A DNA stretch of 64,000 bases from Candidatus Micrarchaeaceae archaeon (GTDB lineage: Archaea; Micrarchaeota; Micrarchaeia; Micrarchaeales; Micrarchaeaceae). Under the pieces are notes generated by a model. That model ran no database searches. It had not been told where the DNA came from and was given only the letters and a program-made list of their open reading frames with translations. Numbering within the stretch: the first letter of the stretch is position 1; each line of letters opens with the position of its first letter. Positions 1 to 64,000 of this stretch are shown piece by piece. The stretch is taken from NCBI GenBank assembly GCA_027310825.1, contig DAIDAC010000005.1, positions 36,829 to 100,828 of the forward strand, read 5' to 3'. The position numbers and the translations under genes were made by a program.

Positions 1-569
1 TGCTGACGGCGAAGTATGCAATAGTCGATCACAACCTTACTACACCATACACAAAGGTTCTTTTCAACGATTACACAGTCAACATTCCGAAGAAGGTTGT
101 CAGTGCAGCAACCACATCAACAAATAGCAGCGGTTCGATACAGACCACAAACATGACTAACGTAGTCACATACTACTCTTACAATTTTTCGTTTAACGCG
201 AGCTATCCGGGATACCTCCTTGTAAACGCGAGCAGCACTGGAGTGAACAGTGCATTCAATACAACATGGCAGTTCGTTGTCTCGAACCACAACATAATGC
301 CGAACAGCACGTCGAAATACTACTTCTTCCAGTATGGAGGCTACTTCCAGAATCCATACACACCGACTGTGACGAACAGAGGAGCTTACAAGGTCAACTT
401 CGATCAGAACAGCCCAAGGACAGTCTACGCACCTATGCCGACACAAGGAGAACAGACTGTGATGATACCGGTTGCTCCAGGCATAGTCCATGTCTGGATA
501 ACAAACTTTAACAATCAGAGCATAACTGTGACGTTCTCAGCGAAGTACGTTGGATTCTACACGCGCTAA
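1..569 (+). CDS. 3' end of a secreted or surface protein (partial)
   Basis: The reading frame is open from base 3 to the stop at 567-569, so this is the C-terminal part of a longer gene starting before the window. The visible 188 residues are very rich in Asn, Thr, Ser, Tyr and Val, with many N-x-S/T sequons and beta-strand-like alternation. No transmembrane anchor follows, and the chain ends in -GFYTR. This composition is typical of archaeal exported, N-glycosylated surface proteins. I recognise no specific family. The transglutaminase-like gene just downstream is convergent. Confidence 0.7.
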   Translation, partial: LTAKYAIVDHNLTTPYTKVLFNDYTVNIPKKVVSAATTSTNSSGSIQTTNMTNVVTYYSYNFSFNASYPGYLLVNASSTGVNSAFNTTWQFVVSNHNIMPNSTSKYYFFQYGGYFQNPYTPTVTNRGAYKVNFDQNSPRTVYAPMPTQGEQTVMIPVAPGIVHVWITNFNNQSITVTFSAKYVGFYTR

Positions 570-598
570 TTATTCCAATGCAAGCCTTAGCTTGTCCC

Positions 599-1168
599 TT
601 AGGGTGCTGCCGGTTGCCTGTAGATCCTGATTGTGCATGGTGTGTATCCATATTGCTGTTTTATTTCGGACTTTTCTCCGAATACACCGTAACTTGGATC
701 CGCTATGTATGTTCTTCCGTCGACCACGACCTCTACCCATGTATGCAGCGCGTCTGGATCCGTGGTTGTCTGATTGGTGGAGCGCCCGCCGACAAAATAG
801 CCCACTATGCCCTTGGATTCTAGTATGACAAGAAGTGCTGCGGCCTTTTCTTTGCATTGGCCTTTCTTTGCGTGTATCGCTTTGCTTAGATTGACTACAT
901 GCTCTGTGATTTCGTAGTACCACTTTGGCTCCTTGCCAAGCTCCTCCTTTACGAACTCGTTGAACTTGCGAACCATCTCTGTGCCTGTGGACTCGCCTGC
1001 GTATTTCCGTGCCCGCATGATGAAGCTATGTATATCGGTGTTTGCAGGACTAGTTATCCTAAGAAGCGGATTGTTGCTGAGGAGAACGTCTCCTGTCCTG
1101 AGGATGATTCTCTCTGTTTCTACTACGCCGGAGTTTGCACGTGGATGGAACATTCTATCAGATTCCAT
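599..1168 (-). CDS. Transglutaminase-like cysteine protein
   Basis: The protein is about 189 residues. The C-terminal half has the ordered Cys-His-Asp triad of the transglutaminase/protease-like fold: Cys in KKGQCKEKA, His in ALHTWVEV and Asp in IADPSYG. Known members are peptidases, transglutaminases or peptide N-glycanases; the substrate here is unknown. There is no signal peptide or membrane segment, so it is probably cytoplasmic. A TATA-like element at 1179-1190 lies only about 18 bases before the first ATG (1168), so the in-frame ATG at 1153 may be the real, leaderless start. It stands alone between a convergent surface-protein gene and the unknown gene at 1202-1813. Confidence 0.65.
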   Translation of the reverse strand: MESDRMFHPRANSGVVETERIILRTGDVLLSNNPLLRITSPANTDIHSFIMRARKYAGESTGTEMVRKFNEFVKEELGKEPKWYYEITEHVVNLSKAIHAKKGQCKEKAAALLVILESKGIVGYFVGGRSTNQTTTDPDALHTWVEVVVDGRTYIADPSYGVFGEKSEIKQQYGYTPCTIRIYRQPAAP

Positions 1169-1201
1169 CTAGTTGTCCAGATATTTAAAAGTAGTGAATG
1201 G

Positions 1202-1813
1202 CTATGGATGCAGCTTCAGTCCGTCCTTCTTTACCTTTGGCTTGTTCTTTCCGAAAAGCTTGTCGAAGAAGGTCGGGTGCTCCATTCTGTACTTTGCTTT
1301 CTCTTGTCTAACCTTCTCTTGCTTCCATTGCTCCCTTGTCCATCCGTAAGGCGGAGCTTCCCTTATGCTTGGTGAGAAATAAGCGTATGCATAGAGCTCT
1401 TTGTAGTAATCGTAATCCTCTTCAACCATGTTCATGTCGTCTGTCTTGACGTGGACTCCCTCACCTGCCATGAAGTCGACAAGCTGCTTTCTGCCCATCT
1501 TCTCTCTGTTGTTGTCGGCTTCTGCGTGGTTGTAGATTATCCTTATGAACTTCTTGTGGTAGTCGACCTTTGCCTTGATCACTGCATCGAAAAGAAGAAG
1601 CCTGTATTGAAGGCGCGCGCAGTGAGGTATGTCGATGAGCTCTTTTTGGTCGAGATTCGAGAATGTGACCTTCTTTATCATCTTGTAAGGCATCCTGAAC
1701 TTCTTTCCGTTCTCTTCTACGAAGTTCGAGTCCTTCTCTCCTTCCTTAACGTCGGTCTGAGGTCCAAATACCTGTTTTGTTGTTTCTACCTGTTGGTTGT
1801 CTCTGCGGTCCAT
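1202..1813 (-). CDS. Conserved-looking hypothetical protein next to tes
   Basis: This 203-residue soluble protein is not a family I recognise. It has a charged N-terminus, a mixed alpha/beta centre rich in Tyr, Lys and Asp, and a basic C-terminal tail with the sequence FDKLFGKNKPK. There are no Cys clusters, membrane segments or known catalytic motifs. It lies 19 bases downstream of the tetraether synthase on the same strand with no clear promoter between them, so the two are probably co-transcribed. A role tied to lipid cross-linking or membrane maintenance would be a guess from context only. Confidence 0.6.
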   Translation of the reverse strand: MDRRDNQQVETTKQVFGPQTDVKEGEKDSNFVEENGKKFRMPYKMIKKVTFSNLDQKELIDIPHCARLQYRLLLFDAVIKAKVDYHKKFIRIIYNHAEADNNREKMGRKQLVDFMAGEGVHVKTDDMNMVEEDYDYYKELYAYAYFSPSIREAPPYGWTREQWKQEKVRQEKAKYRMEHPTFFDKLFGKNKPKVKKDGLKLHP

Positions 1814-1832
1814 TGATGTTACCGATTAGTTG

Positions 1833-3932
1833 TTAAATGGCCTTCTCTTCTACAGGGGTGGCGATCGGCTTTGCAACCGGCTTTACAGTCGGTTGAGCTG
1901 TCGGTCCATACTTTGGCTTGAACACAGGGAAGTTTGCCACTGGCTTGCCTCCGTTGATTGGCATCGCAAAGTAGTCCTGCATGTCCGCGTATGTCTTCAA
2001 GAACAGAGGATCCTGCTCAAGCTTTTTCACATCGCGTATGTATTTGTCTGCGCGGTAGTTCCAGTTCGGGTTTACCTTTGCCCATTCCTTTGCAGGTATG
2101 CTGTACTGCTTCTGGATCTTGTCACGATAGACTTCTGGGAATACGTTGAATGTGCAGAACGGAAGCACTTGCCCGTCAGGCATTGCATAGTGGATGTCGC
2201 ACTTCTCTACGCGATGTATGTCGTAGGTGTGTTCATCCTGGAAGTGCATCATTCCTAGGAACAGCGACTTGCTGTGCAGTGCACCCATTGCATCGAAGTT
2301 GTTCTTTAGGAATATGTTTGTAAGCATCTTTCCGAAGTTGAGAGACTTTGGCTGCTTCTCTTTGTCTACGAGCTTTGGCAGGTTCATGAGCGCCTTCATT
2401 GCGATTGCCTTTCGTGTTAGTCTGCCCTTGCCCTGCATCTCGTCTACTGCCCTTTGCAGTGTTTCGACAAGTCCAGCTGCGTCTACGAAGTCGGTGATCG
2501 GGATTACTTCATTGTCGTCGTCGAGGAACAGGTATGTTGCTGCTCCACATGCGAAGTGTATCGACAAATCGTACTTGTATTCTCCTGTGAGCGCTTCTAT
2601 GAACTTGTTAATTCCGCCGACATACGGCACAGAGAACCAGTGTTCCTTTCTTATCTTGCCGTTTGTCTGCTGTTCGATGAGCTTTATTGCTCCGGGTATC
2701 GTGATCCTCTGCTTTTCTCTCAAGCGAGTCGGCATTCTTCCTACCAGAGACACTGGCTGGAAGTTGACTGCCCTGATCACGTCCATGTTGTTGAGTGCAA
2801 AGTCTATGAGCGCTCCCATCTCGTGCTCGTTTATTCCCCTTATTACAGTAGGAACAAGCACCACTCCGATTCCTGCTTCTCTGCAAGCATCGAGAGCGTG
2901 TGGAACTTCCCAATAGTTCTTCGGGTTTGTCCTTGGGCTTACTCCGTCGCAGCTCATGTAAAGGGTTCCGCATCCTGCGTCCTTTATCCCCTGAGCAAGC
3001 TTTCTGTCAAAGCCAAGGTTTATTCCTGTTGTGTTAAGTTGTATTTGGTCGAAGCCTGCCTTCTTCGCCCTTCTTATTACTTCGACTATCTCCGGGTGCA
3101 TTGTCGGCTCTCCTCCTGTTATCTGGAGCGCGTTCGCCGGAATAGGCTTTGCAGACTTTAGATTTCTGAATATCTTGTCAAGCTCGTCTACAGTCGGTTC
3201 GTAAATCGGCTCCCCTTCCTTTGCATAGAAGAAGCAGTACCAGCACGATAGGTGGCATCTGTTTGTGACTACAACGTTGGCAAGTCCAGTGTGCGTCTTG
3301 TGCCGCTCGCAGATTCCGCAGTCGAATGGGCAGTTCTGTCCCTGGCCAAGGTAGTTAGGGTTGTCGAGACCTCTTCCGAAGTAGTTGTACCTCTTCATCT
3401 TTGTGTACATGTCATAGTCTTCCCAGTATTTCTCGAGGTTCCACTTGTGTTCTGGGCAGAACTTTCTGATCATTACATTGTCTCCGTCTTTGTAAATAGT
3501 TCCCTGGATAATGAGCTTGCACTCCGGGCAAACCGTCATGGTCTGCTCGATTACAGGCATCTTTTCTATTTCTTCAATTGTTCTGTGATAAGGAGCAAAT
3601 ACAGGGTCTACAGCCAGGTTTGCGTTTGGATCGTCTTTTGTCTCTGGCCTTTTGCTGTTTACCTCTTCGAATGCCACAGTCTTCTGCGCAACCTTGCTTC
3701 CACAACCGCAGGATTCCTCTCTTTCGGCTGCGCCTTTTCCGCAGCCACATCCTTCGCTTGCCTTTCCGCCGCCGCAGCAGTCATCGTCGCCGCCAGCTGA
3801 GGCTCCTCCGCCGCATCCGCAGCCTCCGCCACCACAGCCGCACGAATCCTCTACTTCTAGAGATCCTTTCTCTGCGCTAGCTTGTCCTTTTGCTTCGTTA
3901 ATGCCACCAAAGTTGTGACTCTGACCTGTCAT
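1833..3932 (-). CDS. tes: Radical SAM tetraether lipid synthase (Tes/GDGT synthase family)
   Basis: Tes-family radical SAM enzymes join the phytanyl chains of two archaeol lipids to make macrocyclic and tetraether membrane lipids. The radical SAM CxxxCxxC is C226-C230-C233, with flanking auxiliary-cluster cysteines typical of the family: C135/C138, C159 and C201/C205/C208. ITGGEPTMHPE is the conserved GGE region. Residues 31-77 form an odd extension with many CGCG, CCGGG and SCGCGS units that the catalytic core does not need. The length is 699 residues. The start ATG at 3932 has a GGTG ribosome site and a TATA box near 3970-3981. It is probably co-transcribed with the unknown gene at 1202-1813. 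Confidence 0.85.
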   Translation of the reverse strand: MTGQSHNFGGINEAKGQASAEKGSLEVEDSCGCGGGGCGCGGGASAGGDDDCCGGGKASEGCGCGKGAAEREESCGCGSKVAQKTVAFEEVNSKRPETKDDPNANLAVDPVFAPYHRTIEEIEKMPVIEQTMTVCPECKLIIQGTIYKDGDNVMIRKFCPEHKWNLEKYWEDYDMYTKMKRYNYFGRGLDNPNYLGQGQNCPFDCGICERHKTHTGLANVVVTNRCHLSCWYCFFYAKEGEPIYEPTVDELDKIFRNLKSAKPIPANALQITGGEPTMHPEIVEVIRRAKKAGFDQIQLNTTGINLGFDRKLAQGIKDAGCGTLYMSCDGVSPRTNPKNYWEVPHALDACREAGIGVVLVPTVIRGINEHEMGALIDFALNNMDVIRAVNFQPVSLVGRMPTRLREKQRITIPGAIKLIEQQTNGKIRKEHWFSVPYVGGINKFIEALTGEYKYDLSIHFACGAATYLFLDDDNEVIPITDFVDAAGLVETLQRAVDEMQGKGRLTRKAIAMKALMNLPKLVDKEKQPKSLNFGKMLTNIFLKNNFDAMGALHSKSLFLGMMHFQDEHTYDIHRVEKCDIHYAMPDGQVLPFCTFNVFPEVYRDKIQKQYSIPAKEWAKVNPNWNYRADKYIRDVKKLEQDPLFLKTYADMQDYFAMPINGGKPVANFPVFKPKYGPTAQPTVKPVAKPIATPVEEKAI

Positions 3933-4098
3933 AATTACACCCTCTAATATCGATAAAAGGGGGTTCCGATGTATTTATATACTTTGGTGTGTTTCGCTTT
4001 ACTGGCAGTAAATTTCTGTTTTTCTTCGACGATAACCCAGTTATAGAAACAGGTTAATCTATAAATAATAGACGCAACATAAGCCGTATGGTGAAAGC
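3933..4098. promoter_or_regulatory. Divergent promoter region between tes and the 4099 gene
   Basis: This 166-base gap holds two back-to-back TATA boxes. On the minus strand, AGTATATAAATAC (about 3970-3981) sits about 40 bases before the tes start. On the plus strand, CTATAAATAATAG (about 4060-4071) sits about 35 bases before the ATG at 4099. A GGTGA ribosome site follows at 4090-4094. No RNA gene is apparent. Confidence 0.6.
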
Positions 4099-4476
4099 AT
4101 GGCAACACCGGCAGCAAGGACAAGAACACCAGTTAAGACAGGAACAATCGGAAACAGGAAGGTATCAGATGAGATTACCGACTTCATAAGGAATGGAAAG
4201 GGCCAGGAGTCATTCGCAAGGTTCGCTGGCGAGATGGCGAGCATAGCTAATGGAGGAGCCACGCAAGACAGATTAATCGCATTGAACTACACTATCGGAA
4301 TGCTTTTCGACTCCGATGTTCTAAGAAGAGGAAGGGCCGAGCAGCTTTTCAACGAAGCTGGCAGAAGAGTTCCTCCGCAGTACAGAGCAAGGTTCGACCA
4401 GATAACGACTCCTATAATAATGAGGAACAGGAATGCGCTGCAGCCGCCGCAGGTCCAGCAGATGCAGAGGCGCTAA
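4099..4476 (+). CDS. Small basic hypothetical protein
   Basis: A 125-residue, Arg/Ala/Gln-rich soluble protein with a disordered N-terminus (Thr/Pro/Arg repeats), a predicted helical middle (about residues 25-105) and a Pro/Gln tail ending in QQMQRR. I recognise no family. The start is well supported by a GGTGA site five bases upstream and a TATA box at about 4060. It lies 42 bases before the large repeat protein on the same strand, so it could be a partner, but a weak TATA-like ATATTTC near 4502 allows separate transcription of the downstream gene. Confidence 0.6.
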   Translation: MATPAARTRTPVKTGTIGNRKVSDEITDFIRNGKGQESFARFAGEMASIANGGATQDRLIALNYTIGMLFDSDVLRRGRAEQLFNEAGRRVPPQYRARFDQITTPIIMRNRNALQPPQVQQMQRR

Positions 4477-4518
4477 CAAATAAATACCAGTCCGGCAGAG
4501 CTTATATTTCGTGGAGCT

Positions 4519-7500
4519 ATGCCGCCAGAGAACACTGTGGATGGAGTTGTGCAGCAACAGGCTAGCCCCGCAGATAAACGTTCTGATCTCGGGGAGCGTC
4601 TTCTCAGAAAGGCACAGGAGCTTAGACAGGAAAGGCCTGCACCGCAGATAAGAAGAGGGAGAAGATGGACACAAGCTGACATAGAGGCTCTAGATGCACA
4701 AGTGTTTGAAGAAGCGATAGAAAAGATAAAAGAGTATCACCAAAGAACAGGCAAGGTACCAATACTTGGGCTGGATGCTCGTCAACTTGTTGGAGGGAAG
4801 TTATTGCACAGACTGAACGGGGGGCGATACAAAGGCCAAGGAGTCTTTGATTTTGATGACGTGCTTTTGAAGGCGGGCATAGAAACAGGTTCAAACCGCG
4901 AGAGGTGGGCTTGTAAAGAGGGTTTGGAAGAAGGAATCAGGATCGTACAGAAGTTTGCTGCGGAGCACCACAAAAATCCTCCTGGGAGGTGGGACGTACG
5001 AAAGCTCGGTCTTGGCAAATTGATTTCCTATATAGATGCTGGCTTCTTCGAGAATGATGGCGTAACAAGCCTGCCCGGCCTTGTCGCCCGGGCTCATCTG
5101 ATGGTAGGAAATATACCGCATGGAGAAGGCAAAGGATTTTGGTCGAGCATCGAAGGCTTTAACGAAGGCGTCAGGCAGATTAGAGAATTCGTAAAGACAC
5201 ACAGTGAACCGCCTTCGCGCACAACTATGCCGTGGATGAAAGTTTTCATCTCAAACCTTGATGCTCATGCTTACACCGGAATGGGGATAAGGAGCTACAA
5301 CGACCTGCTTAGATCGCTTGGCTTTAAGCCAGAAATGAAAAAGAAAGACTGGATTACAGATGAGGGTTTTGACGAGGCAGTAAGAAGAACCGTCTCTTTT
5401 TACAAACAGCAGGGATATCGACCATCAGAAAAGGAAGCGCGTGAGAAGTTGGAGATCGGCAGTTTCATCAGTGCAGTCTGCGGTGGTAGATTTTCGAAGA
5501 TAGGCGCCGGAACCTATGACGGATTTTTGGACTATGTCGACATGGTGTTCTGGAACAGCAACGATGGCTATGCAACTGCAAGCGATCGCATCAGGAATTT
5601 CAACATAATTAATAGGAGAGCGCCGACCGTAGAGGAATGTAATATTTCACTTGGACTAACGGAGTTCTTAGAGTTGCTTGACCACGGAGCGTTCAAGCAG
5701 AAAGGTGCAATGAATTTTGATGGATTCATCAAATCGCTGTATCTACCTAAGATAAAGATGGGCTTCTGGTCCAGCGATGCAGGGCTTGAAGAAGGCGTTA
5801 AGGCAATACAGAGGTTTGCTGCCAGAAATGGAAGGCCGCCAACGACCGGAGAAGCAGTCGGAGAACTCAAACTACAAGGTTTGCTTGCCGCAATCAGCAA
5901 AGGCAGGTTCGATGCGCTTGGGGTTACCTCTTTCACTCCGCTGATAAAACATGCGGGACTAGAACCGACTATGAAGCAGTGGCGGTACTGGGGCACAGAT
6001 GAAGGATACGAACGGGCTTGCAAAACGATACGAGACTTCCATAGGAAGAATGGTAGAGCTCCGTGGGTCACAGAACTCAGAGACGAGCTTGGACTTGGAA
6101 CTTTTGTGCTTTACCAGATTTGGAGCGGCGGGCTGAGGAGCAAAGGAATCACGAGCTATGCTGATTTGCTAAAGACGCTTGGTCTTCCGATTGCAAGAAT
6201 GCCATTGAGATTCTGGGAAACTGAACAAGGACTAAATGAAGCTGTCGCAAGAGTAAACAAATTCGATCAAGAAAAAGGGTACACGCCAACGATACAGGAG
6301 ACGCACCATGAACTGCAACTCGGAGGTTTCTTGAGAAACGTTTATCTCGGAAAATTCGCAAAGTACCACATAAAGAGCTACCCGGCATTCTTAACCTACG
6401 CCGGCCAGCCAATCTACAAGCAAAGCATGGGGCTGTGGAGAAGAAAAGAGGGATTGGTGAAGGGTGCAAAGCTCATCAAAGAGTTCTTTGATAAAAATCA
6501 GAGAGTGCCGACTGCAAAAGAGATACACAGCGTATTGCACATCGGCGCATTGCTGTCAAACATCTACTGGCTTAAACTGAAACGTTTCGGTGTGCTGAAT
6601 TACTTTGATCTTTTGAAATATGCCGGAGTACCTCTTCCTGAAAGAAATCCATTCTACACGACAAAGGAAGGTCTTGCTGAAGGAGTAAAGAAACTGCAGG
6701 AGTTCGATCGCCAACGTGGAAAACCTCCGCTAGAAAGGGAGGCGCGCGAACTGCTCAAGCTTGGGCCGCTCATTTCTGCTGTACAGAGAGGACTTTTCAA
6801 AGATCTTGGAGTCGGCAAATATTCACAACTGCTCCTTTATGGGGGAATGAGGGCAAAGCCAAAGCACAGAAACCATTGGGGAACAGATGCAGGTTTCGAC
6901 GAAGCCATAAAAAAGATGAAAGAATTTGCAGCTGCAAACGGCAGGCCGCCGCGCTTTGTGGAAATCCAGCATGAGCTGCATCTGTCCGGTTTTTCTAGGC
7001 ATCTCTACATGGGAACATTCAAGCAGAAAGGAGTGGAAAATTACAATGAGCTTTTGGCTTCACTCGGATACAAAGCAGGGATAGGAAAGAAAGGGGATTG
7101 GAAAACGAAGAAAGGTTTGGATAGAGGAGTCCAGATATTGAAGGAGTTCAAAGCAAAGAATGGGAGAGCGCCGTTCTGGGTTGAAGCTGCTGCACTTCCA
7201 GGAATCAATGCGTTGGTTTGCCAGATAAGAGAAGGCAACCATCAAGGATTAAAGAATTATCATGACCTGCTGAAGCTTGCCGGGCTTGCAGAGCCAGTAA
7301 GAGAAACTTGGCTCAGCGAATCAAGATTTAGGGCAGGAATAGAAAAAATCAGAGAGTTTAGCGTAAAGAATAATAGAGCTCCGAAGGGACACGAAATTGC
7401 GAAAGAGTTGAAGCTGGAAGGTTTGTTGAGAGCAGTGAACGCAGGTGCTTTCGCATCGGAAGGCATACACAACCTTGCAGATCTGGTCAGCTATTCTGGT

Positions 7501-8178
7501 GTGCTTCCTGTTGGCACGATGGGTTTTTGGAAAACAAGCAAAGCGTATGAAGAGGCTACAAGAAGAGTAAAAGAATTTGATCAGAAAAACCATAGACCGC
7601 CGACGCACGTGGAGGCGAAAAAGGAATTGGGGCTCGATAATTTTGTAAGATGGCTCCATGCCGGGGTATTCAAAGCAAGAGGAGTGACTGGATATACCAC
7701 ATTCCTGAAAAATATCGGGCTAGAGCCTGGTTACATAGGCCGTGGGTTCTGGTTGACTGAAGAAGGGCTAAATTACGGATTAGCGAAGGTCAGGGAGTTC
7801 ACCCAAAAGCAGGGCAGGCCGCCAAGGCACACCGAAGCTGGCGAAGAGCTCGGCCTCGGAGGACTGCTGAACCAAATAAAAGCAGGAGTATTCAAAGAAC
7901 AAAAAGTCACGAATTACCTGGAGTTCATACAAAAAGCGACAGGCATTGTGATAAATCATGGAAAATGGAGGACAGAGGTCGGATTGAAGGAAGGCGCGAT
8001 GAAGGTTGTTGACTTCATAAAAGAGAACCGGAGACCGCCAAATTCCAGGGAAATGCAGAAGGAAATAGGGCTAAGCGGATTGATGTTTAGTATAAGCCGG
8101 GGTGTGTTCCAAGCGCAAGGAGTAACTTCTCCCGCAGGATTTATAGAATACGCACAGCGTCTTTCTGAACAGAAATAA
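4519..8178 (+). CDS. Giant tandem-module protein of about 16 helical repeats, possibly nucleic-acid binding
   Basis: This 1219-residue soluble protein is almost entirely built from about 16 diverged copies of a roughly 72-residue module. Each begins with an aromatic pair (mostly F-W) and T-x-x-G-[LFY]. It continues with a helix ending in F-x-x-x-N-G-R-x-P, an E-x-x-x-x-L-x-L helix, a [LF]-L-x-x-I-x-x-G-x-F helix, G-V-x-x-Y, and a final L-L-x-x-A-G-L helix. The 'GRxPT...AGL' pattern recalls the homing-endonuclease-associated repeat (Pfam HNH_repeat), but these modules are longer and no nuclease domain is fused. A basic composition and a possible helix-turn-helix in each module suggest DNA or RNA binding; this is inference. 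The N-terminal 50 residues are charged and probably flexible. The start ATG has GGAG upstream. Confidence 0.75.
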   Translation: MPPENTVDGVVQQQASPADKRSDLGERLLRKAQELRQERPAPQIRRGRRWTQADIEALDAQVFEEAIEKIKEYHQRTGKVPILGLDARQLVGGKLLHRLNGGRYKGQGVFDFDDVLLKAGIETGSNRERWACKEGLEEGIRIVQKFAAEHHKNPPGRWDVRKLGLGKLISYIDAGFFENDGVTSLPGLVARAHLMVGNIPHGEGKGFWSSIEGFNEGVRQIREFVKTHSEPPSRTTMPWMKVFISNLDAHAYTGMGIRSYNDLLRSLGFKPEMKKKDWITDEGFDEAVRRTVSFYKQQGYRPSEKEAREKLEIGSFISAVCGGRFSKIGAGTYDGFLDYVDMVFWNSNDGYATASDRIRNFNIINRRAPTVEECNISLGLTEFLELLDHGAFKQKGAMNFDGFIKSLYLPKIKMGFWSSDAGLEEGVKAIQRFAARNGRPPTTGEAVGELKLQGLLAAISKGRFDALGVTSFTPLIKHAGLEPTMKQWRYWGTDEGYERACKTIRDFHRKNGRAPWVTELRDELGLGTFVLYQIWSGGLRSKGITSYADLLKTLGLPIARMPLRFWETEQGLNEAVARVNKFDQEKGYTPTIQETHHELQLGGFLRNVYLGKFAKYHIKSYPAFLTYAGQPIYKQSMGLWRRKEGLVKGAKLIKEFFDKNQRVPTAKEIHSVLHIGALLSNIYWLKLKRFGVLNYFDLLKYAGVPLPERNPFYTTKEGLAEGVKKLQEFDRQRGKPPLEREARELLKLGPLISAVQRGLFKDLGVGKYSQLLLYGGMRAKPKHRNHWGTDAGFDEAIKKMKEFAAANGRPPRFVEIQHELHLSGFSRHLYMGTFKQKGVENYNELLASLGYKAGIGKKGDWKTKKGLDRGVQILKEFKAKNGRAPFWVEAAALPGINALVCQIREGNHQGLKNYHDLLKLAGLAEPVRETWLSESRFRAGIEKIREFSVKNNRAPKGHEIAKELKLEGLLRAVNAGAFASEGIHNLADLVSYSGVLPVGTMGFWKTSKAYEEATRRVKEFDQKNHRPPTHVEAKKELGLDNFVRWLHAGVFKARGVTGYTTFLKNIGLEPGYIGRGFWLTEEGLNYGLAKVREFTQKQGRPPRHTEAGEELGLGGLLNQIKAGVFKEQKVTNYLEFIQKATGIVINHGKWRTEVGLKEGAMKVVDFIKENRRPPNSREMQKEIGLSGLMFSISRGVFQAQGVTSPAGFIEYAQRLSEQK
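4690..8163 (+). repeat. Sixteen tandem coding repeats of about 216 bp
   Basis: The aromatic anchor of each module falls at residues 130, 208, 278, 345, 417, 491, 566, 640, 712 (Tyr), 787, 861, 931, 1004, 1078 and 1150, preceded by a degenerate first copy around residues 58-128. Spacing is 67-78 residues, mostly 72-75. The copies share about a dozen positions but have diverged strongly elsewhere, so this is an old protein-level repeat, not a recent DNA duplication. Confidence 0.85.
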
Positions 8179-8180
8179 AA

Positions 8181-9128
8181 TTATCTTTCCCTTCTGCCCC
8201 CGGGTCTTCTTGGCCCTCGGTTTTGCCTGTTGAAGTGGCCTTGCCTTCCGCCCTCTTTTCTCTGCCCTTCTGGCCTTTGCGGTTGCTTAGGCCTGTTCGC
8301 CTTTGGATTCTTCGCCTCTTCGGTCTTTATCCTTTCGATTATCGCATCGAGTTGGTACTTGAGGGTTTTTCCGATGTCGTTCTTTGTGTAATAGTCGGCC
8401 TTGAGCGCTATGCATATCTTTGTTGCATATGCTCGCGCGACTTTTCCCCTTATGTCCCTCTGAAGCGTGTTGATTGCAGGTAGCTTGAATAGCACTCCGT
8501 ATTTTGGAGGGTTGCTTCCGAACTTCAGGTGCTTGAAAAGCGACTTCTCTGCCCCCAGAAGCTGGACTGTGCTTGCAGGCATTGTTGCAAACCTTTCCAT
8601 AGAGCCTGCCTTGCTTAGCATCTCTGCCGCAATCTTCGGCTCGGTTAGGAAGGTGACATTTGGAAGTATCTTGTTCGATGCTTTGCCGATGTAGTCTTCA
8701 AGCGAGTCGAGCGTTTCCTTCATCGCTTGGCTCATCTCTGCAAACGATATAACTGCCTCTTTCTCGTCTGCGTTCGGCTTTCTTCCGATCGTTGACTTTG
8801 CCTTTTCGTAAATCTGCTTTGCCTTTGTTTCATCCTTCACCGCTTCGAATACCAAATCGTATGAGAGCGTGTCCGAGTTTACTGCCAACGCGAGCGCAGC
8901 CAGTGTAGAAGCGCTTGAAACCCTTATTTCCGGGAAATAGATCCCATACCATTCCGTTAGCCGTTCGTAAACGAGGTTGTATGATTTTTCTGTCTCCAGA
9001 TAAGCGTTTATCGACTGAATCAGCGCATACTCTTCGCTAGAGTAGGCCTCCTTTATTCCGGCCTTTGCGCTGGCGAGCATCTTCTCTCTAAGTTCTTCGA
9101 ACGGGTTTCTCTTCAAGAAATCACACAA
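8181..9128 (-). CDS. nop5: Nop5/Nop56-58 family C/D-box RNP core protein
   Basis: Nop5 bridges L7Ae-bound C/D guide RNA and fibrillarin in 2'-O-methylation particles for rRNA and tRNA. The NOP domain signature is clear in the second half (GSMERFATMPASTVQLLGAE, then KYGVLFKLP). A coiled-coil region precedes it, and the last 40 residues are a typical Arg/Gly/Gln-rich tail. The apparent start is TTG at 9128, about 30 bases after a TATA-like CCTATAAAAAC at 9156-9166; no in-frame ATG lies nearby. The fibrillarin gene, often adjacent in archaea, is not in this window. L7Ae is at 54120-54602. Confidence 0.85.
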   Translation of the reverse strand: MCDFLKRNPFEELREKMLASAKAGIKEAYSSEEYALIQSINAYLETEKSYNLVYERLTEWYGIYFPEIRVSSASTLAALALAVNSDTLSYDLVFEAVKDETKAKQIYEKAKSTIGRKPNADEKEAVISFAEMSQAMKETLDSLEDYIGKASNKILPNVTFLTEPKIAAEMLSKAGSMERFATMPASTVQLLGAEKSLFKHLKFGSNPPKYGVLFKLPAINTLQRDIRGKVARAYATKICIALKADYYTKNDIGKTLKYQLDAIIERIKTEEAKNPKANRPKQPQRPEGQRKEGGRQGHFNRQNRGPRRPGGRRER

Positions 9129-9157
9129 AGAGTACTACTACTCTGCTTTATCTGTTT

Positions 9158-10261
9158 TTATAGGTTTCTGACCTCTGCTTTCGGCGCGTTCACCGGCCTC
9201 AGATGATCGATGTCTATCAAGGAATCGCTCTCCGCTAGAAGACGTGGGCCTGATCCTTGCCCTGAAACTATTACTCTATTGCCATTCAGTATGTCCTTGA
9301 TTGCAGAGAACACTTTGTCCTTGTAGTGACGAGTGGTTATTATGTGCGGGTTTGGCCCTGCATCGAAAGTGTAAGCAGCTATGTTTGTGCCCATGCTGTC
9401 GTTGAGTCCGTGGATTGCTTCGATGACTGCCTTTGATCTGTCGTTGAGATACATGATTGGCGGATACGATTCCATGCAAATCGCATGAAGACGATTGCTG
9501 TCCTTCATCGTTATCTCTGCAAGCGTGTTGAAATCCTTCTCGTTTATCGCCTTGATTGCACGGAATGTCCGCTCCTCGGCTATGTATGGGCTGATTGCGA
9601 AGTGTTCGCTTGTTCTGACTGTCCTTTTGTGGCCCTCCGTCGTCGGGACCCGTTTCTTTTTCTCGGATATCAATGCAACTATGTCGATTATTTCTGGCCA
9701 GTGATTCTCATTTGCTACCTGCACCGCGATTGAATCGCTTCCGTCCTTCGCCCCTCCCTTTTCCCATGCTACAAATCCTCCAAAAAGGCTTCTGCACCCG
9801 CTGCCGCTGACTCTTCTTGCTATTATAGACATCTCCTTTTGCGTTAAAGTGAGACCAAACGCCTTTGAAAGCGCCACCGACAATGCAGCCGCACCTGCAG
9901 CGCTCGCCGCCAACCCGGTTCCAGACGGAAAAGAGTTCTCTGACACTATTAGCACATTGGCGTCTGTGCCGGACATCTCTCTAAGAAGAGCGAGGGCCTT
10001 GCCAACAAAAGCCACCTTTTCCTCTTTCGGATTCCTGAAATCCTCTCGAACTCCGTCTATGTAGAGTATGTCTTTGCTAATGCGATCGCTTAGCAGTACG
10101 CTTGTCCTTGTTCCGACTTGCTCGTCTAGCGTGATGCTGATTGAAGAGTTTGTAGGAAGGTTTATGCTCTCGTCGCTCTTGCCCCAATACTTTGTCAAAG
10201 CTATGTTCGAAGTTGCCATCGCAGTAGTTACCTCGTCGTAAGCCATGTTGCTGGCGCCCAT
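9158..10261 (-). CDS. mvaD: Diphosphomevalonate decarboxylase family (mevalonate pathway)
   Basis: This GHMP-fold enzyme makes isopentenyl units by ATP-dependent decarboxylation of mevalonate diphosphate. The N-terminal motif around ALTKYWGK, the LPTNSSISITL segment, the glycine-rich phosphate loop near SGTGLAASAAGAAAL and the catalytic Asp in AYTFDAGPNP match classical MvaD. Some archaea use related decarboxylases acting on other mevalonate phosphates, so substrate specificity is not proven. An upstream in-frame ATG at 10321 lies before the TATA box (10295-10305). The ATG at 10261, preceded by GGTGGGG, is therefore the likely start (367 residues). It complements the prenyl synthase at 48312-49220 and Tes in lipid synthesis. 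Confidence 0.88.
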   Translation of the reverse strand: MGASNMAYDEVTTAMATSNIALTKYWGKSDESINLPTNSSISITLDEQVGTRTSVLLSDRISKDILYIDGVREDFRNPKEEKVAFVGKALALLREMSGTDANVLIVSENSFPSGTGLAASAAGAAALSVALSKAFGLTLTQKEMSIIARRVSGSGCRSLFGGFVAWEKGGAKDGSDSIAVQVANENHWPEIIDIVALISEKKKRVPTTEGHKRTVRTSEHFAISPYIAEERTFRAIKAINEKDFNTLAEITMKDSNRLHAICMESYPPIMYLNDRSKAVIEAIHGLNDSMGTNIAAYTFDAGPNPHIITTRHYKDKVFSAIKDILNGNRVIVSGQGSGPRLLAESDSLIDIDHLRPVNAPKAEVRNL

Positions 10262-10294
10262 TTTCCCCACCTTGTAGAAGTTCGTGGCAATTGT

Positions 10295-10305
10295 ACTTTT
10301 AAATA
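10295..10305 (-). promoter_or_regulatory. TATA box of mvaD
   Basis: The minus strand reads TATTTAAAAGT, centred about 40 bases before the ATG at 10261. It decides the start codon, because the longer in-frame ATG at 10321 would lie upstream of transcription initiation. Confidence 0.6.
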
Positions 10306-10344
10306 CTTGAAACGACTTCACACGTAGACGAACCTGACCGAAAA

Positions 10345-11838
10345 TTAGTCCAAATACTTGCGTTCGAGGTAGCTCAAGAAAGGATCAGGGTTGTACGAAT
10401 TGCCGAATACTTTCATCTGCAGGTCGTTTGGAGTGTAAACCGCTCCCCACTTCTGAATGTTGTCCTTGAGCCATGTCTTAATTGGGTTGAATTGGCCCTT
10501 TTGCACTTTGCCCCACAACGCAGCGCTGCCCATGTTCTTCTCCATCTTCTGAAGCGTCATTCCTGCGATTACATTGCCGACGACATAAGTCGGGAAGTAT
10601 CCGAACGAACCTCCGCTCCAGTGGACATCTTGAAGCACTCCGAGAGCGTCATTCTTCGGCCTTATGCCGACGAGCTTCTCCATCATGTCGTTCCAGTAGC
10701 CAGGCAGCTCCGACACTTCCAGGTCGCCGTTGATGAGCTTCTTTTCTATTTCATATCTCAAATAAACGTGGAAGTTGTATGTCACTTCGTCTGCGTCAAC
10801 TCTGATCAGGCTTGGCTTTACACAGTTGAAGTATTGGTAGATGTCGTTCTTGTTGTATCTTCTTGTGAATGGCAGCTCTTTCTTTAGCAGTGGTGTTACA
10901 AGACCAGCAAATGCGTTGCTTCTTCCGATTATGTTCTCCCAGAATCGTGATTGTGATTCGTGGACTCCGACCGATGCTCCGTCGCTGAGTGGTGTTCCCT
11001 CCAATCTGCTATCATAGTTCAGCTCATAAATGGCGTGACCCATTTCGTGTATTGTTGAGAAAACTGATCTCTTGAAGTCCGTACCTTCGTACCTTGTTGT
11101 TATTCGCACGTCGTTGACATTTATGCCCATTGTGAACGGGTGTGTCGACACGTCCATTCGAAATCTGCCATTCGGCATGTCGAACAGCTTGAGTATTTTC
11201 TCGTTGACCTGGCGCATTGGCTCTGTTTTATAGGCGATCTTCTCAAGTGGATGGCTTCGCAGCACTTTTTCTTCTCGGTATATCTTTTCTGTCAGCTTCT
11301 TTAGCCTTGGAACCATCTTTCCAAACATCTTGTCTGCTTTTGCGACTGTGAATTCCTCTTCGTAAAGGTCGAGGAGCGCGTTGTATGGATGTTTTTTGTA
11401 TCCCAATCTCTCTGCTTTTTCTCGCGCAAGCTTGACAATAAGCTCAAGGTCTGGCTTGAACTTCGAGAAATCCGACTTTTCCCTTGCATGACGCCACGAT
11501 ATGTGGCCTTTTGCAGTAGCCTTGCTGAATTTTTCGATTAGGATTGGCGGAATCTTTGTGAAGTAGTCGATATCTCTTATTGTTGACCTGATGAATCCCT
11601 GCTCGTAGACGTTCGGGCTCTTTTCCTTCTTTGCCATCCTTAGATCTTTCTTCATCTCGAGCATGTACTTTTGAATAAGTAGTTCGAGCTGCGATTCTGC
11701 GTTCGCTCTCGCATTTGCGCCGTTCTCGGGCATGTAGACCTCTAAGTCCCAACCCATTAATCCGAGAGCTTGGCCTATGCTCCATATCCTTTTGTAAGAC
11801 TCTGCGAGAGCCTTCACGCTCTTGTTCTTGAAAAGCAT
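10345..11838 (-). CDS. M32 family metallocarboxypeptidase (carboxypeptidase Taq type)
   Basis: A cytoplasmic zinc carboxypeptidase of about 497 residues, the usual size for the family. The zinc site HEMGH lies near residue 265, and the diagnostic DVSTHPF motif lies about 30 residues earlier; both are strongly conserved in family M32. These enzymes trim C-terminal residues with broad specificity in peptide recycling. A TTG nine bases upstream is in frame, but the ATG at 11838 lies 25 bases after a TATA-like element (about 11858-11868) and fits a leaderless transcript. It is divergent from glycyl-tRNA synthetase. Confidence 0.9.
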   Translation of the reverse strand: MLFKNKSVKALAESYKRIWSIGQALGLMGWDLEVYMPENGANARANAESQLELLIQKYMLEMKKDLRMAKKEKSPNVYEQGFIRSTIRDIDYFTKIPPILIEKFSKATAKGHISWRHAREKSDFSKFKPDLELIVKLAREKAERLGYKKHPYNALLDLYEEEFTVAKADKMFGKMVPRLKKLTEKIYREEKVLRSHPLEKIAYKTEPMRQVNEKILKLFDMPNGRFRMDVSTHPFTMGINVNDVRITTRYEGTDFKRSVFSTIHEMGHAIYELNYDSRLEGTPLSDGASVGVHESQSRFWENIIGRSNAFAGLVTPLLKKELPFTRRYNKNDIYQYFNCVKPSLIRVDADEVTYNFHVYLRYEIEKKLINGDLEVSELPGYWNDMMEKLVGIRPKNDALGVLQDVHWSGGSFGYFPTYVVGNVIAGMTLQKMEKNMGSAALWGKVQKGQFNPIKTWLKDNIQKWGAVYTPNDLQMKVFGNSYNPDPFLSYLERKYLD

Positions 11839-11906
11839 GAATGTCAATGGATTGAAAGGTATAATAATCCTACAATTCTAAGTCATCTCGACAATCAGTG
11901 CGGATT
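11839..11906. promoter_or_regulatory. Compact bidirectional promoter
   Basis: The single AT-rich element GGTATAATAATCC at about 11857-11869 is the only TATA-like sequence between the carboxypeptidase and glyS. It lies 25 bases from the first and about 40 from the second, so it may serve both directions. Confidence 0.45.
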
Positions 11907-13379
11907 ATGAATATAGATGACATGCTCGCCTTTGCAAAAGCGAAGGGCTTTTTCTGGCAGAGCGCGGAGATATATGGAAGTGCGGCTGGCCTCTTTGAGT
12001 ACGGTCACCTCGGAGCACTTCTGAAACGCAGGTTCGAAGCAGTATGGCTTAACTACTTCGTAGATAGCGGAGAGGATTACTACCTGATTGAAGGGGCAAC
12101 CATGATGCCCGAGAAGCCGCTTGTCGCCTCTGGCCATGCCTCACGCTTCAACGACATACTCGTAGGTTGTTCGAAGTGCCATACCTATTATAGAGCAGAT
12201 GTCCTTCTCGCTGAGAACAAAGTTACTGTTTCTGAAGGTGCCAACGCCGCAGAGATGGATGAAGCGATAAAGAAGAACAATGTCAAGTGCCCGAAGGACA
12301 AAGGAACTCTTCTTCCTGCAAAGTCGTTCAACATGATGATCGATGTAAGCCTCGGGCCAGAGAAAGCAGACACGGGTTACCTGAGACCCGAGACTGCACA
12401 GAGCGCTTATCTCAACTTCTTCAGGCAGTTCAACATATTGAGAAAGAAGCTCCCTCTCGGTCTCGCCGTTATCGGCAAGGCCTACCGGAATGAGATATCG
12501 CCGCGGCAAGGTCTCTACAGGATGAGAGAGCTGACGCAGGCAGAACTGCAGCTCTTCTTCGATCCAGAGAATTGGAAGCTTGACCTCAACACCGTTACAA
12601 AGAAGAAAATGACTGTGGTTCCGTATCAAACGAAGGAGGCAGAGCAGCTAACTCCAATCGAGGTGGTGGCGAAGTACAAGATTCCAGAGTTCTACGCCTA
12701 CCACATGGGGCTGATATACCAATTCTACACAGAAGTTCTGAAGATTCCACACGAAAAGCTGCGCTTCCTCGAAAAGGGCGGCGACGAAAAGGCTTTCTAT
12801 AACAAGGTCCACATGGACATAGAGGTAGACGTCGAAAGCTGGGGCGGCTTCAAGGAAGTCGGCGGCCTCCATTACAGAGGCGATTACGACCTCACCTGCC
12901 ACAGCAAAGGATCAAACCAGGATCTGTCTGTCAACATCGACGGCAAAAAGGTGATGCCGAACGTGCTTGAACTCAGCTTCGGCGTAGACAGGAATGTCTG
13001 GATGCTGCTCGACATATTCTACAAAAAGGAGCAGGAGCGAAGCGTGCTTAAGCTTCCGCTTGCGCTTGCTCCATACCAAGTTGCCGTTTTCCCGCTCCAG
13101 AAAGACGCTACAATAGAAAAGGAGTCAGAGTCGCTTTACAAACTTCTCAAAAAAAACTTCAAGACAGACTTCGACTCCTCCGGCTCAATCGGCAGAAGGT
13201 ATGCGAGGATGGACGAGATAGGAACTCCATTCTGCATTACTGTTGACTATGAAACAGTAGACAGCAAAGCCAAAGGATATGGCTCTGTAACAATCAGAAA
13301 AAGGGACGACAAAACGCAAGAGAGAATCAAAGTAGATGACGTTGTCGAGTACTTTAGCAAGGCATACGGGGTTGTATGA
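11907..13379 (+). CDS. glyS: Glycyl-tRNA synthetase (single-chain class II)
   Basis: This enzyme charges tRNA-Gly. The N-terminus (KGFFWQSAEIYG, then GLFEYGHLGALLKRRFE) is class II motif 1 of the eukaryotic/archaeal glycine enzyme. Motif 2 follows in KAYRNEISPRQGLYRMRE, with RPETAQ upstream. Motif 3 lies near SFGVDRNVW. The anticodon-binding domain occupies the last 110 residues. At about 490 residues it is compact compared with about 570 in many archaea. GTG at 11898 is a possible earlier start. Its stop overlaps the ATG of the DNA glycosylase by four bases (ATGA), which implies translational coupling. Confidence 0.95.
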   Translation: MNIDDMLAFAKAKGFFWQSAEIYGSAAGLFEYGHLGALLKRRFEAVWLNYFVDSGEDYYLIEGATMMPEKPLVASGHASRFNDILVGCSKCHTYYRADVLLAENKVTVSEGANAAEMDEAIKKNNVKCPKDKGTLLPAKSFNMMIDVSLGPEKADTGYLRPETAQSAYLNFFRQFNILRKKLPLGLAVIGKAYRNEISPRQGLYRMRELTQAELQLFFDPENWKLDLNTVTKKKMTVVPYQTKEAEQLTPIEVVAKYKIPEFYAYHMGLIYQFYTEVLKIPHEKLRFLEKGGDEKAFYNKVHMDIEVDVESWGGFKEVGGLHYRGDYDLTCHSKGSNQDLSVNIDGKKVMPNVLELSFGVDRNVWMLLDIFYKKEQERSVLKLPLALAPYQVAVFPLQKDATIEKESESLYKLLKKNFKTDFDSSGSIGRRYARMDEIGTPFCITVDYETVDSKAKGYGSVTIRKRDDKTQERIKVDDVVEYFSKAYGVV

Positions 13380-14236
13380 GCGATTCTGTAAGTTTTTCGC
13401 TTTTTGATTTGAAACATACAGTGGAGAGCGGATGCCCACTGACATTTCATGGAAATTATGATGAAAAACACAATCAGTTCAGCTACTCTTACGATTCTGC
13501 ACTGCTGAAACTCAAGTACTCCGGAAATGTTGAGAAAGGAAAACTAGTTTTTGATTCGAAAAGCTCTGCAAAGCAAGAAATAACGAAAAGATTCCGGCTT
13601 TCAGACAATCTTGAATCGATCTACAGAAAGATAAACACCGACACGCACGTAGATTCGACGATAAAACGTTACAGAGGTATGAGAGTTACACTCAACGATC
13701 CTTGGGAGACGACACTCTGTTTTATCATTTCGCAGTTCAACAACGTGAAACGCATTCGGCTTATTGTCAAGAAGATGATGGATGTTTATGGTGAAGACAT
13801 AACCGACGACGAGGGGAATGTCGTTGCAAAATCATTCCCTACTTGTGAAGACCTTAAAACTGCAACAGTGAAGGAGATTTTTGCATGTGGAACAGGATTT
13901 AGAGCGAAATACATCGCACACGCTGCTGAATATTGCACAAACAACATGGATTTGTACAAACTTAATCCTGGAAACTACGAAAAGCTCAAAGAAGAGCTAA
14001 TGGAAATACAGGGAGTTGGCGACAAAGTCGCCGATTGTATCGCACTTATGGGCTACGGAAACCTCAAAGCGTTTCCGATTGATGTGCACATCAGGCGCAG
14101 CATGGAAAGGCTTTACTTCAAAAGCAAAAAGACAAAGATTAGAGTGTTACATGAGAAGGCTGAGGAACTATGGAACGACTACAGAGGGTATGCAAATCAG
14201 TATCTGTTTCATCGCTCGCGAATGTCACAGGCATAA
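13376..14236 (+). CDS. ogg1: 8-oxoguanine DNA glycosylase, Ogg1/HhH-GPD family
   Basis: This base-excision enzyme removes oxidised guanine and can cut the strand by beta-elimination. The helix-hairpin-helix EIQGVGDKVADCIALMG carries the Schiff-base Lys at residue 217, and the catalytic Asp follows at 236 in FPIDVHIRR, with the Ogg1 spacing. The N-terminal 100 residues match the Ogg1 antiparallel-sheet domain in size and position. It overlaps glyS by four bases. Two Nudix genes that could clean oxidised nucleotides lie elsewhere in the window (22475-22888 and 26702-27208). Confidence 0.88.
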   Translation: MSDSVSFSLFDLKHTVESGCPLTFHGNYDEKHNQFSYSYDSALLKLKYSGNVEKGKLVFDSKSSAKQEITKRFRLSDNLESIYRKINTDTHVDSTIKRYRGMRVTLNDPWETTLCFIISQFNNVKRIRLIVKKMMDVYGEDITDDEGNVVAKSFPTCEDLKTATVKEIFACGTGFRAKYIAHAAEYCTNNMDLYKLNPGNYEKLKEELMEIQGVGDKVADCIALMGYGNLKAFPIDVHIRRSMERLYFKSKKTKIRVLHEKAEELWNDYRGYANQYLFHRSRMSQA

Positions 14237-14243
14237 AACAAAG

Positions 14244-14254
14244 ACATAAATATC
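14244..14254 (+). promoter_or_regulatory. TATA box of the MNT/HEPN operon
   Basis: ACATAAATATC is centred 27 bases before the ATG at 14276, which implies a leaderless transcript beginning inside or next to the palindromic operator that follows. Confidence 0.55.
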
Positions 14255-14257
14255 TTT

Positions 14258-14284
14258 GTTGTATCAATACAACATATGTTGTAT
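14258..14284 (+). promoter_or_regulatory. Palindromic operator with three GTTGTAT half-sites over the start codon
   Basis: The half-site GTTGTAT occurs at 14258-14264 (+), 14267-14273 (inverted) and 14278-14284 (+). The first two form a perfect 7-bp inverted repeat with a 2-base spacer. The last two form a perfect 18-bp palindrome, ATACAACATATGTTGTAT, containing the ATG. It lies directly after the TATA box, where bound repressor would block initiation. The likely repressor is the winged-helix N-terminus of the gene it controls. Confidence 0.75.
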
Positions 14285-14887
14285 AAACACCTAAATGCGA
14301 CGACTCTTAGAATAATTTGGCTCTACTCTGGAGATTACAGACGAGCATTTTATACAAGAGAGATTGCCCGTTCTGTAAATGTGGATGTTAAGGCAGTGCA
14401 GATTCAGCTTAAGCGACTGGAAAGGGCAGGATTACTTAAAAGCGTTGTTCGTGGTAAAAATCTTGAGTATAGGTTGAACTTAAATAATCTAATATCAGAA
14501 TATTATCTTATTCTCGCTGAGAACTTTGCGGCCCTGATGCTTCTAGACGAGGAACCTGTGATAAAGAAACTGGTCGAACATATGAAAATGCACGACTCGA
14601 GTAGTTCATTAATACTTTTCGGTAGTTATGCGAAGAGAAATGTCAAAGGAAACAGCGACATAGATTTGTTGGCGATAACAAAGAGCAGAAATTTGAAGAA
14701 AGTGGCCAGCGTGACAGGAAAGCATGTAGGGAAAGAAACAAATCTGTTGCAGATGACGGAAAAGGCCTTTGCAGACGGGATAAAAAAGCAAGATCCGCTA
14801 GTGATTGAGGTGCTATCTAACCACATAGTTCTTTGGAATGCCGATAAGTTCTGTAATATAGTATGGGATTGTTATGCCGGAAGATAA
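14276..14887 (+). CDS. Winged-helix plus MNT nucleotidyltransferase (antitoxin-like)
   Basis: Residues 1-70 form a winged-helix DNA-binding domain (FYTREIARSVNVD, then LKRLERAGLLKSVVRG). Residues 110-190 form a minimal nucleotidyltransferase with the exact GS-x10-DxD signature (G116-S117, D128, D130). MNT proteins of this type act as antitoxins that adenylylate and silence a HEPN ribonuclease partner. Here the antitoxin also carries its own DNA-binding domain, which suits autoregulation through the palindrome on its start codon. It overlaps the HEPN gene by 14 bases. Confidence 0.8.
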   Translation: MLYKHLNATTLRIIWLYSGDYRRAFYTREIARSVNVDVKAVQIQLKRLERAGLLKSVVRGKNLEYRLNLNNLISEYYLILAENFAALMLLDEEPVIKKLVEHMKMHDSSSSLILFGSYAKRNVKGNSDIDLLAITKSRNLKKVASVTGKHVGKETNLLQMTEKAFADGIKKQDPLVIEVLSNHIVLWNADKFCNIVWDCYAGR

Positions 14888-15374
14888 GGAACTCTCTAAA
14901 AAGTTGAAATGGTGTCTCAAAGCGAGTAATGGTATCGAACTTATAGAACCGTCTGAAAATCTGGCAAAAGCATACATGGAGAAATCTGAGACTGCGCTTA
15001 GGTCAATGGAGGCGAATGCAAAGGCGGATATCAAGGACTGGTTTGTATCAGCAAGCTATTACGCAAAATATTTTGCAGTTTACGCACTGTTATCAAAGTT
15101 CGGCTTCAGATGTGAAAACCACGATTGCACGATTGCGCTATTCGAATATCTTTTAAAGGACAACGTGCCAAAAGATTTGGTAGATGAACTAAAAGCGTCA
15201 AAAAGTGGTAGGATAGAAGCTCAATACTACACCACAAAAATAACTGTAAATGTGGAAGGGATAGATCTACAAACTAAAAACTTTGTTCTGGAGATGGGAA
15301 AGTTGGTTGATTCAACAACAAGAACGAAGATAGAAGGTGCAAGAGCAACAATCAAAGATTTGGTTGGTAAATAG
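14874..15374 (+). CDS. HEPN domain protein (toxin-like partner)
   Basis: A 166-residue helical protein with the HEPN pattern SASYYAKYFAVYALL followed by FGFRCENH (Tyr62-Tyr63, His83). In HEPN-MNT systems this protein is an RNase toxin. The R-x3-H spacing here is one residue shorter than the usual R-x4-6-H, so activity is uncertain and it might instead be a substrate-binding HEPN. It overlaps the MNT gene by 14 bases and is followed after 7 bases by the translin-like gene, suggesting a three-gene operon. Confidence 0.75.
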   Translation: MPEDKELSKKLKWCLKASNGIELIEPSENLAKAYMEKSETALRSMEANAKADIKDWFVSASYYAKYFAVYALLSKFGFRCENHDCTIALFEYLLKDNVPKDLVDELKASKSGRIEAQYYTTKITVNVEGIDLQTKNFVLEMGKLVDSTTRTKIEGARATIKDLVGK

Positions 15375-15381
15375 TGGTAAA

Positions 15382-15957
15382 ATGAAAAACTTGGATTCTG
15401 AAATAGATGAAGTTGCAAGGTTCCTTGAAGAGAAGCAAAAGAACTTCGACAAGGTAATGGATATGTCGAGAGCCGTAGTCAGGACTGCAGGCCAGTCGAT
15501 AACATTGCTTCACAACAATGAAAAGGATTCTGCGAAAAAGAAACTTGCTGAGATGAAGAGGAGCGTTGACTCGCTCAAGAAGATAGATGGACAGTTTAGA
15601 TATCAGACACTGCAAGCATATCAGGAATATACTGAAGCGTTCGCGTTCTACACGATTAAAGTGGACAAGAAGATCCCTTGCAGAGAAGAGATTGACGTTG
15701 ACTTTGATGCCTATCTTCTTGGCCTTATGGATGTTGTGGGAGAACTGAAAAGAGAAATACTGGAAGCCCTGCGAAAAGACGATATAAAGAGCGCGGAATG
15801 GTATCTCGATACAATGAAGCAGATATACGACAGCACAAGAAGCCTGAGATTCGCTGAAGCCGTGCTCCAGGGATTCAGGAAGAAGCAGGACGTCGCTCGA
15901 ATACAACTCGAAAACGCTGGAAGCGAGATACTGCAGTTCAAATCAAGCAGAAGATAA
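15382..15957 (+). CDS. Translin/TRAX family RNA-processing protein
   Basis: A 191-residue all-helical protein. Eukaryotic translin-TRAX (C3PO) and archaeal homologues are endoribonucleases that degrade passenger strands or pre-tRNA fragments. The family's acidic pattern is visible in YQEYTEAFAFY and in YLLGLMDVVGELKREILEAL. These contain the Glu residues used for catalysis in TRAX-like subunits. The ATG at 15382 follows a GGTAA site; a longer in-frame ATG at 15337 would overlap the HEPN gene. The 3' end overlaps the convergent HTH gene by 15 bases. It probably belongs to the MNT-HEPN transcript. Confidence 0.72.
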   Translation: MKNLDSEIDEVARFLEEKQKNFDKVMDMSRAVVRTAGQSITLLHNNEKDSAKKKLAEMKRSVDSLKKIDGQFRYQTLQAYQEYTEAFAFYTIKVDKKIPCREEIDVDFDAYLLGLMDVVGELKREILEALRKDDIKSAEWYLDTMKQIYDSTRSLRFAEAVLQGFRKKQDVARIQLENAGSEILQFKSSRR

Positions 15958-16284
15958 CTGCGAAACGATCGCCATCGTCTCTTTAACCAGCTTTTCGCTA
16001 GATGCAATTTCGTCTATTTTGCTTTTTACCGTTTTCTTGTCTGTGTTCTGCGATATCGCAGTCATCAAAGGCCCGATAAGATCGTTTTTTTCGATCACTT
16101 GTTCCGCCTTTGCTATTTCCTTCGAATATTTTCCCGTTAGGTATTTGCTGATCGCTGGCTGGACCACGCCCAGTGCTTTTGATATCGCGACCTGCCCCAT
16201 GCCGCTCTTGCTTAGCCTCTTCGCCGCTGCGATTCTGACTGCAGGAATAGTTACCTTGAATATTTCGTCACAGTTGTTGTACAT
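15943..16284 (-). CDS. HTH transcriptional regulator (COG2522-like)
   Basis: A 113-residue protein with an XRE-like helix-turn-helix (MGQVAISKALGVVQPAISKYLTG) in the first half and an alpha-helical C-terminus. This matches the small archaeal predicted regulators that start with a conserved Cys-containing segment (here NNCDEIFKVTIPAVRIAAA). Targets are unknown. It lies 5 bases downstream of the RpiB-like gene and is probably co-transcribed with it. Its last 15 bases overlap the convergent translin-like gene. Confidence 0.75.
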   Translation of the reverse strand: MYNNCDEIFKVTIPAVRIAAAKRLSKSGMGQVAISKALGVVQPAISKYLTGKYSKEIAKAEQVIEKNDLIGPLMTAISQNTDKKTVKSKIDEIASSEKLVKETMAIVSQLSSA

Positions 16285-16289
16285 AGTAT

Positions 16290-16928
16290 CTACTGTTCAT
16301 CAAGCCCAAACGACTCCTTTAGCGCCTTGAGGACTCCCTTTTTCCTTACTGAGTCAACGGTATCTTTGAGGTCACTTGCAACCGTGGATTTCTCTGCTGC
16401 CCTTGCGCCCCTCGACATTTTCTGTTCTGCGCTTGCCAACTTGCCCTTTACTCCGGAAAACAGACCTGGCCCTTTTGCTACAGGCATCTGCTGCGGTGCT
16501 TGCTGCTGTTGCTGCCTTGGTTGCGTCTGTCGCGCTTTCACTGGCGCCTGTGCAGCAGAAGGTTCCTCTTCGCTCACGAGCCCTTGGACTATTGACTCTA
16601 GTTCTCGCCTTCCGGCCTTTGAAGTGTCAACAATCACGACGTTTGCCCTTGTGGAGCTCATCGACTCCATGGCGTCTTCCTGGTCTTTGCAGACAACTGC
16701 CCTTACCCCCGAAAGCTTGTTTGCAGAAATCGCCACGTCCTTTGCGCTGTGGCACATCAGAAGTATGAGGTCGAAGCCGGAATCTATGTTGTTCTTGAGG
16801 TCGGATAGAAGATCGCGCACGTCTTCGCTCTTCGTCTCGCTGATTATGCTGCCGTGTCCAGTCGCACCTATTATGTTCGATGCAGCTACGCTGTTCCTGA
16901 AATCGTCACTTATTATATAAATCCTCAA
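16290..16928 (-). CDS. RpiB/LacAB-like domain protein with a Gln/Pro-rich tail
   Basis: Residues 1-105 resemble the sugar-phosphate isomerase RpiB fold: SDDFRNSVAASN at the N-terminus, then SAKDVAISANKLSGVRAVVC, close to the RpiB signature around 'SIAANKVKGIRAAL'. The catalytic Cys region is not obvious, so enzyme activity is doubtful. A Gln-rich linker (about 130-150) leads to a basic, amphipathic C-terminal segment ending in LKESFGLDEQ. The start is TTG at 16928 with GTGAT upstream. It pairs with the HTH regulator and may be a sugar-phosphate sensor (inference). Confidence 0.55.
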   Translation of the reverse strand: MRIYIISDDFRNSVAASNIIGATGHGSIISETKSEDVRDLLSDLKNNIDSGFDLILLMCHSAKDVAISANKLSGVRAVVCKDQEDAMESMSSTRANVVIVDTSKAGRRELESIVQGLVSEEEPSAAQAPVKARQTQPRQQQQQAPQQMPVAKGPGLFSGVKGKLASAEQKMSRGARAAEKSTVASDLKDTVDSVRKKGVLKALKESFGLDEQ

Positions 16929-17031
16929 AGCATCACTTCATTGGCTAGAACGCCTAAACCTATTAATATCTCGGTAGGTAGCATTAATAATCTTATCGGC
17001 GGTAATACTAACTATAAAATCAGGTGTTATA
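16929..17031. promoter_or_regulatory. Divergent promoter region with two TTG-start genes
   Basis: This 103-base gap lies between the RpiB-like gene and eS26, which both appear to start with TTG. The AT-rich elements ATTAATA (about 16958-16965) and CATTAATAATC (about 16982-16992) are suitable TATA boxes for the minus and plus directions. GGTG at 17023-17026 is the ribosome site for eS26. No RNA gene is seen. Confidence 0.4.
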
Positions 17032-17268
17032 TTGTCAAGAGGAAAAGAAACATCAGTCCACTGCGACCAGTGCGGAAGGACAGTGCCAAGGAACAAGGGT
17101 GTAATGTTCGAGAAGCCTATCAGCTTCAACACGGGCATGCAAAACACCAATGACGTAAGATTCTTCGAAAGAAGGAAGATATGGTACTGCATAAGCTGCG
17201 CAAAGCACAGGGGAATATTCGAGAAAAAGAAACGACAGGCTATCGAACACGCTAAAAAGCAAATGTGA
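17032..17268 (+). CDS. rps26e: Ribosomal protein eS26
   Basis: A small-subunit zinc ribosomal protein of 78 residues that lines the mRNA exit channel. The family pattern HCDQCGRTVPRNKG is followed by a second Cys pair in WYCISCAKH, giving a four-Cys zinc site. The start is TTG at 17032 with GGTG five bases upstream; no in-frame ATG precedes the conserved core. Its stop overlaps the GTG of the next gene. eS26 is found in only some archaeal lineages. Confidence 0.88.
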   Translation: MSRGKETSVHCDQCGRTVPRNKGVMFEKPISFNTGMQNTNDVRFFERRKIWYCISCAKHRGIFEKKKRQAIEHAKKQM

Positions 17269-18290
17269 CCTCCATGGTTATGAGCCCCGACGACCTGCTC
17301 ATTTTCAAGTCCCGTGAAGAGGTTCAGGGGGAAAAGCAAAAGAAAGCGGAGGAGAAACAGGCCAAAAAGAAAAAGAAGGAGGCGAAGCCTCAGCCTGTTG
17401 CTCCCGAACCAGAGCCAGAACCGGTTACCGTTCCTAAACAGCCGCAGATGCCGCCGCAGCCACGGCAAATGCAGCCGCCTATAGTGAAGCCTGCTCCTGT
17501 TGTAGAGAAAGAAGAAGCTCCTGCACCCATTCCAGAAACTCTCGTCAGCACAGATCTGGAGCTCGAGGCAAAACTTGGATACGAAGAGGCTCCGAAAGCA
17601 CCAGTAGGGAATACCCAGGTTCCTGCAAGAAAAGTAAGCATACACGAGATGAAGAAGATTGCAGAGCACATGGGCTGCGAGCTGCACCCTTGGAGGAAGG
17701 CATACGCAATCTGCGACTACTGCAAAAGGCCGTTCTGCTACGAAGACATTATTGAGCATGGCGGAGTATACTACTGCCTCGATGACATCGACAAGGTCCC
17801 ACAGTCTGTGAAGCAGCAGCAGACGTTCAGGTACAACAGCCTGGGAGTCGTGAGCGCGACATTCTACATGTTTGTCTTTTTGATCTTCATGTATTATTCT
17901 TACAGCAATTTGATTGCATTGTTCAATGCATTCTCTACCCAAGGACTTTCCGCATTTTTCCAGACGCTTCTGCAGAGCCAAGAACTGCTGATGGCAGAGG
18001 CGGTGCTTGCATTGCTTTCGCTTGTGGGTGGAATAATGATAATGCTGCAGACTGAGCGCAGCTTCAAGATCGGCGCAGCCATCGGGCTTGTCACAGTAGG
18101 ATTGTTCAGCTACCAGTTCCTGAACAGCTACATGTTATCCTATGCAATAGTGGCAAGCGTGTCGTCAGCCGGACTGATTATGCTGGCTTATTCAAGGGTT
18201 GCTTACGAATCGCTGCCGACAAGTGAAGTCGACAAAGCAATGGTTTCTGCAAAAAGCGGAGTGATGGGAGTAGCAAAAGACAGCTTCTGA
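17265..18290 (+). CDS. Zinc-finger membrane protein with a Lys/Pro-rich N-terminus
   Basis: A 341-residue protein in three parts. Residues 20-120 are a disordered Lys- then Pro/Glu-rich region. Residues 138-172 form a compact Cys/His cluster (C138, H141, C150, C153, C158, C171) resembling a B-box zinc finger. Residues about 190-320 contain roughly four hydrophobic membrane segments. The soluble domains probably face the cytoplasm. I do not know the function. It starts with GTG overlapping the eS26 stop (ATG at 17274 is an alternative), so it is translated with a ribosomal protein gene and may serve ribosome-membrane contact (speculation). Confidence 0.65.
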   Translation: MTSMVMSPDDLLIFKSREEVQGEKQKKAEEKQAKKKKKEAKPQPVAPEPEPEPVTVPKQPQMPPQPRQMQPPIVKPAPVVEKEEAPAPIPETLVSTDLELEAKLGYEEAPKAPVGNTQVPARKVSIHEMKKIAEHMGCELHPWRKAYAICDYCKRPFCYEDIIEHGGVYYCLDDIDKVPQSVKQQQTFRYNSLGVVSATFYMFVFLIFMYYSYSNLIALFNAFSTQGLSAFFQTLLQSQELLMAEAVLALLSLVGGIMIMLQTERSFKIGAAIGLVTVGLFSYQFLNSYMLSYAIVASVSSAGLIMLAYSRVAYESLPTSEVDKAMVSAKSGVMGVAKDSF

Positions 18291-18295
18291 TAGCG

Positions 18296-18988
18296 CTAAG
18301 GTATCAACGTCAGCGGCGGCATCATGCTGGCGCCGAATCGCCTCTGTGGTATGACCGTGTATAGTTCTCCATATACATGCAACTGCCTGAGAAGCGCCTT
18401 GTTTCTTTGCAACATATCGGGAATGGCAGGCCATGAAGCGAGATGAATCGACGGATACTGAGCCATGAGTGGCATGGTTTCCGGGCTTGCGGCGTTTGTG
18501 AGTACGATTGGCTTGCCGGCTTCTCCAAATCCTCTGGCGACCCTGACAGAATCTTCTATCTGCACGTCGACGGCTGTGCCCGCTTTCGCATTCTTGTCGC
18601 CAAGCTTGAGTATGTCAAAAAGCGGCAGGTCGTGTATACTTGAAAAACGCAATATCGCCGGCAATTGGCCTCTGCTCGCAGATAATCCGTAAGGAATGTA
18701 GTGGATGGTTTCGCCAAAACATGCTTTGCGGAGAAACTTCGGTATATCCGGATGCATCAGCTCTATAGAATCGGGGTCTCTCCACGAAGATTCTAGAACG
18801 TCGTCCATCTGCTCCTTTGTCAGTGTAGGATAAGCTTTGGATATTCCAATGCGCCTGATCGTCGGAAGGTCTACAGATATTTTGTACTTGTCTTCGACAT
18901 AGTCCCTTATGCACTTGGGAGTGTTTGCAACATTGCCGTCTATGTCGACTCCCAGTTTCCTGGTGAAAGGCGCAGTTATTTTCTGCAT
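18296..18988 (-). CDS. HAD-superfamily phosphatase, 5'-nucleotidase-like
   Basis: The N-terminus KLGVDIDGNVANTP carries the HAD nucleophile motif DxD (D15, D17) with the 'DIDG' form common in nucleotidase-like members. A helical cap follows (residues 30-100). LTNA near residue 165 is a plausible motif II Thr/Ser, and an acidic motif III is not clear. The length of 230 residues is normal. It lies 9 bases downstream of the OMP decarboxylase-like gene on the same strand, consistent with a nucleotide metabolism operon, but the substrate is unknown. Confidence 0.65.
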   Translation of the reverse strand: MQKITAPFTRKLGVDIDGNVANTPKCIRDYVEDKYKISVDLPTIRRIGISKAYPTLTKEQMDDVLESSWRDPDSIELMHPDIPKFLRKACFGETIHYIPYGLSASRGQLPAILRFSSIHDLPLFDILKLGDKNAKAGTAVDVQIEDSVRVARGFGEAGKPIVLTNAASPETMPLMAQYPSIHLASWPAIPDMLQRNKALLRQLHVYGELYTVIPQRRFGASMMPPLTLIP

Positions 18989-18997
18989 TCGACCACG

Positions 18998-19717
18998 CTA
19001 AACTGCGTTCCTGAACAATGCTCTTACGATGTCAGGAAGCGTTTCTGGAGCAGCGACATTCTTGTGGCTTATGACGACGTATTCGACGCCATCGATGACT
19101 CTAACAAGGTCTTCGAGCTTTGTGACTCTTCTTTGCGAGCCTGCATCCTTCGGATCGACTCTTATGCCGGTTACAAGTTTTGGAATCTGGAGCGCCTTGA
19201 TTTCAGGGACTTCAAGCATTTTTCCTTCGCAGACCATTGCTGCGCAGCCAGCCTCTTGGGCGATAGCGCCGAAGACTGCTATCTGCTGTTCCAGCGATCG
19301 GCCGTACATGCGCTGCACTTCTTCTTGCGCTATCTTGGTGTGGACTGTGAATGCCACTACGCCGGTTCCATGTTTTTTATTATCCTCGACAAAGTCGTGG
19401 AGTATCTCTCCGCCCATGCTTGCAGCCATTGTGACTAGTTCGATGTCGAGGCCTCCTTCCCTGACCCTTTCCATGACCCTTTTTGCAGTGTCTGCACCGT
19501 GCGCAACCTTCAAATCAGCGAAGATGTGTGAGAAACCGACATAGTTTGAAGCTATCGTTCCAGTGAATGCATCGATATTCAACTTTACGCCTATGTTAGC
19601 GGCGACAAAAGAAACGCCGAATTCTCTTTGCAACGTATTAAGCGCAGCACTTCCTTTGTCAAAGGTTTCCCTACCAGCATTGAAGTCAAGTCCCAGATAT
19701 GCTCGTTTCAAAACCAT
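18998..19717 (-). CDS. Orotidine-5'-phosphate decarboxylase superfamily protein (divergent PyrF)
   Basis: A TIM-barrel protein of 239 residues. The PyrF landmarks are in order: GLDFNAGRE at strand 1, GVKLNID at strand 2, IFADLKVAHGADT at strand 3, MAASMGGE at strand 4, AFTVHTK at strand 5 and VTGIRVDP near the phosphate site. The Asp-x-Lys-x-x-Asp catalytic triplet is changed to D-L-K-V-A-H, and the usual phosphate-binding Gly-Arg near the end reads ISHKN. It follows the phosphoribosyltransferase-like gene by 4 bases. The pairing suggests UMP synthesis, but the altered residues leave room for another decarboxylase or isomerase role. Confidence 0.65.
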   Translation of the reverse strand: MVLKRAYLGLDFNAGRETFDKGSAALNTLQREFGVSFVAANIGVKLNIDAFTGTIASNYVGFSHIFADLKVAHGADTAKRVMERVREGGLDIELVTMAASMGGEILHDFVEDNKKHGTGVVAFTVHTKIAQEEVQRMYGRSLEQQIAVFGAIAQEAGCAAMVCEGKMLEVPEIKALQIPKLVTGIRVDPKDAGSQRRVTKLEDLVRVIDGVEYVVISHKNVAAPETLPDIVRALFRNAV

Positions 19718-19721
19718 GTTT

Positions 19722-20807
19722 TCACTTTGCTGCTATTGGTGCAGGAGCTGCCTTCGCCCTTGCAAGCGCCCTTAGATCGGGGGCAACAGATTTTGTCCAT
19801 TCCCACGGTTCTGCAAGCCAGTCCGCAACTATCTGCCGCTGTTCGTGTGTTATGTATCCCTTCTCTTCCGCTACATCGAAGAAGGTTTTTGCGCCAACTA
19901 GATGAACAAGGCTTGCTTTTCCGTCCTGCTCAAGACGTCTTATTCTTTCGACGCCGGCTGGGTGGCCGTAGTAGAATACTGCAGTGTCGATAATTTTTAC
20001 GCCGTGTGCCGCATCATAGCCAAAGCTATTGTATAGGACAGTAGCATTTTGTGTTGTTTCTGCTGCTGTGACCAACTCTTCACCGCACACGATCACAGCT
20101 GTGGCTTCTGGAGATGGCACTGGACCTTCAACGAAGTCGATGAGCCTCTTCCCTGTGTCGATCGCATTTATTTCCTTTCGCATTTCTCTTGCGTAGTTTG
20201 TGCATGGAGAGACCCTTAATCTCCTGGAGTTTATGGTATCAACATCAGATACCATGTCATCTAGCTGTCTCCTTGTTTCGTCACCTATGTAAACGCCGCC
20301 GGTCATGTTTGGTATGACGACTATATAACCGTCCTTCGAGGGAGGGTTCTCTCGGAGTTCATCGATTAGAGCAAATGCCATTTGCGAGCCGAAAAACTCT
20401 CTTATGTATTGGTGTGTGAGAAGCCCTTTTACTCTTAGATACGATGGCCCTATGTGCCTCGGGTCGTTTGGATTGTTCTGAAGCTCGACAAGCAGGTCGT
20501 GCACTTCCTTTGGAATCAGACCTTCGTTGAGCATCGTGTTTGCCTGGCCAGAATATTTGTAGGTGCCAACTTTCTTTATCTTCTCTCTGTCTCTTACGTC
20601 GACAAGAACGTTGTTAGCTGAAACTGGACCGAGCTCTTTCGTTATATCGAAAAGCAATGTGACCAGGACTTCTGCAATCTCTCTTTCGCTGAGCCTTTCG
20701 TTATATCCTCTCTCCATAATTGGCTTTACTTTTGCAATTGCTCTGTCGATTACGTCGAATTCCATCTCTCCCTTTGCTCCGGATTCCAATTTTGCTGCTG
20801 CTGCCAT
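19722..20807 (-). CDS. Phosphoribosyltransferase-like protein (possibly OPRT-like)
   Basis: A 361-residue protein. The helical N-terminal 110 residues resemble nothing I know. The C-terminal half looks like a type I phosphoribosyltransferase: a hydrophobic strand followed by the PRPP-loop position in TAVIVCGEELVTAAETT, where Glu-Glu replaces the usual acidic pair and Ala replaces a loop Gly. The end (GYITHEQRQIVADWLAEP) resembles the orotate PRTase C-terminus. The ATG at 20807 has GGTGA six bases upstream; a GTG nine bases earlier is the alternative. It sits 4 bases upstream of the PyrF-like gene, which supports but does not prove an orotate-related role. Confidence 0.5.
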   Translation of the reverse strand: MAAAAKLESGAKGEMEFDVIDRAIAKVKPIMERGYNERLSEREIAEVLVTLLFDITKELGPVSANNVLVDVRDREKIKKVGTYKYSGQANTMLNEGLIPKEVHDLLVELQNNPNDPRHIGPSYLRVKGLLTHQYIREFFGSQMAFALIDELRENPPSKDGYIVVIPNMTGGVYIGDETRRQLDDMVSDVDTINSRRLRVSPCTNYAREMRKEINAIDTGKRLIDFVEGPVPSPEATAVIVCGEELVTAAETTQNATVLYNSFGYDAAHGVKIIDTAVFYYGHPAGVERIRRLEQDGKASLVHLVGAKTFFDVAEEKGYITHEQRQIVADWLAEPWEWTKSVAPDLRALARAKAAPAPIAAK

Positions 20808-20865
20808 ACCATTCACCGAATACGCTTAGTTCCAACTCCTATTTATGCGTTTCTTTGCGGATGGG

Positions 20866-21492
20866 TTACTTTATAATGACAAGAGACCTGCTCTGATAAC
20901 GCCCTCTTTTCTCTATCTTGTCGACTCTGGCAAGTATTGCCCTGCCATCTTTGGAATTAGACGAATAAGACTGCTCGAACACCTTGAAAAGCGGCTTTGC
21001 GATTGATCTTTTCATCAGAAGGACGTCAAGAGCCTTTCCTTCGATTGAGTTTGTCACTTCTCCGAGGCCGAAATCGATAATTGAGACTTTTCCTTTTTCG
21101 AACATTATGTTTGCTGGTGTGAAATCGCCATGCACTATGTCTATGTTGTGCAGCGACGCAAGCATTTTTCCTGATTCTTTCATTATTTCCTCCAAGGTTT
21201 TCTGCGAAACGAGCTTTTCGTATAGCAGCGAGTGCAGCGGAGCGCCGCCAAGCCTCTGCATAGTCAGTCTGAACGGCTCTACCATGAGCACGTTGGGCAC
21301 GCTTATGCCGTTGGAGAATGCCCTCGCAAGTATCCTCGCTTCTGTCTTTGTCCTTGTGCTCCTTATTTCGTTGTCCAACGATTCTACTCTATAGTCTTTC
21401 CTTACACGTTCTTTTGCGATTGCCGGTGCGCCGAGAAACTCCGTTTCATACAATATGGCCTCTGCCCCTTCAGAAAATCTTTTCATTGCCAT
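20866..21492 (-). CDS. bud32: KEOPS kinase/ATPase Bud32
   Basis: Bud32 is the small atypical kinase that drives the KEOPS complex, which adds threonylcarbamoyl (t6A) to ANN-decoding tRNAs. Motifs are the catalytic HGDFTPANIMF and the metal-binding DFGLGE. The N-terminal FSEGAEAILYE replaces a normal P-loop, and a short basic C-terminus follows. The start is ATG at 21492 or 21486, both overlapping the kae1 stop (ATGGCAATGA), so the two are translationally coupled. Here Bud32 is separate from Kae1, whereas some archaea have them fused. Cgi121 and Pcc1 are not in the window. Confidence 0.92.
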   Translation of the reverse strand: MAMKRFSEGAEAILYETEFLGAPAIAKERVRKDYRVESLDNEIRSTRTKTEARILARAFSNGISVPNVLMVEPFRLTMQRLGGAPLHSLLYEKLVSQKTLEEIMKESGKMLASLHNIDIVHGDFTPANIMFEKGKVSIIDFGLGEVTNSIEGKALDVLLMKRSIAKPLFKVFEQSYSSNSKDGRAILARVDKIEKRGRYQSRSLVIIK

Positions 21493-22463
21493 CCAATCTT
21501 CACCGAATCTATTCTGTACTTCTGGTTTACGCCGCATTTTTCTGGATCTTCCTTCATCCCGTTCTTAAGCATAAGCTCTGCAACAACAGCGATCATCGCG
21601 CCGTTGTCGGCGTTGTATTCGTTGGGTGCTGTGTATACTGCTGTCCCGTGGGGTTTTGCCATCGCCCTCAGCATTTCGTTGAGACGTTTGCTCTGCGCAA
21701 CTCCACCACATAGCAGCAGTTCCTTCTTTTTCGTCAGTAGAAGAGCTCTTTCTATAGCCTCGCACAGCATTGCGAACGACGTTTCTTGAAGGGAGTAAGC
21801 GACATCCTTTCCGCTGTTAGACTTCAGCTTATCTATCGAGTCTGTAAGAAGTCCAGTAAACGTAAAGTCCATACCGACTACAGTATAAGGCATCTTGATG
21901 TAACGACCGCCTTCTGCGAGTTTTGCGACACTCGATCCCCAAGCCGGATTGAGCTTTGCCTCTCTTGCAAAGTTGTCGAGCATGTTCCCGATTCCTATGT
22001 CGAATGTTTCTCCGTAGACATGATAATGACGGAATGGGTCGTCTATGAATCCGAGAATCTGTGAGTTGCCCCCGCTTACATATAATACAAGCGGATCCCT
22101 GAACTTTGCTGCCTGCCGTGCGACTTCGATGTGGCCAGCTGCGTGATTTACTGCAGCTATTGGAAGAGAAAATTCTTTTGCAAGCGTGACTGCCATGAGC
22201 TGACCGATTCTGAGGCATGGACCCATGCCTGGCCCCTTGGTGTAACCTATGCCGTCTATATCTTTCATCGATAATTTTGCTGCAGAAAGCGCGCGCTTCA
22301 GGACTGTTTTGCAGTTCTCTGCGTGTAGATCTGCAGCTTTCGCCGGTATCACTCCAGCATTCCCGATCGGATACATCTCCTTCTCGTTGGCGATGACTTT
22401 TCCATTCTCGACTATTCCGACTCCGAGAGTGTGCGCACTGCTCTCTATCCCAAGTATTGCCAT
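21483..22463 (-). CDS. kae1: KEOPS catalytic subunit Kae1 (tRNA t6A synthesis)
   Basis: Kae1/TsaD transfers threonylcarbamoyl-AMP to A37 of tRNA. The 326-residue ASKHA-fold protein opens with MAILGIESSAHTLGVGI. It has the metal-binding H107-x3-H111 in VNHAAGH, the YVSGGNSQ phosphate loop, and the adenosine-binding GGVAQSKRLNEML and EYNADNGAMIA motifs. Size and order match archaeal Kae1. The next gene, bud32, overlaps its 3' end. Confidence 0.95.
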   Translation of the reverse strand: MAILGIESSAHTLGVGIVENGKVIANEKEMYPIGNAGVIPAKAADLHAENCKTVLKRALSAAKLSMKDIDGIGYTKGPGMGPCLRIGQLMAVTLAKEFSLPIAAVNHAAGHIEVARQAAKFRDPLVLYVSGGNSQILGFIDDPFRHYHVYGETFDIGIGNMLDNFAREAKLNPAWGSSVAKLAEGGRYIKMPYTVVGMDFTFTGLLTDSIDKLKSNSGKDVAYSLQETSFAMLCEAIERALLLTKKKELLLCGGVAQSKRLNEMLRAMAKPHGTAVYTAPNEYNADNGAMIAVVAELMLKNGMKEDPEKCGVNQKYRIDSVKIGWQ

Positions 22464-22474
22464 GATAAGCAGAG

Positions 22475-22888
22475 TTACTGTACTTTAAACGGATTAAAGC
22501 CTTGCTGTAGAAGGTTCTCTATTGGAAGGAACAGCGGCCTTGGCATTTCTTCCCATTTGAACCACTTCCATTCGTCTGCTTCGTCAGACGGCTTCGGCTC
22601 TCCTGATGCATATTCCGACGTCACGAAAATGGTTATGTAGTGTTTTCCCTCGTTCTTGTGGATGTCGTTGGTTACGGTCGCGATCTTTATGTTCTTTATC
22701 TCGATTCCTGATTCCTCTTTTACTTCTCGCCTTGCACAATCTTCTATCGTTTCTCCAAACTCGAGATGTCCTCCTCCAAAACTCCACGTTCCAGTTCCGT
22801 GCGACTTCTTTATCCTGTGGCCGAGAAGCACCTTGTCTCCCTTGATGACGATAACACCCACGCCCACCTTAGGAAACCTATCTTCCAT
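22475..22888 (-). CDS. Nudix hydrolase (MutT-like)
   Basis: A 137-residue pyrophosphatase. The Nudix box runs from GGHLEFGET to REVKEESGIE with all metal-binding Glu residues present. The flanking GTWSFGGGHLE and a C-terminal WFKWEEMPRPLFLPIENLL match the small cytosolic group that hydrolyses modified NTPs or dNTPs. The substrate cannot be set from sequence. It lies between kae1 and aIF1 on the same strand with short spacing (11 bases each side), so it is probably co-transcribed with housekeeping genes. Confidence 0.85.
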   Translation of the reverse strand: MEDRFPKVGVGVIVIKGDKVLLGHRIKKSHGTGTWSFGGGHLEFGETIEDCARREVKEESGIEIKNIKIATVTNDIHKNEGKHYITIFVTSEYASGEPKPSDEADEWKWFKWEEMPRPLFLPIENLLQQGFNPFKVQ

Positions 22889-22899
22889 GATAACACGAA

Positions 22900-23214
22900 T
22901 TATCGCTTTAGCGAAACATCAATGTTTGATTCCTTGTAGCCAAGCGAAGCGAGCGTTTTCTTGACTGCGTCTTGGTGCTCGCCCTGAAGCTCTATCACGC
23001 CATCTCTCACCGTTCCACCACACGCAAGCTTCTGCTTCAGCTCCTTTGTCGTCCTCTGGATCTCGTCTGCGTTTATGCCTTCGATTATGGTCATGTACTT
23101 GTCGAACTTCGCCTTCCTGGTGTAGACCCTTATCTTGCTCTCGGTTTCTCTGTCCAGCACCTTGCATACGCAGAGTTCGAGGGGCAAACCACACTTAGGA
23201 CACAGATCAGCCAT
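22900..23214 (-). CDS. Translation initiation factor aIF1 (SUI1)
   Basis: aIF1 binds the small ribosomal subunit and enforces start-codon fidelity. This 104-residue protein has the archaeal N-terminal Cys4 knuckle (CPKCGLPLELCVC) and the SUI1 core, ending in CGGTVRDGVIELQGEH. The ATG overlaps the last base of the uL29 stop codon. The uL29-SUI1 order is conserved in archaeal ribosomal operons; the usual next genes (RNase P component 1, uS17) are replaced here by nudix-kae1-bud32. Confidence 0.95.
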   Translation of the reverse strand: MADLCPKCGLPLELCVCKVLDRETESKIRVYTRKAKFDKYMTIIEGINADEIQRTTKELKQKLACGGTVRDGVIELQGEHQDAVKKTLASLGYKESNIDVSLKR

Positions 23215-23420
23215 TACTTCTTGGCACCCCTCTCGTTGAGGATTGTTTGGATTCTTGCTATTGTTCGCTTTATGCTCCTTGTCTTGACTACCTTGCTCGC
23301 GACTCCAGTCGAAGCTATCTTCCTCTTTTCTATCCCTAGTTCAAGGTTGAGCTCGTTCAACTTTGTCTTGAGCGCATCGTCAGGCAGTGCGCGTATCTCT
23401 TTTGCTCTTATATGTGACAC
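23214..23420 (-). CDS. rpl29: Ribosomal protein uL29
   Basis: A 68-residue two-helix large-subunit protein located at the polypeptide exit tunnel. It shows the uL29 pattern: RAKEIRALPDDALKTKLNELN, then a Lys/Arg-rich second helix with IKRTIARIQTILNER. The start at 23420 is preceded by a TATA box at 23451-23463 in the minus sense. It overlaps aIF1 by one base. Confidence 0.92.
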   Translation of the reverse strand: MSHIRAKEIRALPDDALKTKLNELNLELGIEKRKIASTGVASKVVKTRSIKRTIARIQTILNERGAKK

Positions 23421-23549
23421 CTAATAAGTAAGATAATTGATGGTGCTTTTGATATAAAAAGCTTTCTGCAGATTCTGCTCTGTTATAACCTCAAAGCCAT
23501 GAAGCATATTTAAAGCTTAATAACGTATGATTATGGCTCTGTGATGTAA
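23421..23549. promoter_or_regulatory. Divergent promoter region, uL29 operon and lonB
   Basis: The minus-strand TATA box GCTTTTTATATC (23451-23463) serves uL29. The plus-strand TATA box CATATTTAAAGC (23505-23516) serves lonB, whose ATG is preceded by GTGATG. No other structure is seen in the 129 bases. Confidence 0.6.
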
Positions 23550-25568
23550 ATGGCAGCTTCTAAAAAGGGCAAAGCTTCTGCGCCCAAGACAGTTAATGCT
23601 GCAGCGAAGCCTGCGCACGACACAAAGCCGCTCAAGAGCGTGAAGAAGACAGACGAAGTGAAGATTCCTGAAAAGCTGATCGACCAGGTTGTCGGCCAGG
23701 GCAGCGCTGTTGATATCATAAAGAAGGCAGCGAAGCAGAGGCGTCACGTCCTTCTCATCGGAAGCCCGGGAACAGGAAAGACAATGCTTGCCCAGGCAAT
23801 GGCAGAGATGCTTCCTGTGACAGAGCTCGAAGACGTCCTCGTTTACAGGAATGTCAACGACGAGAATATGCCGATAGTAAAATCTGTAAAGACATATCCG
23901 CACCAGCAGCCAGGGGAGAAGCTCGGAGACGGCCAGGGAAGGATTCTTTTGCAAAAGGAACGGATGAAGAACAGGATGGCGCTCAGCAAGGGAAGCTCGA
24001 TGATCACTCCGATCATCATGTTCATAGTAATTGTATTGATAGCACTCGCATTCAGCGGGATTATCACAGGTTATAATCTCATTGTGCTTGCTGCCGTGAT
24101 TCTTGGTGTGATGGTCTTCGGATCGGTAGCGCTTTTCACAAGCGGCCTTACAAGGCGTGTTGGGGGCGCAGGCTTCCCAGGATTCGGCGACAACAACGAG
24201 CCGAAGCTTGTTATCGACAACACTGGAATGTCGCATGCTCCGTTCGTTGATGCTACAGGAGCAAAGGCTGGAGCGCTTTTCGGAGACGTAAGGCACGATC
24301 CATTGCAAAGCGGAGGACTTGGAACTCCTGCGCACCTGAGAGTAGAGAGCGGTGCGATCCACAAGGCAAACAAAGGAGTGCTTTTTATCGACGAAATATC
24401 GCGGCTTGATCCGAAGGCGCAGCAGGATCTTCTTACTGCACTCCAGGAACACAAATTCCCGATAACAGGACAGAGCGAGATGAGCTCTGGTGCGCTTGTC
24501 AAGACTGAACCGGTTCCATGCGACTTCGTTCTTGTAGCAGCAGGAAACCTTCAAGACATACAGAACATGCATCCTGCGCTTCGCTCAAGAATACGCGGTT
24601 ATGGTTACGAAGTGTATATGGAAGACACGATATCCGATACTTCTGCTCATGAAGACAAGCTTGTCCAGTTCATTGCTCAAGAGGTAAACAAAGACGGCAA
24701 GATACCACACTTCGATATGAGTGCAATCGCTGAAATCGAAGAGGAGGCTCGCCGCAGAAGCGGAAGGAAGGGCAGGCTTACCCTTGTCCTCAGAGATCTC
24801 GGCGGACTTGTAAGAGCCGCAGGAGACTTGGCTGTCGAAAGGCACCACGATTATGTTACTGCTCAAGACGTCATCGACGCAAGAAAGCTTGCAAGCTCTA
24901 TCGAGGCACAGGTAGTCGGCCAGGCGCTCGAATACAGAAAGGACTACAGAGTATTCAGCGTGCACGGATTCAGCGTCGGCAAGGTCAACGGACTTGCAGT
25001 TGTCGGCGCATCGTCAACTGCTCCAGGCATTGTCATGCCAATCGTCGCAGAAGTCACGCCTGCAAGCTCAAGATCTGAAGGAAAGTTCATTCCGACCGGA
25101 AGGCTTGGAAAGATTGCGACTGAAGCTGTCAAGAACGTCAGCGCGATTATCAAGAAGCACCTTGGCAAGGATGTCGCTAACTACGACATGCACGTGCAGT
25201 TCGTCCAGGCTGGCGAAGGAGTAGAAGGAGACAGTGCGAGCATATCTGTTGCGATCAGTATAATATCTGCTATGGAAAACCTTCCGGTAGACCAAACCGT
25301 AGCAATGACAGGTTCGCTCTCTGTCCGCGGAGAAGTCCTTCCTGTCGGCGGAGTGACAGGCAAGGTAGAAGCTGCGATCGAGACTGGAATAAAGACAGTC
25401 GTCCTTCCGTCAAGGAACATAGATGACGTTTACATCAGCAAGGACAAGCTCAAGAAGATAAAAATAATTCCAGTAAAGACGCTCGCAGAGGTCATACAGC
25501 ATACGATAAAGCCTTCTGCTCGTCGTGACGCGATTGTGAAGGAGCTCAAGAAGTACGAGCACCATTGA
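23550..25568 (+). CDS. lonB: Membrane-bound ATP-dependent Lon protease, archaeal LonB
   Basis: LonB is the main membrane-associated AAA+ protease of archaea. The order is a Lys/Ala/Pro-rich N-terminal tail (1-35), Walker A GSPGTGKT (71-78), two transmembrane segments (about 152-170 and 176-198) inserted between Walker A and B as in all LonB, Walker B near GVLFIDEI, and the protease domain. The catalytic Ser562 lies in EGDSAS and Lys605 in GGVTGK. Their 43-residue spacing equals that of bacterial Lon. The length of 672 is normal, and top6A follows after 13 bases. Confidence 0.96.
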
Positions 25569-25581
25569 CAGCAGTGATAAC

Positions 25582-26697
25582 ATGAAAGACGGAAAGAAAG
25601 CAGACAGCAAAGAAGTGGCGCAGCTCCTTAAGGGATTTGGGAAGGACATAGCGCGAGACATACACGCGCAAAAGAGCCCGAAGTTCAAGACAATGTCAAG
25701 GACAAAGTCGAACATCATATTCAACAAGAAGGAAGGCTACCTGACACTTGGAAAAGCGACAGAGGAAAGGAGTTTCCTCAACGTTGCGCAAACAAAGCGG
25801 TTCATGCAAACAGTTGCAATCGCATCTAAGTGCAATAAATTCCTGAGCGAGAACCTCCACACATCGATAAGAGGTCTTTTTTACCAGCTGAAGTATTCGC
25901 TTGGAGAGGACATAGACGAAAACATATTCAGCGAACAAGCGGAATCGAACCCGCTCATAGAAGATCTTGAGGCATCGCTCGGAGTGAAGAGAGAAAGCCT
26001 AAATCTTACTGCAAACAGGAAGGGTGTGCTTGCAGGCAACATGAAGGTTCTTGACAGGTATGGAGGCGAAGAGACAGAAACGAATACTGCAAAGCTGGGA
26101 AGAAGCGGATGGACGATACCAAGCGATGTCGACAATGAGATAGAATTCGTAGACGTGAAGGCGAAGTACGTGCTCGTAGTAGAGAAGGACGCGCTTTGGC
26201 AGAGGCTTAACGAAGACGGATTCTGGAAAAAAGAGAACTGCATACTCATTTCTCCCCAGGGACAGGCAGCTAGAGGAGCAAGACGCCTCATAAGAAAGCT
26301 CGCCGATAACGACCTTCCTGTTTATGTGTTCAACGATGGAGATGCATGGGGATGGTATATTTACTGGACGATCAAGACCGGAAGCATAAACCTGGCTTAT
26401 GTAGGCAGCGAGATCGCGACTCCGGAAGCCAGATTCCTTGGCGTAACTATGTCAGACCTTGAGCAGTACGACTTTTTGAAGAAGATGACGCTTAAGGCGA
26501 GCGAAGTCGACTTGAAGCGAGCGCAGGAAATGCTAGGATATCCTTGGATTAACCAGCACAAGGAGTGGGAAGAGGAGTTGAAGCTCGTTCTAAAGCTCAA
26601 GGTAAAGCTGGAGCAGGATACACTCCAAGGGCCGAGGCTCACTTTTGTCGACGAATACATAAAGGACAAGATAAAGAACAAGGAATGGCTGCCGTGA
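25582..26697 (+). CDS. top6A: DNA topoisomerase VI subunit A (Spo11-like)
   Basis: This is the cleavage subunit of the archaeal type IIB topoisomerase that relaxes and decatenates DNA. The catalytic Tyr101 lies in SIRGLFYQLKY (5Y-CAP domain). The Toprim metal residues are in VVEKDALWQRL and FNDGDAWGWYI. The C-terminus PRLTFVDEYI is typical, and the 371-residue length is normal. The partner subunit B gene, often adjacent, is not in this window; the next gene is a Nudix enzyme. Confidence 0.94.
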   Translation: MKDGKKADSKEVAQLLKGFGKDIARDIHAQKSPKFKTMSRTKSNIIFNKKEGYLTLGKATEERSFLNVAQTKRFMQTVAIASKCNKFLSENLHTSIRGLFYQLKYSLGEDIDENIFSEQAESNPLIEDLEASLGVKRESLNLTANRKGVLAGNMKVLDRYGGEETETNTAKLGRSGWTIPSDVDNEIEFVDVKAKYVLVVEKDALWQRLNEDGFWKKENCILISPQGQAARGARRLIRKLADNDLPVYVFNDGDAWGWYIYWTIKTGSINLAYVGSEIATPEARFLGVTMSDLEQYDFLKKMTLKASEVDLKRAQEMLGYPWINQHKEWEEELKLVLKLKVKLEQDTLQGPRLTFVDEYIKDKIKNKEWLP

Positions 26698-26701
26698 TTA
26701 C

Positions 26702-27208
26702 ATGGTCAGCATAGCTGAATACGAAAATTCTCTTTCAAAGCCGCTCAGGAAGGCCACACTGTGCATTCTTGTCAAGAAAGGGCACGTTCTTCTCGCAATG
26801 AAAAAACGCGGCTTCGGAGTAGGAAAGTGGAACGGCTGTGGAGGCAAGCCAAAGGACGGCGAGAGCGTTGAATCCGCAGCAATAAGAGAAACGCAGGAGG
26901 AGATCGGCGTCACCCCTACATCTATGAAGTTGGCCGCGAAGCTTGACTTTTTCTTCCCTGATGTGCCAATTGAAAAGGACTGGAACCAGCAGGTTTGGGT
27001 TTATCTTGTTGACAAATGGGCCGGAGAGCCTTCTGAAAGCGAGGAGATGAAGCCAGATTGGTTCAAGATCGAGGATATTCCCTTCGACAAGATGTGGCCT
27101 GACGACAAGCATTGGCTTCCTAAGGTTCTTTCTGGGAAATACGTGGACGGAAAATTCTCCTTTGGGAAAGACGACAAGATGATTGAGTTTTCCCTCAATG
27201 AAAAATAA
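26702..27208 (+). CDS. Nudix hydrolase resembling MTH1 (oxidised dNTP sanitation)
   Basis: A 168-residue Nudix protein. The box GGKPKDGESVESAAIRETQEEIGV is preceded by GKWNGCGGK and followed by a C-terminal WPDDKHWLP. These features resemble NUDT1/MTH1, which removes 8-oxo-dGTP and 2-hydroxy-dATP from the nucleotide pool. Together with the Ogg1-type glycosylase at 13376-14236 it would form an oxidised-guanine defence pair. It follows top6A by 4 bases, so it is co-transcribed with lonB-top6A and converges on the CpaF-like ATPase gene. Confidence 0.8.
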   Translation: MVSIAEYENSLSKPLRKATLCILVKKGHVLLAMKKRGFGVGKWNGCGGKPKDGESVESAAIRETQEEIGVTPTSMKLAAKLDFFFPDVPIEKDWNQQVWVYLVDKWAGEPSESEEMKPDWFKIEDIPFDKMWPDDKHWLPKVLSGKYVDGKFSFGKDDKMIEFSLNEK

Positions 27209-28528
27209 TTATACCTTTATCACAGGCGACAGCTGCGGAAGATCTAGTTTCTTCAGTAGCGCTTCCGGGTTGTCATAGTAGTCCTTGACTGCCTGGCTCA
27301 ACGATTTCATGTCCCTCTTTCCAAGTTTGTTGAGTTGTTCAAGTATTCTTCCCCTAATCACTTCCTCTGCGAGCACATCTGTCGGAGAAACTCCGATCAG
27401 TCTTGAGATTGTGTCTCTGTAGGCTACGCTCGGGAGTATCGGCGATGCCTGCCTTGTCTTGTAATCGTATTTGTAGATGTCTGAAAGGAGCACTTGTGTC
27501 TCTATTCCAGATAGTTCTGACATCTGCGTTACCTTCCTGACGCGCTGGCCGCTTTCGTTGAGCGGGGATATTACAAGCAATGCGTCTATGACCGGAAGGA
27601 TGTCTCTCGGAACATTCATTGGGCTGTGTTCCAATCTGTTGATCACGTCCCTAGTTGACGATGCGTGTATTGTACCCATGCATATCTTTCCTACATTCAT
27701 TGCGGCTACCATGTCGTTAGCCTCTACCCCTCTGACTTCCCCGATTATGATCATGTCGGGGCGCATACGCAGTGCATTCTTAACAAGCTCTACCATAGGA
27801 AGGTCTGCGTTGGTCTCTAGCCTTGCTGCGTTTTCCTGCGAAGAAGTGTCAAGTTCGTAAGTTTCCTCTATCGTGACTATTCTTTGGTCTGGTCTGAAAA
27901 AGGAGAACATCGCGTTGAGAAGCGTTGTTTTCCCTGCTGCCGGCACACCTCCGATGAGCAGGTTCGCCGGCCTCACCTTGAAACCGTCGGTGTAGAGCCA
28001 CAGCCTCGCAGCTATTTTGTAGTCTAGAGTCCTGTTGTTGATAAGGTCGATTATGCTGAGCGGCCGCTTCTTGAAGTTTCTTATTGTGATGTCGTATCCC
28101 AGCGGCGAAGTGATGAGGTTGCACCTGCTTCCGGTAGGAAGATGAATGTCCATGATGTTTCCTCTGTCGATTTGGTTTGTGGCATACAGCTTTAGCTTGG
28201 CAACGAATCTGTTGAGTTCCTCTCTTGTCTCGAAACGCTCGTCTAGTTTCTTTATCAGCCCGGTCTTTGTCGGGAATACAAATATTCCGGCCGTGTTGTT
28301 TACCATTATGTCTTCCACTTCTTGGCCGTCAAGAAGCTCGACTATCGGCTTGAAGTCGCTTATGTCCTTCATTATTTCTTCGACCTCTTCGCCTGTGATG
28401 TGCGGGTTGATGCCCTTTGCAGCGGATACTATAAGCTCTCGCCTCCTGTCAGGATTAGTAACCTCTACGAACTTTCCGACCATCTGCTTGAGTATGGAGT
28501 CTTCTATGTTGTAGAGTTTGTCGTTCAT
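27209..28528 (-). CDS. Type IV pilus/secretion ATPase, CpaF/VirB11-like (archaeal GspE2 group)
   Basis: Hexameric assembly ATPases of this group power archaeal pili, archaella or secretion. The N-terminal domain (about 1-140) ends in LPTGSRCNLITSPLG. Walker A is GGVPAAGKTT, followed by an Asp box around TIEETYEL, Walker B in DMIIIGEVRG and a His box near GTIHASSTRDVINRLE. The ATG at 28528 has GGTG four bases upstream; GTG six bases earlier is an alternative. No platform membrane protein (TadC/FlaJ type) is adjacent. The pilin-like gene at 45318 is a possible substrate. Confidence 0.88.
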   Translation of the reverse strand: MNDKLYNIEDSILKQMVGKFVEVTNPDRRRELIVSAAKGINPHITGEEVEEIMKDISDFKPIVELLDGQEVEDIMVNNTAGIFVFPTKTGLIKKLDERFETREELNRFVAKLKLYATNQIDRGNIMDIHLPTGSRCNLITSPLGYDITIRNFKKRPLSIIDLINNRTLDYKIAARLWLYTDGFKVRPANLLIGGVPAAGKTTLLNAMFSFFRPDQRIVTIEETYELDTSSQENAARLETNADLPMVELVKNALRMRPDMIIIGEVRGVEANDMVAAMNVGKICMGTIHASSTRDVINRLEHSPMNVPRDILPVIDALLVISPLNESGQRVRKVTQMSELSGIETQVLLSDIYKYDYKTRQASPILPSVAYRDTISRLIGVSPTDVLAEEVIRGRILEQLNKLGKRDMKSLSQAVKDYYDNPEALLKKLDLPQLSPVIKV

Positions 28529-28588
28529 CTGCACCGTATCAGCCGCTTATCAATGGAAGAAAAGCTATAAATTAGATGCACTAGGCCT

Positions 28589-29785
28589 TCAGCTTGCAGG
28601 CAGAATGGAATCGACTATGAATTGCGGCGTGTATTGCACCAGCGCTTCGTATGATTCTCCGGTTCCTATGAAAAGTATCGGTATTCCCGTTGTGTAGGCT
28701 ATCGATATTGCGTTGCCGCCCTTTGCGTCACAGTCAAGCTTTGTCAGGATTATCCCATCGATCTTCATGAATTTGTTGAATTCCTTTATCTGCTCGGAAA
28801 GCTGGTTTCCTGCTGTGCTCTCGCCGACAAAAACGATCAGGTTGGGCTGCGCCACGCGGACCATCTTCTGCATTTCATTGATCAGATTCTTGTTTGTCTC
28901 CTGACGACCTGCGCTGTCGATGAGAACTGTGTGGATTGCGTGAGCCTTCGCGTAGGCCACTGCGTCGAAAGCTATGCTTGCCGGATCGGCTCCGTATTTG
29001 CTCTTTATCACCGGCACTCCCACTTTGTTCGCGTGGTGCTCAGTCTGCTCTATCGCAGCCGCTCTGAACGTGTCGCTGGCAGATAGCACGCTTGTTATTC
29101 CTCTTTTCTTCAAATTGTAGGCGATCTTTGCCATTGTTGTCGTCTTGCCGGTTCCGTTCGGTCCCAAAAATAGAATCTTTACTGGAAGGCTGTGCTCTGC
29201 GATGCGTTTGCCCATAAGATCGTAGAGTTGGATACCCTCTCCGCTCTTTGCAAGTATTTCGAAGAGTGCTTTTCTGACTTCTCCAACAAGCGCACCCTGG
29301 ATGTTCTTCGCGTCTATCTTCGCCGTCTTCAGATTTGCCTTCAGGCTTTCCGAAAACGCGTCTGCAGTGTCATACGACACATCAGATTCAAGCAGCGATA
29401 TGTTTATTTTGTCGACGAAATCTTCTATCTCTCCTTCTTTCAATGTAATTGTGCTTGTAAGAATACTCTTGAGCTTTGTTGTGAACGAAAGATTTACTAT
29501 CTTCTCGGGCTTCTGCTCTACCTTTGGGGCAGGCGGCGCAACTTTCTTCTCTTCTTTGGCGACAGGAACAGGTTTTGTCGTCTCCACTATGGTTTCCTTT
29601 ATCCGTTTCGGCGCTTCGATCTTTGGCTGCGGCGGTGCAACTTTTTGGATCGTCGGCTGCGGAGTCGGAACTGTTTCAGGAACAGCTTCTATAGTTTCTA
29701 CCTTTCTCTCCTCTAGTTCCTTCTCTTCCTTCTTGACAAACCCCTTGACAGCCTCTGAAAGCTTTTTTCTCAGTCCTTCAAACAT
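28589..29785 (-). CDS. ftsY: Signal recognition particle receptor FtsY
   Basis: FtsY is the SRP-receptor GTPase that docks nascent membrane proteins at the membrane. Its N-terminal A region is charged and Pro-rich (residues 15-95), followed by the helical N domain and the NG GTPase with G1 GPNGTGKTTT, DTFRAAA, G3 DSAGRQ and G4 TKLD. G5-region GTGESYEALVQY matches the FtsY signature. The length of 398 is normal for FtsY with an extended A region. It ends the conserved cluster from eS19 to prefoldin on this strand. Confidence 0.95.
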   Translation of the reverse strand: MFEGLRKKLSEAVKGFVKKEEKELEERKVETIEAVPETVPTPQPTIQKVAPPQPKIEAPKRIKETIVETTKPVPVAKEEKKVAPPAPKVEQKPEKIVNLSFTTKLKSILTSTITLKEGEIEDFVDKINISLLESDVSYDTADAFSESLKANLKTAKIDAKNIQGALVGEVRKALFEILAKSGEGIQLYDLMGKRIAEHSLPVKILFLGPNGTGKTTTMAKIAYNLKKRGITSVLSASDTFRAAAIEQTEHHANKVGVPVIKSKYGADPASIAFDAVAYAKAHAIHTVLIDSAGRQETNKNLINEMQKMVRVAQPNLIVFVGESTAGNQLSEQIKEFNKFMKIDGIILTKLDCDAKGGNAISIAYTTGIPILFIGTGESYEALVQYTPQFIVDSILPAS

Positions 29786-29795
29786 AGGACCACAA

Positions 29796-30233
29796 TCAGC
29801 GTGATAATTCTTCGATCTTGTATGATATTTCCACCATCGCTTTCTCGAGCTCTGCCTTTGTCTTGCCCAGCTTGTTTATTTCTTCCGTTTCCTTCTCGAG
29901 CATCTTTGAGATGTGGGCCTTTGCCGCTGCGACTTCCTTTTCTACGAGGTAGCCTGCACCAACTCCGACCACTGCGCTCTTAGCGTCAGCGACTGTGCTC
30001 TTTATGTAGACTGCTGAGCCTACGTGCATAAGCGTGTTCTTCTTGTTCATCTGGTCTAGATGCTCAAGTGCGGTGTGCGCCTCGTCCATCTGCCTCAGGA
30101 ATTCAAGCCTGCTGTTGATGGATTGCTGAACCATTGAATACTGATTTTGATACATGTTCCTTATGTAGCTGAGCTCTTCCATAGTTCCGGCTCGCTTAAG
30201 CCCCTGATCTCCGCTCGGTTTTTTGTCGGCCAT
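29796..30233 (-). CDS. pfdA: Prefoldin alpha subunit
   Basis: Prefoldin is a jellyfish-shaped co-chaperone that hands unfolded proteins to the thermosome. This 145-residue protein has two long coiled-coil helices (about 18-62 and 100-143) linked by the beta-hairpin segment NTLMHVGSAVYIKSTVADAKSAVV, as in alpha-type subunits. It lies between eL20 and ftsY, its conserved archaeal location. Confidence 0.9.
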   Translation of the reverse strand: MADKKPSGDQGLKRAGTMEELSYIRNMYQNQYSMVQQSINSRLEFLRQMDEAHTALEHLDQMNKKNTLMHVGSAVYIKSTVADAKSAVVGVGAGYLVEKEVAAAKAHISKMLEKETEEINKLGKTKAELEKAMVEISYKIEELSR

Positions 30234-30235
30234 GT

Positions 30236-30409
30236 TTACGCCTTCTTTGCGACCTTTGAGATCGTTATTTGGAATTTGCTGAGCGCACCCTTGCTTCCCA
30301 GCCTTATCAAAGCCAGCTCCTTTGCATGCTTCTCGCTCTTCGCGTCGACTTCAAGGTTGAACGACTGGTTGTCTCCCTTGATTATTGATCCCGTGACTAT
30401 GTACTTCAT
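30236..30409 (-). CDS. rpl18a: Ribosomal protein eL20 (LX)
   Basis: A 57-residue large-subunit protein. The sequence MKYIVTGSIIKGDNQSFNLE followed by SEKHAKELALIRLGSKG is the LX/L18a pattern. The real start is ATG at 30409, because an upstream in-frame extension to 30520 overlaps aIF6 and has no family similarity. It has the usual place between aIF6 and prefoldin alpha. Confidence 0.9.
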   Translation of the reverse strand: MKYIVTGSIIKGDNQSFNLEVDAKSEKHAKELALIRLGSKGALSKFQITISKVAKKA

Positions 30410-30419
30410 GTATTTCACC

Positions 30420-31091
30420 TTAAGCGATATCCAATGCATCCATGATTCTTGCGAGCTCGTATCCTGTTGTGGTGTCGCCGGCGACAAGGCCGTTCGAGTT
30501 TGCCACCGCTGACAGGCCAACGCTCAAAGAACCGGTGTTTGCCGTGGTTCTTACAGAGTTGAAGCCGGTTAACTTGTCGATGTGATCCTTCTCCACATCT
30601 GCAGCACGGTTGTTAATCACCATGCCTTTGTTTGTCAATATGTTATTTGCACCTATGGTCTTAAATCCTCCTATCTCTGCCTTTATTACCTCTACACCAA
30701 GCACGTCCTTTATCTGCTGCATTTCGGCGTGGCTGTATTCCGGGTTGACGAGGGCAATTTTGTCGTTAGCCAGAATGTTGTTGCCGATGGCGTTGAGCCC
30801 GCTCTTGAGCACGCCTATGTTGATGCCTAGCTTCTGGGCGTTTAAATGTTCAAGCTCGTAGTCTTCTATTAGAGCAGAAATCAGAATGCCGTTCTTGTTC
30901 GCCCTGGCGAATAGCCCGATTAGCTCGGTTCCAGAAACTGTGAACTCGATAGGTTCTATTGCGAGGTTCTCCGCGATTATGCCGCGAGGTTTTTCCGGGG
31001 TTCCTCTGCCGATGAAAAGATATCTGTCGGTGACAGCAGCGAACACACCAACATAATCACTTCCTCTTATGTTGTATTTCGCTGTTCCCAT
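30420..31091 (-). CDS. eif6: Translation initiation factor aIF6
   Basis: aIF6 binds the large subunit and keeps it from joining the small subunit prematurely. The 223-residue chain shows the five-fold internal pseudo-repeat of the pentein fold, with conserved segments such as NIRGSDYVGVFA, TELIGLFARANKNGI, LVNPEYS and GLVAGDTTTGYELARI. The ATG is preceded by GTGATGGC. It is flanked by eL31 and eL20 as in most archaea. Confidence 0.95.
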   Translation of the reverse strand: MGTAKYNIRGSDYVGVFAAVTDRYLFIGRGTPEKPRGIIAENLAIEPIEFTVSGTELIGLFARANKNGILISALIEDYELEHLNAQKLGINIGVLKSGLNAIGNNILANDKIALVNPEYSHAEMQQIKDVLGVEVIKAEIGGFKTIGANNILTNKGMVINNRAADVEKDHIDKLTGFNSVRTTANTGSLSVGLSAVANSNGLVAGDTTTGYELARIMDALDIA

Positions 31092-31131
31092 GCCATCACT
31101 AAATAATAAGAAAGAAGTTTTAAATGTCTGC

Positions 31132-31551
31132 TTACTTGGCAGGTTTGGCTTCAGTCTTTGGTGTCTCTTTCTTTGCAGGAGCAGATGCTGGAGCTGCAGG
31201 TTTCGGTGCCTCTTTCTTCTCTTCCTTTTTCTCTGCCTTTGCGAAAAGCGGCTTCTTTTCCTGCTTTGCGTCCTTGACTTCAGGCTTTGCGACCTCTCCT
31301 TCCTTGAACGGGAGCACGTCTGCAGTGTCTGTTCCGATCTTCACCTTGAGCTTGACAGGCGTCATGTGCTTCAGGTAGTACTTGAATATCATCGTGTTGA
31401 GCTCTTGGCTGAACCTTATGTTCTCTTCTGGGATCTTTGTGTAGTGAGCGATTCTTTCTCGCAGGTACTTTGCGGCTTTCCTAGCACGCTTTGTCCTCGG
31501 CTGAGTCACAAGATATCTTCGTATGTTTATTGTAAGTAGTCTATCTGTCAT
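31132..31551 (-). CDS. rpl31e: Ribosomal protein eL31 with a long charged C-terminal tail
   Basis: Residues 1-85 are the eL31 core (TINIRRYLVTQPRTKRARKA, then YLRERIAHYTK), located at the tunnel exit. Residues about 88-139 are an added Lys/Glu/Ala/Pro tail not present in typical archaeal eL31 (about 85-95 residues). A similar tail occurs on eL7/L7Ae at 54120. It lies 4 bases downstream of eL39. Confidence 0.93.
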   Translation of the reverse strand: MTDRLLTINIRRYLVTQPRTKRARKAAKYLRERIAHYTKIPEENIRFSQELNTMIFKYYLKHMTPVKLKVKIGTDTADVLPFKEGEVAKPEVKDAKQEKKPLFAKAEKKEEKKEAPKPAAPASAPAKKETPKTEAKPAK

Positions 31552-31555
31552 GTGA

Positions 31556-31717
31556 TCACTCGTCCGTTATTCTCAGCTTGCTGCGCCTCCAGTTTCGTGA
31601 ATATCTGTTTTGCTGGACCCGCCCGTGCGTCCTTAGCCTTACCAGAAGCGGCAGTCTTCTCGACTGCTTAAGCTTGCGGCCAAGTCGCATTTTCTTGAGC
31701 TGTGTTTTCTTTCCCAT
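31556..31717 (-). CDS. rpl39e: Ribosomal protein eL39
   Basis: A 53-residue, strongly basic protein of the exit tunnel. The translation starts MGKKTQLKKMRLGRKLKQ and ends WRRSKLRITDE; the NWRRSKL segment is the eL39 signature. It is too short for most gene finders. The ATG at 31717 is preceded by AGTGATATT. The stop at 31556 is followed 4 bases later by the eL31 start, in the conserved eL39-eL31-aIF6 order. Confidence 0.95.
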   Translation of the reverse strand: MGKKTQLKKMRLGRKLKQSRRLPLLVRLRTHGRVQQNRYSRNWRRSKLRITDE

Positions 31718-31732
31718 AATATCACTTTTCAT

Positions 31733-32047
31733 TCACTTGTGTTTGTATTCAATCTTTGTATCTGGCTTGTATGTTACTTTCTGCAATATTGCAATCAGCT
31801 GTGCCTCGGTCAACTTTCCGGACAGCCTTTCGCTCTGTGCCAGCGAGATTACTAGGTTGACGAGCTGAACATAGAGCTCAGGGTTTGACAAACGTATGTT
31901 CATCAGCCTGTCGTAAGCAGCCGGTTCGAGGAGTTTCTGCATTATTTCCTTCCTCTGCTGCTCCATCTGTGCTCTTTGGTACTGCTCCATCAGCCGCTTC
32001 TTCAGCTTTTTCTGCTGCTGGCCTTCGGATTCTTCTTCGTAATCCAT
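31733..32047 (-). CDS. PDCD5-like DNA-binding protein
   Basis: A 104-residue helical protein of the archaeal/eukaryotic PDCD5 family (TFAR19). The pattern is an acidic/Gln N-terminus, then KEIMQKLLEPAAYDRLMNIRLSNPELY and LAQSERLSGKLTEAQLIAIL. Archaeal members bind nucleic acids or chaperonin; the precise role is unclear. It sits between eS19 and eL39 as in many archaeal genomes. Confidence 0.92.
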   Translation of the reverse strand: MDYEEESEGQQQKKLKKRLMEQYQRAQMEQQRKEIMQKLLEPAAYDRLMNIRLSNPELYVQLVNLVISLAQSERLSGKLTEAQLIAILQKVTYKPDTKIEYKHK

Positions 32048-32057
32048 TAATATGCAC

Positions 32058-32480
32058 TTACTGCTTAATGTCTCCTGAAATCTGCTTGCTCAGCTTGTCC
32101 AGGAACGACTTTCCTGCCGGTGTGATCACTCGGCCCTTCTTTGTCTTCTTAACGTAATTGAGCTGTTCGAGAGCCTGCATTGCATCTCTTATGACACTGC
32201 CCCCGGCCTTTACGTGGTGGTGCCTGTGAACTGATGTGTGCTCCTTTCTTGTTCCATATCTAGTCCTTAACGTCGAAACTCCGACTGGACCATTAACATA
32301 AACTTGTCGAAGAACAGATGCTGTTCTTACAAAGAAGAAATCTGGATCGGCAGGCGGCCTTTCTCTGTGGGCCCCGCTCTTTACGTAATCGATGTAAGCC
32401 GGCTTCTTGATCTTCTCCTTTAGCTGTTGCGCAGCTACCTTTACAAGGTCAGAGCCCTTAACGTCGAATATGTTTGCCAT
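32058..32480 (-). CDS. rps19e: Ribosomal protein eS19
   Basis: A small-subunit protein of the head domain, 140 residues. The family segments PADPDFFFVRTASVLRQVY, GVSTLRTRYG and HRHHHVKAGGSVIRDAMQ are all present. It is the first gene of the minus-strand cluster eS19-PDCD5-eL39-eL31-aIF6-eL20-prefoldin-ftsY, so its promoter should drive the cluster. Confidence 0.95.
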   Translation of the reverse strand: MANIFDVKGSDLVKVAAQQLKEKIKKPAYIDYVKSGAHRERPPADPDFFFVRTASVLRQVYVNGPVGVSTLRTRYGTRKEHTSVHRHHHVKAGGSVIRDAMQALEQLNYVKKTKKGRVITPAGKSFLDKLSKQISGDIKQ

Positions 32481-32592
32481 GTTTATACCTTTTAAAGAGA
32501 GAATGTCCTGCTTTTTCTTCTGTAAAAAGAGCCTAAAGGCACTATTATTCTAGGGGATAAGCTATTAATAGGTTGCGTTTCTTATCCCAGTT
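32481..32592. promoter_or_regulatory. Divergent promoter region, eS19 cluster and Cys-rich peptide
   Basis: The plus-strand TATA-like GCTATTAATAGG at 32561-32572 is 25 bases before the ATG at 32593. No good minus-strand TATA was found; CTTTTTACAG near 32520 is weak. A short GCCTAAAGGC hairpin at about 32530-32539 may be chance. Confidence 0.4.
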
Positions 32593-32910
32593 ATGACGGA
32601 TTTGGCCAATACGTGGAAGACGCTGCCAGATAACAAAAGAAAGGCAGTAATTGTCCTTATTTTCGTTGCCATAGCAGCAATCGGCTACTTTGTTTACACC
32701 CAGCTCCAGCCGTCAGGATCTGGAGGCACGCTCCAGGGACTTAGAGAGCTTTGCCTGCAGGACTGCGCAGGAGCGCAACAGGCAGGGACGCAGCCATTCA
32801 CATTCTGCAGCACTTGGGTGCAGATCGACAACACTACATACACCTGCACAAACATAGGGCTGAGCTGCACCGTCAATGGATACACATACAACCAGGGGAC
32901 CTGCACATAA
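32593..32910 (+). CDS. Small membrane-anchored, Cys-rich extracellular protein
   Basis: A 105-residue protein with a short basic N-terminus, one transmembrane segment (about 18-36, AVIVLIFVAIAAIGYFVY) and an outer domain with six Cys residues in pairs (CLQDC, FCSTW, YTC, LSC, GTC). This suggests three disulfides. It is rich in Thr, Gln and Asn. I recognise no family. Topology with the Cys domain outside follows the positive-inside rule. It appears to be a single-gene unit with its own TATA box. Confidence 0.65.
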   Translation: MTDLANTWKTLPDNKRKAVIVLIFVAIAAIGYFVYTQLQPSGSGGTLQGLRELCLQDCAGAQQAGTQPFTFCSTWVQIDNTTYTCTNIGLSCTVNGYTYNQGTCT

Positions 32911-32972
32911 AGCAACCTCGCGGAAACCTATAAATAGCATGCCGATGTGATAGCTTTTATCGTGGTGGATAA

Positions 32973-33473
32973 ATGACAACAGAGGCAATAGCCGAGATCA
33001 AACCTAATTTTGGACCACATTCACAGCCGCTAGTAAGAGTGGACAACTGGCTCAGACAAAATCCGGAGTACAAGTCATATAGGCTTGCAAGATGGTTTGC
33101 TGGACAGTATGTGTTTATTGGCAGGAGGCGCTGCGAAGAGCATGAGGAACTACTTGACAAACTTGAGAAAGCAGATATGACGTCTGAGAATCTTAAGAAA
33201 CTACTCTTTTTAAGATATGACATATACTGGCACATAGACAACCACAAAGGCCAGATTGCAGAACGGGGATGTCGCGGATTCGAACGCCGATCACTTGAAA
33301 CATTTCTGGACGTTGGAGTTTGGCTTGCAGAAAGGACTGAGGCTTTGGTGCTGAAATACCAGGCAGAGGCAATATCCAGACACGCAAACGGCGATGGAAG
33401 CTTGCTGCTAGGATTCAACGAAGTGCTTTTCGATTACGCGAAGGACCGCGACGTAAAGGCTTATCGAAGGTGA
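32973..33473 (+). CDS. Hypothetical protein upstream of guaA
   Basis: A 166-residue soluble, mostly helical protein rich in Arg, Glu and aromatic residues. I recognise no domain. Conserved-looking pieces include RLARWFAGQYVFIGRRRCEEHEE and LRYDIYWHIDNHKGQ. A TATA box at 32927-32938 and a GGTGG site at 32964-32968 support the start. It ends 4 bases before guaA, so the two are co-transcribed, which hints at a link with purine metabolism but shows no mechanism. Confidence 0.6.
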   Translation: MTTEAIAEIKPNFGPHSQPLVRVDNWLRQNPEYKSYRLARWFAGQYVFIGRRRCEEHEELLDKLEKADMTSENLKKLLFLRYDIYWHIDNHKGQIAERGCRGFERRSLETFLDVGVWLAERTEALVLKYQAEAISRHANGDGSLLLGFNEVLFDYAKDRDVKAYRR

Positions 33474-33477
33474 TGTC

Positions 33478-35391
33478 ATGGCTCTTGCTTTTGCTGAATC
33501 CCGTCCAAAGATAACAGACAGTAAACGCAGCATAATACTTGTCTTCGATTTCGGAGGGCAGTATGCGCACCTTATCGGCAGAACAGTAAGGGAGCAGGGG
33601 GTCTATTCGGAGCTTGTTCCATACAACACTACAATGGAACAGTTAGATGAGATACGTTCGCGCTTTGATGTTAGAGGGATAATCTTCTCTGGTGGACCAG
33701 ACAGCGTCTATGATAAAGGCGCGCCTGAAATCGATAGAAGAATACTTTATCAGGACATTCCGATACTCGGACTTTGCTATGGCCATCAGCTCATAGCACA
33801 AGCATTCGGAGGGACGATAGAGCAGGCATCGAAAAGAGAGTTTGGACCTACAAAGATAACAGTAGACAGCGCAGAATCTGTGCTGAAAGGGCTGCTTCGC
33901 GAAGAGCAAGTGCTTATGAGCCACGGTGACACAGTAAGGGAATTGAGTTCTGAGTGGATCGTGCTGGCACACACCCAAAACACGCCGATAGCTGCTTTTA
34001 GGCACAAGACAAGAAAGATATTCTGCCTGCAGTTCCATCCAGAAGTGGTTGAAACGCTTAGCGGCAATGCAATACTCAAGAATTTCTTGTTTGATGAGTG
34101 CGAATGCAGAGCAGATTGGAAGCCGGAGAATCTAGTTAACAAATACGTTTCCGAGATCAAGGAAACTGTCGGCAATGGCAAAGCAGTAATTGCGTTGAGC
34201 GGTGGTGTAGATTCGAGCGTGGCTGCTGCTCTAGCCGCTAAAGCGCTGGGCAACAATCTTGTTGTTGTTTACGTCGACACAGGATTCATGCGCAAAGGTG
34301 AAACAGAACAGGTAAAAGCCACCTTTGGTGCACTCGGAGTAGATCTTAGAGCAATAGAAGCGAAAGACCGCTTCATGAAAAAGCTTGAAGGCGTAACGGA
34401 ACCTGAAGAAAAGAGAAAAATAATAGGCAAAGAGTTCGCTAGAGTTTTTGAAGAGGAAAGCGCAGGTGCAGAGTTTCTTGTCCAGGGGACAATTTACCCA
34501 GACAGAGTGGAATCCGGAAAGGCCGGAGGAAAATCTGCAGTGATAAAAACTCACCATAACGTTGGCGGACTTCCAAAAGATCTTAAATTCAAGGGCGTAG
34601 TTGAACCACTCAAGGATCTTTACAAAGATGAGGTAAGAAGACTTGCTGCAGAGCTCGGACTTCCTGAATCAATAGTTTACAGGCAGCCGTTCCCAGGACC
34701 TGGACTTGCAATAAGAGTATTGGGCGGCCCGATTAGGGAAGAGGATGTTGACGTGGAAAGAGAGGCAGACTATGTTTTTACAACCGCAATTGAATCTGCA
34801 GGGTTGGCACGTGGTCTGTGGCAATACTTTACAGTGTTGCTGCCAGAAGAAGCCCCAATACCTATGCCAGGAACTGATAAAGAAAATGAAATTGATGCGA
34901 AAGCAAATAACATTCTTGACGAGGAGCTTGATAAATCTGGATTTAGAGGTGATCGTAGAGATTGCTTTGCTAGTTTGCTTCCTGAAGGAACCATGGCGAC
35001 AGGAGTAAAGGGTGACGCGCGAGCATACGGTCGTGTTGTGTTGTTAACATTACGCTATAAGTCACCATCTCTCCCGATAGCAGGGATGGAGCCACTGTGG
35101 GACTTGATAGATAGAATATCTACCAGGATAACAAATGAGATAGCCGACGTAACTAGAGTCGTGTATGACATGGAAAGCGATGAATTAGACACCGTATCCT
35201 TGACTGGTAAAGGCGATCGCGCAGTTGTAATGAGAGCATTAATAAGCAGAGAGGCGATGACGGCAAGGTTTGCTCCGCTCGATTGGGAGTTTCTGCACAA
35301 GACCGCATTGGAATTGTATAAAGTGCCAGAGATAGGTTATGTTATGTACGACGTCACAAACAAACCTCCCGGAACTGTAGAATGGGAATGA
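33478..35391 (+). CDS. guaA: GMP synthase (glutamine-hydrolysing), long form
   Basis: The enzyme converts XMP to GMP. The N-terminal class I glutamine amidotransferase has nucleophile Cys100 in GLCYGHQL and the His-Glu pair in FHPEVVE. The ATP-pyrophosphatase domain carries the SGGVDSS P-loop and YVDTGFMRKGE. RQPFPGPGLAIRVLG marks the synthetase core. At 637 residues it is about 110 longer than bacterial enzymes; the extra length is near the C-terminal dimerisation domain, as in human-type GMP synthases. Many archaea use split GuaA subunits, so the single-chain form is notable. The ATG follows GGTGATGTC. Confidence 0.95.
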   Translation: MALAFAESRPKITDSKRSIILVFDFGGQYAHLIGRTVREQGVYSELVPYNTTMEQLDEIRSRFDVRGIIFSGGPDSVYDKGAPEIDRRILYQDIPILGLCYGHQLIAQAFGGTIEQASKREFGPTKITVDSAESVLKGLLREEQVLMSHGDTVRELSSEWIVLAHTQNTPIAAFRHKTRKIFCLQFHPEVVETLSGNAILKNFLFDECECRADWKPENLVNKYVSEIKETVGNGKAVIALSGGVDSSVAAALAAKALGNNLVVVYVDTGFMRKGETEQVKATFGALGVDLRAIEAKDRFMKKLEGVTEPEEKRKIIGKEFARVFEEESAGAEFLVQGTIYPDRVESGKAGGKSAVIKTHHNVGGLPKDLKFKGVVEPLKDLYKDEVRRLAAELGLPESIVYRQPFPGPGLAIRVLGGPIREEDVDVEREADYVFTTAIESAGLARGLWQYFTVLLPEEAPIPMPGTDKENEIDAKANNILDEELDKSGFRGDRRDCFASLLPEGTMATGVKGDARAYGRVVLLTLRYKSPSLPIAGMEPLWDLIDRISTRITNEIADVTRVVYDMESDELDTVSLTGKGDRAVVMRALISREAMTARFAPLDWEFLHKTALELYKVPEIGYVMYDVTNKPPGTVEWE

Positions 35392-35400
35392 GTTCTAAAG

Positions 35401-35410
35401 CCTTTTATAG
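35401..35410 (+). promoter_or_regulatory. TATA box of the TCA-type operon
   Basis: CCTTTTATAG is centred 27 bases before the malate dehydrogenase ATG (35433), consistent with a leaderless first gene. No further TATA box is obvious inside the run of seven closely spaced genes to 41936. Confidence 0.5.
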
Positions 35411-35432
35411 TTTAGTTCTGTTTTGCTAAATC

Positions 35433-36356
35433 ATGAGGAGGAAGGTAGCGATAATAGGGGCAGGCAGGGTGGGCTCTACAACTGCACAGGTTCTTGCTTA
35501 CAAAGAGCTGTGCGACATAGTTCTTGTCAACAGAACCGCAGGAATCGCCCAGGGCGTTGCCCTCGACATACAGGAAGGAGCGCCGATCGACGGGATCGAC
35601 GTCGACATAATCGGCACCGACGATTATGAAAAGATAAAAGACAGCGATGTGGTTGTCGTAACTGCAGGCATTCCAAGAAAGGAAGGCATGTCAAGAGATG
35701 AACTTCTTGGCACGAACGCAAAGATCGTCGAAGACATCTGCAAGAAAGTGAAGAGATACGCGCCTCATTGCGTGCTGGTTGTCCTTACAAACCCTCTCGA
35801 CGCAATGGTTTACCTTGCAAAGAAGGTGACAGGCTTCCCGAAGAACCGTGTTGTCGGAATGGCAGGAATACTCGATTCGTCAAGATTCAGAAGTTTCATC
35901 GCAGCTGAACTAAAGGTCGGGGTTGATGAAGTATCAGCCATGGTGCTCGGAGGGCACGGCGACTTCATGGTTCCGCTTCCAAGCCATTCTTCAGTAGCAG
36001 GAATACCGCTTACAGAACTTCTTCCAAAGGCGAAGATCGATTCCTTGATAAAACGCACGCGGGACGGCGGTGCAGAAATAATCAAGCTTGAGAAGGAGAG
36101 CAGCGCATTTTATGCTCCGGCCTCTTCGCTGGCGTTGATGGTGGAGTCGATACTGAAGGACAAGAAGACAATAGTGCCTTGTGCAGCTTTCCTTGAAGGA
36201 GAATATGGAATCAACGGCATTTTTGTCGGCGTTCCGGTGATACTTGGTGCTACTGGCGTTTCTAAAGTTGTTGAGCTGAAGCTTGGCAAGTCCGAGCAGG
36301 CTGCGCTGAAGCTTTCGGCTTCAAAGATAAAGGAGTCGATAAAGCGGCTCATGTGA
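35433..36356 (+). CDS. mdh: Malate dehydrogenase (LDH-like fold)
   Basis: It interconverts malate and oxaloacetate. The Rossmann motif is IGAGRVGSTTA, and the substrate loop AGIPRKEGMSRDELL carries the Arg that selects dicarboxylic substrates. The catalytic His lies in VLGGHGDFMVPL. Strand 2 ends in LVNRTAG, where the NAD-binding Asp is replaced by Asn followed by Arg; this suggests NADP(H) use (inference). The length of 307 is normal. It starts a seven-gene operon and its last bases overlap a GTG/ATG start of citrate synthase. Confidence 0.92.
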   Translation: MRRKVAIIGAGRVGSTTAQVLAYKELCDIVLVNRTAGIAQGVALDIQEGAPIDGIDVDIIGTDDYEKIKDSDVVVVTAGIPRKEGMSRDELLGTNAKIVEDICKKVKRYAPHCVLVVLTNPLDAMVYLAKKVTGFPKNRVVGMAGILDSSRFRSFIAAELKVGVDEVSAMVLGGHGDFMVPLPSHSSVAGIPLTELLPKAKIDSLIKRTRDGGAEIIKLEKESSAFYAPASSLALMVESILKDKKTIVPCAAFLEGEYGINGIFVGVPVILGATGVSKVVELKLGKSEQAALKLSASKIKESIKRLM

Positions 36357-36370
36357 TGATTGGTGTTTTG

Positions 36371-37516
36371 ATGGCAGAGCAGGGATTACCAGAGGGATTC
36401 AAGAAAGGTTTGGAGGACATAATCGCAGCAGAGTCCAAGATTTGCAAAATCGATGGCCAAAATGGAAAGCTGTACTACCGAGGCTACAGGATAGAGGACC
36501 TTGCAGAGCATTGCACGTATGAAGAGACCTGCTATCTTTTGCTTTATGGAAAGCTTCCGACAAAGAAAGAGCTCAAGGAGTACACGAAGATGTTGGCTTC
36601 GATGAGAAATGTGCCAAAGTACGTAGTAAAGATATTGAAGGAAACCGTGCACAAGACAACAGCCATGGAAGCGTTGCGAACTGCAGTCAGTGCGCTCGCC
36701 GGAGGAGATGAAGACGTAAAAGATGTCAAAACTGATTACCACATTGCAATCGGAAACTCGTTAATTGCAAAGTTTCCAACCTTGGTCGCTTATTACCATA
36801 GGTTGAACAGCGGACAGAAGATAATCAAGCCAAAGAAGAGCCTGGGATACGCCGCCAATTTCCTATACATGGTAAACGGAAAGATTCCGAGCAAGGAGGA
36901 GGCTCGCGCAATTGATGTTGACTTCATTCTGCATGCAGAACACGGGTTCAATGCGTCAACATTTGCAGTAAGAATAACAATTTCAACCCTGAGCGACATG
37001 TACTCTGCTATGACTACAGGAATCGGAGTTCTCAAGGGTCCGCTTCACGGAGGTGCAGCAGAGGCGGTATTTGGACAGCTTAAACAAATAGGAAGTGTGG
37101 AGAACGTAGAGCCTTTTGTCAAAAATGTTCTTGCAAAACACGACAAAATGATGGGGATAGGCCACAGAGTCTATAAAACTTATGATCCGAGGGCAAGAGT
37201 ACTTGAAAAGGAGGCAAGGAAATTCAGTGAAGGGAAAAAGAGCGACATGAAATGGTATAGGATAGCGGAAAAGATATCGCAAGTTATGCAAAGAGAGAAG
37301 AACCTGTACCCGAATGTTGATTTCTTCTCTGCGATAGTTTATGACGAGCTAGGACTTCCGCTTGAACTTGACTCTACGATATTCGCGATTGCAAGGAGTG
37401 CAGGATGGGTCGCGCACGCGCTTGAACAGTATGAAGACAACCGATTGATAAGGCCGCTTGAGTATTACACAGGACCTATCGACCTGAAGTTCGTTCCGAT
37501 TGGAGAGAGAAAGTAG
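36371..37516 (+). CDS. gltA: Citrate synthase (or 2-methylcitrate synthase)
   Basis: It condenses oxaloacetate with acetyl-CoA. The catalytic His residues are in HAEHGFNAST, GPLHGGAAEAV and GIGHRVYKTYDPRA, and the Asp is in LELDSTIFAIAR. The size of about 382 residues matches archaeal/Gram-positive citrate synthases. Some close relatives prefer propionyl-CoA, and an MmgE/PrpD gene lies downstream, so methylcitrate synthase activity cannot be excluded. The preferred start is ATG at 36371 with GGTG upstream; ATG 36356 overlapping the mdh stop is possible. Confidence 0.92.
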   Translation: MAEQGLPEGFKKGLEDIIAAESKICKIDGQNGKLYYRGYRIEDLAEHCTYEETCYLLLYGKLPTKKELKEYTKMLASMRNVPKYVVKILKETVHKTTAMEALRTAVSALAGGDEDVKDVKTDYHIAIGNSLIAKFPTLVAYYHRLNSGQKIIKPKKSLGYAANFLYMVNGKIPSKEEARAIDVDFILHAEHGFNASTFAVRITISTLSDMYSAMTTGIGVLKGPLHGGAAEAVFGQLKQIGSVENVEPFVKNVLAKHDKMMGIGHRVYKTYDPRARVLEKEARKFSEGKKSDMKWYRIAEKISQVMQREKNLYPNVDFFSAIVYDELGLPLELDSTIFAIARSAGWVAHALEQYEDNRLIRPLEYYTGPIDLKFVPIGERK

Positions 37517-37521
37517 ATTTA

Positions 37522-38001
37522 ATGATTCCGAAAGAGAAGTTTTACAGTGAGCGAAAGTTCATGCATTTCGTAGGGATAAAAGCCTTGATAGTCAGGAACG
37601 GAAAGGTGTTGGTGCTCAGAGCAGGGCCTGCAGAACTAGAATCCACGATGAGAGAAAAGGAGTTCTGGGATCTCCCTGGTGGCAAAATCGAGTGGGGCGA
37701 GGACGTGGAAGACACACTGAGAAGAGAAGTTTCTGAAGAACTAGGCATTGAAAAGAATGCGCTGCAGATTGGAGACCTGCTTGATGCGTCAATATCCAAT
37801 TTTAAAATTTCACACGGAATGGAGGTTCCCTTACTGCTTGTGACCTTTAAATGCAGTCTTCCAAAAAGCATAAACAAGTTTAAGTTGTCGCCAGAACATG
37901 ATAAATACATCTGGACTGATGCAAAAAATGTGAAAAAGTTGACTCGCGACAAGTTTAATCAGACTTTCTTCACAAGACTAAGCAAGCTAAATGAAAAATG
38001 A
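37522..38001 (+). CDS. Nudix hydrolase within the TCA operon
   Basis: A 159-residue protein with Nudix box GGKIEWGEDVEDTLRREVSEELGIE, complete in its catalytic Glu residues. The N-terminal MHFVGIKALIVRNGKVLVLR strand and the FWDLPGG entry are normal. The substrate is unknown; NAD(P)-related dinucleotides would fit the operon but this is a guess. It lies 5 bases after citrate synthase and may overlap the isocitrate dehydrogenase start by 11 bases. Confidence 0.82.
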   Translation: MIPKEKFYSERKFMHFVGIKALIVRNGKVLVLRAGPAELESTMREKEFWDLPGGKIEWGEDVEDTLRREVSEELGIEKNALQIGDLLDASISNFKISHGMEVPLLLVTFKCSLPKSINKFKLSPEHDKYIWTDAKNVKKLTRDKFNQTFFTRLSKLNEK

Positions 38002-38005
38002 TAGC

Positions 38006-39091
38006 ATGAAGCACACAATAACGCTGATACAGGGCGATGGCGTGGGTCCGGAAGTCACAGACGCTGCTAAACGATGCGTTGAAGTTGCTGCTGGCGTGCA
38101 TGGCTTCGATGTGGAATGGGACGAACAACTCATCGGAGAGAAAGCCAACAAAGAAATGGGAGCAGTACTGCCGAACAGCACAGTAACGTCGATAAAACGC
38201 AATAGAGTCGCACTCAAAGGACCAGTAACAACACCGATAGGCGAAGGATTTAGAAGTGTAAATGTAGAGCTTAGGCAAAGGCTTGACCTTTTTGCCAATG
38301 TTAGGCCTGCAAAGTATATGCATGGCATAAAAAGCAACTACAAAAGCACAGACCTTATTGTCATTAGAGAAAACACAGAGGATCTTTATGCTGGTGTTGA
38401 GTTTGACAACGGAAAAAGCGAAACGAAGGAGCTAATCCAGTTTGCTGAAACGTTCACAGGAAGGAAAATCAGGCAGGACAGCGCAATCTCGCTCAAGCCA
38501 ATATCCGTGTTCGGAAGCAGGAGAATAGCGAAGTTCGCGTTTGAGTACGCGATGCAGAGGCGCAGAAAGAAGGTAACTGCTGTTCACAAAGCAAACATCA
38601 TGAAGTTCACTGACGGGCTTTTCCTAAAGGAAGCGAGAGACGTAGCGAAATCCTACCATTCAATAGAATTCGAGGACAAAATAGTCGACAATATGTGCAT
38701 GCAGCTTGTGGTGAAGCCACAGCTATACGATGTCCTGCTCTGCCCGAACCTTTATGGCGACATCCTTTCTGATCTTTGCTCTGGGCTTGTCGGTGGCCTT
38801 GGCATAGCGCCAGGAGCAAACATTGGAACAAGCCATGCTGTCTTCGAGCCAGTTCATGGCAGTGCGCCAAAGTACAAAGGAAAGAATAAAGTGAACCCTA
38901 CAGCATGCATACTAAGCGCTGCTATGCTGCTTGAGCATATTGGGGAGAGAACTGCCGCATCTGATGTAGAGAAGGCTGTCAAGTCGGTAATTAAAGAAGG
39001 AAAGTCATTAACTTATGACCTAAAGGATAAGAATCCTGTCGGAACAAAGCAAATGACAAATGCGATAATAAAAAGGATTGAATCGAAATGA
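38006..39091 (+). CDS. icd: Isocitrate dehydrogenase, NADP-type signature
   Basis: A beta-decarboxylating dehydrogenase converting isocitrate to 2-oxoglutarate. The substrate loop FRSVNVELRQRLDL has the Ser-x-Asn pattern of isocitrate (not isopropylmalate) enzymes. The coenzyme loop HGSAPKYKGKNKVNPTA carries Lys-Tyr, as in NADP-dependent enzymes, instead of the Asp-Ile of NAD-dependent ones. The Tyr/Asp metal site is in NLYGDILSDLCSG. An in-frame ATG at 37991 gives five more residues. It overlaps the MmgE/PrpD gene by 4 bases (ATGA). Confidence 0.92.
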   Translation: MKHTITLIQGDGVGPEVTDAAKRCVEVAAGVHGFDVEWDEQLIGEKANKEMGAVLPNSTVTSIKRNRVALKGPVTTPIGEGFRSVNVELRQRLDLFANVRPAKYMHGIKSNYKSTDLIVIRENTEDLYAGVEFDNGKSETKELIQFAETFTGRKIRQDSAISLKPISVFGSRRIAKFAFEYAMQRRRKKVTAVHKANIMKFTDGLFLKEARDVAKSYHSIEFEDKIVDNMCMQLVVKPQLYDVLLCPNLYGDILSDLCSGLVGGLGIAPGANIGTSHAVFEPVHGSAPKYKGKNKVNPTACILSAAMLLEHIGERTAASDVEKAVKSVIKEGKSLTYDLKDKNPVGTKQMTNAIIKRIESK

Positions 39092-40455
39092 CAATTGCGG
39101 AGAATATTGCTAAGTACGTCAATTCTGTCTATTACGACGATCTGTCGAGAGAAACAGTTCATTCGGCGAAGCGACTTATCCTTGACACTTTTGGCTGCGC
39201 GCTCGGTGGAGCAAAAAGCGATCCTGCTGAAATTGCATTGAAGAGCATAGAATACTCGAAGAACCCTTACTCTGCGTCTGTGCTCGGAAGCGATAGAGTG
39301 GCGCACCCGCAGTTCGCAGCATTTGCGAACGGCACAATGTCGAGATACCTTGACTTCAACGACACTTATGATGGAAAGGAGTTCTCGCATCCTAGCGACA
39401 ACATATTTCCAATAATTGCAGTGGCAGAAGCCGAGGGAAAGAGCGGAAAGGATGTGATACTCGGCGTTGCACTCGCTTATGAAATACAATGCAGGCTGGC
39501 TGATGCGGCAAGCCTTTGGAGAAAAGGGTGGGACCACGTCATATATGGCCTGGTTTCTGTGAGCGCCGCGTCGGCAAGAGTTATGGGACTTTCTGAAAAG
39601 CAAGTCGAGCAGGCCATAAACATCTCGCTGAACTCGCATCTTACAATGAGGCAACTGCGCGTCGGAGAGCTGTCGATGTGGAAAGCGATGGCGTTCTCCA
39701 ACTCTGCAAGAAATGCGATATTCGCTGCGCTTCTCGCCAAGAACGGAATGACAGGGCCATCCCCAGTTTTCGAAGGAGAGATGGGATTCTGGAATGAGGT
39801 GAGCGGGAAGTTTGCCCTTGACACGAGCAAATTCGGCAACAGCAAGAACCGCTTCAAGATAAATGACACTCTTGTAAAGTATTTCCCTGCGGAGACTAGG
39901 TCGCAGTCAGCAATCTGGTGTGCTCTTGAGGCAAAGCGTGCAATCAAGAGTGTCGATGAAATAAAAAGCGTAGAGATCGGCACAAATGAAGGCGGCCTAA
40001 AGATAATCGGCAGTGGAAAAGAGAAGTGGGATCCGAAAACGAAGGAAACCGCAGACCACAGCCTTCCTTATATAGTTGCGGTAGCGCTGATGGACGGTGA
40101 TGTTGACCTCAAGTCTTTTACAGAGCGCAGATTCAGGGACAAAAAGACATTGGAATTCATGAAATGCATAACAGTAAAGGAAAGAAAGGAGTTCACAAAG
40201 CTGTTCGACAACGGAGGAACTGTCAACGCCGCTGATTTGATAGTCAAGCTAAAGAATGGCACGACGATAAAAAGGCAAGTAATACATTCAAGAGGTCACC
40301 CGAAGAACCGCATGACAGACAACGAGCTTGAGGAGAAATTCATGAAGCTTGCGCAGATCAGACTGAGCAGGGACAAGACCGACCTATTGATGCACAACCT
40401 CTGGAACTTAGAAAGATTAAAAGAGCTGAACAGGTTATTCCTCATAGCAAGGTGA
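39088..40455 (+). CDS. MmgE/PrpD family dehydratase
   Basis: A 455-residue member of the family that includes 2-methylcitrate dehydratase (PrpD), citrate-acting MmgE and cis-aconitate decarboxylase. Family features are the N-terminal helical domain (LILDTFGCALGGA), ANGTMSRYLDFNDTY, SHPSDNIFPIIAVAEA and, later, KYFPAETRSQSAIWC. It is translationally coupled to isocitrate dehydrogenase and lies downstream of citrate synthase. It may supply the citrate to aconitate/isocitrate steps in place of aconitase, or act in a methylcitrate pathway. No aconitase or methylisocitrate lyase is in the window. Confidence 0.88.
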   Translation: MTIAENIAKYVNSVYYDDLSRETVHSAKRLILDTFGCALGGAKSDPAEIALKSIEYSKNPYSASVLGSDRVAHPQFAAFANGTMSRYLDFNDTYDGKEFSHPSDNIFPIIAVAEAEGKSGKDVILGVALAYEIQCRLADAASLWRKGWDHVIYGLVSVSAASARVMGLSEKQVEQAINISLNSHLTMRQLRVGELSMWKAMAFSNSARNAIFAALLAKNGMTGPSPVFEGEMGFWNEVSGKFALDTSKFGNSKNRFKINDTLVKYFPAETRSQSAIWCALEAKRAIKSVDEIKSVEIGTNEGGLKIIGSGKEKWDPKTKETADHSLPYIVAVALMDGDVDLKSFTERRFRDKKTLEFMKCITVKERKEFTKLFDNGGTVNAADLIVKLKNGTTIKRQVIHSRGHPKNRMTDNELEEKFMKLAQIRLSRDKTDLLMHNLWNLERLKELNRLFLIAR

Positions 40456-40459
40456 TGTG

Positions 40460-41290
40460 ATGGGAAAGAAGGCTTATGAATATGTAAAACTCATGGAACT
40501 GCCAAAGAAGCCGAGAAAGACGTGCGTTACAGAGGTGCGCGTGCCTTACTATGCTTCTGTCGCAACAGTCACGTACCTCAAAGACCTTCTTGACGCATGG
40601 AGCGAATATTTCGATGGACTAAAGTTCGCATGTGGAACCCACAGGCTGCTTGACCGCGAGGTCGTCAGAAAGATAATTAAGATGGCTCACGACTATGACG
40701 TCTATGTTTCGACTGGTGGATTTGTGGAAAGGGTTACTGTAGAGGGCAGCAAAGCAGTCGACAAATACTTCGAAGACTGCAAGCACCTCGGCTTTGATGT
40801 TGTTGAACTGTCGAGCGGATTCGCAGACATAACTGTGCCTGACATGCTAGCCATGGAGAAGCAGGTGCGCAAACTCGGGATGAAGCCAAAGCCCGAGATA
40901 ACTATGATGCACGGGGCAGGCGCAGGAACCCACATTACCGGATACAAAACCGTGATGAAGCCTGTTGACGAGTTCATGAAAGAGGCTGCTGCGCACATAA
41001 AGGCAGGTGCGGAGATAATAATGGTTGAGAGCGAGGGCCTGACGGAAGATCTACCTCCGGAACGATGGAGAGTCGACGTCATAAGAGAGCTGGTCAAGAG
41101 GTTTGGTTACAAGCATTGGATGTTCGAGGCTGCCGATCCTGAAGTGTTCAAGTGGTACCTCAAGAACATCGGCAAGGAGGTCAATCTCTTTATCGACCAC
41201 ACACAGATCACTGAGTACAACGCATGGAGACTTGGCCTTTGGGGAGACCCGGAGATCTGGAAGGGACAGAAGTTCCATTACAAACATTGA
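40460..41290 (+). CDS. Phosphosulfolactate synthase family protein (ComA-like)
   Basis: ComA-type TIM-barrel enzymes add sulfite to phosphoenolpyruvate, the first step of coenzyme M synthesis in methanogens. Homologues without coenzyme M, such as plant HSA32, have unknown roles. Family segments include YLKDLLDAWSEYFDGLKFACGTHRLL, VYVSTGGFVE, GFDVVELSSGF and IMVESEGL. The likely start is ATG at 40460 after GGTGATGTG. It is the sixth gene of the TCA operon. Co-expression with citrate metabolism suggests a reaction on a carboxylic acid, but the substrate is unproven. Confidence 0.85.
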   Translation: MGKKAYEYVKLMELPKKPRKTCVTEVRVPYYASVATVTYLKDLLDAWSEYFDGLKFACGTHRLLDREVVRKIIKMAHDYDVYVSTGGFVERVTVEGSKAVDKYFEDCKHLGFDVVELSSGFADITVPDMLAMEKQVRKLGMKPKPEITMMHGAGAGTHITGYKTVMKPVDEFMKEAAAHIKAGAEIIMVESEGLTEDLPPERWRVDVIRELVKRFGYKHWMFEAADPEVFKWYLKNIGKEVNLFIDHTQITEYNAWRLGLWGDPEIWKGQKFHYKH

Positions 41291-41294
41291 TTGA

Positions 41295-41936
41295 ATGAAG
41301 GAAAACTTTAGAACTCTGGACATAATCGGCTACGACAACGAAAAAATAAGGAACACTTTTGTGAAACAGGAGGAGCAGAGCGAAAAGCTTGCGATCATTT
41401 TTCCTGGAATAGGCTACACCTGCCATATGCCATTGCTTTACTACACTGCAGAGATACTTCTGCAGAAAGGTTTCGACGTTCTTTTGATAGAATACAATTA
41501 CAACAATGGGGATTTTGGGCTTCTGAGCGAAGAAAAGAAGCTGCAATGGCTTAATTTTGATGCTGACGCGGCCTACAACTCAATAATGAATAATTCTTAT
41601 TACAAACGTGTCGTGCTTGTTGGCAAGTCTCTCGGAAGCTTTGCACTTGCGAGGTTAAATGAACAGCACGGAATAAGGAATAGCATCTGGTTAACCCCCT
41701 CGCTCCAGAGGGACCACCTCTATAAAGTGATGAGGAAGCATGCGCGGGACGGCCTTTTTGTCATCGGAACAGAGGATCCCGCATACCAGAAGGAAAAGGT
41801 CGACGAATTGAAGAAGAGCGGCGGCAGCTTGTTGGTTGTTCCTGACGCGAATCACAGCATGGAAATAGAAGACAACACCTACAAATCGATAGATTCGCTT
41901 GTCAAAGTGTTAAAAGCGGTTGATAAGTTCATTTAG
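41295..41936 (+). CDS. Alpha/beta-hydrolase fold protein
   Basis: A 213-residue hydrolase. The nucleophile elbow is GKSLGSF (Ser), the oxyanion region IFPGIGYTCHMP lies near the N-terminus, the acid is probably in GTEDPAY, and the His is in DANHSMEI. The arrangement resembles the small TEX30/KANL3-type dienelactone hydrolase-like group. The substrate is unknown. It is the last gene of the TCA operon and its 3' end overlaps the convergent aminotransferase by 8 bases. Confidence 0.8.
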   Translation: MKENFRTLDIIGYDNEKIRNTFVKQEEQSEKLAIIFPGIGYTCHMPLLYYTAEILLQKGFDVLLIEYNYNNGDFGLLSEEKKLQWLNFDADAAYNSIMNNSYYKRVVLVGKSLGSFALARLNEQHGIRNSIWLTPSLQRDHLYKVMRKHARDGLFVIGTEDPAYQKEKVDELKKSGGSLLVVPDANHSMEIEDNTYKSIDSLVKVLKAVDKFI

Positions 41937-43245
41937 CATTGACCTTTCTCACTGCTTCTTCGAAAACATCCATGCCCTTCTCTATGTTCTCCTTTGACAT
42001 GGTTATCGGAGGGATGATTCTTATCGCGGATGTGCCGGTTGGCAGCAGCAGAAGGCCGTTGTTGAAACATTCCTCTATGATTGCATCTCGCTCTTTTGGA
42101 GCATGTGCTTTCGTATCCTTGTTCTTGACAAATTCTGCAGCAAGCATCAAGCCGAGTCCACGCACGTCGCCGACTATTTCATAATCATCCTTCAACTTGT
42201 TGAGCCTCTTCATTATGTATTTGCCCTTTTCCTTGACCAGGTGCTCAAGGCTTCTCTTGTTTTTCTTGAGATAGTTGAGAGATGCGTTCGCCGCTGCCAC
42301 TGAAACCAGGTTTCCGCCGAATGTTCCCGCATGCGAACCGGATGGAGTGTCGCCGAACGAACTTCTTGCGATTGTCGCGGCCAACGGGAGGCCACCACCT
42401 ATCGCCTTTGCCATGGTGTAAATGTCAGCAGTGACTCCGAAGTTGTCCATTGCAAGGAACTTTCCTGTTCTCATGTAACCAGCTTGTACCTCGTCAGAAA
42501 CCAGAACTATGTTGTTCTCGGTCGCAATCCTCCTAAGCTCTTTCATGAATATCTTTGGTGGAACTATGTAGCCGCCTTCTCCCTGAATTGGTTCTACGAA
42601 TATCGCCGCTACTTCTTTTGGAGAGTACTCCTTCGCAAGTATCACGTTCTCGAGGTGGTCTATGCATGCAAGCGCGAGTTCATCTGGTGTCTGTGAATTG
42701 AATTGGCTTCTGTACGGGTTTGGGTATATCGAATGCGCCACATTTGGGAAAGGCCCGTAATGCTCTCTGTGAACCAGCTTTGTGGCTGTTATTCCGAGAG
42801 ACCCCAGGCTCCTTCCATGGAATGCGTTGTAGAATCCGATTATGTAGCTCTTCTTTGTGAAAAGCCTTGCAAGCTTTATTGCATCTTCGTTCGCTTCTGT
42901 TCCCGAGTTTGACAGAAATACCCTGCCGAATCCCTTCGGGAACATCGTGAGCAGGTTTTCTGCGAACTTTACCGGCAATTCTGAATGATAATCAAGGAAG
43001 GCAGCATGCATCAGCTTGTCTATCTGGTCCTTTGCCGCTTTTCTTATCGCTGCGTTGCCGTTGAGCCCGAAGTTGTAGACGCTTATGAAGCTTGTGAAAT
43101 CTATGAACCTGTTTCCAGCTATGTCGTATGCATAATCACCGGACGCCTTTGCGACTACAAATGGATAATGTTCTCTCGTCGTTGTGAACATCACTTTCTT
43201 GTCGCGCTTCATGACGTCGTTTATCTTTTTTGTTACTTTTATCAT
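41929..43245 (-). CDS. Class III PLP aminotransferase (GabT/ArgD-like, possibly amino-acid racemase)
   Basis: A 438-residue PLP enzyme. The signature SDEVQAGYMRTGKFLAMDNFGV and the PLP Lys in AKAIGGGLPL are clear; SNSGTEANEDAIKLAR and FHGRSLGSLG bind the cofactor phosphate. Archaeal relatives include 4-aminobutyrate and ornithine aminotransferases and broad-specificity amino-acid racemases, which sequence alone does not separate. It overlaps the acyl-CoA synthetase alpha gene by one base, suggesting a pathway in which amino acids become 2-oxoacids and then acyl-CoA and ATP (inference). Confidence 0.85.
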   Translation of the reverse strand: MIKVTKKINDVMKRDKKVMFTTTREHYPFVVAKASGDYAYDIAGNRFIDFTSFISVYNFGLNGNAAIRKAAKDQIDKLMHAAFLDYHSELPVKFAENLLTMFPKGFGRVFLSNSGTEANEDAIKLARLFTKKSYIIGFYNAFHGRSLGSLGITATKLVHREHYGPFPNVAHSIYPNPYRSQFNSQTPDELALACIDHLENVILAKEYSPKEVAAIFVEPIQGEGGYIVPPKIFMKELRRIATENNIVLVSDEVQAGYMRTGKFLAMDNFGVTADIYTMAKAIGGGLPLAATIARSSFGDTPSGSHAGTFGGNLVSVAAANASLNYLKKNKRSLEHLVKEKGKYIMKRLNKLKDDYEIVGDVRGLGLMLAAEFVKNKDTKAHAPKERDAIIEECFNNGLLLLPTGTSAIRIIPPITMSKENIEKGMDVFEEAVRKVNAK

Positions 43246-44636
43246 TAAATCATCCTTTTCTTGTATTTGGCATAGCCAATAAGCGCTGACAGGGCTTTTG
43301 CTGCTGATGTTGGGGAGTCGTAAACCGGAACTCCTGAGCCTTCGAGGAGCGCAACATGAGTCTTAGTGTAGTTTCCGCCAGTGGCGACTGCAACAACTGG
43401 CTTCTTTTTCTGTGATGCAAACTGTATTAGGCTATCTGCAAGCTTTTCGTCTGCTCCAGGAGTTTGGAAGAGTGTTATCACCATGAACGCATCGACATTT
43501 GGGTCTTCGTTTAGTATGTTGAGTGCTTCCATGTACCTTTGGCTGTTTGCTTCCCCGCCTATATCCATCGGCATCCCTACGTTTACAACAGGCGGCATCG
43601 CCTTCCTTAGTGCAGTGGTTGTTTTCTTTGTCAGCTCTGGGAACGTCAACCCGTATTTATAGAGCGCATCAGTTGCAAGCACTCCGTGGCCCCCGCCATT
43701 TGTTATTACGGCAATCCTGTTTCCTGTTGTCAATGGCTGTGTCTCGAAAATTTTTGCGTAGTAGAGAAGATCGTCAAGCTCGTCCGCGATGACAAATCCG
43801 TTTTGTCTGAATACCGCTTCGTAGGCTTCGTAGCTTCCTGCTAGCGATGCGGTGTGGGAGTGCGCTGCGCCAACTCCTGCCGGGCTGATTCCACCTTTGA
43901 TTATAACGATTGGTTTTTGCTGCGTCACTTTCCTTGCAACTTCTATGAATTCCTTGCCTCGCCTTGCGCCTTCGAGATAAAATACTATCACTTTTGTGTC
44001 TGGGTCGTTTGCAAGATAATTGAGTATGTCAACTTCGTCGACAACGCTTGCGTTGCCGTAGGATATGAAATGCGCGAGACCGAATCCTTCTCCGCTGATT
44101 AGGTCGAGTGTGGAGCTCCCCACAGAGCCACTCTGTGAAACAAAGCTGACTCCACCTATTTTTGGCCTGTCTATTTTGTAAGTTGGCAAGAACAGCGTGT
44201 CGTTCCTTGCCCTCAGGTCCATCACCCCGAGGCAGTTTGGCCCTATGAACGGCAATTTATACTTCTTGGATATTTTGACTAATTTTTCTTCCAGGTCTTT
44301 TCTCCCGACTTCCGCAAATCCTCCGCTAACGATTACTACGCCTTTCACGCCGGCCTTTCCGCATTGTTCCAACGCTTCCGGAACCATCTCTGCAGGTATT
44401 GCTATAACAGCAAGATCGATCGGCTTCTTTACATCGAGAATTGTTCTGTATGCTTGACGGCCCATCAACTTTCCGTTTGCATTTATGTTTATCGGGTAGA
44501 TCGGCCCCTGGAAACCAACGTCAAGATAGTTCTGCATGATTATGTGCCCGACTTTTTCCGGCTTTTCAGACGCGCCAATCACAGCTACGCTCTTCGGATC
44601 CATGATTGATTTTATGTCGGCGTATTGTGTCTTCAT
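43245..44636 (-). CDS. ADP-forming acyl-CoA (acetyl-CoA) synthetase, alpha subunit
   Basis: This archaeal energy-saving enzyme makes ATP from acyl-CoA, ADP and phosphate. The alpha subunit binds CoA (VAVIGASEKPEKVG) and carries the phosphohistidine in AAHSHTASLAG. GPNCLGVM and SFVSQSGSVGS are the ligase-CoA motifs. The ATG at 44636 is chosen; GTG at 44645 overlaps the beta-subunit stop by 4 bases (GTGA) and is equally plausible. The beta subunit is the adjacent upstream gene, in beta-alpha order. Confidence 0.92.
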   Translation of the reverse strand: MKTQYADIKSIMDPKSVAVIGASEKPEKVGHIIMQNYLDVGFQGPIYPININANGKLMGRQAYRTILDVKKPIDLAVIAIPAEMVPEALEQCGKAGVKGVVIVSGGFAEVGRKDLEEKLVKISKKYKLPFIGPNCLGVMDLRARNDTLFLPTYKIDRPKIGGVSFVSQSGSVGSSTLDLISGEGFGLAHFISYGNASVVDEVDILNYLANDPDTKVIVFYLEGARRGKEFIEVARKVTQQKPIVIIKGGISPAGVGAAHSHTASLAGSYEAYEAVFRQNGFVIADELDDLLYYAKIFETQPLTTGNRIAVITNGGGHGVLATDALYKYGLTFPELTKKTTTALRKAMPPVVNVGMPMDIGGEANSQRYMEALNILNEDPNVDAFMVITLFQTPGADEKLADSLIQFASQKKKPVVAVATGGNYTKTHVALLEGSGVPVYDSPTSAAKALSALIGYAKYKKRMI

Positions 44637-44641
44637 TGTAG

Positions 44642-45274
44642 TCACTGCAGAACTCTCAGGTCAACAGCATCGTATGTGTTGTCGTGAAGTATAATCGGGT
44701 TGAGATCAAGCTCTTCCATCTTGTTCTCTTCAAACATCTTTGACGCTTTTAGCAGGAGAGCGGCGACTCTCTCCTGTGACTGTGCATCTGGAGCAATCAC
44801 CTTCTTCGACTTTAGCTGGTTTATCATAGACAGCGCGTCGTATTTTGTAATCGGACATGCCCTAAGCGCGAAGTCCTTGAAAGTTTCAACGTAGATTCCG
44901 CCCAATCCCAGAAGAACCATCTTCCCGAATTGCTGGTCAACTTTCCCACCTATGATTATTTCAACGCTGCCTGTCACCATCTTCTGTGCAAGCACCTTGT
45001 AGGGCTTGAACTTCGCTGCCCTTCTTGAAAGGTCTTTGAACGCTTCTGCTATCTGCTTGTCGGTGTAAAGGTTGAGCTTAATGAGTCCGCTCTTCGACTT
45101 GTGGAGAGCCTTCTGAGAAATCGCCTTTAGGACAATCGGCTTCCCCTTCGCGAACTTGATGGCTTCCTCTGCGCTCTTGACATAACCGCTGTCCACGGAC
45201 TTTATCTTGTAGCGCGATAGAAGCCTCTGCGCCTTCTCGTACTCTAGTAACGTGCCCATGCCCTCGATTAACAT
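44642..45274 (-). CDS. ADP-forming acyl-CoA synthetase, beta subunit (ATP-grasp)
   Basis: A small ATP-grasp subunit that binds nucleotide and transfers phosphate to the alpha-subunit His. Features are YEKAQRLLSRYKIKS at the N-terminus, GKPIVLKAISQKALHKS, GGIYVETFKDFALRACP and the C-terminal MEELDLNPIILHDN. The size of about 210 residues matches split beta subunits of Thermococcales type. A TATA-like GGAATAAATAGC at about 45287-45297 is so close to ATG 45274 that ATG 45259, preceded by GAGGG, may be the true start. Confidence 0.92.
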   Translation of the reverse strand: MLIEGMGTLLEYEKAQRLLSRYKIKSVDSGYVKSAEEAIKFAKGKPIVLKAISQKALHKSKSGLIKLNLYTDKQIAEAFKDLSRRAAKFKPYKVLAQKMVTGSVEIIIGGKVDQQFGKMVLLGLGGIYVETFKDFALRACPITKYDALSMINQLKSKKVIAPDAQSQERVAALLLKASKMFEENKMEELDLNPIILHDNTYDAVDLRVLQ

Positions 45275-45317
45275 AAACAAGAATGCTATTTATTCCTTGC
45301 CTTTGTGATATAATCCG

Positions 45318-46232
45318 ATGTCCGGCAAGAAATCACAAAGCGCGATAGAGTATTTGATGACGCATGCGTGGGCGCTGATGGTCATAGCTTTAGTATTTGG
45401 CGTGCTTTTCAGCCTTGGCGTATTTTCCAATGCTTCAGGCCAGAGAGCTCCGCCAGGATCCTGCGTAGTAAGCAGGCCGTTCGGCCCGGGAACTACTACT
45501 GGCCTTGCGCTCGTAGGGACATGCAGCGGGGAGCCGCCGCAATACGTTGCGCAGTTGAGCACTACAACAAATAGTTTCGTGCTGGTGCCAATTGGCAGGA
45601 TAAACAATGTGAATCACCTGACATTGTCGATGTGGGTGCGTGAAAACGCTACACAGAAATCTGGAGGAGCGGTGTTGTTTACCGAAAGCCTAATTACCAG
45701 TTTGTGCCCAATATTCTATATTTCTGGCGCACCGCTATCGGTAAACTCGTGGAACATCGGCTACACCGGAATGTGGCAGGCATGGCACTCGGCCGCTACA
45801 GTGAAAACGAATCAGTGGCAATTTTTGGTTTATACGCTCAGCTCTAACGGGCTTGCCGGCACAGGGACAGGAAATATCTTGATAAATGGCACGTTTGTTG
45901 GCACAAACACTATACAGCCTACAAAGTATACTGCGTCATCACAGTTTTTGGATGAGCTAGGCGGCGCCGGAGTCGGATGCGTTGGCGGTCCAGTAGGCAC
46001 ATATAATGGATTAATGGCCAATGTACAGATTTACAACGCAACTCTGAGCGCCAATACCATATCGGCGATGTACTTCGAGGGAGTAGGCGGCGCGCCCATA
46101 AGCCTGACTAGTCTTGTTGCATGGTATCCGCTCAATGGGGACGTAAACGATTATTCTGGAAATCAGGAAAACGCCACGTCGAACAGCATAGCATACACTA
46201 CATCCTGGACAGACGGTTATACAAAGCCTTGA
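45318..46232 (+). CDS. Type IV pilin-like protein with a LamG-like lectin domain
   Basis: The N-terminus KKSQSAIEYLMTHAWALMVIAL is a class III signal peptide with the Q-S-A-I-E-Y processing site (prepilin peptidase would cut before Gln7) followed by the hydrophobic assembly helix (about 14-36). Residues about 85-300 look like a LamG/concanavalin-like beta-sandwich (LTLSMWVRENA, WQFLVYTLSSNG, ILINGTFVG, LANVQIYNATLS, MYFEGVG, LVAWYPLNGDVNDYSGN). It is probably a pilus-tip or surface adhesin binding glycans. The CpaF-like ATPase at 27209 could power its assembly. Confidence 0.85.
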   Translation: MSGKKSQSAIEYLMTHAWALMVIALVFGVLFSLGVFSNASGQRAPPGSCVVSRPFGPGTTTGLALVGTCSGEPPQYVAQLSTTTNSFVLVPIGRINNVNHLTLSMWVRENATQKSGGAVLFTESLITSLCPIFYISGAPLSVNSWNIGYTGMWQAWHSAATVKTNQWQFLVYTLSSNGLAGTGTGNILINGTFVGTNTIQPTKYTASSQFLDELGGAGVGCVGGPVGTYNGLMANVQIYNATLSANTISAMYFEGVGGAPISLTSLVAWYPLNGDVNDYSGNQENATSNSIAYTTSWTDGYTKP

Positions 46233-46238
46233 TTAGAA

Positions 46239-46982
46239 TTAGATCTTCAGCATTCCGTTGAGATAGAGGTATGCAACGACTACTATGATAAGTATAACCA
46301 CTATGCCGACGAGCATGCCAAACATCAGGCCTTTTCCTTTTGTCATTTTTGGCTGTTGCTGTTGAGCTTGATCTGGAGCCGGATCTGCAACAGGCTGCGC
46401 TTCCATCGGTCCGGCCATCTCGTTGCCCTGCATCATCGGCTTCATCTCTTGCCGCGGTGTCTGCTGCTGTGGTGTTGCTGCAGCAGGTTGCTGCATGCCC
46501 TGGCCCTGCGGCTGCTGCTTAATCGGCATTCCCATCTTGACTTGTGTGAATCCTTTCTCAGTCAACATGACTTCAACCATTCCACTCCTCATCTCGTAGG
46601 TTATGTAGTCCTGTTTCGTGAGCTTGTAAAGATGCATTGCGAGGTCCTTCGCCCTCACATTGACTGCGAGCGCTATTTCGGCAGGGATTCTTTTTCCATT
46701 CTGCATCTGCGTAAGTATTGCAAGGTCGAGGTGATCGAATTCTGCTTCTGCCCTGTTGTCGGCATCTGCCATCACGTTCTTGCCGAGTTCTGTCACAGTG
46801 ATCGGGTTTACGCCAGGCATTGCTGTTGTGAAACTGATCAGCTTCTTCTGGCTGAGCGTTCCCAAAACGTTAGCAGCGTCAAAAAGAGAGGAGTTTATCA
46901 TGCCACCGTATTTCTCTACAGTAGTCTCAGGCTTGATTTTGACTAATGCAGCTAGGTCTAAGAAAGTTATCTCCTCTGGCAT
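46239..46982 (-). CDS. Membrane-anchored winged-helix protein
   Basis: A 247-residue protein with two winged-helix-like segments (about 1-75 and 80-150), a long Gln/Pro/Met-rich linker (about 155-215) and one C-terminal transmembrane helix (about 222-245), giving a tail-anchored protein with its DNA-binding part in the cytoplasm. Targets are unknown. An in-frame ATG at 47012 lies inside the minus-strand TATA sequence (47010-47019), so the ATG at 46982, about 31 bases downstream, is the real start. It is divergent from aCPSF2. Confidence 0.65.
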   Translation of the reverse strand: MPEEITFLDLAALVKIKPETTVEKYGGMINSSLFDAANVLGTLSQKKLISFTTAMPGVNPITVTELGKNVMADADNRAEAEFDHLDLAILTQMQNGKRIPAEIALAVNVRAKDLAMHLYKLTKQDYITYEMRSGMVEVMLTEKGFTQVKMGMPIKQQPQGQGMQQPAAATPQQQTPRQEMKPMMQGNEMAGPMEAQPVADPAPDQAQQQQPKMTKGKGLMFGMLVGIVVILIIVVVAYLYLNGMLKI

Positions 46983-47009
46983 AAAAACACGATTTCTATT
47001 GGATAATAG

Positions 47010-47019
47010 CATTTAAATA
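47010..47019 (-). promoter_or_regulatory. TATA box of the membrane winged-helix gene
   Basis: The minus strand reads CTATTTAAAT. It overlaps the first in-frame ATG and so rules it out as a start, supporting a leaderless message from near 46982. Confidence 0.6.
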
Positions 47020-47054
47020 GATTCTCGAAGAACTTATGCTTAAGTTGAGTTCTG

Positions 47055-48311
47055 ATGCAACTAAAGTTCCTTGGCGGCGCTCAGGAAGTAGGAAGATCTG
47101 CAATTTTGCTCAAAGACGACCGAAATCTCCTCCTTGATTTTGGAGTGAAGATCGACCACGAGACCGAGTACCCGACCCATATACCGAACATAGACGCACT
47201 AGTGCTTAGCCACGCGCACCTCGACCACAGCGGTTTCTCTGCTGCGCTTTACAATGAGCAGTTCATTCCAACGTTCGGAACTCCTCCTACGCTTAGGCTT
47301 TCTAACCTTCTTCTTGACGATTCGCTAAGCATAGCAAAGAAGAACCACGTGAAGCCAGGGTTCACAAAGCGTCAGGTGAAGGAGTTTGTGAACAGATACA
47401 TTCCTGTTGATTACCACCACGTGCAGAGATTCGGAAACTTCGACATAGAGTTCTACGATGCGGGACACATCTGCGGAAGCGCAGTCACGCTTGTCGAGAG
47501 GGCGCACGCAAAGGACTACAAGCGAATTGTTTATACTGGAGACTTCAAGCTCGAGCCGCAGTTTCTGCACAACGGCGCAGAGGTGGTCAAGAGCGACGTG
47601 TTGATAACAGAATCGACTTACGCGAACAGAGAGCACCCGAACAGGGACGACACGGTGCTTCAGTTCGTGGAGAAGATACAGGAGACTCTCGACAACGGCG
47701 GCCACGCACTAATTCCCGTTTTCGCAGTTGGAAGAAGCCAGGAGATACTTGCGCTGCTGTACAAGAACGGGCTTATGGCATCAACTTATCTTGACGGAAT
47801 GGCGAAGGACGCTACCCAGATAGTTCTCAACCATCCGAAGTACATAGCAAACCACGACGTTCTTCAAAAGGCCGTGCGAGAGGTCAACTGGATAGGCGAC
47901 AGAAACGACAGAAGAGAGGCGCTGAATACCCCTTCTATTATCGTCACCACGTCTGGAATGATGACGGGAGGGCCTGTTCTTGATTATGTGACAAGGCTTA
48001 ACAAGAACTCGCACATATTCCTAACGGGTTATCAGCAAGAAGGGACTAACGGGCGTATGCTCATCGAGCAAGGCTCCGTAATTATCGATGGACAGAAGAA
48101 GAAAATACCACAGTCGGTTTCGTTCTACGACTTCTCTGCCCATGCTGGAATGAGCGACCTGATGGAATATGTAAGGAAGAGCAGCCCGCAAGTCGTCGTC
48201 TGCGTCCATGGTGATGGAGAATCCACGCAGGAATTCGCAGAAGAGCTCAAACTCGAGGGGATACAGGCATATGCCCCGAAGGTCGGCGACTCTATCAAGT
48301 TGGGAGACTGA
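47055..48311 (+). CDS. Beta-CASP metallo-beta-lactamase ribonuclease (aCPSF2 type)
   Basis: This archaeal RNase for RNA processing and decay is related to CPSF73 and RNase J. Motif 2 is SHAHLDHSG, later metal His/Asp residues are in DAGHICGSA and YTGDFK, and the beta-CASP part includes PVFAVGRSQE, TTSGMMTGGP and FDFSAHAGMSD-like FYDFSAHAG. At 418 residues it lacks the N-terminal KH domains of aCPSF1, so it belongs to the shorter aCPSF2 group. The start ATG at 47055 precedes the conserved LGGAQEVGRS. Confidence 0.92.
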   Translation: MQLKFLGGAQEVGRSAILLKDDRNLLLDFGVKIDHETEYPTHIPNIDALVLSHAHLDHSGFSAALYNEQFIPTFGTPPTLRLSNLLLDDSLSIAKKNHVKPGFTKRQVKEFVNRYIPVDYHHVQRFGNFDIEFYDAGHICGSAVTLVERAHAKDYKRIVYTGDFKLEPQFLHNGAEVVKSDVLITESTYANREHPNRDDTVLQFVEKIQETLDNGGHALIPVFAVGRSQEILALLYKNGLMASTYLDGMAKDATQIVLNHPKYIANHDVLQKAVREVNWIGDRNDRREALNTPSIIVTTSGMMTGGPVLDYVTRLNKNSHIFLTGYQQEGTNGRMLIEQGSVIIDGQKKKIPQSVSFYDFSAHAGMSDLMEYVRKSSPQVVVCVHGDGESTQEFAEELKLEGIQAYAPKVGDSIKLGD

Positions 48312-49220
48312 TTACTGCTCTATCTTCAGGAATTCGAGATAACTTTCGAAGAGCTTTGAGTTTTCTATGTCATTGAGAATCTCGTACGATCTGTCGATGT
48401 AGAAATTGTTAAGCTTTATCGCGTTCTTGACTGGGCTTTCCTTGCCGTGAGCAGCGAATACTGATACGATGTTCGGCCTTGCGTTCTTCGCGTCCGTTCC
48501 AACGCTTTTCTTTGCTGTGTCGGAGATTCCCAGATGGTTCATTATGTCGTCTCTCAGCTGCAATGACATTCCCATGTTGAATCCTATTTCGTACATCGCG
48601 TTGCGTTTGTTGCTGCCGGTGTAGTCCGCGACCACGCTCGATGCTGTACCGATGAGCGACGCAGTCTTTAGCTCTGCGACCTTGAGATACGAGTTGAGAT
48701 CCATGCTTGTTCCTTCGTTCTGCTGTTCGAAGTCAAGCATTTCGCCTGCGCACATGTCCATAGCCGCCTTTGATGCCTTCTCCACCACCTTCGCACCGTA
48801 TGCGCTTGCCATCTGTATCGCTTTTGCGATGAGAGCGTCGCCAGCAAGTATCGCACGTTCTGTGCCGTATTTTATATGAACCGCATCTCTTCCCCTCCTT
48901 ACTTTGTCTTTGTCGACAATATCGTCATGGACCAACGATGCGATGTGCAGCATTTCAATTGCTACTGCCAGATCAACAAAGTGCTCGATATCTAGGTGGA
49001 GAACCTGTGCAGAACTGAATACAAGGCCTGGCCTTATCAACTTTCCCGGACTGCTCAGAAGATGGGATGCTGGCCTGAATAGTGCTTCGTTGACAAAGTC
49101 TTCCTTCTGCATCTTCTTCATTCTTGTGACTGTGAGTATGACTCCGTTCTTTATGTCGTTCGGGACGTTTATTTCCTTTACAACGTGCACCGATTCAGCC
49201 ACAACGTCTTTTTCGTCCAA
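48312..49220 (-). CDS. idsA: Polyprenyl diphosphate synthase (geranylgeranyl-diphosphate synthase type)
   Basis: It makes the C20 (or longer) isoprenoid chain of archaeal lipids. The first Asp-rich motif is D99-D100-x-x-D103 in LVHDDIVDKDKVRRG; the second is LRDDIMNH, where the last Asp of DDxxD is Asn. KLIRPGLV is the IPP-binding region. The start appears to be TTG at 49220, right after the deoxyhypusine synthase stop, with GTGATT upstream. It converges at its 3' end on aCPSF2. It feeds the same lipid pathway as MvaD and Tes. Confidence 0.9.
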   Translation of the reverse strand: MDEKDVVAESVHVVKEINVPNDIKNGVILTVTRMKKMQKEDFVNEALFRPASHLLSSPGKLIRPGLVFSSAQVLHLDIEHFVDLAVAIEMLHIASLVHDDIVDKDKVRRGRDAVHIKYGTERAILAGDALIAKAIQMASAYGAKVVEKASKAAMDMCAGEMLDFEQQNEGTSMDLNSYLKVAELKTASLIGTASSVVADYTGSNKRNAMYEIGFNMGMSLQLRDDIMNHLGISDTAKKSVGTDAKNARPNIVSVFAAHGKESPVKNAIKLNNFYIDRSYEILNDIENSKLFESYLEFLKIEQ

Positions 49221-50165
49221 TCAAATCACATCAAGAGCAGCCATCATGAATGGCAATATTATGGTGGCGTCGCCGTCAATGGTGACATACTTTGCCTTCT
49301 CCTTGACCTTGCCCCAGGAGACAGCTTCTGTGAGTCTTGCTCCGGAAAGGCTACCATCATATTGCGACGCCGTCGTTATATATACAGCATAGTCGAGTCC
49401 GTCCTTAAACTGATTCCACCAGATTACGTGGTGTTTGCTTATTCCTCCTCCAATCATAAGCGCTCCGGTGACCTTGTTGTCGAATGGAACATTGCTTAGA
49501 AGAAGTTCATCCTTTATGAGGTTGAGCTTGAAGTCGTGGTTCTGCGAAAAGAATGTGAGTTGCGTTCCGAACGCTCCGTCGAGTATTCCAGGGCAGAAGA
49601 TCGGGACGTTGTTGAGATACGCCTGTCGCAGTATAGAACCTTCGTCTGTTATTCTCTTGCCGAATTCCCATGCCAGCTCTGTTGCGCTGTACTCCTTTTT
49701 GTAATCCTTTGACTTGTAGAGCTCGTCCAATATCTTCATGACGGCGTTCTCGACCTTTAGGCCGTACTCGTCTTTCTCTATAAAGACGTTGCCCAACCTG
49801 TAGATGCCCTTCTTGTGAAGCATATTGTCGTCAACATTGAATGTTCCCACGCTGTACACTCCTCCGAACGCTCTTGCTATGTCGTGATCGAATGTTCCGC
49901 ATGTCGTTATTATTGCGTCGAACTTCTTGACCATGCTAGCCAGCACTCCCCTCAATCCTGTAGAGACGATGTCGGCCGGAAAAGACAGAAAGTTGTAACA
50001 ATCCTTGTCTGCGAACATGTCGTGCATTATTTTTGTTCCGTCTACCATGTGCTGGGCAGAGAAACCGCCTATTTTCTCCATCGAATCGAACAGCTCCGAC
50101 ACTTTCATGCCCTTCTTGAGCTTTATGTCTACTACGTTTTCTCCGATTATGCTTCCTTTTGCCAT
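49221..50165 (-). CDS. dys: Deoxyhypusine synthase
   Basis: It transfers an aminobutyl group from spermidine to a Lys of aIF5A, the first step of hypusine formation. Family segments include FSAQHMVDGTKIMHDM, PADIVSTGLRG, FDAIITTCGTFDHDIAR, GGGISKHH and SWGKV, where the last Lys is the catalytic one. The 314-residue length is normal. It is co-transcribed with the prenyl synthase. aIF5A itself is not in the window. Confidence 0.95.
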   Translation of the reverse strand: MAKGSIIGENVVDIKLKKGMKVSELFDSMEKIGGFSAQHMVDGTKIMHDMFADKDCYNFLSFPADIVSTGLRGVLASMVKKFDAIITTCGTFDHDIARAFGGVYSVGTFNVDDNMLHKKGIYRLGNVFIEKDEYGLKVENAVMKILDELYKSKDYKKEYSATELAWEFGKRITDEGSILRQAYLNNVPIFCPGILDGAFGTQLTFFSQNHDFKLNLIKDELLLSNVPFDNKVTGALMIGGGISKHHVIWWNQFKDGLDYAVYITTASQYDGSLSGARLTEAVSWGKVKEKAKYVTIDGDATIILPFMMAALDVI

Positions 50166-50314
50166 AATTGCACCGTTTTGCAGAGATTATTTGGGCTTCG
50201 CATTATATAATAAGCTTCTATAGCCCACGAATTCGCTGCCTTCTGATAAATACTCTATTGCAATACCTTTTTATCCCTATGTAGTGATAATTAAATCGGC
50301 GACAGGTAATCATC
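50166..50314. promoter_or_regulatory. Divergent promoter region, dys and ftsZ
   Basis: The minus-strand TATA box CTTATTATATAATG (50201-50214) lies about 40 bases before dys. On the plus strand CCTTTTTATC (50266-50275) lies about 43 bases before the ftsZ ATG, which has GGTAATC upstream. Nothing else is recognised in the 149 bases. Confidence 0.5.
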
Positions 50315-51421
50315 ATGGCGACTTCCACTGCAGCGCTAAGCCCAGATGACGAGGAAATTCTTCGTTTTATCGAGAGTGCAAAGCCGAAAATCTATGTTGT
50401 TGGAACAGGAGGCAGCGGAAGCAACACAATAACAAGGCTTGCCAGCATTGGAGTGCAGGGAGCTACGCTGATCGCAATGAATACTGATGCTCCTCACCTT
50501 GTCAAGACCAAGGCTGAGAGAAAACTCCTTTTGGGAAAGAAAATAACAAAAGGCCTTGGAGCCGGCTCAGACCTGAGAATGGGTGAAGAGGCTGCTCTGG
50601 AAAGCAAAGACGAGATAAAGCACCTTCTCGGGGATGCACAGCTTGTGTTTATAACATGCGGCCTGGGCGGTGGAACAGGAACAGGATCGATTGGAACAAT
50701 TGCACAGATGGCCAGAGACGCTGGTGCGATCTGCGTGGCGATTGTGACATTGCCTTTCTCGAGTGAAGGCAAGACAAGGATGAAGAATGCGCTGGAGGGG
50801 CTTGCAAAGCTGAAGAAGTACACCGACACTACGATAATAATCCACAACGACAAACTGCTGTCTGTTGCACCTGACCTTCCGCTCAACATGGCGTTCAGGG
50901 TTTCTGACGAGGTTCTCGCCGGTGCGACAAAGGGCATAGTCGAGATGGTGACAAAACCTGGCATGGTTAACATTGACTTCGCAGACCTCAGGAGCGTGAT
51001 CAAGGATTCTGGTTATGCAGTAATCGGCAGCGGAGAAGGAGTAGCGACCTCGAGCGGAACAAGCAGAGCGGTCGTTGCCCTCGAAAACGCTGTTAAGAGC
51101 CCGATGCTAGATGCAGATCTTGGCACTGCGAAGAAAGCTCTTGTCAACATAATCGGAGGCGATAGCCTGACGCTCAGAGAAGCGGAGAGCGTATTCCAAG
51201 AAGTGGCCGGACGAATAAGCGGAGATGCATTGTTGAAGTGGGGCGCAAGAATCGATCCAGACATGCAGAAAGATGCGCTCAGAGTCATGCTTGTCGTCAG
51301 CGGAGTCGAGTTTCCGGAGTATACAGATGGCAGTCTCGCGAAGAAGATAAAGCAAGTGGAGGAAATCGACCTTGATGAAGTCTTCGAAGAAGAGCTCGCC
51401 GGCAGAAGCAGAAAGAGATGA
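50315..51421 (+). CDS. ftsZ: Cell-division GTPase FtsZ
   Basis: A tubulin-like protein that forms the division ring. GTGGSGSNTITRL, NTDAPHL and the tubulin signature GLGGGTGTGS form the nucleotide site; PLNMAFRVSDEVLAG and NIDFADLRSV carry the T7 region. The C-terminal tail is short and acidic then basic (EEELAGRSRKR). The 368-residue length is normal for archaeal FtsZ. Its stop is directly against the convergent CYTH gene. Confidence 0.95.
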   Translation: MATSTAALSPDDEEILRFIESAKPKIYVVGTGGSGSNTITRLASIGVQGATLIAMNTDAPHLVKTKAERKLLLGKKITKGLGAGSDLRMGEEAALESKDEIKHLLGDAQLVFITCGLGGGTGTGSIGTIAQMARDAGAICVAIVTLPFSSEGKTRMKNALEGLAKLKKYTDTTIIIHNDKLLSVAPDLPLNMAFRVSDEVLAGATKGIVEMVTKPGMVNIDFADLRSVIKDSGYAVIGSGEGVATSSGTSRAVVALENAVKSPMLDADLGTAKKALVNIIGGDSLTLREAESVFQEVAGRISGDALLKWGARIDPDMQKDALRVMLVVSGVEFPEYTDGSLAKKIKQVEEIDLDEVFEEELAGRSRKR

Positions 51422-51796
51422 CTATTTTCTAATCATCGTTACATAATTTTCTTTTATTGGTTCAGTAAGACCCAGCAGCTCTGCGGCTTTCGCTGCGCCT
51501 GCTTCGTTGCTGTCTCTGTATCTGAGTTCTACGTAGTCGCCCAATCCTTCAACTTTGTCGAGATGTATTAGCACTCCGTTGAGTTCGTACACCGTTCTGT
51601 GCTTTGAGATTGTTGTGGTGACACCCCCGAAAAGTGTTACGAGTTGCTCTTCTATCTCCGGGTCGCCGAGCGGAAATTCCAATCGTGCCTGTCTTCTGTG
51701 CGGCACTCCGTGCGGCGGGCCTTTGTAGCTGAAAATTGTTGTTTTGCCCTCTTTCCTTAGCCTGAATTCCTCTCCCGTTTGCTGGAAGTTGGTTCC
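51422..51796 (-). CDS. C-terminal CYTH domain, out of frame with the gene at 51757-53127
   Basis: This stretch lacks its own normal start and encodes the rest of a CYTH domain. Reading on past the C6 run (51797-51802) with one extra base joins 'QTDEYINPP' to 'GTNFQQTGEEFRLRKEG', then KHRTVYELNGVLIHLDKVEGLGDYVELRY and a final helix. This is the order of class IV adenylate cyclase/thiamine-triphosphatase-like CYTH domains. It therefore appears to be the 3' part of the upstream gene, separated by a one-base deletion that is real or a sequencing error. A GTG at 51706 could start a 94-residue fragment, but this is unlikely to be functional alone. Confidence 0.75.
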   Translation of the reverse strand, partial: GTNFQQTGEEFRLRKEGKTTIFSYKGPPHGVPHRRQARLEFPLGDPEIEEQLVTLFGGVTTTISKHRTVYELNGVLIHLDKVEGLGDYVELRYRDSNEAGAAKAAELLGLTEPIKENYVTMIRK

Positions 51797-53127
51797 GGGG
51801 GGTTGATGTACTCGTCTGTCTGCCTGAATTCTCCGATTCTCAGTGCGCCTGCAGCAATTATCTTGGCTTCTGTGATCCCTTGTAGCCGGTACTTTATCTG
51901 GTTGTCGAAATGTTCTGCCTTGCTCGCCTCTATGTGCGGATTGTAGCTTGTGCTGACTATTATGTCGGCGTTCTTCTTTGTCGGATCGACATATTTTCTC
52001 TGCATTGGAAGAGCAGTGCCCAGGAAATATTTTAGTGCTCCTGCCGGTGTGAAAGTTGGCCGCTCCTTCATGTCGCGCAGTATCCTTCTGACAATCTGAT
52101 CCCAGATTCCCGTCTCAAGGAATATCTTTACATCTGCAAGTTCGATTATCGGGCTTGAGAGCGCGTGAAGCCCTTCTACGATCACAAACTCGCGCGGGTA
52201 TCTCGGTTCCCAGTTCTTCGGATTCTTGTTGTCGAAGCCGTAGCTCGGTATCAGTATTGGCTCGCCAGCCTTGAGGTCGCGTATGAGAGACGCCGCCAGC
52301 TTTAGGTTGATTGCGCCTTTCTCGTCGAAGTTTGTCCTTGTTTCGTCTGGCCTGTAGAACATGTCAAGCGATATGCTGGTCACTCTTTCGCAGAATGGCC
52401 ACTCCAATCTTTTCACCCAGAACCCCTTCCCCGATGCGGACGGCCCCGCAACCGCAACAACAACACATTTCGACCCGGAAGAAAAGCGCTTCGAGTCTAT
52501 CAGCGCGACCGCTTTTTGCAAACCTTCGTCGAAACCGCACGTGATTTGCTGCTTCGGCTTTCTCATCAGTTTCTGGAGTTTTTCGTCTTGTGGAAGACCC
52601 TCTACAGCAAGGCGGCGGCCTTTGTATCTGCTGTCATTTGTGACCTCTGGGCCAAACCAGCTTAATGGGCGGAATGCGCGATATTCATCTTCGTTTGCAA
52701 ACTCGACTTCTACAGTAACAAGCCCTTTTAACTTTCCTGAAAAGATGTCGAGTTCTATTTTTCTTTCATTTTGATAAAGCACATACCTGGACTTCTCGAT
52801 GGTTCTGCCATTTGCCTCGCGAAGGCCCCTGTGGAATTTTGCTTCGTCGATTTCTTCTTCATCTTCGCTGCGGAGGGCTCCTGGCCCCAGCTGTGATTTA
52901 AGCGGCGCTTTGAGTGTTTTTACGAACTTGCCGCCCTCTTTTCTCACTCGTTCCTCAGAGCCGTCCTTGCCGACTTTGACGTAAACAGTTAAGATAGAAA
53001 TCGGTGTGGTTTGCGATAACCCTTCCGGCAGCCTTTTGACAAGAAACTTTCTTTCGAGTTCCCGTTTGGCAGGCATTCTATTCGCAAGAGAGATGCCTTG
53101 AGGAGCAGATATTTCGGTAGTAGCCAT
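51757..53127 (-). CDS. CYTH domain fused to a uridine-kinase-like P-loop domain (frame-shifted at its 3' end)
   Basis: Residues 20-180 form a CYTH (triphosphate tunnel) domain with the ExExK signature in RELERKFLV, then RVRKEG, ELDIF and VEVEF. Residues 215-415 form a uridine kinase/phosphoribulokinase-like domain with Walker A GPSASGKG (228-235), SLDMFYRP and VIVEGLHAL. A second CYTH domain begins at about residue 425 but is cut by a frameshift after INPP, leaving an aberrant 11-residue end. Plant TTM1/2 phosphatases have a similar kinase-CYTH fusion. The activity may be tripolyphosphate or nucleotide hydrolysis; the substrate is unknown. Confidence 0.82.
   Translation of the reverse strand: MATTEISAPQGISLANRMPAKRELERKFLVKRLPEGLSQTTPISILTVYVKVGKDGSEERVRKEGGKFVKTLKAPLKSQLGPGALRSEDEEEIDEAKFHRGLREANGRTIEKSRYVLYQNERKIELDIFSGKLKGLVTVEVEFANEDEYRAFRPLSWFGPEVTNDSRYKGRRLAVEGLPQDEKLQKLMRKPKQQITCGFDEGLQKAVALIDSKRFSSGSKCVVVAVAGPSASGKGFWVKRLEWPFCERVTSISLDMFYRPDETRTNFDEKGAINLKLAASLIRDLKAGEPILIPSYGFDNKNPKNWEPRYPREFVIVEGLHALSSPIIELADVKIFLETGIWDQIVRRILRDMKERPTFTPAGALKYFLGTALPMQRKYVDPTKKNADIIVSTSYNPHIEASKAEHFDNQIKYRLQGITEAKIIAAGALRIGEFRQTDEYINPPEPTSSKRERNSG
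51797..51802 (-). other. C6 run at the frameshift point
   Basis: On the coding (minus) strand the sequence reads ATCAACCCCCCGGAACC. Seven C residues instead of six would restore one open frame of about 568 codons across 51422-53127. A homopolymer is the expected place for either a sequencing indel or a phase-variation or programmed slippage site. Confidence 0.75.
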
Positions 53128-53164
53128 TCCACCACATATGGCTCTCCACTAAAAATATTTAGCT

Positions 53165-53578
53165 TTATGCGATTGAGTAGCGCTCTGAAAGGAATCCCTT
53201 TCTGATTCTTTTCTGTTTTAGTAACTTTTCGACTGCTGTGGTGGCAGCCATTTTGCCCATTGAGGTTGCCTCCATTATGTCTTCGATCGATGCGCGCCCT
53301 TCTGTTCTGATTATCCTTAACGCTGCAAGGGTCTCGATGCTGTCTTGCCTGTCTATGTACTGCCGCAGGTTTTCTCTTATTATCGGAGCGTTGTCAGGTT
53401 CAGGAAAATCGATAAACTCTATAGTAACTTTTGCCTTTGGCTTCATATCTGGCGGAGCTGGCTTTCGCAACACAATATCTGTGCATGGTTGCGGTGCGCT
53501 TCCTGGCGCTATCGGTGTTGCTCTCCATTGTGGTTGAGAGTTGCTCCTCTGGGGTATAGGTACAGGTCTATAAGTCAT
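53165..53578 (-). CDS. Small protein with a C-terminal winged-helix domain
   Basis: A protein of about 137 residues. The first 45 residues are Pro/Gln/Arg-rich and probably disordered, a middle segment has VTIEFIDFPEP, and the C-terminus (about 80-137) resembles a winged helix (TLAALRIIRTEGRASIEDIMEATSMGK, then AVEKLLKQKRIRKG). The function is unknown; a DNA-binding role is likely. GTG at 53587 overlapping the eL24 stop (GTGA) is an alternative start. It occupies the place where ndk usually follows eL24 in archaea. Confidence 0.6.
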   Translation of the reverse strand: MTYRPVPIPQRSNSQPQWRATPIAPGSAPQPCTDIVLRKPAPPDMKPKAKVTIEFIDFPEPDNAPIIRENLRQYIDRQDSIETLAALRIIRTEGRASIEDIMEATSMGKMAATTAVEKLLKQKRIRKGFLSERYSIA

Positions 53579-53583
53579 AGAAT

Positions 53584-53787
53584 TCACTTTTTGGTCGTCG
53601 CCTCTTTCGGTGCCGCTTTCGCAACCTTTGTTGGTTGCACAACTAGCTTTCTGTTAATCTTTCTTCCCATTATGTAATGGTTGTTGTAGCACTTACTTGA
53701 ACAGTAATATGAAATGTCTCCGTTCTTGTAGATGAACATGGTGCCGGTTCCGCGTGGTATGTCCTTTGCGCAGTTCGTGCATTTCAT
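53584..53787 (-). CDS. rpl24e: Ribosomal protein eL24
   Basis: A 67-residue zinc protein of the large subunit. The Cys pairs are CTNCAKDIPRGTGTMFIYKNG and YYCSSKCYNNH, followed by a Lys-rich tail. It lies 13 bases downstream of eS28, in the conserved eL7(L7Ae)-eS28-eL24 order. Confidence 0.95.
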   Translation of the reverse strand: MKCTNCAKDIPRGTGTMFIYKNGDISYYCSSKCYNNHYIMGRKINRKLVVQPTKVAKAAPKEATTKK

Positions 53788-53800
53788 GAAATCACGTAAT

Positions 53801-54106
53801 TTACTTTACCCTTATCTCTTTTGCCTCTTTGCTTGTGTCCGGCAATCTTATTATGTCGCCGACCTTTGCTGGGCCCAGCATGTTCCTTCGAATTATTCTG
53901 CCTTTGTCCTTGCCTTCGAGTATTCTGCAGGATACAGTGTAGATTTCACCGTATATGCCTGTCTTGATTCCCTCTCTTATCTCGACAATCTCTGCAAGGA
54001 AGCCTGCGAAAAGCGGTTGGTCCTGCTGTTGCTTCTGTTGCGGCGCTGCTATTGGCGCTGCTGCTGGTGCAGGTGACTGTGGTTTTTGTGGCTGCTCGTC
54101 CGCCAT
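53801..54106 (-). CDS. rps28e: Ribosomal protein eS28 with an N-terminal extension
   Basis: Residues 34-101 are the eS28 OB-fold core (IYGEIYTVSCRILEGKDKGRIIRRN, then GDIIRLPDTSKEAKEI). The first about 33 residues are a Gln/Pro/Ala-rich extension not usual in archaeal eS28 (about 70 residues). It lies in the L7Ae cluster, 13 bases after L7Ae. Confidence 0.93.
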   Translation of the reverse strand: MADEQPQKPQSPAPAAAPIAAPQQKQQQDQPLFAGFLAEIVEIREGIKTGIYGEIYTVSCRILEGKDKGRIIRRNMLGPAKVGDIIRLPDTSKEAKEIRVK

Positions 54107-54119
54107 GTTGATCAGTTAA

Positions 54120-54602
54120 TTAAGCCTTCTTTGCCTCTGCTGCCGGTGGTTTTGGCTTTGGCGCTTCCTTCTTCGGAGCTGGTGCGGCAGGTGCTGCTGC
54201 AGGCTTCGCTTCTTTCTTCTCCGCCTTTGCTTCGCCCCCGCTTCTTCCCGTTGTCTTTGCAATCACGTCCTTTATCGCGTTTGCTGCACCCCCTTGGTTC
54301 TCGACTGCTGCTGCAGTGCAAGGGACATTCATCCCTATTGCCTTTCCGAGATCCATCTTTGTTGGTACAAATGAATAAGCGATCTTCTTCTGTTCGCACA
54401 GCTTTGGTATGTGGACGACCACCTCTTCAGGCTCTACGTCCTCTGCGATCACAACAAAGGTAGCGAGTCCGCGTTCTACGCTCTTCGTTACCTCGTTCGC
54501 TCCCTTCCTTACGCTGCCGCTCTGCTTAGCCAGCTGCAACGCTTCCAAAGTCTTTGCCGCCACTTCTGGCGATACCTGTAGATTGACATACGATTTTGCC
54601 AT
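54120..54602 (-). CDS. rpl7ae: Ribosomal protein L7Ae (eL8), kink-turn binding
   Basis: L7Ae binds kink-turns in rRNA, C/D and H/ACA guide RNAs and RNase P. The core is residues 1-122: GANEVTKSVERG is the RNA-contacting loop, with FVVIAEDVEPEEVVVHIPKLCEQ and VPTKMDLG. A Lys/Ala/Pro tail of about 38 residues follows, unlike the usual tail-less archaeal protein. ATG 54602 is the start; an ATG-less extension upstream has no similarity. Nop5 at 8181 would be its partner in C/D particles. Confidence 0.93.
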   Translation of the reverse strand: MAKSYVNLQVSPEVAAKTLEALQLAKQSGSVRKGANEVTKSVERGLATFVVIAEDVEPEEVVVHIPKLCEQKKIAYSFVPTKMDLGKAIGMNVPCTAAAVENQGGAANAIKDVIAKTTGRSGGEAKAEKKEAKPAAAPAAPAPKKEAPKPKPPAAEAKKA

Positions 54603-54699
54603 ACAAAACACCGTCGGTTTCCTTCATTCAGTATTTGGCATTTGCCCATACAAGAAGAACAGACTGTAGATAGCTATTTGGCACATGTCTATTTAAAGC
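54603..54699 (-). promoter_or_regulatory. Promoter and untranslated leader of the L7Ae operon
   Basis: A minus-strand TATA box (GCTTTAAAT, 54691-54699) lies about 90 bases before the L7Ae ATG, giving a leader of about 65 bases. That is long for this window. L7Ae autoregulation through a leader kink-turn is known in Sulfolobus. I see CTGAATGAAGG near 54623-54633 but no clear kink-turn. Confidence 0.4.
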
Positions 54700-55254
54700 T
54701 TACTTAGTTGTGGAAGCGTGCCCCTTTTCATGCCCTAGTTCGAGCTCCTCTGAAGCAAGAAGCCCTCCGACCAGTATTCGTTGTTCGTTACGGTCGTGCC
54801 TTAGGTTTGGTAGACGATGCTGCCTTGCCTTTTTCACCAAGACGTCGAACATTATTGGTACGTCTATTTCATCGAGATGTTCATCCCCGATTATCGGACT
54901 CATTGCTTCCCAAAATCCCGGCAAGTTTTGTATCTGCTTTGTGTCTATTTTGAGAGTGTAGAATACCGATGTGTCAGAAGAAGAATACCTGTCGCGTGGT
55001 GGTGCCAACGCGCTAAAAGCGTGAAGAGTTCCATTGACTTCGTTTGATTCAGGCACTGGCGTTGTGGCTATCGCCGATATGCCGACCTTCGCCATATCTT
55101 GTACAGCGTTTATGACCATGGGTTCGGAAACCTGCATTAGGTCCGCAACTTCTTTGCTTGTTGCCCTGCCGTAGTACGCATAAAGTGACATAACTACACC
55201 AATCTGCGTTGGTGTAAACGCTGTTTCGTGTGATTTCGTTGGCGCTCTCGACAT
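54700..55254 (-). CDS. Winged-helix hypothetical protein
   Basis: A 184-residue protein whose residues 12-60 resemble a MarR/TrmB-type winged helix (FTPTQIGVVMSLYAYYGRATSKEVADLMQVSEPMVINAVQDMAKVG). The rest is mixed with no clear motif (KARQHRLPNLRHDR is basic). It is probably a transcription regulator. It has its own TATA box (minus strand, 55283-55295) about 35 bases upstream and is divergent from the double-cupin gene, which it may control (inference). Confidence 0.6.
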   Translation of the reverse strand: MSRAPTKSHETAFTPTQIGVVMSLYAYYGRATSKEVADLMQVSEPMVINAVQDMAKVGISAIATTPVPESNEVNGTLHAFSALAPPRDRYSSSDTSVFYTLKIDTKQIQNLPGFWEAMSPIIGDEHLDEIDVPIMFDVLVKKARQHRLPNLRHDRNEQRILVGGLLASEELELGHEKGHASTTK

Positions 55255-55353
55255 AAACTCACAGGAATCCGTCAGTCTTTCGGGTATTTATAGCTTTCTC
55301 GATGGTGATGCGACAATGCAGAGCCTTTTATACATTGCAAATAAAGGCACATT
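55255..55353. promoter_or_regulatory. Divergent promoter region, winged-helix gene and cupin gene
   Basis: The minus-strand TATA box AGCTATAAATACC is at 55283-55295. The plus-strand TATA box CCTTTTATAC (55324-55333) lies 25 bases before the cupin ATG (leaderless). The latter is flanked by a weak inverted repeat GCCTTT/AAAGGC (55323-55328 and 55343-55348). Confidence 0.5.
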
Positions 55354-56103
55354 ATGGCGTTAGCAGAAAGGAGTCCTTCTATAGTAAATACACTGAGCCT
55401 GCCGACTGCTTACAATGTATGCAACCAAACCCTCAGAGAGGTTTGCAAGGCCGATGGCTTCAGCGTGGCTCACGTCAGAATGGAGCAAGGAGCGACCTCT
55501 TTGCTGCATGTCCACAAAGCTTTCTCTGAAATATACTACATACTCAGAGGAAAGGGCGTGCTCTACGCCGGCCCGAACGCATACCACGTATCAGAAGGAT
55601 CTTATCTTGTCATTCCTCCAAAGACCCCGCACATGCTCGAGAACACAGGATGGAATGCGCTGAGCCATCTAGTCATAGCGGCGCCGCCTTTCAATGCTCA
55701 AGACGTAATGCTTCTGGAAGAAAAGAATTATGCAAGGCCAGCGCCGACTGAATTGCTGAGAAGAAACAACAAGATTGTAGCGCTGGATGGGGCTACAGTT
55801 ACAGAATTGCTCACAGAGCAGGAGCAGCAGCTTACAAAAGTGAGTCTGGCGATCGGAGAGCTTGAAGCCCAGAGGAAGGCGCACCCGCATATTCACAACG
55901 AAGCAGAAGAGGTCTATTATCTGCTCGACGGAATCGGCACAGTGACAGTTGGAGAAACCACCGGCACAGTTGGTGAAGATCATCTTGTTTATGTGCCAAG
56001 ACACAGCAGGCACGCTTTGGAGAACAGGGGAACAGTGTTGAGGTTGCAAGCTCTCTGCATTTCTTCTCCTCCTTATAACGACAGAGATTTTGTGCCGGGA
56101 TAA
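55354..56103 (+). CDS. Double-cupin protein
   Basis: A 249-residue protein with two cupin-2 domains. The first has HVHKAFSEIYYILRGKGVLYAG and VIPPKTPHMLENTG; the second has HPHIHNEAEEVYYLLDGIGTVTVGE and VYVPRHSRHALENRG. Both keep the metal-binding His/Glu/His set. Bicupins include dioxygenases and sugar-phosphate isomerases, and no substrate can be assigned. It is convergent with the sodium:solute symporter. Confidence 0.85.
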   Translation: MALAERSPSIVNTLSLPTAYNVCNQTLREVCKADGFSVAHVRMEQGATSLLHVHKAFSEIYYILRGKGVLYAGPNAYHVSEGSYLVIPPKTPHMLENTGWNALSHLVIAAPPFNAQDVMLLEEKNYARPAPTELLRRNNKIVALDGATVTELLTEQEQQLTKVSLAIGELEAQRKAHPHIHNEAEEVYYLLDGIGTVTVGETTGTVGEDHLVYVPRHSRHALENRGTVLRLQALCISSPPYNDRDFVPG

Positions 56104-56106
56104 TAA

Positions 56107-57645
56107 TTAACCGGTGACGTCGACTTCCTTGATTATTCCCGGTCTGCGGGCGCCAGCCAAGTTTATCACTCCAGACAGCACTAGCGCAACTACGAGGTTT
56201 ATCGCCAGTGATATTATCCCTATGTAGATAGGGCCGAGAGGGGTTGCAAACGAAGATGCCTTCAGCGCGGCGAAGTTGTTCGCCTCCAATGTTAGCCATA
56301 TTCCTGCCGCTTCTCCTGCAAACCAGCCAAGAATCAGCGCCTTCCAGTCAAGCTTATGCGTGAATAGGCCAAGGAACACTGCTGGAAGTATCTGCAATAT
56401 GATTATGCCGCCGAGAAGCTGCAGCTGTATTGCATATGTGAGCGGTGCTATGAACACGAAGCCGAGAGCGATGAACTTCAATGCGGCGGAAAACCACTGC
56501 GCGAGACGCGTCTCGTTTTTCTCTGTCATCTTCGGCTTGAATTCCTTGACGACATTTCTTGCAAGCAGGTTTGCACCTGCGATTGCCATCAGCGCAGCTG
56601 GCACCATGCCTCCTACGAATATCCCAAGCAGGCAGATTCCGGCTAGCCAGCCAGGAAGCATTGTGACGATCATTGCTGGAACTGTCAGAAGGCCGTTTCC
56701 TGTCGCCTTGACTATGGAAAGCGCTCCAGGCACGGCATAGACCATTATTCCAAACAGTGCGAGCGCTGCAAGTCCTACAGAGTATATCGGAAGGACAGAC
56801 AGGCTTCTTCTTAGCGTCTTCACGCTGTTTGAGGAGAGGCTTCCGTTTATTATGTGCGGGTAAAGATACAGGGCCAGAGCGCTGCCTAGGAACAATGTGA
56901 AGAATGACGACACGATGTTCTGCGGTAGCGTTGAATACGGCAGTGCGGCTGCGGCGCCTTTCGCCGTCGTTATTGCGTTGAAAGCGTTGGTGAATCCGCC
57001 GAAGTACATTATGCCTGCGATTATTACGACAATCACAGTAAGGAATATCAGAATGTCCTTGAACACAGAGCCGAGAGTGACGCCCCTAAGCCCGCTTGTG
57101 AATGTAAATGCTGCAAGTATGATGAATGCAACGACAAGCGCAACTTCTGATATCAAAGTCGAGTTGGCGACGCCATACAGCATAGTTACCAGCACTGCCT
57201 GCATGCCTGCTATCTGGAGTGCTATGTATGGAAGAAGCGAGACAACGCCGGTTATCGCCACTATAATAGAAAGCGCTTTGCTGTTGAAACGCGCCTTGAC
57301 AAAGTCTGAAGCGGTCACGAAGTTAAACTTCTTTGCAATCCTCCAAAGCCTCGGCATTGTCAGCAGCGCGATGGCGAATGTTATCGCTACGTATGGCACT
57401 GCAAAGAATGCGGTTGAACCGCTGGCATAAGCCAATGATGGAACGGCCACAAAGGTGTAAGCCGTAAACACGTCGGCGCCGATTAGGAACCAGCTAAGAT
57501 ATGGGCCGAGCCTCCTTCCGGCAAGTCCCCACTCGTAAAGCTTGTTGAGGTTGCCCTTTCTGAATCTGCCGCCGTAAAAGCCAAGCAGCGAGAATATTAT
57601 GAACAGAATGATGAAAATTGCAATTCCAAATATGTCTAGCAGCAT
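56107..57645 (-). CDS. Sodium:solute symporter (SSS family)
   Basis: A 512-residue integral membrane protein with about 13 hydrophobic segments, matching the SSS family (PutP, PanF, acetate permease). It starts IFIILFIIFSLLGFYGGR, and the GLAGRRLGPYLSWFLIGADVFTAYTF segment is the family's TM2 region. LTSGLRGVTLGSVFKD-like FTSGLRGVTLGSVFKDILIF is conserved in the sodium site helix. The substrate is not predictable; carboxylates or amino acids are likely. The DUF3311-like gene lies 4 bases upstream. Confidence 0.92.
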   Translation of the reverse strand: MLLDIFGIAIFIILFIIFSLLGFYGGRFRKGNLNKLYEWGLAGRRLGPYLSWFLIGADVFTAYTFVAVPSLAYASGSTAFFAVPYVAITFAIALLTMPRLWRIAKKFNFVTASDFVKARFNSKALSIIVAITGVVSLLPYIALQIAGMQAVLVTMLYGVANSTLISEVALVVAFIILAAFTFTSGLRGVTLGSVFKDILIFLTVIVVIIAGIMYFGGFTNAFNAITTAKGAAAALPYSTLPQNIVSSFFTLFLGSALALYLYPHIINGSLSSNSVKTLRRSLSVLPIYSVGLAALALFGIMVYAVPGALSIVKATGNGLLTVPAMIVTMLPGWLAGICLLGIFVGGMVPAALMAIAGANLLARNVVKEFKPKMTEKNETRLAQWFSAALKFIALGFVFIAPLTYAIQLQLLGGIIILQILPAVFLGLFTHKLDWKALILGWFAGEAAGIWLTLEANNFAALKASSFATPLGPIYIGIISLAINLVVALVLSGVINLAGARRPGIIKEVDVTG

Positions 57646-57649
57646 GGTA

Positions 57650-57844
57650 TCACTTCGTGTCGATAAGATAAGCAGCTATCAGGAACAGGATGGCCGAGAC
57701 TGGCAGCATTAACATCTGGAACCAGTAGAAGAACGGAAGCCCTCCCCATTGCGGGTTTACCACATTGTAGAACGGCACGTCGAAGTATACTGCAAAAGGT
57801 ATCAACAACAGTATAGCTGCAACTATTGTCTTCGTTCGAACCAT
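57650..57844 (-). CDS. DUF3311-like small membrane partner of the symporter
   Basis: A 64-residue protein with two transmembrane helices (about 5-21 and 40-61) and the motif VVNPQWGGLPFFYWFQ between them. Small DUF3311 proteins typically precede SSS transporters in one operon and may be an accessory subunit. The ATG at 57844 lies about 33 bases after the TATA element in the inverted repeat upstream. Confidence 0.82.
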   Translation of the reverse strand: MVRTKTIVAAILLLIPFAVYFDVPFYNVVNPQWGGLPFFYWFQMLMLPVSAILFLIAAYLIDTK

Positions 57845-57854
57845 ACAATCGTTG

Positions 57855-57882
57855 TTTTATAACTAAAAAGAAAGTTATAAAA
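57855..57882. promoter_or_regulatory. Inverted repeat embedding a TATA box upstream of the symporter operon
   Basis: TTTTATAAC (57855-57863) and GTTATAAAA (57874-57882) are perfect 9-bp arms around a 10-base A-rich loop. The right arm gives a minus-strand TATA about 33 bases before the DUF3311-like gene. The element could be an operator, or simply paired promoters. The plus-strand gene purH has its own TATA-like AGCATAAATAC at 57942-57952. Confidence 0.5.
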
Positions 57883-57981
57883 GGTTTTGCAAGGGGAGAA
57901 GCACAAGGGTTTGCGCTACGTCTCGGAATAAAAAGAGGATAAGCATAAATACCGAACCGGGCTAATCGCTTCTGTGAGTCT

Positions 57982-58767
57982 ATGGCGGCAAGCACACTGA
58001 GAACAGCTGATTATCTTAATGCGCGTGGAGATCTTAGAATAAGGACAGCGATCGTAAGCGTGGCAAGAAAGGAGGGGCTTGTAACCGAGTACGATCATGA
58101 GAAAGAGATGGTAGTTCCAGGCATCGCAACCGTCATGAGACTGTGCGGCGTGAACATGCTCTCGACAGGAGGCACTTATAAAAAACTGGAAGAGCTGGGC
58201 GGAGGAACTGATTTAGTACAAATTTCGGAATTTGCGAAGCCTGCGAAGGCTGTTGCGTTGCTCAGAAAGCTCGGAGCAGGAGAAGCAGAGATTGCTGATG
58301 TGTTGGCCACGGAAGAGATACTCGATGGAAGAGTTAAGACGCTCCAGCTGCCGGTTTACGCAGGTCTGCTTGCCGATAAAACAAATCCGAAGCATATGGA
58401 GACGCTTGCAAGGCTCGGAATAGCCCCGATTGACGTCGTTATCTGCAACCTTTACAGGTTCTTGGAAAGACAGAGCATAGAGGAGATAGACGTCGGAGGA
58501 GTCACGCTTCTCAGGGCAGCGGCAAAGAACTACATGAACGTCCTGCCGGTGCCATCTGTAGAGGATTACCAGGCCGTGATTAAAGAGCTCAACACCGGAA
58601 AACAGGTCAGCTTAGCGCTTAGAGAGAGGCTCGCGGCGAAGACTTTCAGGCTTACTTCTGCATACGACCAAGCAATAGGCGAATGGATTGCTGAAAAAGT
58701 GAGGATTAGATTAGAAAAGCCTGTGACTGTTATGATTCAGAACATGCAGATAACCGGCCACCCGTAA
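57982..58767 (+). CDS. purH: IMP cyclohydrolase (PurH N-terminal domain only)
   Basis: It closes the ring of FAICAR to IMP, the last step of purine synthesis. The MGS-like fold has TAIVSVARKEGLV, MLSTGGTYKKLEELG, EEILDGRVKTLQLPVYAGLLAD and IDVVICNLYRF. Residues up to 261 complete this domain, and there is no AICAR transformylase domain as in bacterial PurH. Archaea usually supply that step with PurP, which is not seen here. With guaA at 33478 this covers two purine steps. Confidence 0.9.
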   Translation: MAASTLRTADYLNARGDLRIRTAIVSVARKEGLVTEYDHEKEMVVPGIATVMRLCGVNMLSTGGTYKKLEELGGGTDLVQISEFAKPAKAVALLRKLGAGEAEIADVLATEEILDGRVKTLQLPVYAGLLADKTNPKHMETLARLGIAPIDVVICNLYRFLERQSIEEIDVGGVTLLRAAAKNYMNVLPVPSVEDYQAVIKELNTGKQVSLALRERLAAKTFRLTSAYDQAIGEWIAEKVRIRLEKPVTVMIQNMQITGHP

Positions 58768-58841
58768 GTCGATACTGTAGATTTCGACGATTGCTGTTCT
58801 TTTTGAAAGGCATAAATATTAGTATTTCAGCGGTATATACT

Positions 58842-59924
58842 ATGTTGTCTTTACAGCAGGCGCTGCAGAATCCTTCAGATGCAGTAGCCAATTTTAAGAA
58901 TGCGGATCAGCAGCGGACTAGATTTTATTTGAGGGTAGTAGCGCCAGCAGAGAAGTGGCTGAGAGGGCGGCTTACCGACGGTGCAAAGAAAATAACTCCC
59001 GAGGACAGGCAGACATTTATCAGAGAGATGCAAAGAGTTTGTGCTCCTGCCGGCGACAGATTAAGAGCTTGGAACTACGTCTACCAGAGTGAAACCGATG
59101 AAAGCATTTCCGCCTTGGCTAAAAGCATTGACGACCTGGTAACTATTGGAAGAAGATTTGGAATCGAATTTCAGTATTGGGCAGAAGGACATCGAATAAG
59201 CAGGGAATTAGATACGGCGTTACGGTTTAAGTTGGGTGCTACACATGGAGTAGACGACGAGGTTAGGTCCGTTAAAGCGTTGCTTAATAATTATCAATTC
59301 CAAAAAGCGGTTGATTTGTTCAATTCGCAGTATATGCGCAGCATCTTGTCTGATGCTTCTGGAGTTCTTTCCGAAGCTGGAGTTAGGCTTGAAAAGGAGT
59401 TTAGATTTGATGTGCGGGCTGCTTATGACAAGTTAATTACAACAATAGTTAATAGTGGGACGTCGAGAAAGTATTCACATTCGAGCGAGCTTGTTCCGTT
59501 GATAGCTTTGTGCGAAAAGGCAGAGGAGGGGGAAAGGCTATTTAGATTCCCAAATGGAGCATATCTGATAAAGGAGGTGAGTGGCCACAAGGCTTTTCTG
59601 AAGAAAGAGCATGCGCGACTGCTTCAAGAAGAACACTGCAAAGAGCTGGAAGAACACCGTAGAGAAATGGAATGGCAAGCCCAGCGTAGAAGAGACGAAG
59701 AACATGATGCGCTTATAGCCGAAGCCGACGCCCAAGCCGCTATGGTGAGAAGTGTACGGGAGCACAGGGAGATGGGATTTTGGAAGCGAATGAATTGTAT
59801 ATGTTCCAATTGTGAGTACAGACGCAAACAGTATGACGCTGGTGCAGAACAAAGAATGCGTGACAGTCAGCGTAAGTTCCAGGCAGACAAGTACGCTAAT
59901 AATTGGATAGGAACGACAGGGTAG
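58842..59924 (+). CDS. Hypothetical helical protein with a C-terminal Cys cluster
   Basis: A 360-residue soluble protein of no family I recognise. The first 250 residues are mostly helical and neutral. About 265-320 is a highly charged Glu/Arg/His coiled-coil-like stretch (KEHARLLQEEHCKELEEH). It is followed by FWKRMNCICSNCEYRRKQ, a CxCxxC motif that could hold zinc. A TATA box at 58811-58821 lies 26 bases before ATG 58842; an earlier in-frame ATG at 58791 is upstream of it and unlikely. Codon use is more AT-rich than its neighbours', so it may be a recent acquisition. Confidence 0.6.
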   Translation: MLSLQQALQNPSDAVANFKNADQQRTRFYLRVVAPAEKWLRGRLTDGAKKITPEDRQTFIREMQRVCAPAGDRLRAWNYVYQSETDESISALAKSIDDLVTIGRRFGIEFQYWAEGHRISRELDTALRFKLGATHGVDDEVRSVKALLNNYQFQKAVDLFNSQYMRSILSDASGVLSEAGVRLEKEFRFDVRAAYDKLITTIVNSGTSRKYSHSSELVPLIALCEKAEEGERLFRFPNGAYLIKEVSGHKAFLKKEHARLLQEEHCKELEEHRREMEWQAQRRRDEEHDALIAEADAQAAMVRSVREHREMGFWKRMNCICSNCEYRRKQYDAGAEQRMRDSQRKFQADKYANNWIGTTG

Positions 59925-59933
59925 GCACAGTAT

Positions 59934-62129
59934 TCACTCCATGAACTGCTGTGGCTTCGGAGGTTCTTCTGGCTGGCCCTTTCTCTTTCTTATTTCTCGA
60001 ACTATCTTGTTCTGAAGTTCTGTCGGCAGCTTTTCGTAGCCAGCGAACTCTTGGTACCATATCGCTCGTCCCTGTGTCGCTCCTCTTATGTCGTTTGAGA
60101 AGCTCTTGATGACCTCTGAGACCGGCATCTTTGCTATGATCGTGACTTGCTCTCTGTCCTGCGTTATGCTGTTGATCACCCCCCTCTTTCCTTGCAGAAG
60201 TGTGATTATGTCCGACAGGTAATCCTGCGGTATGTTGACAGTGAAGTTCTGCTTTGGCTCAAGCATCACTACTCCAGCCGTCAGAAGAGCTGCATACATT
60301 CCATTCCTCATTGCGGGAATTATCTGTGCTGGCCCTCTGTGCACTGGGTCTTCGTGGATTGTTGCGTCGACAATGCTGGCCAGGACTCCTCCTACTTTCT
60401 CTCTTGCGTAAGGTCCGTCCTTGACCGCTTCCTCGAATCCATCTATCAGAAGCTCCATGACTTCGTGCAGGTACTGGACTCCCTTTGTAGCGTCAACCAA
60501 AATGTTTCTGTTCCTTATGTCGACGACAGCCTTTGCTATCGGCCTTTCCATTCCTGCCTTGATAAGCGCCTCGACTGCGACTTGCCCCTTTGGCTTGCCC
60601 TCCTTTATCGCGCCCTGGTCTATTGCCTCGACCACAGATGCAGGCAACGGCTCGACAGTGATGTAGAACTTCGAGTGCTTGTTCGGCGACTTTCCTTCTA
60701 CTGGGCCTGCCTTCTTTTCTATTGTTTCTTGGTAAACGACAATTGGTTCGCTCGATATGATTGGGACCTTGAACTCGTCCTTGAGCTTTGTCTCTATTAT
60801 TTCAAGGTGGAGCTCTCCCATACCGCTGACAAGGTGCTCACCAGTATCTTGGTCTATTCGGACTTCGATGGTCGGGTCTTCCTTTGAAAGTTCCCTCAGC
60901 GCTTCGATAAGCTTTGTTGTGTCTCTGCTGTCCTTTGCCTCGATGGCTTTTGTGACTACTGGTTTTGAGTAGTGGGTAATCTGTTCGAACGGCTCGATTC
61001 TCTCTTCGCTTATTGTGTCTCCGACGTTGGCGTCCCTCAGGCCGATGAGCGCTGCGATGTTTCCTGCAGGTATGTGGTCGACAAGAACCCTCTCTGGTCC
61101 CATGAATACTCCGACCTGCTGCACTCTTTGAAGCGTGTCAGGCCTGCTCGATAGGTACATTTCTGTCCCTTTCTTTATATCTCCGGAAAATATTCTTGCG
61201 ATTGCGACCTCACCGCTGTGCTGGTCGTATGTTATTCCAAATATGACTCCGTTCATCTTCGCCTTTGCGTCGACCTTCAGCATCGCTTTTCCTTCTGTGG
61301 TGTTGAGGTCGCCGTGCCAAAGGTGCGGGATTCTGTACTCCTGCGCCTGAGTCGGGTCTGGCAGGTGCTCTACTATCATCGATAGAACAGTTTCGTCGAT
61401 AGGCGCGTGCTCCTGTAGCGCCTTTTCGTCTCCTGCTGCCGTGAGTTCGAATATTCTTTTGAAGCTTGTCTTGTGGGTTTCCATAGTTCGCTTCGAGATT
61501 GCCCACTTCTTCGCTGCACTTCCAAACGCAACGCTGTTTGCAGCTACGCTGACCTTCCACTTCTGTGCGAACTCGATTGGAGCATATTGCTCGATGAGCT
61601 TGTTGACGTCGTCGATCAGCTTCCCTAGCCGCTCCTGCGTCTGCTCTGGCGTAAGCCTTAATTCTGTGAGAAGCCTGTCTGTTTTGTTGACGAAAAGAAC
61701 AGGCTTTGCCTTTTCCTTCATCGATTGTCGCAGCACCGTTTCCGTTTGCGGCATGATTCCCTCTACAGGGTCGACGACTAGAACCACTCCGTCTACTGCC
61801 CTCATTGATCTTGTTACGTGGCCGCCGAAGTCTACGTGGCCAGGCGTGTCGATGAGGTTAATGATGTAGTCTTGGTTGTTGTAAGTGAAACCCAATGAAA
61901 TTGCTGCGCTCTTGATCGTCATTCTTCTGTCCTTTTCGATCGCTTCATAGTTTGTGTAGAGAACGTCTCCTGCTACGCTCTTAGAAATTAGTCCAGCCCT
62001 TGCGAGGAGAGAATCGGTGAGAGTTGTCTTTCCGTGGTGGACGTGCGCGATGATGGCTACGTTCCTGATCCTCTTCAGATCAGTCATAATCTTCGTGATT
62101 TCTTCCACTGCAGTCTCTTTCCTTACCAT
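59934..62129 (-). CDS. fusA: Translation elongation factor EF-2
   Basis: This GTPase moves tRNAs and mRNA through the ribosome. All five domains are present in about 731 residues: G1 IIAHVHHGKTTL, switch II DTPGHVDFGG, G4 NKTDR, and domain IV with HEDPVHRGPAQIIPAMRNG, where His is the diphthamide site. The P-loop reads AHVHHGKT where almost all EF-2/EF-G have AHxDHGKT. ATG 62129 is preferred; GTG at 62138 is in frame. It ends the minus-strand cluster eL30-uS12-uS7-EF-2. Confidence 0.96.
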   Translation of the reverse strand: MVRKETAVEEITKIMTDLKRIRNVAIIAHVHHGKTTLTDSLLARAGLISKSVAGDVLYTNYEAIEKDRRMTIKSAAISLGFTYNNQDYIINLIDTPGHVDFGGHVTRSMRAVDGVVLVVDPVEGIMPQTETVLRQSMKEKAKPVLFVNKTDRLLTELRLTPEQTQERLGKLIDDVNKLIEQYAPIEFAQKWKVSVAANSVAFGSAAKKWAISKRTMETHKTSFKRIFELTAAGDEKALQEHAPIDETVLSMIVEHLPDPTQAQEYRIPHLWHGDLNTTEGKAMLKVDAKAKMNGVIFGITYDQHSGEVAIARIFSGDIKKGTEMYLSSRPDTLQRVQQVGVFMGPERVLVDHIPAGNIAALIGLRDANVGDTISEERIEPFEQITHYSKPVVTKAIEAKDSRDTTKLIEALRELSKEDPTIEVRIDQDTGEHLVSGMGELHLEIIETKLKDEFKVPIISSEPIVVYQETIEKKAGPVEGKSPNKHSKFYITVEPLPASVVEAIDQGAIKEGKPKGQVAVEALIKAGMERPIAKAVVDIRNRNILVDATKGVQYLHEVMELLIDGFEEAVKDGPYAREKVGGVLASIVDATIHEDPVHRGPAQIIPAMRNGMYAALLTAGVVMLEPKQNFTVNIPQDYLSDIITLLQGKRGVINSITQDREQVTIIAKMPVSEVIKSFSNDIRGATQGRAIWYQEFAGYEKLPTELQNKIVREIRKRKGQPEEPPKPQQFME

Positions 62130-62139
62130 GATCAACACT

Positions 62140-62391
62140 TTACTTTCGTTCGCTCAGTTCTTCCGCCGACAATTCGGCAGATGCTGTAATCCAGCTGTAG
62201 CATGAAACTACTATCATTACTATGATGACGCCCATCAGGCCGAAGCCCAATGACCAGTTATTCTGTGACAGCACTATTCCGTCCCAGATGCCCAATGGGA
62301 AGATCAATCCTTCCAGAACCGGCGCCAGAAACTTTGATTTCATTATGCCACGTCTGTGGGCCTTCGGGTGAAGCACATAACGTTTCTTCAT
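62140..62391 (-). CDS. Small two-helix membrane protein between uS7 and EF-2
   Basis: An 83-residue protein with a basic start (MKKRYVLHPKAHRRG), two hydrophobic segments (about 22-42 and 46-69) and an acidic tail. I recognise no family. It lies 8 bases after uS7 and about 10 before EF-2, so it is translated from the same transcript as core translation genes. It may help anchor ribosomes or be an unrelated passenger. Confidence 0.6.
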   Translation of the reverse strand: MKKRYVLHPKAHRRGIMKSKFLAPVLEGLIFPLGIWDGIVLSQNNWSLGFGLMGVIIVMIVVSCYSWITASAELSAEELSERK

Positions 62392-62399
62392 GCTCCCAC

Positions 62400-63164
62400 T
62401 TACTTGGCGCTTCTTGCCATTCTTTCTATTTCGTTCTTCCTCTTAATCGCATAGCTGTTGACATCGTTCCTCGCCGCAAGCACAAGCTCGTTGGCCAGCG
62501 TGTCAACTAGATTCTTCTTTGAGTTGAATGAACCAAGAATTGTTGCCATGCTGATGTTCCTCAGCGCGACATCAAGCCTTCTGCTTGCGCTTATGTCGAC
62601 AGGGACGTTCGAGATTATTCCTCCGTATCTGACCCTTGTTGTGTCTTCGATAGGAGCTGCGTTCTCAAGCGCCATGATAAATATTTGAATAGGATTCTTT
62701 CCTGAGTCTTTGTTGATCTTGTCGAAGGCCTTCTCTATCACTCTCATCACCGTGAGCTTCTTGCCCTGAAGCCTTCCTTTTGTTCTGACAACCTTTCCCG
62801 ATATCTTTCCTCCGGTTCCTCCGCGCATCATGTCGTTGGCAAGTCTCTCCACTATGTTGATGCCTGCCTTGCTGAACTTCTTTTTGCTGTTTCTCCTGAA
62901 TGTGCTCGGATAAATTAGTGGCCGTAGGTTAACGTAATTTCTAAGGCTTGGGTCGCGAATCTCTACTTCATAGCTGTATTTGTTGAAAAGGCGTATTGTA
63001 TCTAATGGCATAGATGGAGCAGCGCCTGCCGCTGGAGGAGTCGGAGCCTTTCTCGGTGCCCTCTTTCGCGCCGGTTTGCCGTCGGAAGGCTGTGCCGCCG
63101 GCTGCTGCTCGAGAACGTCTGTCTCTTTCTTCTCGACCATAGCTTCAGCTTGCTGCTCTGCCAT
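62400..63164 (-). CDS. rps7: Ribosomal protein uS7 with an N-terminal extension
   Basis: Residues about 52-254 are archaeal uS7, which nucleates the small-subunit head (KYSYEVEIRDPSLRNYVNLRPLIYP, ERLANDMMRGG, NPIQIFIMALENAAP, RRLDVALRNISMATI). The first about 50 residues are a Glu/Gln then Lys/Pro/Ala extension not found in most archaea. It follows uS12 by 5 bases. Confidence 0.95.
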   Translation of the reverse strand: MAEQQAEAMVEKKETDVLEQQPAAQPSDGKPARKRAPRKAPTPPAAGAAPSMPLDTIRLFNKYSYEVEIRDPSLRNYVNLRPLIYPSTFRRNSKKKFSKAGINIVERLANDMMRGGTGGKISGKVVRTKGRLQGKKLTVMRVIEKAFDKINKDSGKNPIQIFIMALENAAPIEDTTRVRYGGIISNVPVDISASRRLDVALRNISMATILGSFNSKKNLVDTLANELVLAARNDVNSYAIKRKNEIERMARSAK

Positions 63165-63169
63165 AAAAA

Positions 63170-63598
63170 TTACCTCTTCGGCTTTTCTCTCTTTCCTCGC
63201 CTTATCATTTCAATATCAGTTCCGTTGACTGCAATAACTTTGTATTTCATTCCTGGGATGCATCCCATCTGCCCTCTCTGTGATCCACCCAGTCCCGCGA
63301 GCGTGACTTCATCGTGTTCATCGATGAAGTTGACTGTTCCGTCGCCAGGGCAGAATGCTCCGACGACCTTGTGGTTCTTGATGAGCTGAACTCGCACGCA
63401 CTTTATCATTCCCGAGTGCGGTTGTTTCTGCTCGACAGCGAACTTCTGGAGGACAAGGCCCTTTGCTGCTGGCACAGTCCCCATCGAGTCGTACTTCTGC
63501 TTGAGCCTGAACAACCTTCTTACGTATGGCTTCTTCAGCATACGCTGGTGTTTTCTCTGCTTGAGAAGTTTTCTTGCTGCAAATTCTCCGTTCGGCAA
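63170..63598 (-). CDS. rps12: Ribosomal protein uS12
   Basis: A decoding-centre protein of 142 residues. Conserved parts are GTVPAAKGLVLQKFAVEQKQPHSGMIKCVRVQLIKN and AFCPGDGTVNFIDEHDEVTLAGLGG. The start appears to be TTG at 63598, with GTGATAT just upstream; no ATG precedes the core. It lies 9 bases after eL30; nusA, which normally separates them, is absent. Confidence 0.95.
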   Translation of the reverse strand: MPNGEFAARKLLKQRKHQRMLKKPYVRRLFRLKQKYDSMGTVPAAKGLVLQKFAVEQKQPHSGMIKCVRVQLIKNHKVVGAFCPGDGTVNFIDEHDEVTLAGLGGSQRGQMGCIPGMKYKVIAVNGTDIEMIRRGKREKPKR

Positions 63599-63607
63599 AA
63601 TATCACA

Positions 63608-63904
63608 TTAAGCTTCTTCCAGTATTTTTGAGTGCCCCTCTTCTATTATCGACAAAACAGATACGGAATAGGGTTTCCCGCATATCGCGCCAAGCTGCAT
63701 CGTGTCCCCTTCGTAAAGTATGATTTTGACATTGGCGACCTTTGATATGTGCTGCACGTCCTGAAGTATTTCCTTTTTGTTCTTAGATGCTGCGACAACA
63801 AGCTTGGCCTTGTTCCCCCTTATAGACGAGAGGACTTCGTTCACGCCAAGGGCTACCTTTCCGCTGTCGACAGCTAATCGTATGTTGGTTGATAAATCTG
63901 TCAT
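63608..63904 (-). CDS. rpl30e: Ribosomal protein eL30
   Basis: An about 98-residue L7Ae-fold protein of the large subunit. NIRLAVDSGKVALGVNEVLSSI, KLVVAASKNKKEILQDVQHIS and TMQLGAICGKPYSVSVLSI match archaeal eL30. ATG 63904 is chosen over the TTG one codon earlier. In archaea it normally follows the RNA polymerase A genes; those would lie beyond the right edge. Confidence 0.92.
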   Translation of the reverse strand: MTDLSTNIRLAVDSGKVALGVNEVLSSIRGNKAKLVVAASKNKKEILQDVQHISKVANVKIILYEGDTMQLGAICGKPYSVSVLSIIEEGHSKILEEA

Positions 63905-64000
63905 CAAATCAGATGCTGAAATTTGGCTCGAAAAAGCATAGAAAACGTGCGCTTTATCGAGAGATTTACGAATTATTTCTATTAGTAAAGTATATATAGC
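63905..64000. other. Right-edge noncoding stretch upstream of eL30
   Basis: These 96 bases carry no clear gene. A TATATATA-like run at the very end (about 63991-63999) could be a promoter element for the eL30 cluster, but it is about 90 bases from the start. The region is truncated by the window edge. Confidence 0.3.

What the first reader, a model, noticed from the sequence alone, without database searches (positions are those of the whole stretch)
4519..8178. Sixteen-module repeat protein with a homing-endonuclease-repeat-like unit: candidate modular nucleic-acid binder
Seen: about 16 diverged modules of about 72 residues, each with an aromatic start, a GRxP turn, an E..L.L helix, a GLL..I..G.F helix and a closing LL..AGL helix; many Lys/Arg. 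Known: the homing-endonuclease-associated repeat (Pfam HNH_repeat) has a similar GRxPT...AGL plan but is shorter and usually lies beside nucleases. Inference: one helix-turn-helix-like unit per module could read a long DNA or RNA sequence, similar in principle to TALE or PPR arrays. Framework positions are conserved while the third helix varies most, as expected if that helix contacts the target.
Basis: partly seen in the sequence, partly recalled or inferred. Interest (0 to 1): 0.85.

Follow-up and report, generated by a model that had tools for sequence, protein, structure and literature searches.

The report
Sixteen-module DNA-reading repeat protein
A small uncultivated archaeon carries one long protein built from sixteen copies of a unit that is predicted to fold like a DNA-gripping helix-turn-helix, so it likely reads a long DNA stretch unit by unit; related proteins on bacterial plasmids keep a largely fixed scaffold and vary most at the predicted reading residues.

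Summary
ORF 4519-8178 (+, 1219 aa; a Micrarchaeota genome) has exactly 16 diverged modules (mean spacing 73 aa, mean identity 29%); a profile built only from a paralogue finds all 16 (546 bits; best of 200 shuffles 3). The module is a long-form relative of Pfam HNH_repeat (hhalign 94.7%; score 34.5 against 12.6 for the best of 60 column-permuted controls). AlphaFold2 gives a confident four-helix unit (pLDDT 87.5) with a helix-turn-helix, but no fixed superhelix (pTM 0.52). The strongest lead lies outside the window: nuclease-free short-form arrays on Bacillus plasmids. There, nine positions in the predicted turn, H2 and H3 include all seven columns above 2 bits; they are 90% identical between strains but 23% between modules of one array, and are the more variable set in 15 of 15 other arrays I tested. 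That is a TALE-like signature. The window array shows it only as a weak trend (p 0.06-0.10). Best reading: a modular, probably sequence-specific dsDNA-binding array, inserted as an accessory gene between two conserved genes. DNA binding, target and partner are untested. New variant of a known repeat family for which I found no described function.

The parts
4519..8178 (+). 1219-aa protein, 16-module array, no other recognised domain
4519..4692 (+). N-terminal extension, residues 1-58, not hydrophobic (no signal-peptide- or TM-like stretch)
4693..4881 (+). module 1 (lacks the aromatic start)
4906..5100 (+). module 2
5140..5325 (+). module 3
5350..5544 (+). module 4
5551..5745 (+). module 5
5767..5961 (+). 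module 6 (folded: H1 4-21, H2 27-32, H3 37-44, H4 56-62)
5989..6186 (+). module 7 (folded)
6214..6405 (+). module 8 (folded)
6436..6630 (+). module 9 (folded)
6655..6849 (+). module 10
6877..7071 (+). module 11
7099..7287 (+). module 12
7309..7503 (+). module 13
7528..7722 (+). module 14
7750..7941 (+). module 15
7966..8157 (+). module 16
4099..4476 (+). 125-aa very basic (pI 11.4) orphan ORF 42 bases upstream on the same strand; possible operon partner (inferred)
1833..3932 (-). flanking conserved radical-SAM-like protein (type judged by eye, not scanned); left side of the insertion
8181..9128 (-). flanking conserved Nop-domain (snoRNA-binding type) protein; right side of the insertion

Best explanation
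The protein is a chain of sixteen modules, each predicted to fold as a four-helix helix-turn-helix unit, and it likely binds double-stranded DNA by laying one recognition helix per module along a long target. Steps shown here: 16 modules; homology to HNH_repeat; predicted H1-H2-turn-H3-H4 fold in the four modules folded; basic sequence without hydrophobic stretches; accessory insertion between two conserved genes. Steps inferred: that it contacts DNA rather than RNA, that helix 2 and helix 3 make the base contacts, that modules act in register, and that target choice is set by the residues of those helices, as the scaffold/variable split in the short-form arrays suggests. Without a catalytic domain it would act as a binder (regulator, roadblock or anchor), with linkers giving flexibility as in zinc-finger or Myb arrays rather than the rigid superhelix of TALEs.
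Against: In the window array itself the mapped variable positions are only a trend (p 0.10 and 0.06 for two mappings; paralogue 0.12 and 0.022), and the mapping across the insertion is uncertain. Against Bacillus modules the global profile comparison gives only 35.9% (local 91.7%). The best structural matches by Z are DsrC-like proteins (5.5; tied first at 4.4), not DNA binders; a ribosomal protein (uS15, recalled) also appears; no PDB match has a Foldseek E below 1 for the window model. Low pTM. Helix 3 carries little positive charge. No nuclease, helicase or other effector in this protein. No binding experiment on an HNH_repeat array came up in the papers I could search.
Confidence: 0.62

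Rival explanations
1. Modular RNA-binding protein: the same units read single-stranded or structured RNA, in the manner of PPR or PUF arrays.
Against: Company of the module family is mostly DNA-side: homing-type nucleases, SF2 helicases, HTH domains. The Nop gene is an ancestral neighbour of the insertion site, not of the array.
Confidence: 0.15
2. Derelict or nuclease-free targeting part of a homing element: an array that once aimed a nuclease and now persists without a target-reading function.
For: Family is named for homing endonucleases; haloarchaeal P0006 is six HNH_repeats plus HNH; patchy distribution (13 of 295 phylum genomes); a degenerate array in the same genome (L013:11442-12668).
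Against: Sixteen intact modules in frame, two more intact arrays in the same genome; nuclease-free arrays whose first five modules keep their order exist in Bacillus, so lacking a nuclease is a normal state.
Confidence: 0.1
3. Protein- or cell-wall-binding repeat, for example a pseudomurein-binding-repeat relative or a scaffold.
For: PMBR scores 31.5 bits against a cut-off of 24.9 for the whole protein; a pseudomurein endoisopeptidase is the top PDB sequence match (E 3.5e-4).
Against: The best PMBR stretch covers positions 8-28 of 33, and the PDB match positions 5-27 of the module: helix 1 and the R.P turn only; no hydrophobic stretch; module fused to intracellular nucleic-acid domains.
Confidence: 0.08

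Closest known systems
Pfam PF18780 HNH_repeat (homing endonuclease associated repeat)
   Same: Helix 1, G-R-x-P-T turn, E of helix 2, closing S-Y/W/F-N..L..AG-L helix; tandem arrays; hhalign 94.7%.
   Different: Window modules are 65 aa (73 with linker) against 48-54 model positions; 6 more residues than the phylum's HNH_repeats in the alignment and 13 more than Bacillus modules, around helix 3; no single module passes the Pfam score alone; no nuclease.
Nuclease-free HNH_repeat arrays on Bacillus plasmids (P0004, P0005, P0008)
   Same: 14-17 modules, no catalytic domain found, predicted four-helix unit, basic.
   Different: Modules 76% identical outside nine positions; short form; next to an integrase and an HTH gene.
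TALE and STAR arrays (STAR in PMC11417379; abstract and two sections read)
   Same: Tandem modules, constant scaffold, variable recognition residues (in the short-form relatives).
   Different: TALE unit is about 34 aa with two helices and a loop that reads one base (recalled); here four helices, 65-73 aa, no rigid superhelix predicted.
TetR / LexA / sigma-70 region 3 helix-turn-helix
   Same: Predicted fold of one module.
NUMOD, nuclease-associated modular DNA-binding domains (recalled; search listing only)
   Same: Same idea: modular DNA-binding parts of homing nucleases.
   Different: Short motifs beside a nuclease (recalled); no sequence comparison was made here.
PF09373 pseudomurein-binding repeat
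   Same: Helix 1 and NGR.P turn.
   Different: Only that part aligns; PMBR proteins are secreted wall binders (recalled).

Membership tests
HNH_repeat PF18780 | Whole-protein score above Pfam gathering cut-off | tested here: met
   33.2 against 26 bits, but as the sum of partial matches; no single stretch passes alone; the genome-wide six-frame search with the Pfam model does not list it
HNH_repeat PF18780 | Profile homology over the whole unit | tested here: met
   against Bacillus modules 91.7% local, 35.9% global
HNH_repeat PF18780 | Unit of about 50 aa with FGSW-type motif before the last helix | tested here: not met
   65-aa unit with G-[IV]-x-S-Y-N type; consensus. Hence filed as a long-form relative, not as a canonical member
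HNH_repeat PF18780 | Association with a homing nuclease | tested here: not met
   no nuclease domain in the protein; not a strict feature, since Bacillus arrays lack one too
TALE/STAR repeat | 34-aa two-helix unit with a two-residue code at 12-13 (recalled) | tested here: not met
   four-helix 65-73-aa unit
TetR/LexA-type HTH | Same fold as a solved HTH domain | tested here: inconclusive
Pseudomurein-binding repeat PF09373 | Full repeat match | tested here: not met
   best stretch 8-28 of 33; PDB match 5-27 of the module profile. The three-module L013 protein of the same genome reaches 4-30 of 33 in one stretch
Pseudomurein-binding repeat PF09373 | Secreted, wall-associated (recalled) | tested here: not met
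   no hydrophobic N-terminus or TM-like stretch by Kyte-Doolittle; no dedicated signal-peptide program was run
PPR/PUF/mTERF arrays | Pfam match | tested here: inconclusive
   none of these among the Pfam matches listed; absence of a match is not proof
DNA-binding modular array | Sequence-specific binding with a per-module code | not testable with these tools
   needs SELEX, EMSA or a complex structure

The most novel reading that the evidence does not exclude
HNH_repeat arrays are an unrecognised kind of modular, sequence-addressed DNA-binding protein to set beside zinc fingers and TALEs: one TetR/LexA-like helix-turn-helix per module, with the residues of H2 and H3 as the code. The Micrarchaeota have evolved a long-form version with 16 and 17 modules in one 1-Mb genome, where it would address targets of tens of base pairs.
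Probability: 0.42. Interest if true: 0.92.

Novelty: new variant of a known kind. Interest (0 to 1): 0.72.

Why it matters
Few protein classes are known to read long DNA by tandem modules, and they underlie genome engineering. HNH_repeat has a Pfam name, but the open papers I could search gave me no described function, and the one that lists it does so among families without known structure (passage read). If the variable H2/H3 positions are a code, the Bacillus arrays make it directly testable, and the archaeal long form shows how far the design can stretch. It would also point to nucleic-acid roles for many proteins now named hypothetical on plasmids and in archaea and CPR bacteria.

Tried and rejected
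Pseudomurein-binding and LexA family labels from Pfam: rejected as family labels because the best matches sit on the same helix 1 and R.P turn. Sigma-70-like L028: its module hit (26.7 bits) was treated as a likeness to sigma region 3, not as a member, though it stays in the 77 hits and 20 frames quoted. Phage origin: no match of the window array or the C9 array in 50,697 phage records, and three viral-contig scans found no relative; Bacillus-type short arrays do occur in 4 phage records. Anti-phage defence: no PADLOC match for the window protein or C9. Alignment A2 was dropped: overlapping windows of one array aligned out of register; A6 with disjoint windows replaced it. One search ran but read only one of the locus files; one search repeated it on all. 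The first regex for Bacillus modules matched nothing and the script failed, replaced by an HMM; one search stopped on an error and was rerun. In one search modules that did not align without gaps were dropped (2 of the modules of the ten Bacillus arrays; P0023 and P0024 were left out of the averages). Rfam found nothing at gathering threshold in the window. Structural matches of the nine-module Bacillus model by Foldseek are dominated by unrelated helical proteins. The output was cut in the middle; its final lines, which carry the numbers quoted, were seen.

Papers. PMC8078820: one passage. PMC11417379: abstract, sections 46 and 50, and a term search. All other papers (PMC9957025, PMC12471899, the eight): search listing only.
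Full report
Observation. The ORF at 4519-8178 (+) encodes 1219 aa with 16 diverged modules and nothing else that Pfam recognises as a separate domain. The count does not depend on the protein's own profile: an HMM made only of modules from a paralogue on another contig finds all 16 (546.5 bits; best of 200 shuffled versions 3.1). Spacing averages 72.9 aa and modules share 29% identity on average. GC3 of the gene is 0.477 against 0.573-0.609 for three other genes of the window.

Genome and place. The genome is a 0.98-Mb assembly in 15 contigs, 91.6% complete. The ORF at 11898-13379, a glycyl-tRNA synthetase by eye, matches 31 loci of genome contigs at 60-74% identity, 25 of them titled Candidatus Micrarchaeota. 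The two genes that flank the insert, a Nop-domain protein and a radical-SAM-like protein (type judged by eye), are each found in 30 of 31 genomes examined, own genome included (in G013 the second match is weak, 1.2e-6). They lie on one contig within 5 kb of each other in 18 of the 30 relatives (my count from the two tables; G007 is split by a contig end; G014 has them 5.4 kb apart; the others have them on different contigs or lack one). In this genome a 4.25-kb stretch with the 125-aa ORF and the array sits between them. The array protein has no full-length relative in the 60 genomes of the neighbourhood, own included (4 of 60 have any match), and the 125-aa ORF matches only itself (1 of 60). 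Of eight relatives' stretches fetched I read the gap in four (G016, G012, G009, G008): it holds different ORFs in each. So the array is an accessory insertion at a variable site.

Relatives of the long form. In its own genome there are a 2128-aa protein with 17 modules and a partial 18th between N-terminal HTH-like repeats and a C-terminal methyltransferase domain (L012), a 267-aa protein with 3 modules and a degenerate 5-module one. In the phylum 13 of 295 genomes, own included, have a module at E <= 0.001, four of them only with matches between 1e-5 and 1e-3; in the order 10 of 164, own included, at E <= 1e-5. Over the loci I searched, 20 open frames gave 77 module hits. I scanned nine of these frames with Pfam: HTH_38 five times beside a module in L051, ResIII plus Helicase_C in L052, Methyltransf_11 in L012 (all over the cut-off); an AAA match in L014 and HTH_23 in L012 stay below it; the other four scanned relatives gave no such partner over its cut-off. 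The remaining frames were not scanned.

Array dynamics. P0002, a database relative of the 2128-aa protein, equals it except for the choice of start and the loss of 78 consecutive residues, one module, with no substitution; the two neighbouring modules share a perfect 32-base repeat at the junction. This is either recombination between modules or an assembly collapse; I cannot tell which.

Family. Pfam's HNH_repeat scores above its cut-off on the window protein (33.2 against 26) and strongly on the paralogue (107.8), but as sums of partial matches. I made a profile of 15 HNH_repeat matches from genomes of the same phylum, 9 of them over the family's cut-off, and compared it with 52 long modules: 94.7% probability, aligned from module position 8 to 65, with 6 extra residues in the long form around helix 3. 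Sixty column-permuted versions of the HNH_repeat profile reach at most 12.6 against 34.5. Against Bacillus modules the local comparison gives 91.7%, with 13 extra residues in the long form, and the global one only 35.9%. I therefore call it a long-form relative and not a canonical member.

The informative relatives. A tblastn search of the paralogue against plasmids led to Bacillus plasmid proteins of 824 and 872 aa made of HNH_repeats and linkers (733 and 789 bits, 14 and 15 stretches), next to an annotated integrase and a helix-turn-helix gene (HTH_17 for the one tested). Over 104 distinct modules from 11 proteins I picked nine positions from the entropy table: 20, 23, 24, 29, 30, 31, 33, 34 and 35. 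They hold all seven columns above 2 bits; of the other 39 columns 26 are under 1 bit and 13 between 1 and 2 (columns 3, 5 and 8 reach 1.9, more than position 34 with 1.5). On the model position 20 lies in the turn before the proline, 23 and 24 in H2, the rest on H3. At DNA level 37 distinct modules from four genes differ at framework codons more often silently (0.364 syn-only, 0.222 nonsyn, with exceptions such as 3, 5, 8 and 41) and at the nine mostly by replacement (0.122, 0.737). Between arrays, positional orthologues (modules 1-5, 62 distinct pairs, 10 proteins) share 90% at the nine positions and 93% elsewhere; modules within one array (1013 pairs) share 23% and 76%. Paralogue pairs with equally similar frameworks are few (6) and share 44%. 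The nine positions, fixed beforehand from Bacillus, are the more variable set in 15 of 15 other arrays that I picked from the list and (p 2e-5 to 0.013; some of the 15 are related to each other, and one has only five modules), though positions 22, 27, 40, 41 and 44 are also often variable there.

Does the window array show it? Exposed H2 and H3 positions are more variable than exposed H1 and H4 positions in the window array and in the paralogue (p 0.0017 and 0.005), but I chose those sets after seeing the entropy table. With the positions carried over from Bacillus the result is p 0.10 and 0.06 (window) and 0.12 and 0.022 (paralogue) for two possible mappings. Entropy along the 39 alignable columns correlates with Bacillus (rho 0.52, p 0.0007; paralogue 0.39, p 0.014). 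I read this as a consistent trend, not proof.

Company of the short form. Among the 120 listed homologues of the Bacillus array (203 in all, query included), I count by hand 34 with helicase Pfam labels (PF00271 or PF04851), 9 with PF14528 (LAGLIDADG_3, name recalled) and 3 with PF01844 (HNH) (precomputed labels, which on repeats can be spurious). A haloarchaeal plasmid protein has six HNH_repeats and an HNH domain. This is DNA-side company.

Mechanism. Shown: modules, homology, predicted HTH, basic protein without hydrophobic stretches, accessory insertion, and the scaffold/variable-helix split in relatives. Inferred: dsDNA as the ligand, H2/H3 as the contact surface, modular reading, and a role as binder without catalysis. 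I hold DNA binding by HTH modules at 0.62 and the full modular code at 0.42.

Print. Full-text searches for the family name, accession and NCBI protein name give PMC8078820, where HNH_repeat stands in a table of repeat families without known structure (passage read), and one intein paper not opened. The systematic screen of DNA-binding tandem repeat proteins, PMC11417379 (abstract and sections 46 and 50 read; term search of the main text for homing, HNH, helix-turn-helix and PF18780 empty), reports STAR, MOON and pTERF in its abstract and NORD and MIRAGE in section 50. Its 100 screened candidates were not seen. Subscription papers and preprints are mostly outside the library, so prior description is not excluded.

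Noticed in passing
L028 (G072:C23), frame 1084-1953: Bacterial-type sigma-70 family protein (best NCBIfam RpoS 97 bits, also MzaA 86.6 bits, both far below their cut-offs; over the cut-off for the sigma70-ECF superfamily model) in a genome of this archaeal phylum; could be a phage gene or a contaminating contig.
   Followed up: partly
L071 (G165:C54), 304-2667 (-): A 572-aa HNH_repeat protein followed at once by a 215-aa ORF that looks sigma-factor-like by eye (no family search run).
   Followed up: no
window 3933-8180: The gap between the Nop and radical-SAM-like genes looks like a recurrent insertion site: the four other genomes read carry different ORFs there.
   Followed up: partly
L012:6528-12914 and P0002: One-module deletion with no other change at a 32-base direct repeat; polymorphism or assembly collapse.
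   Followed up: partly
L085, L087, L088, L093: Bacillus plasmids share the first modules of the array and then diverge by what looks like module exchange and duplication; in L085 the modules lie in two adjacent ORFs, 5737-8211 and 8390-9424.
   Followed up: partly
L052:2458-4617 and one search list: SF2 helicases with HNH_repeat-type modules occur in this phylum and, by source names, in Saccharibacteria and other Patescibacteria.
   Followed up: no
window 599-1168 (-) and L012:1355-2251 (-): Two transglutaminase-like ORFs (by eye, not scanned), each a few kb from a long-form array.
   Followed up: no
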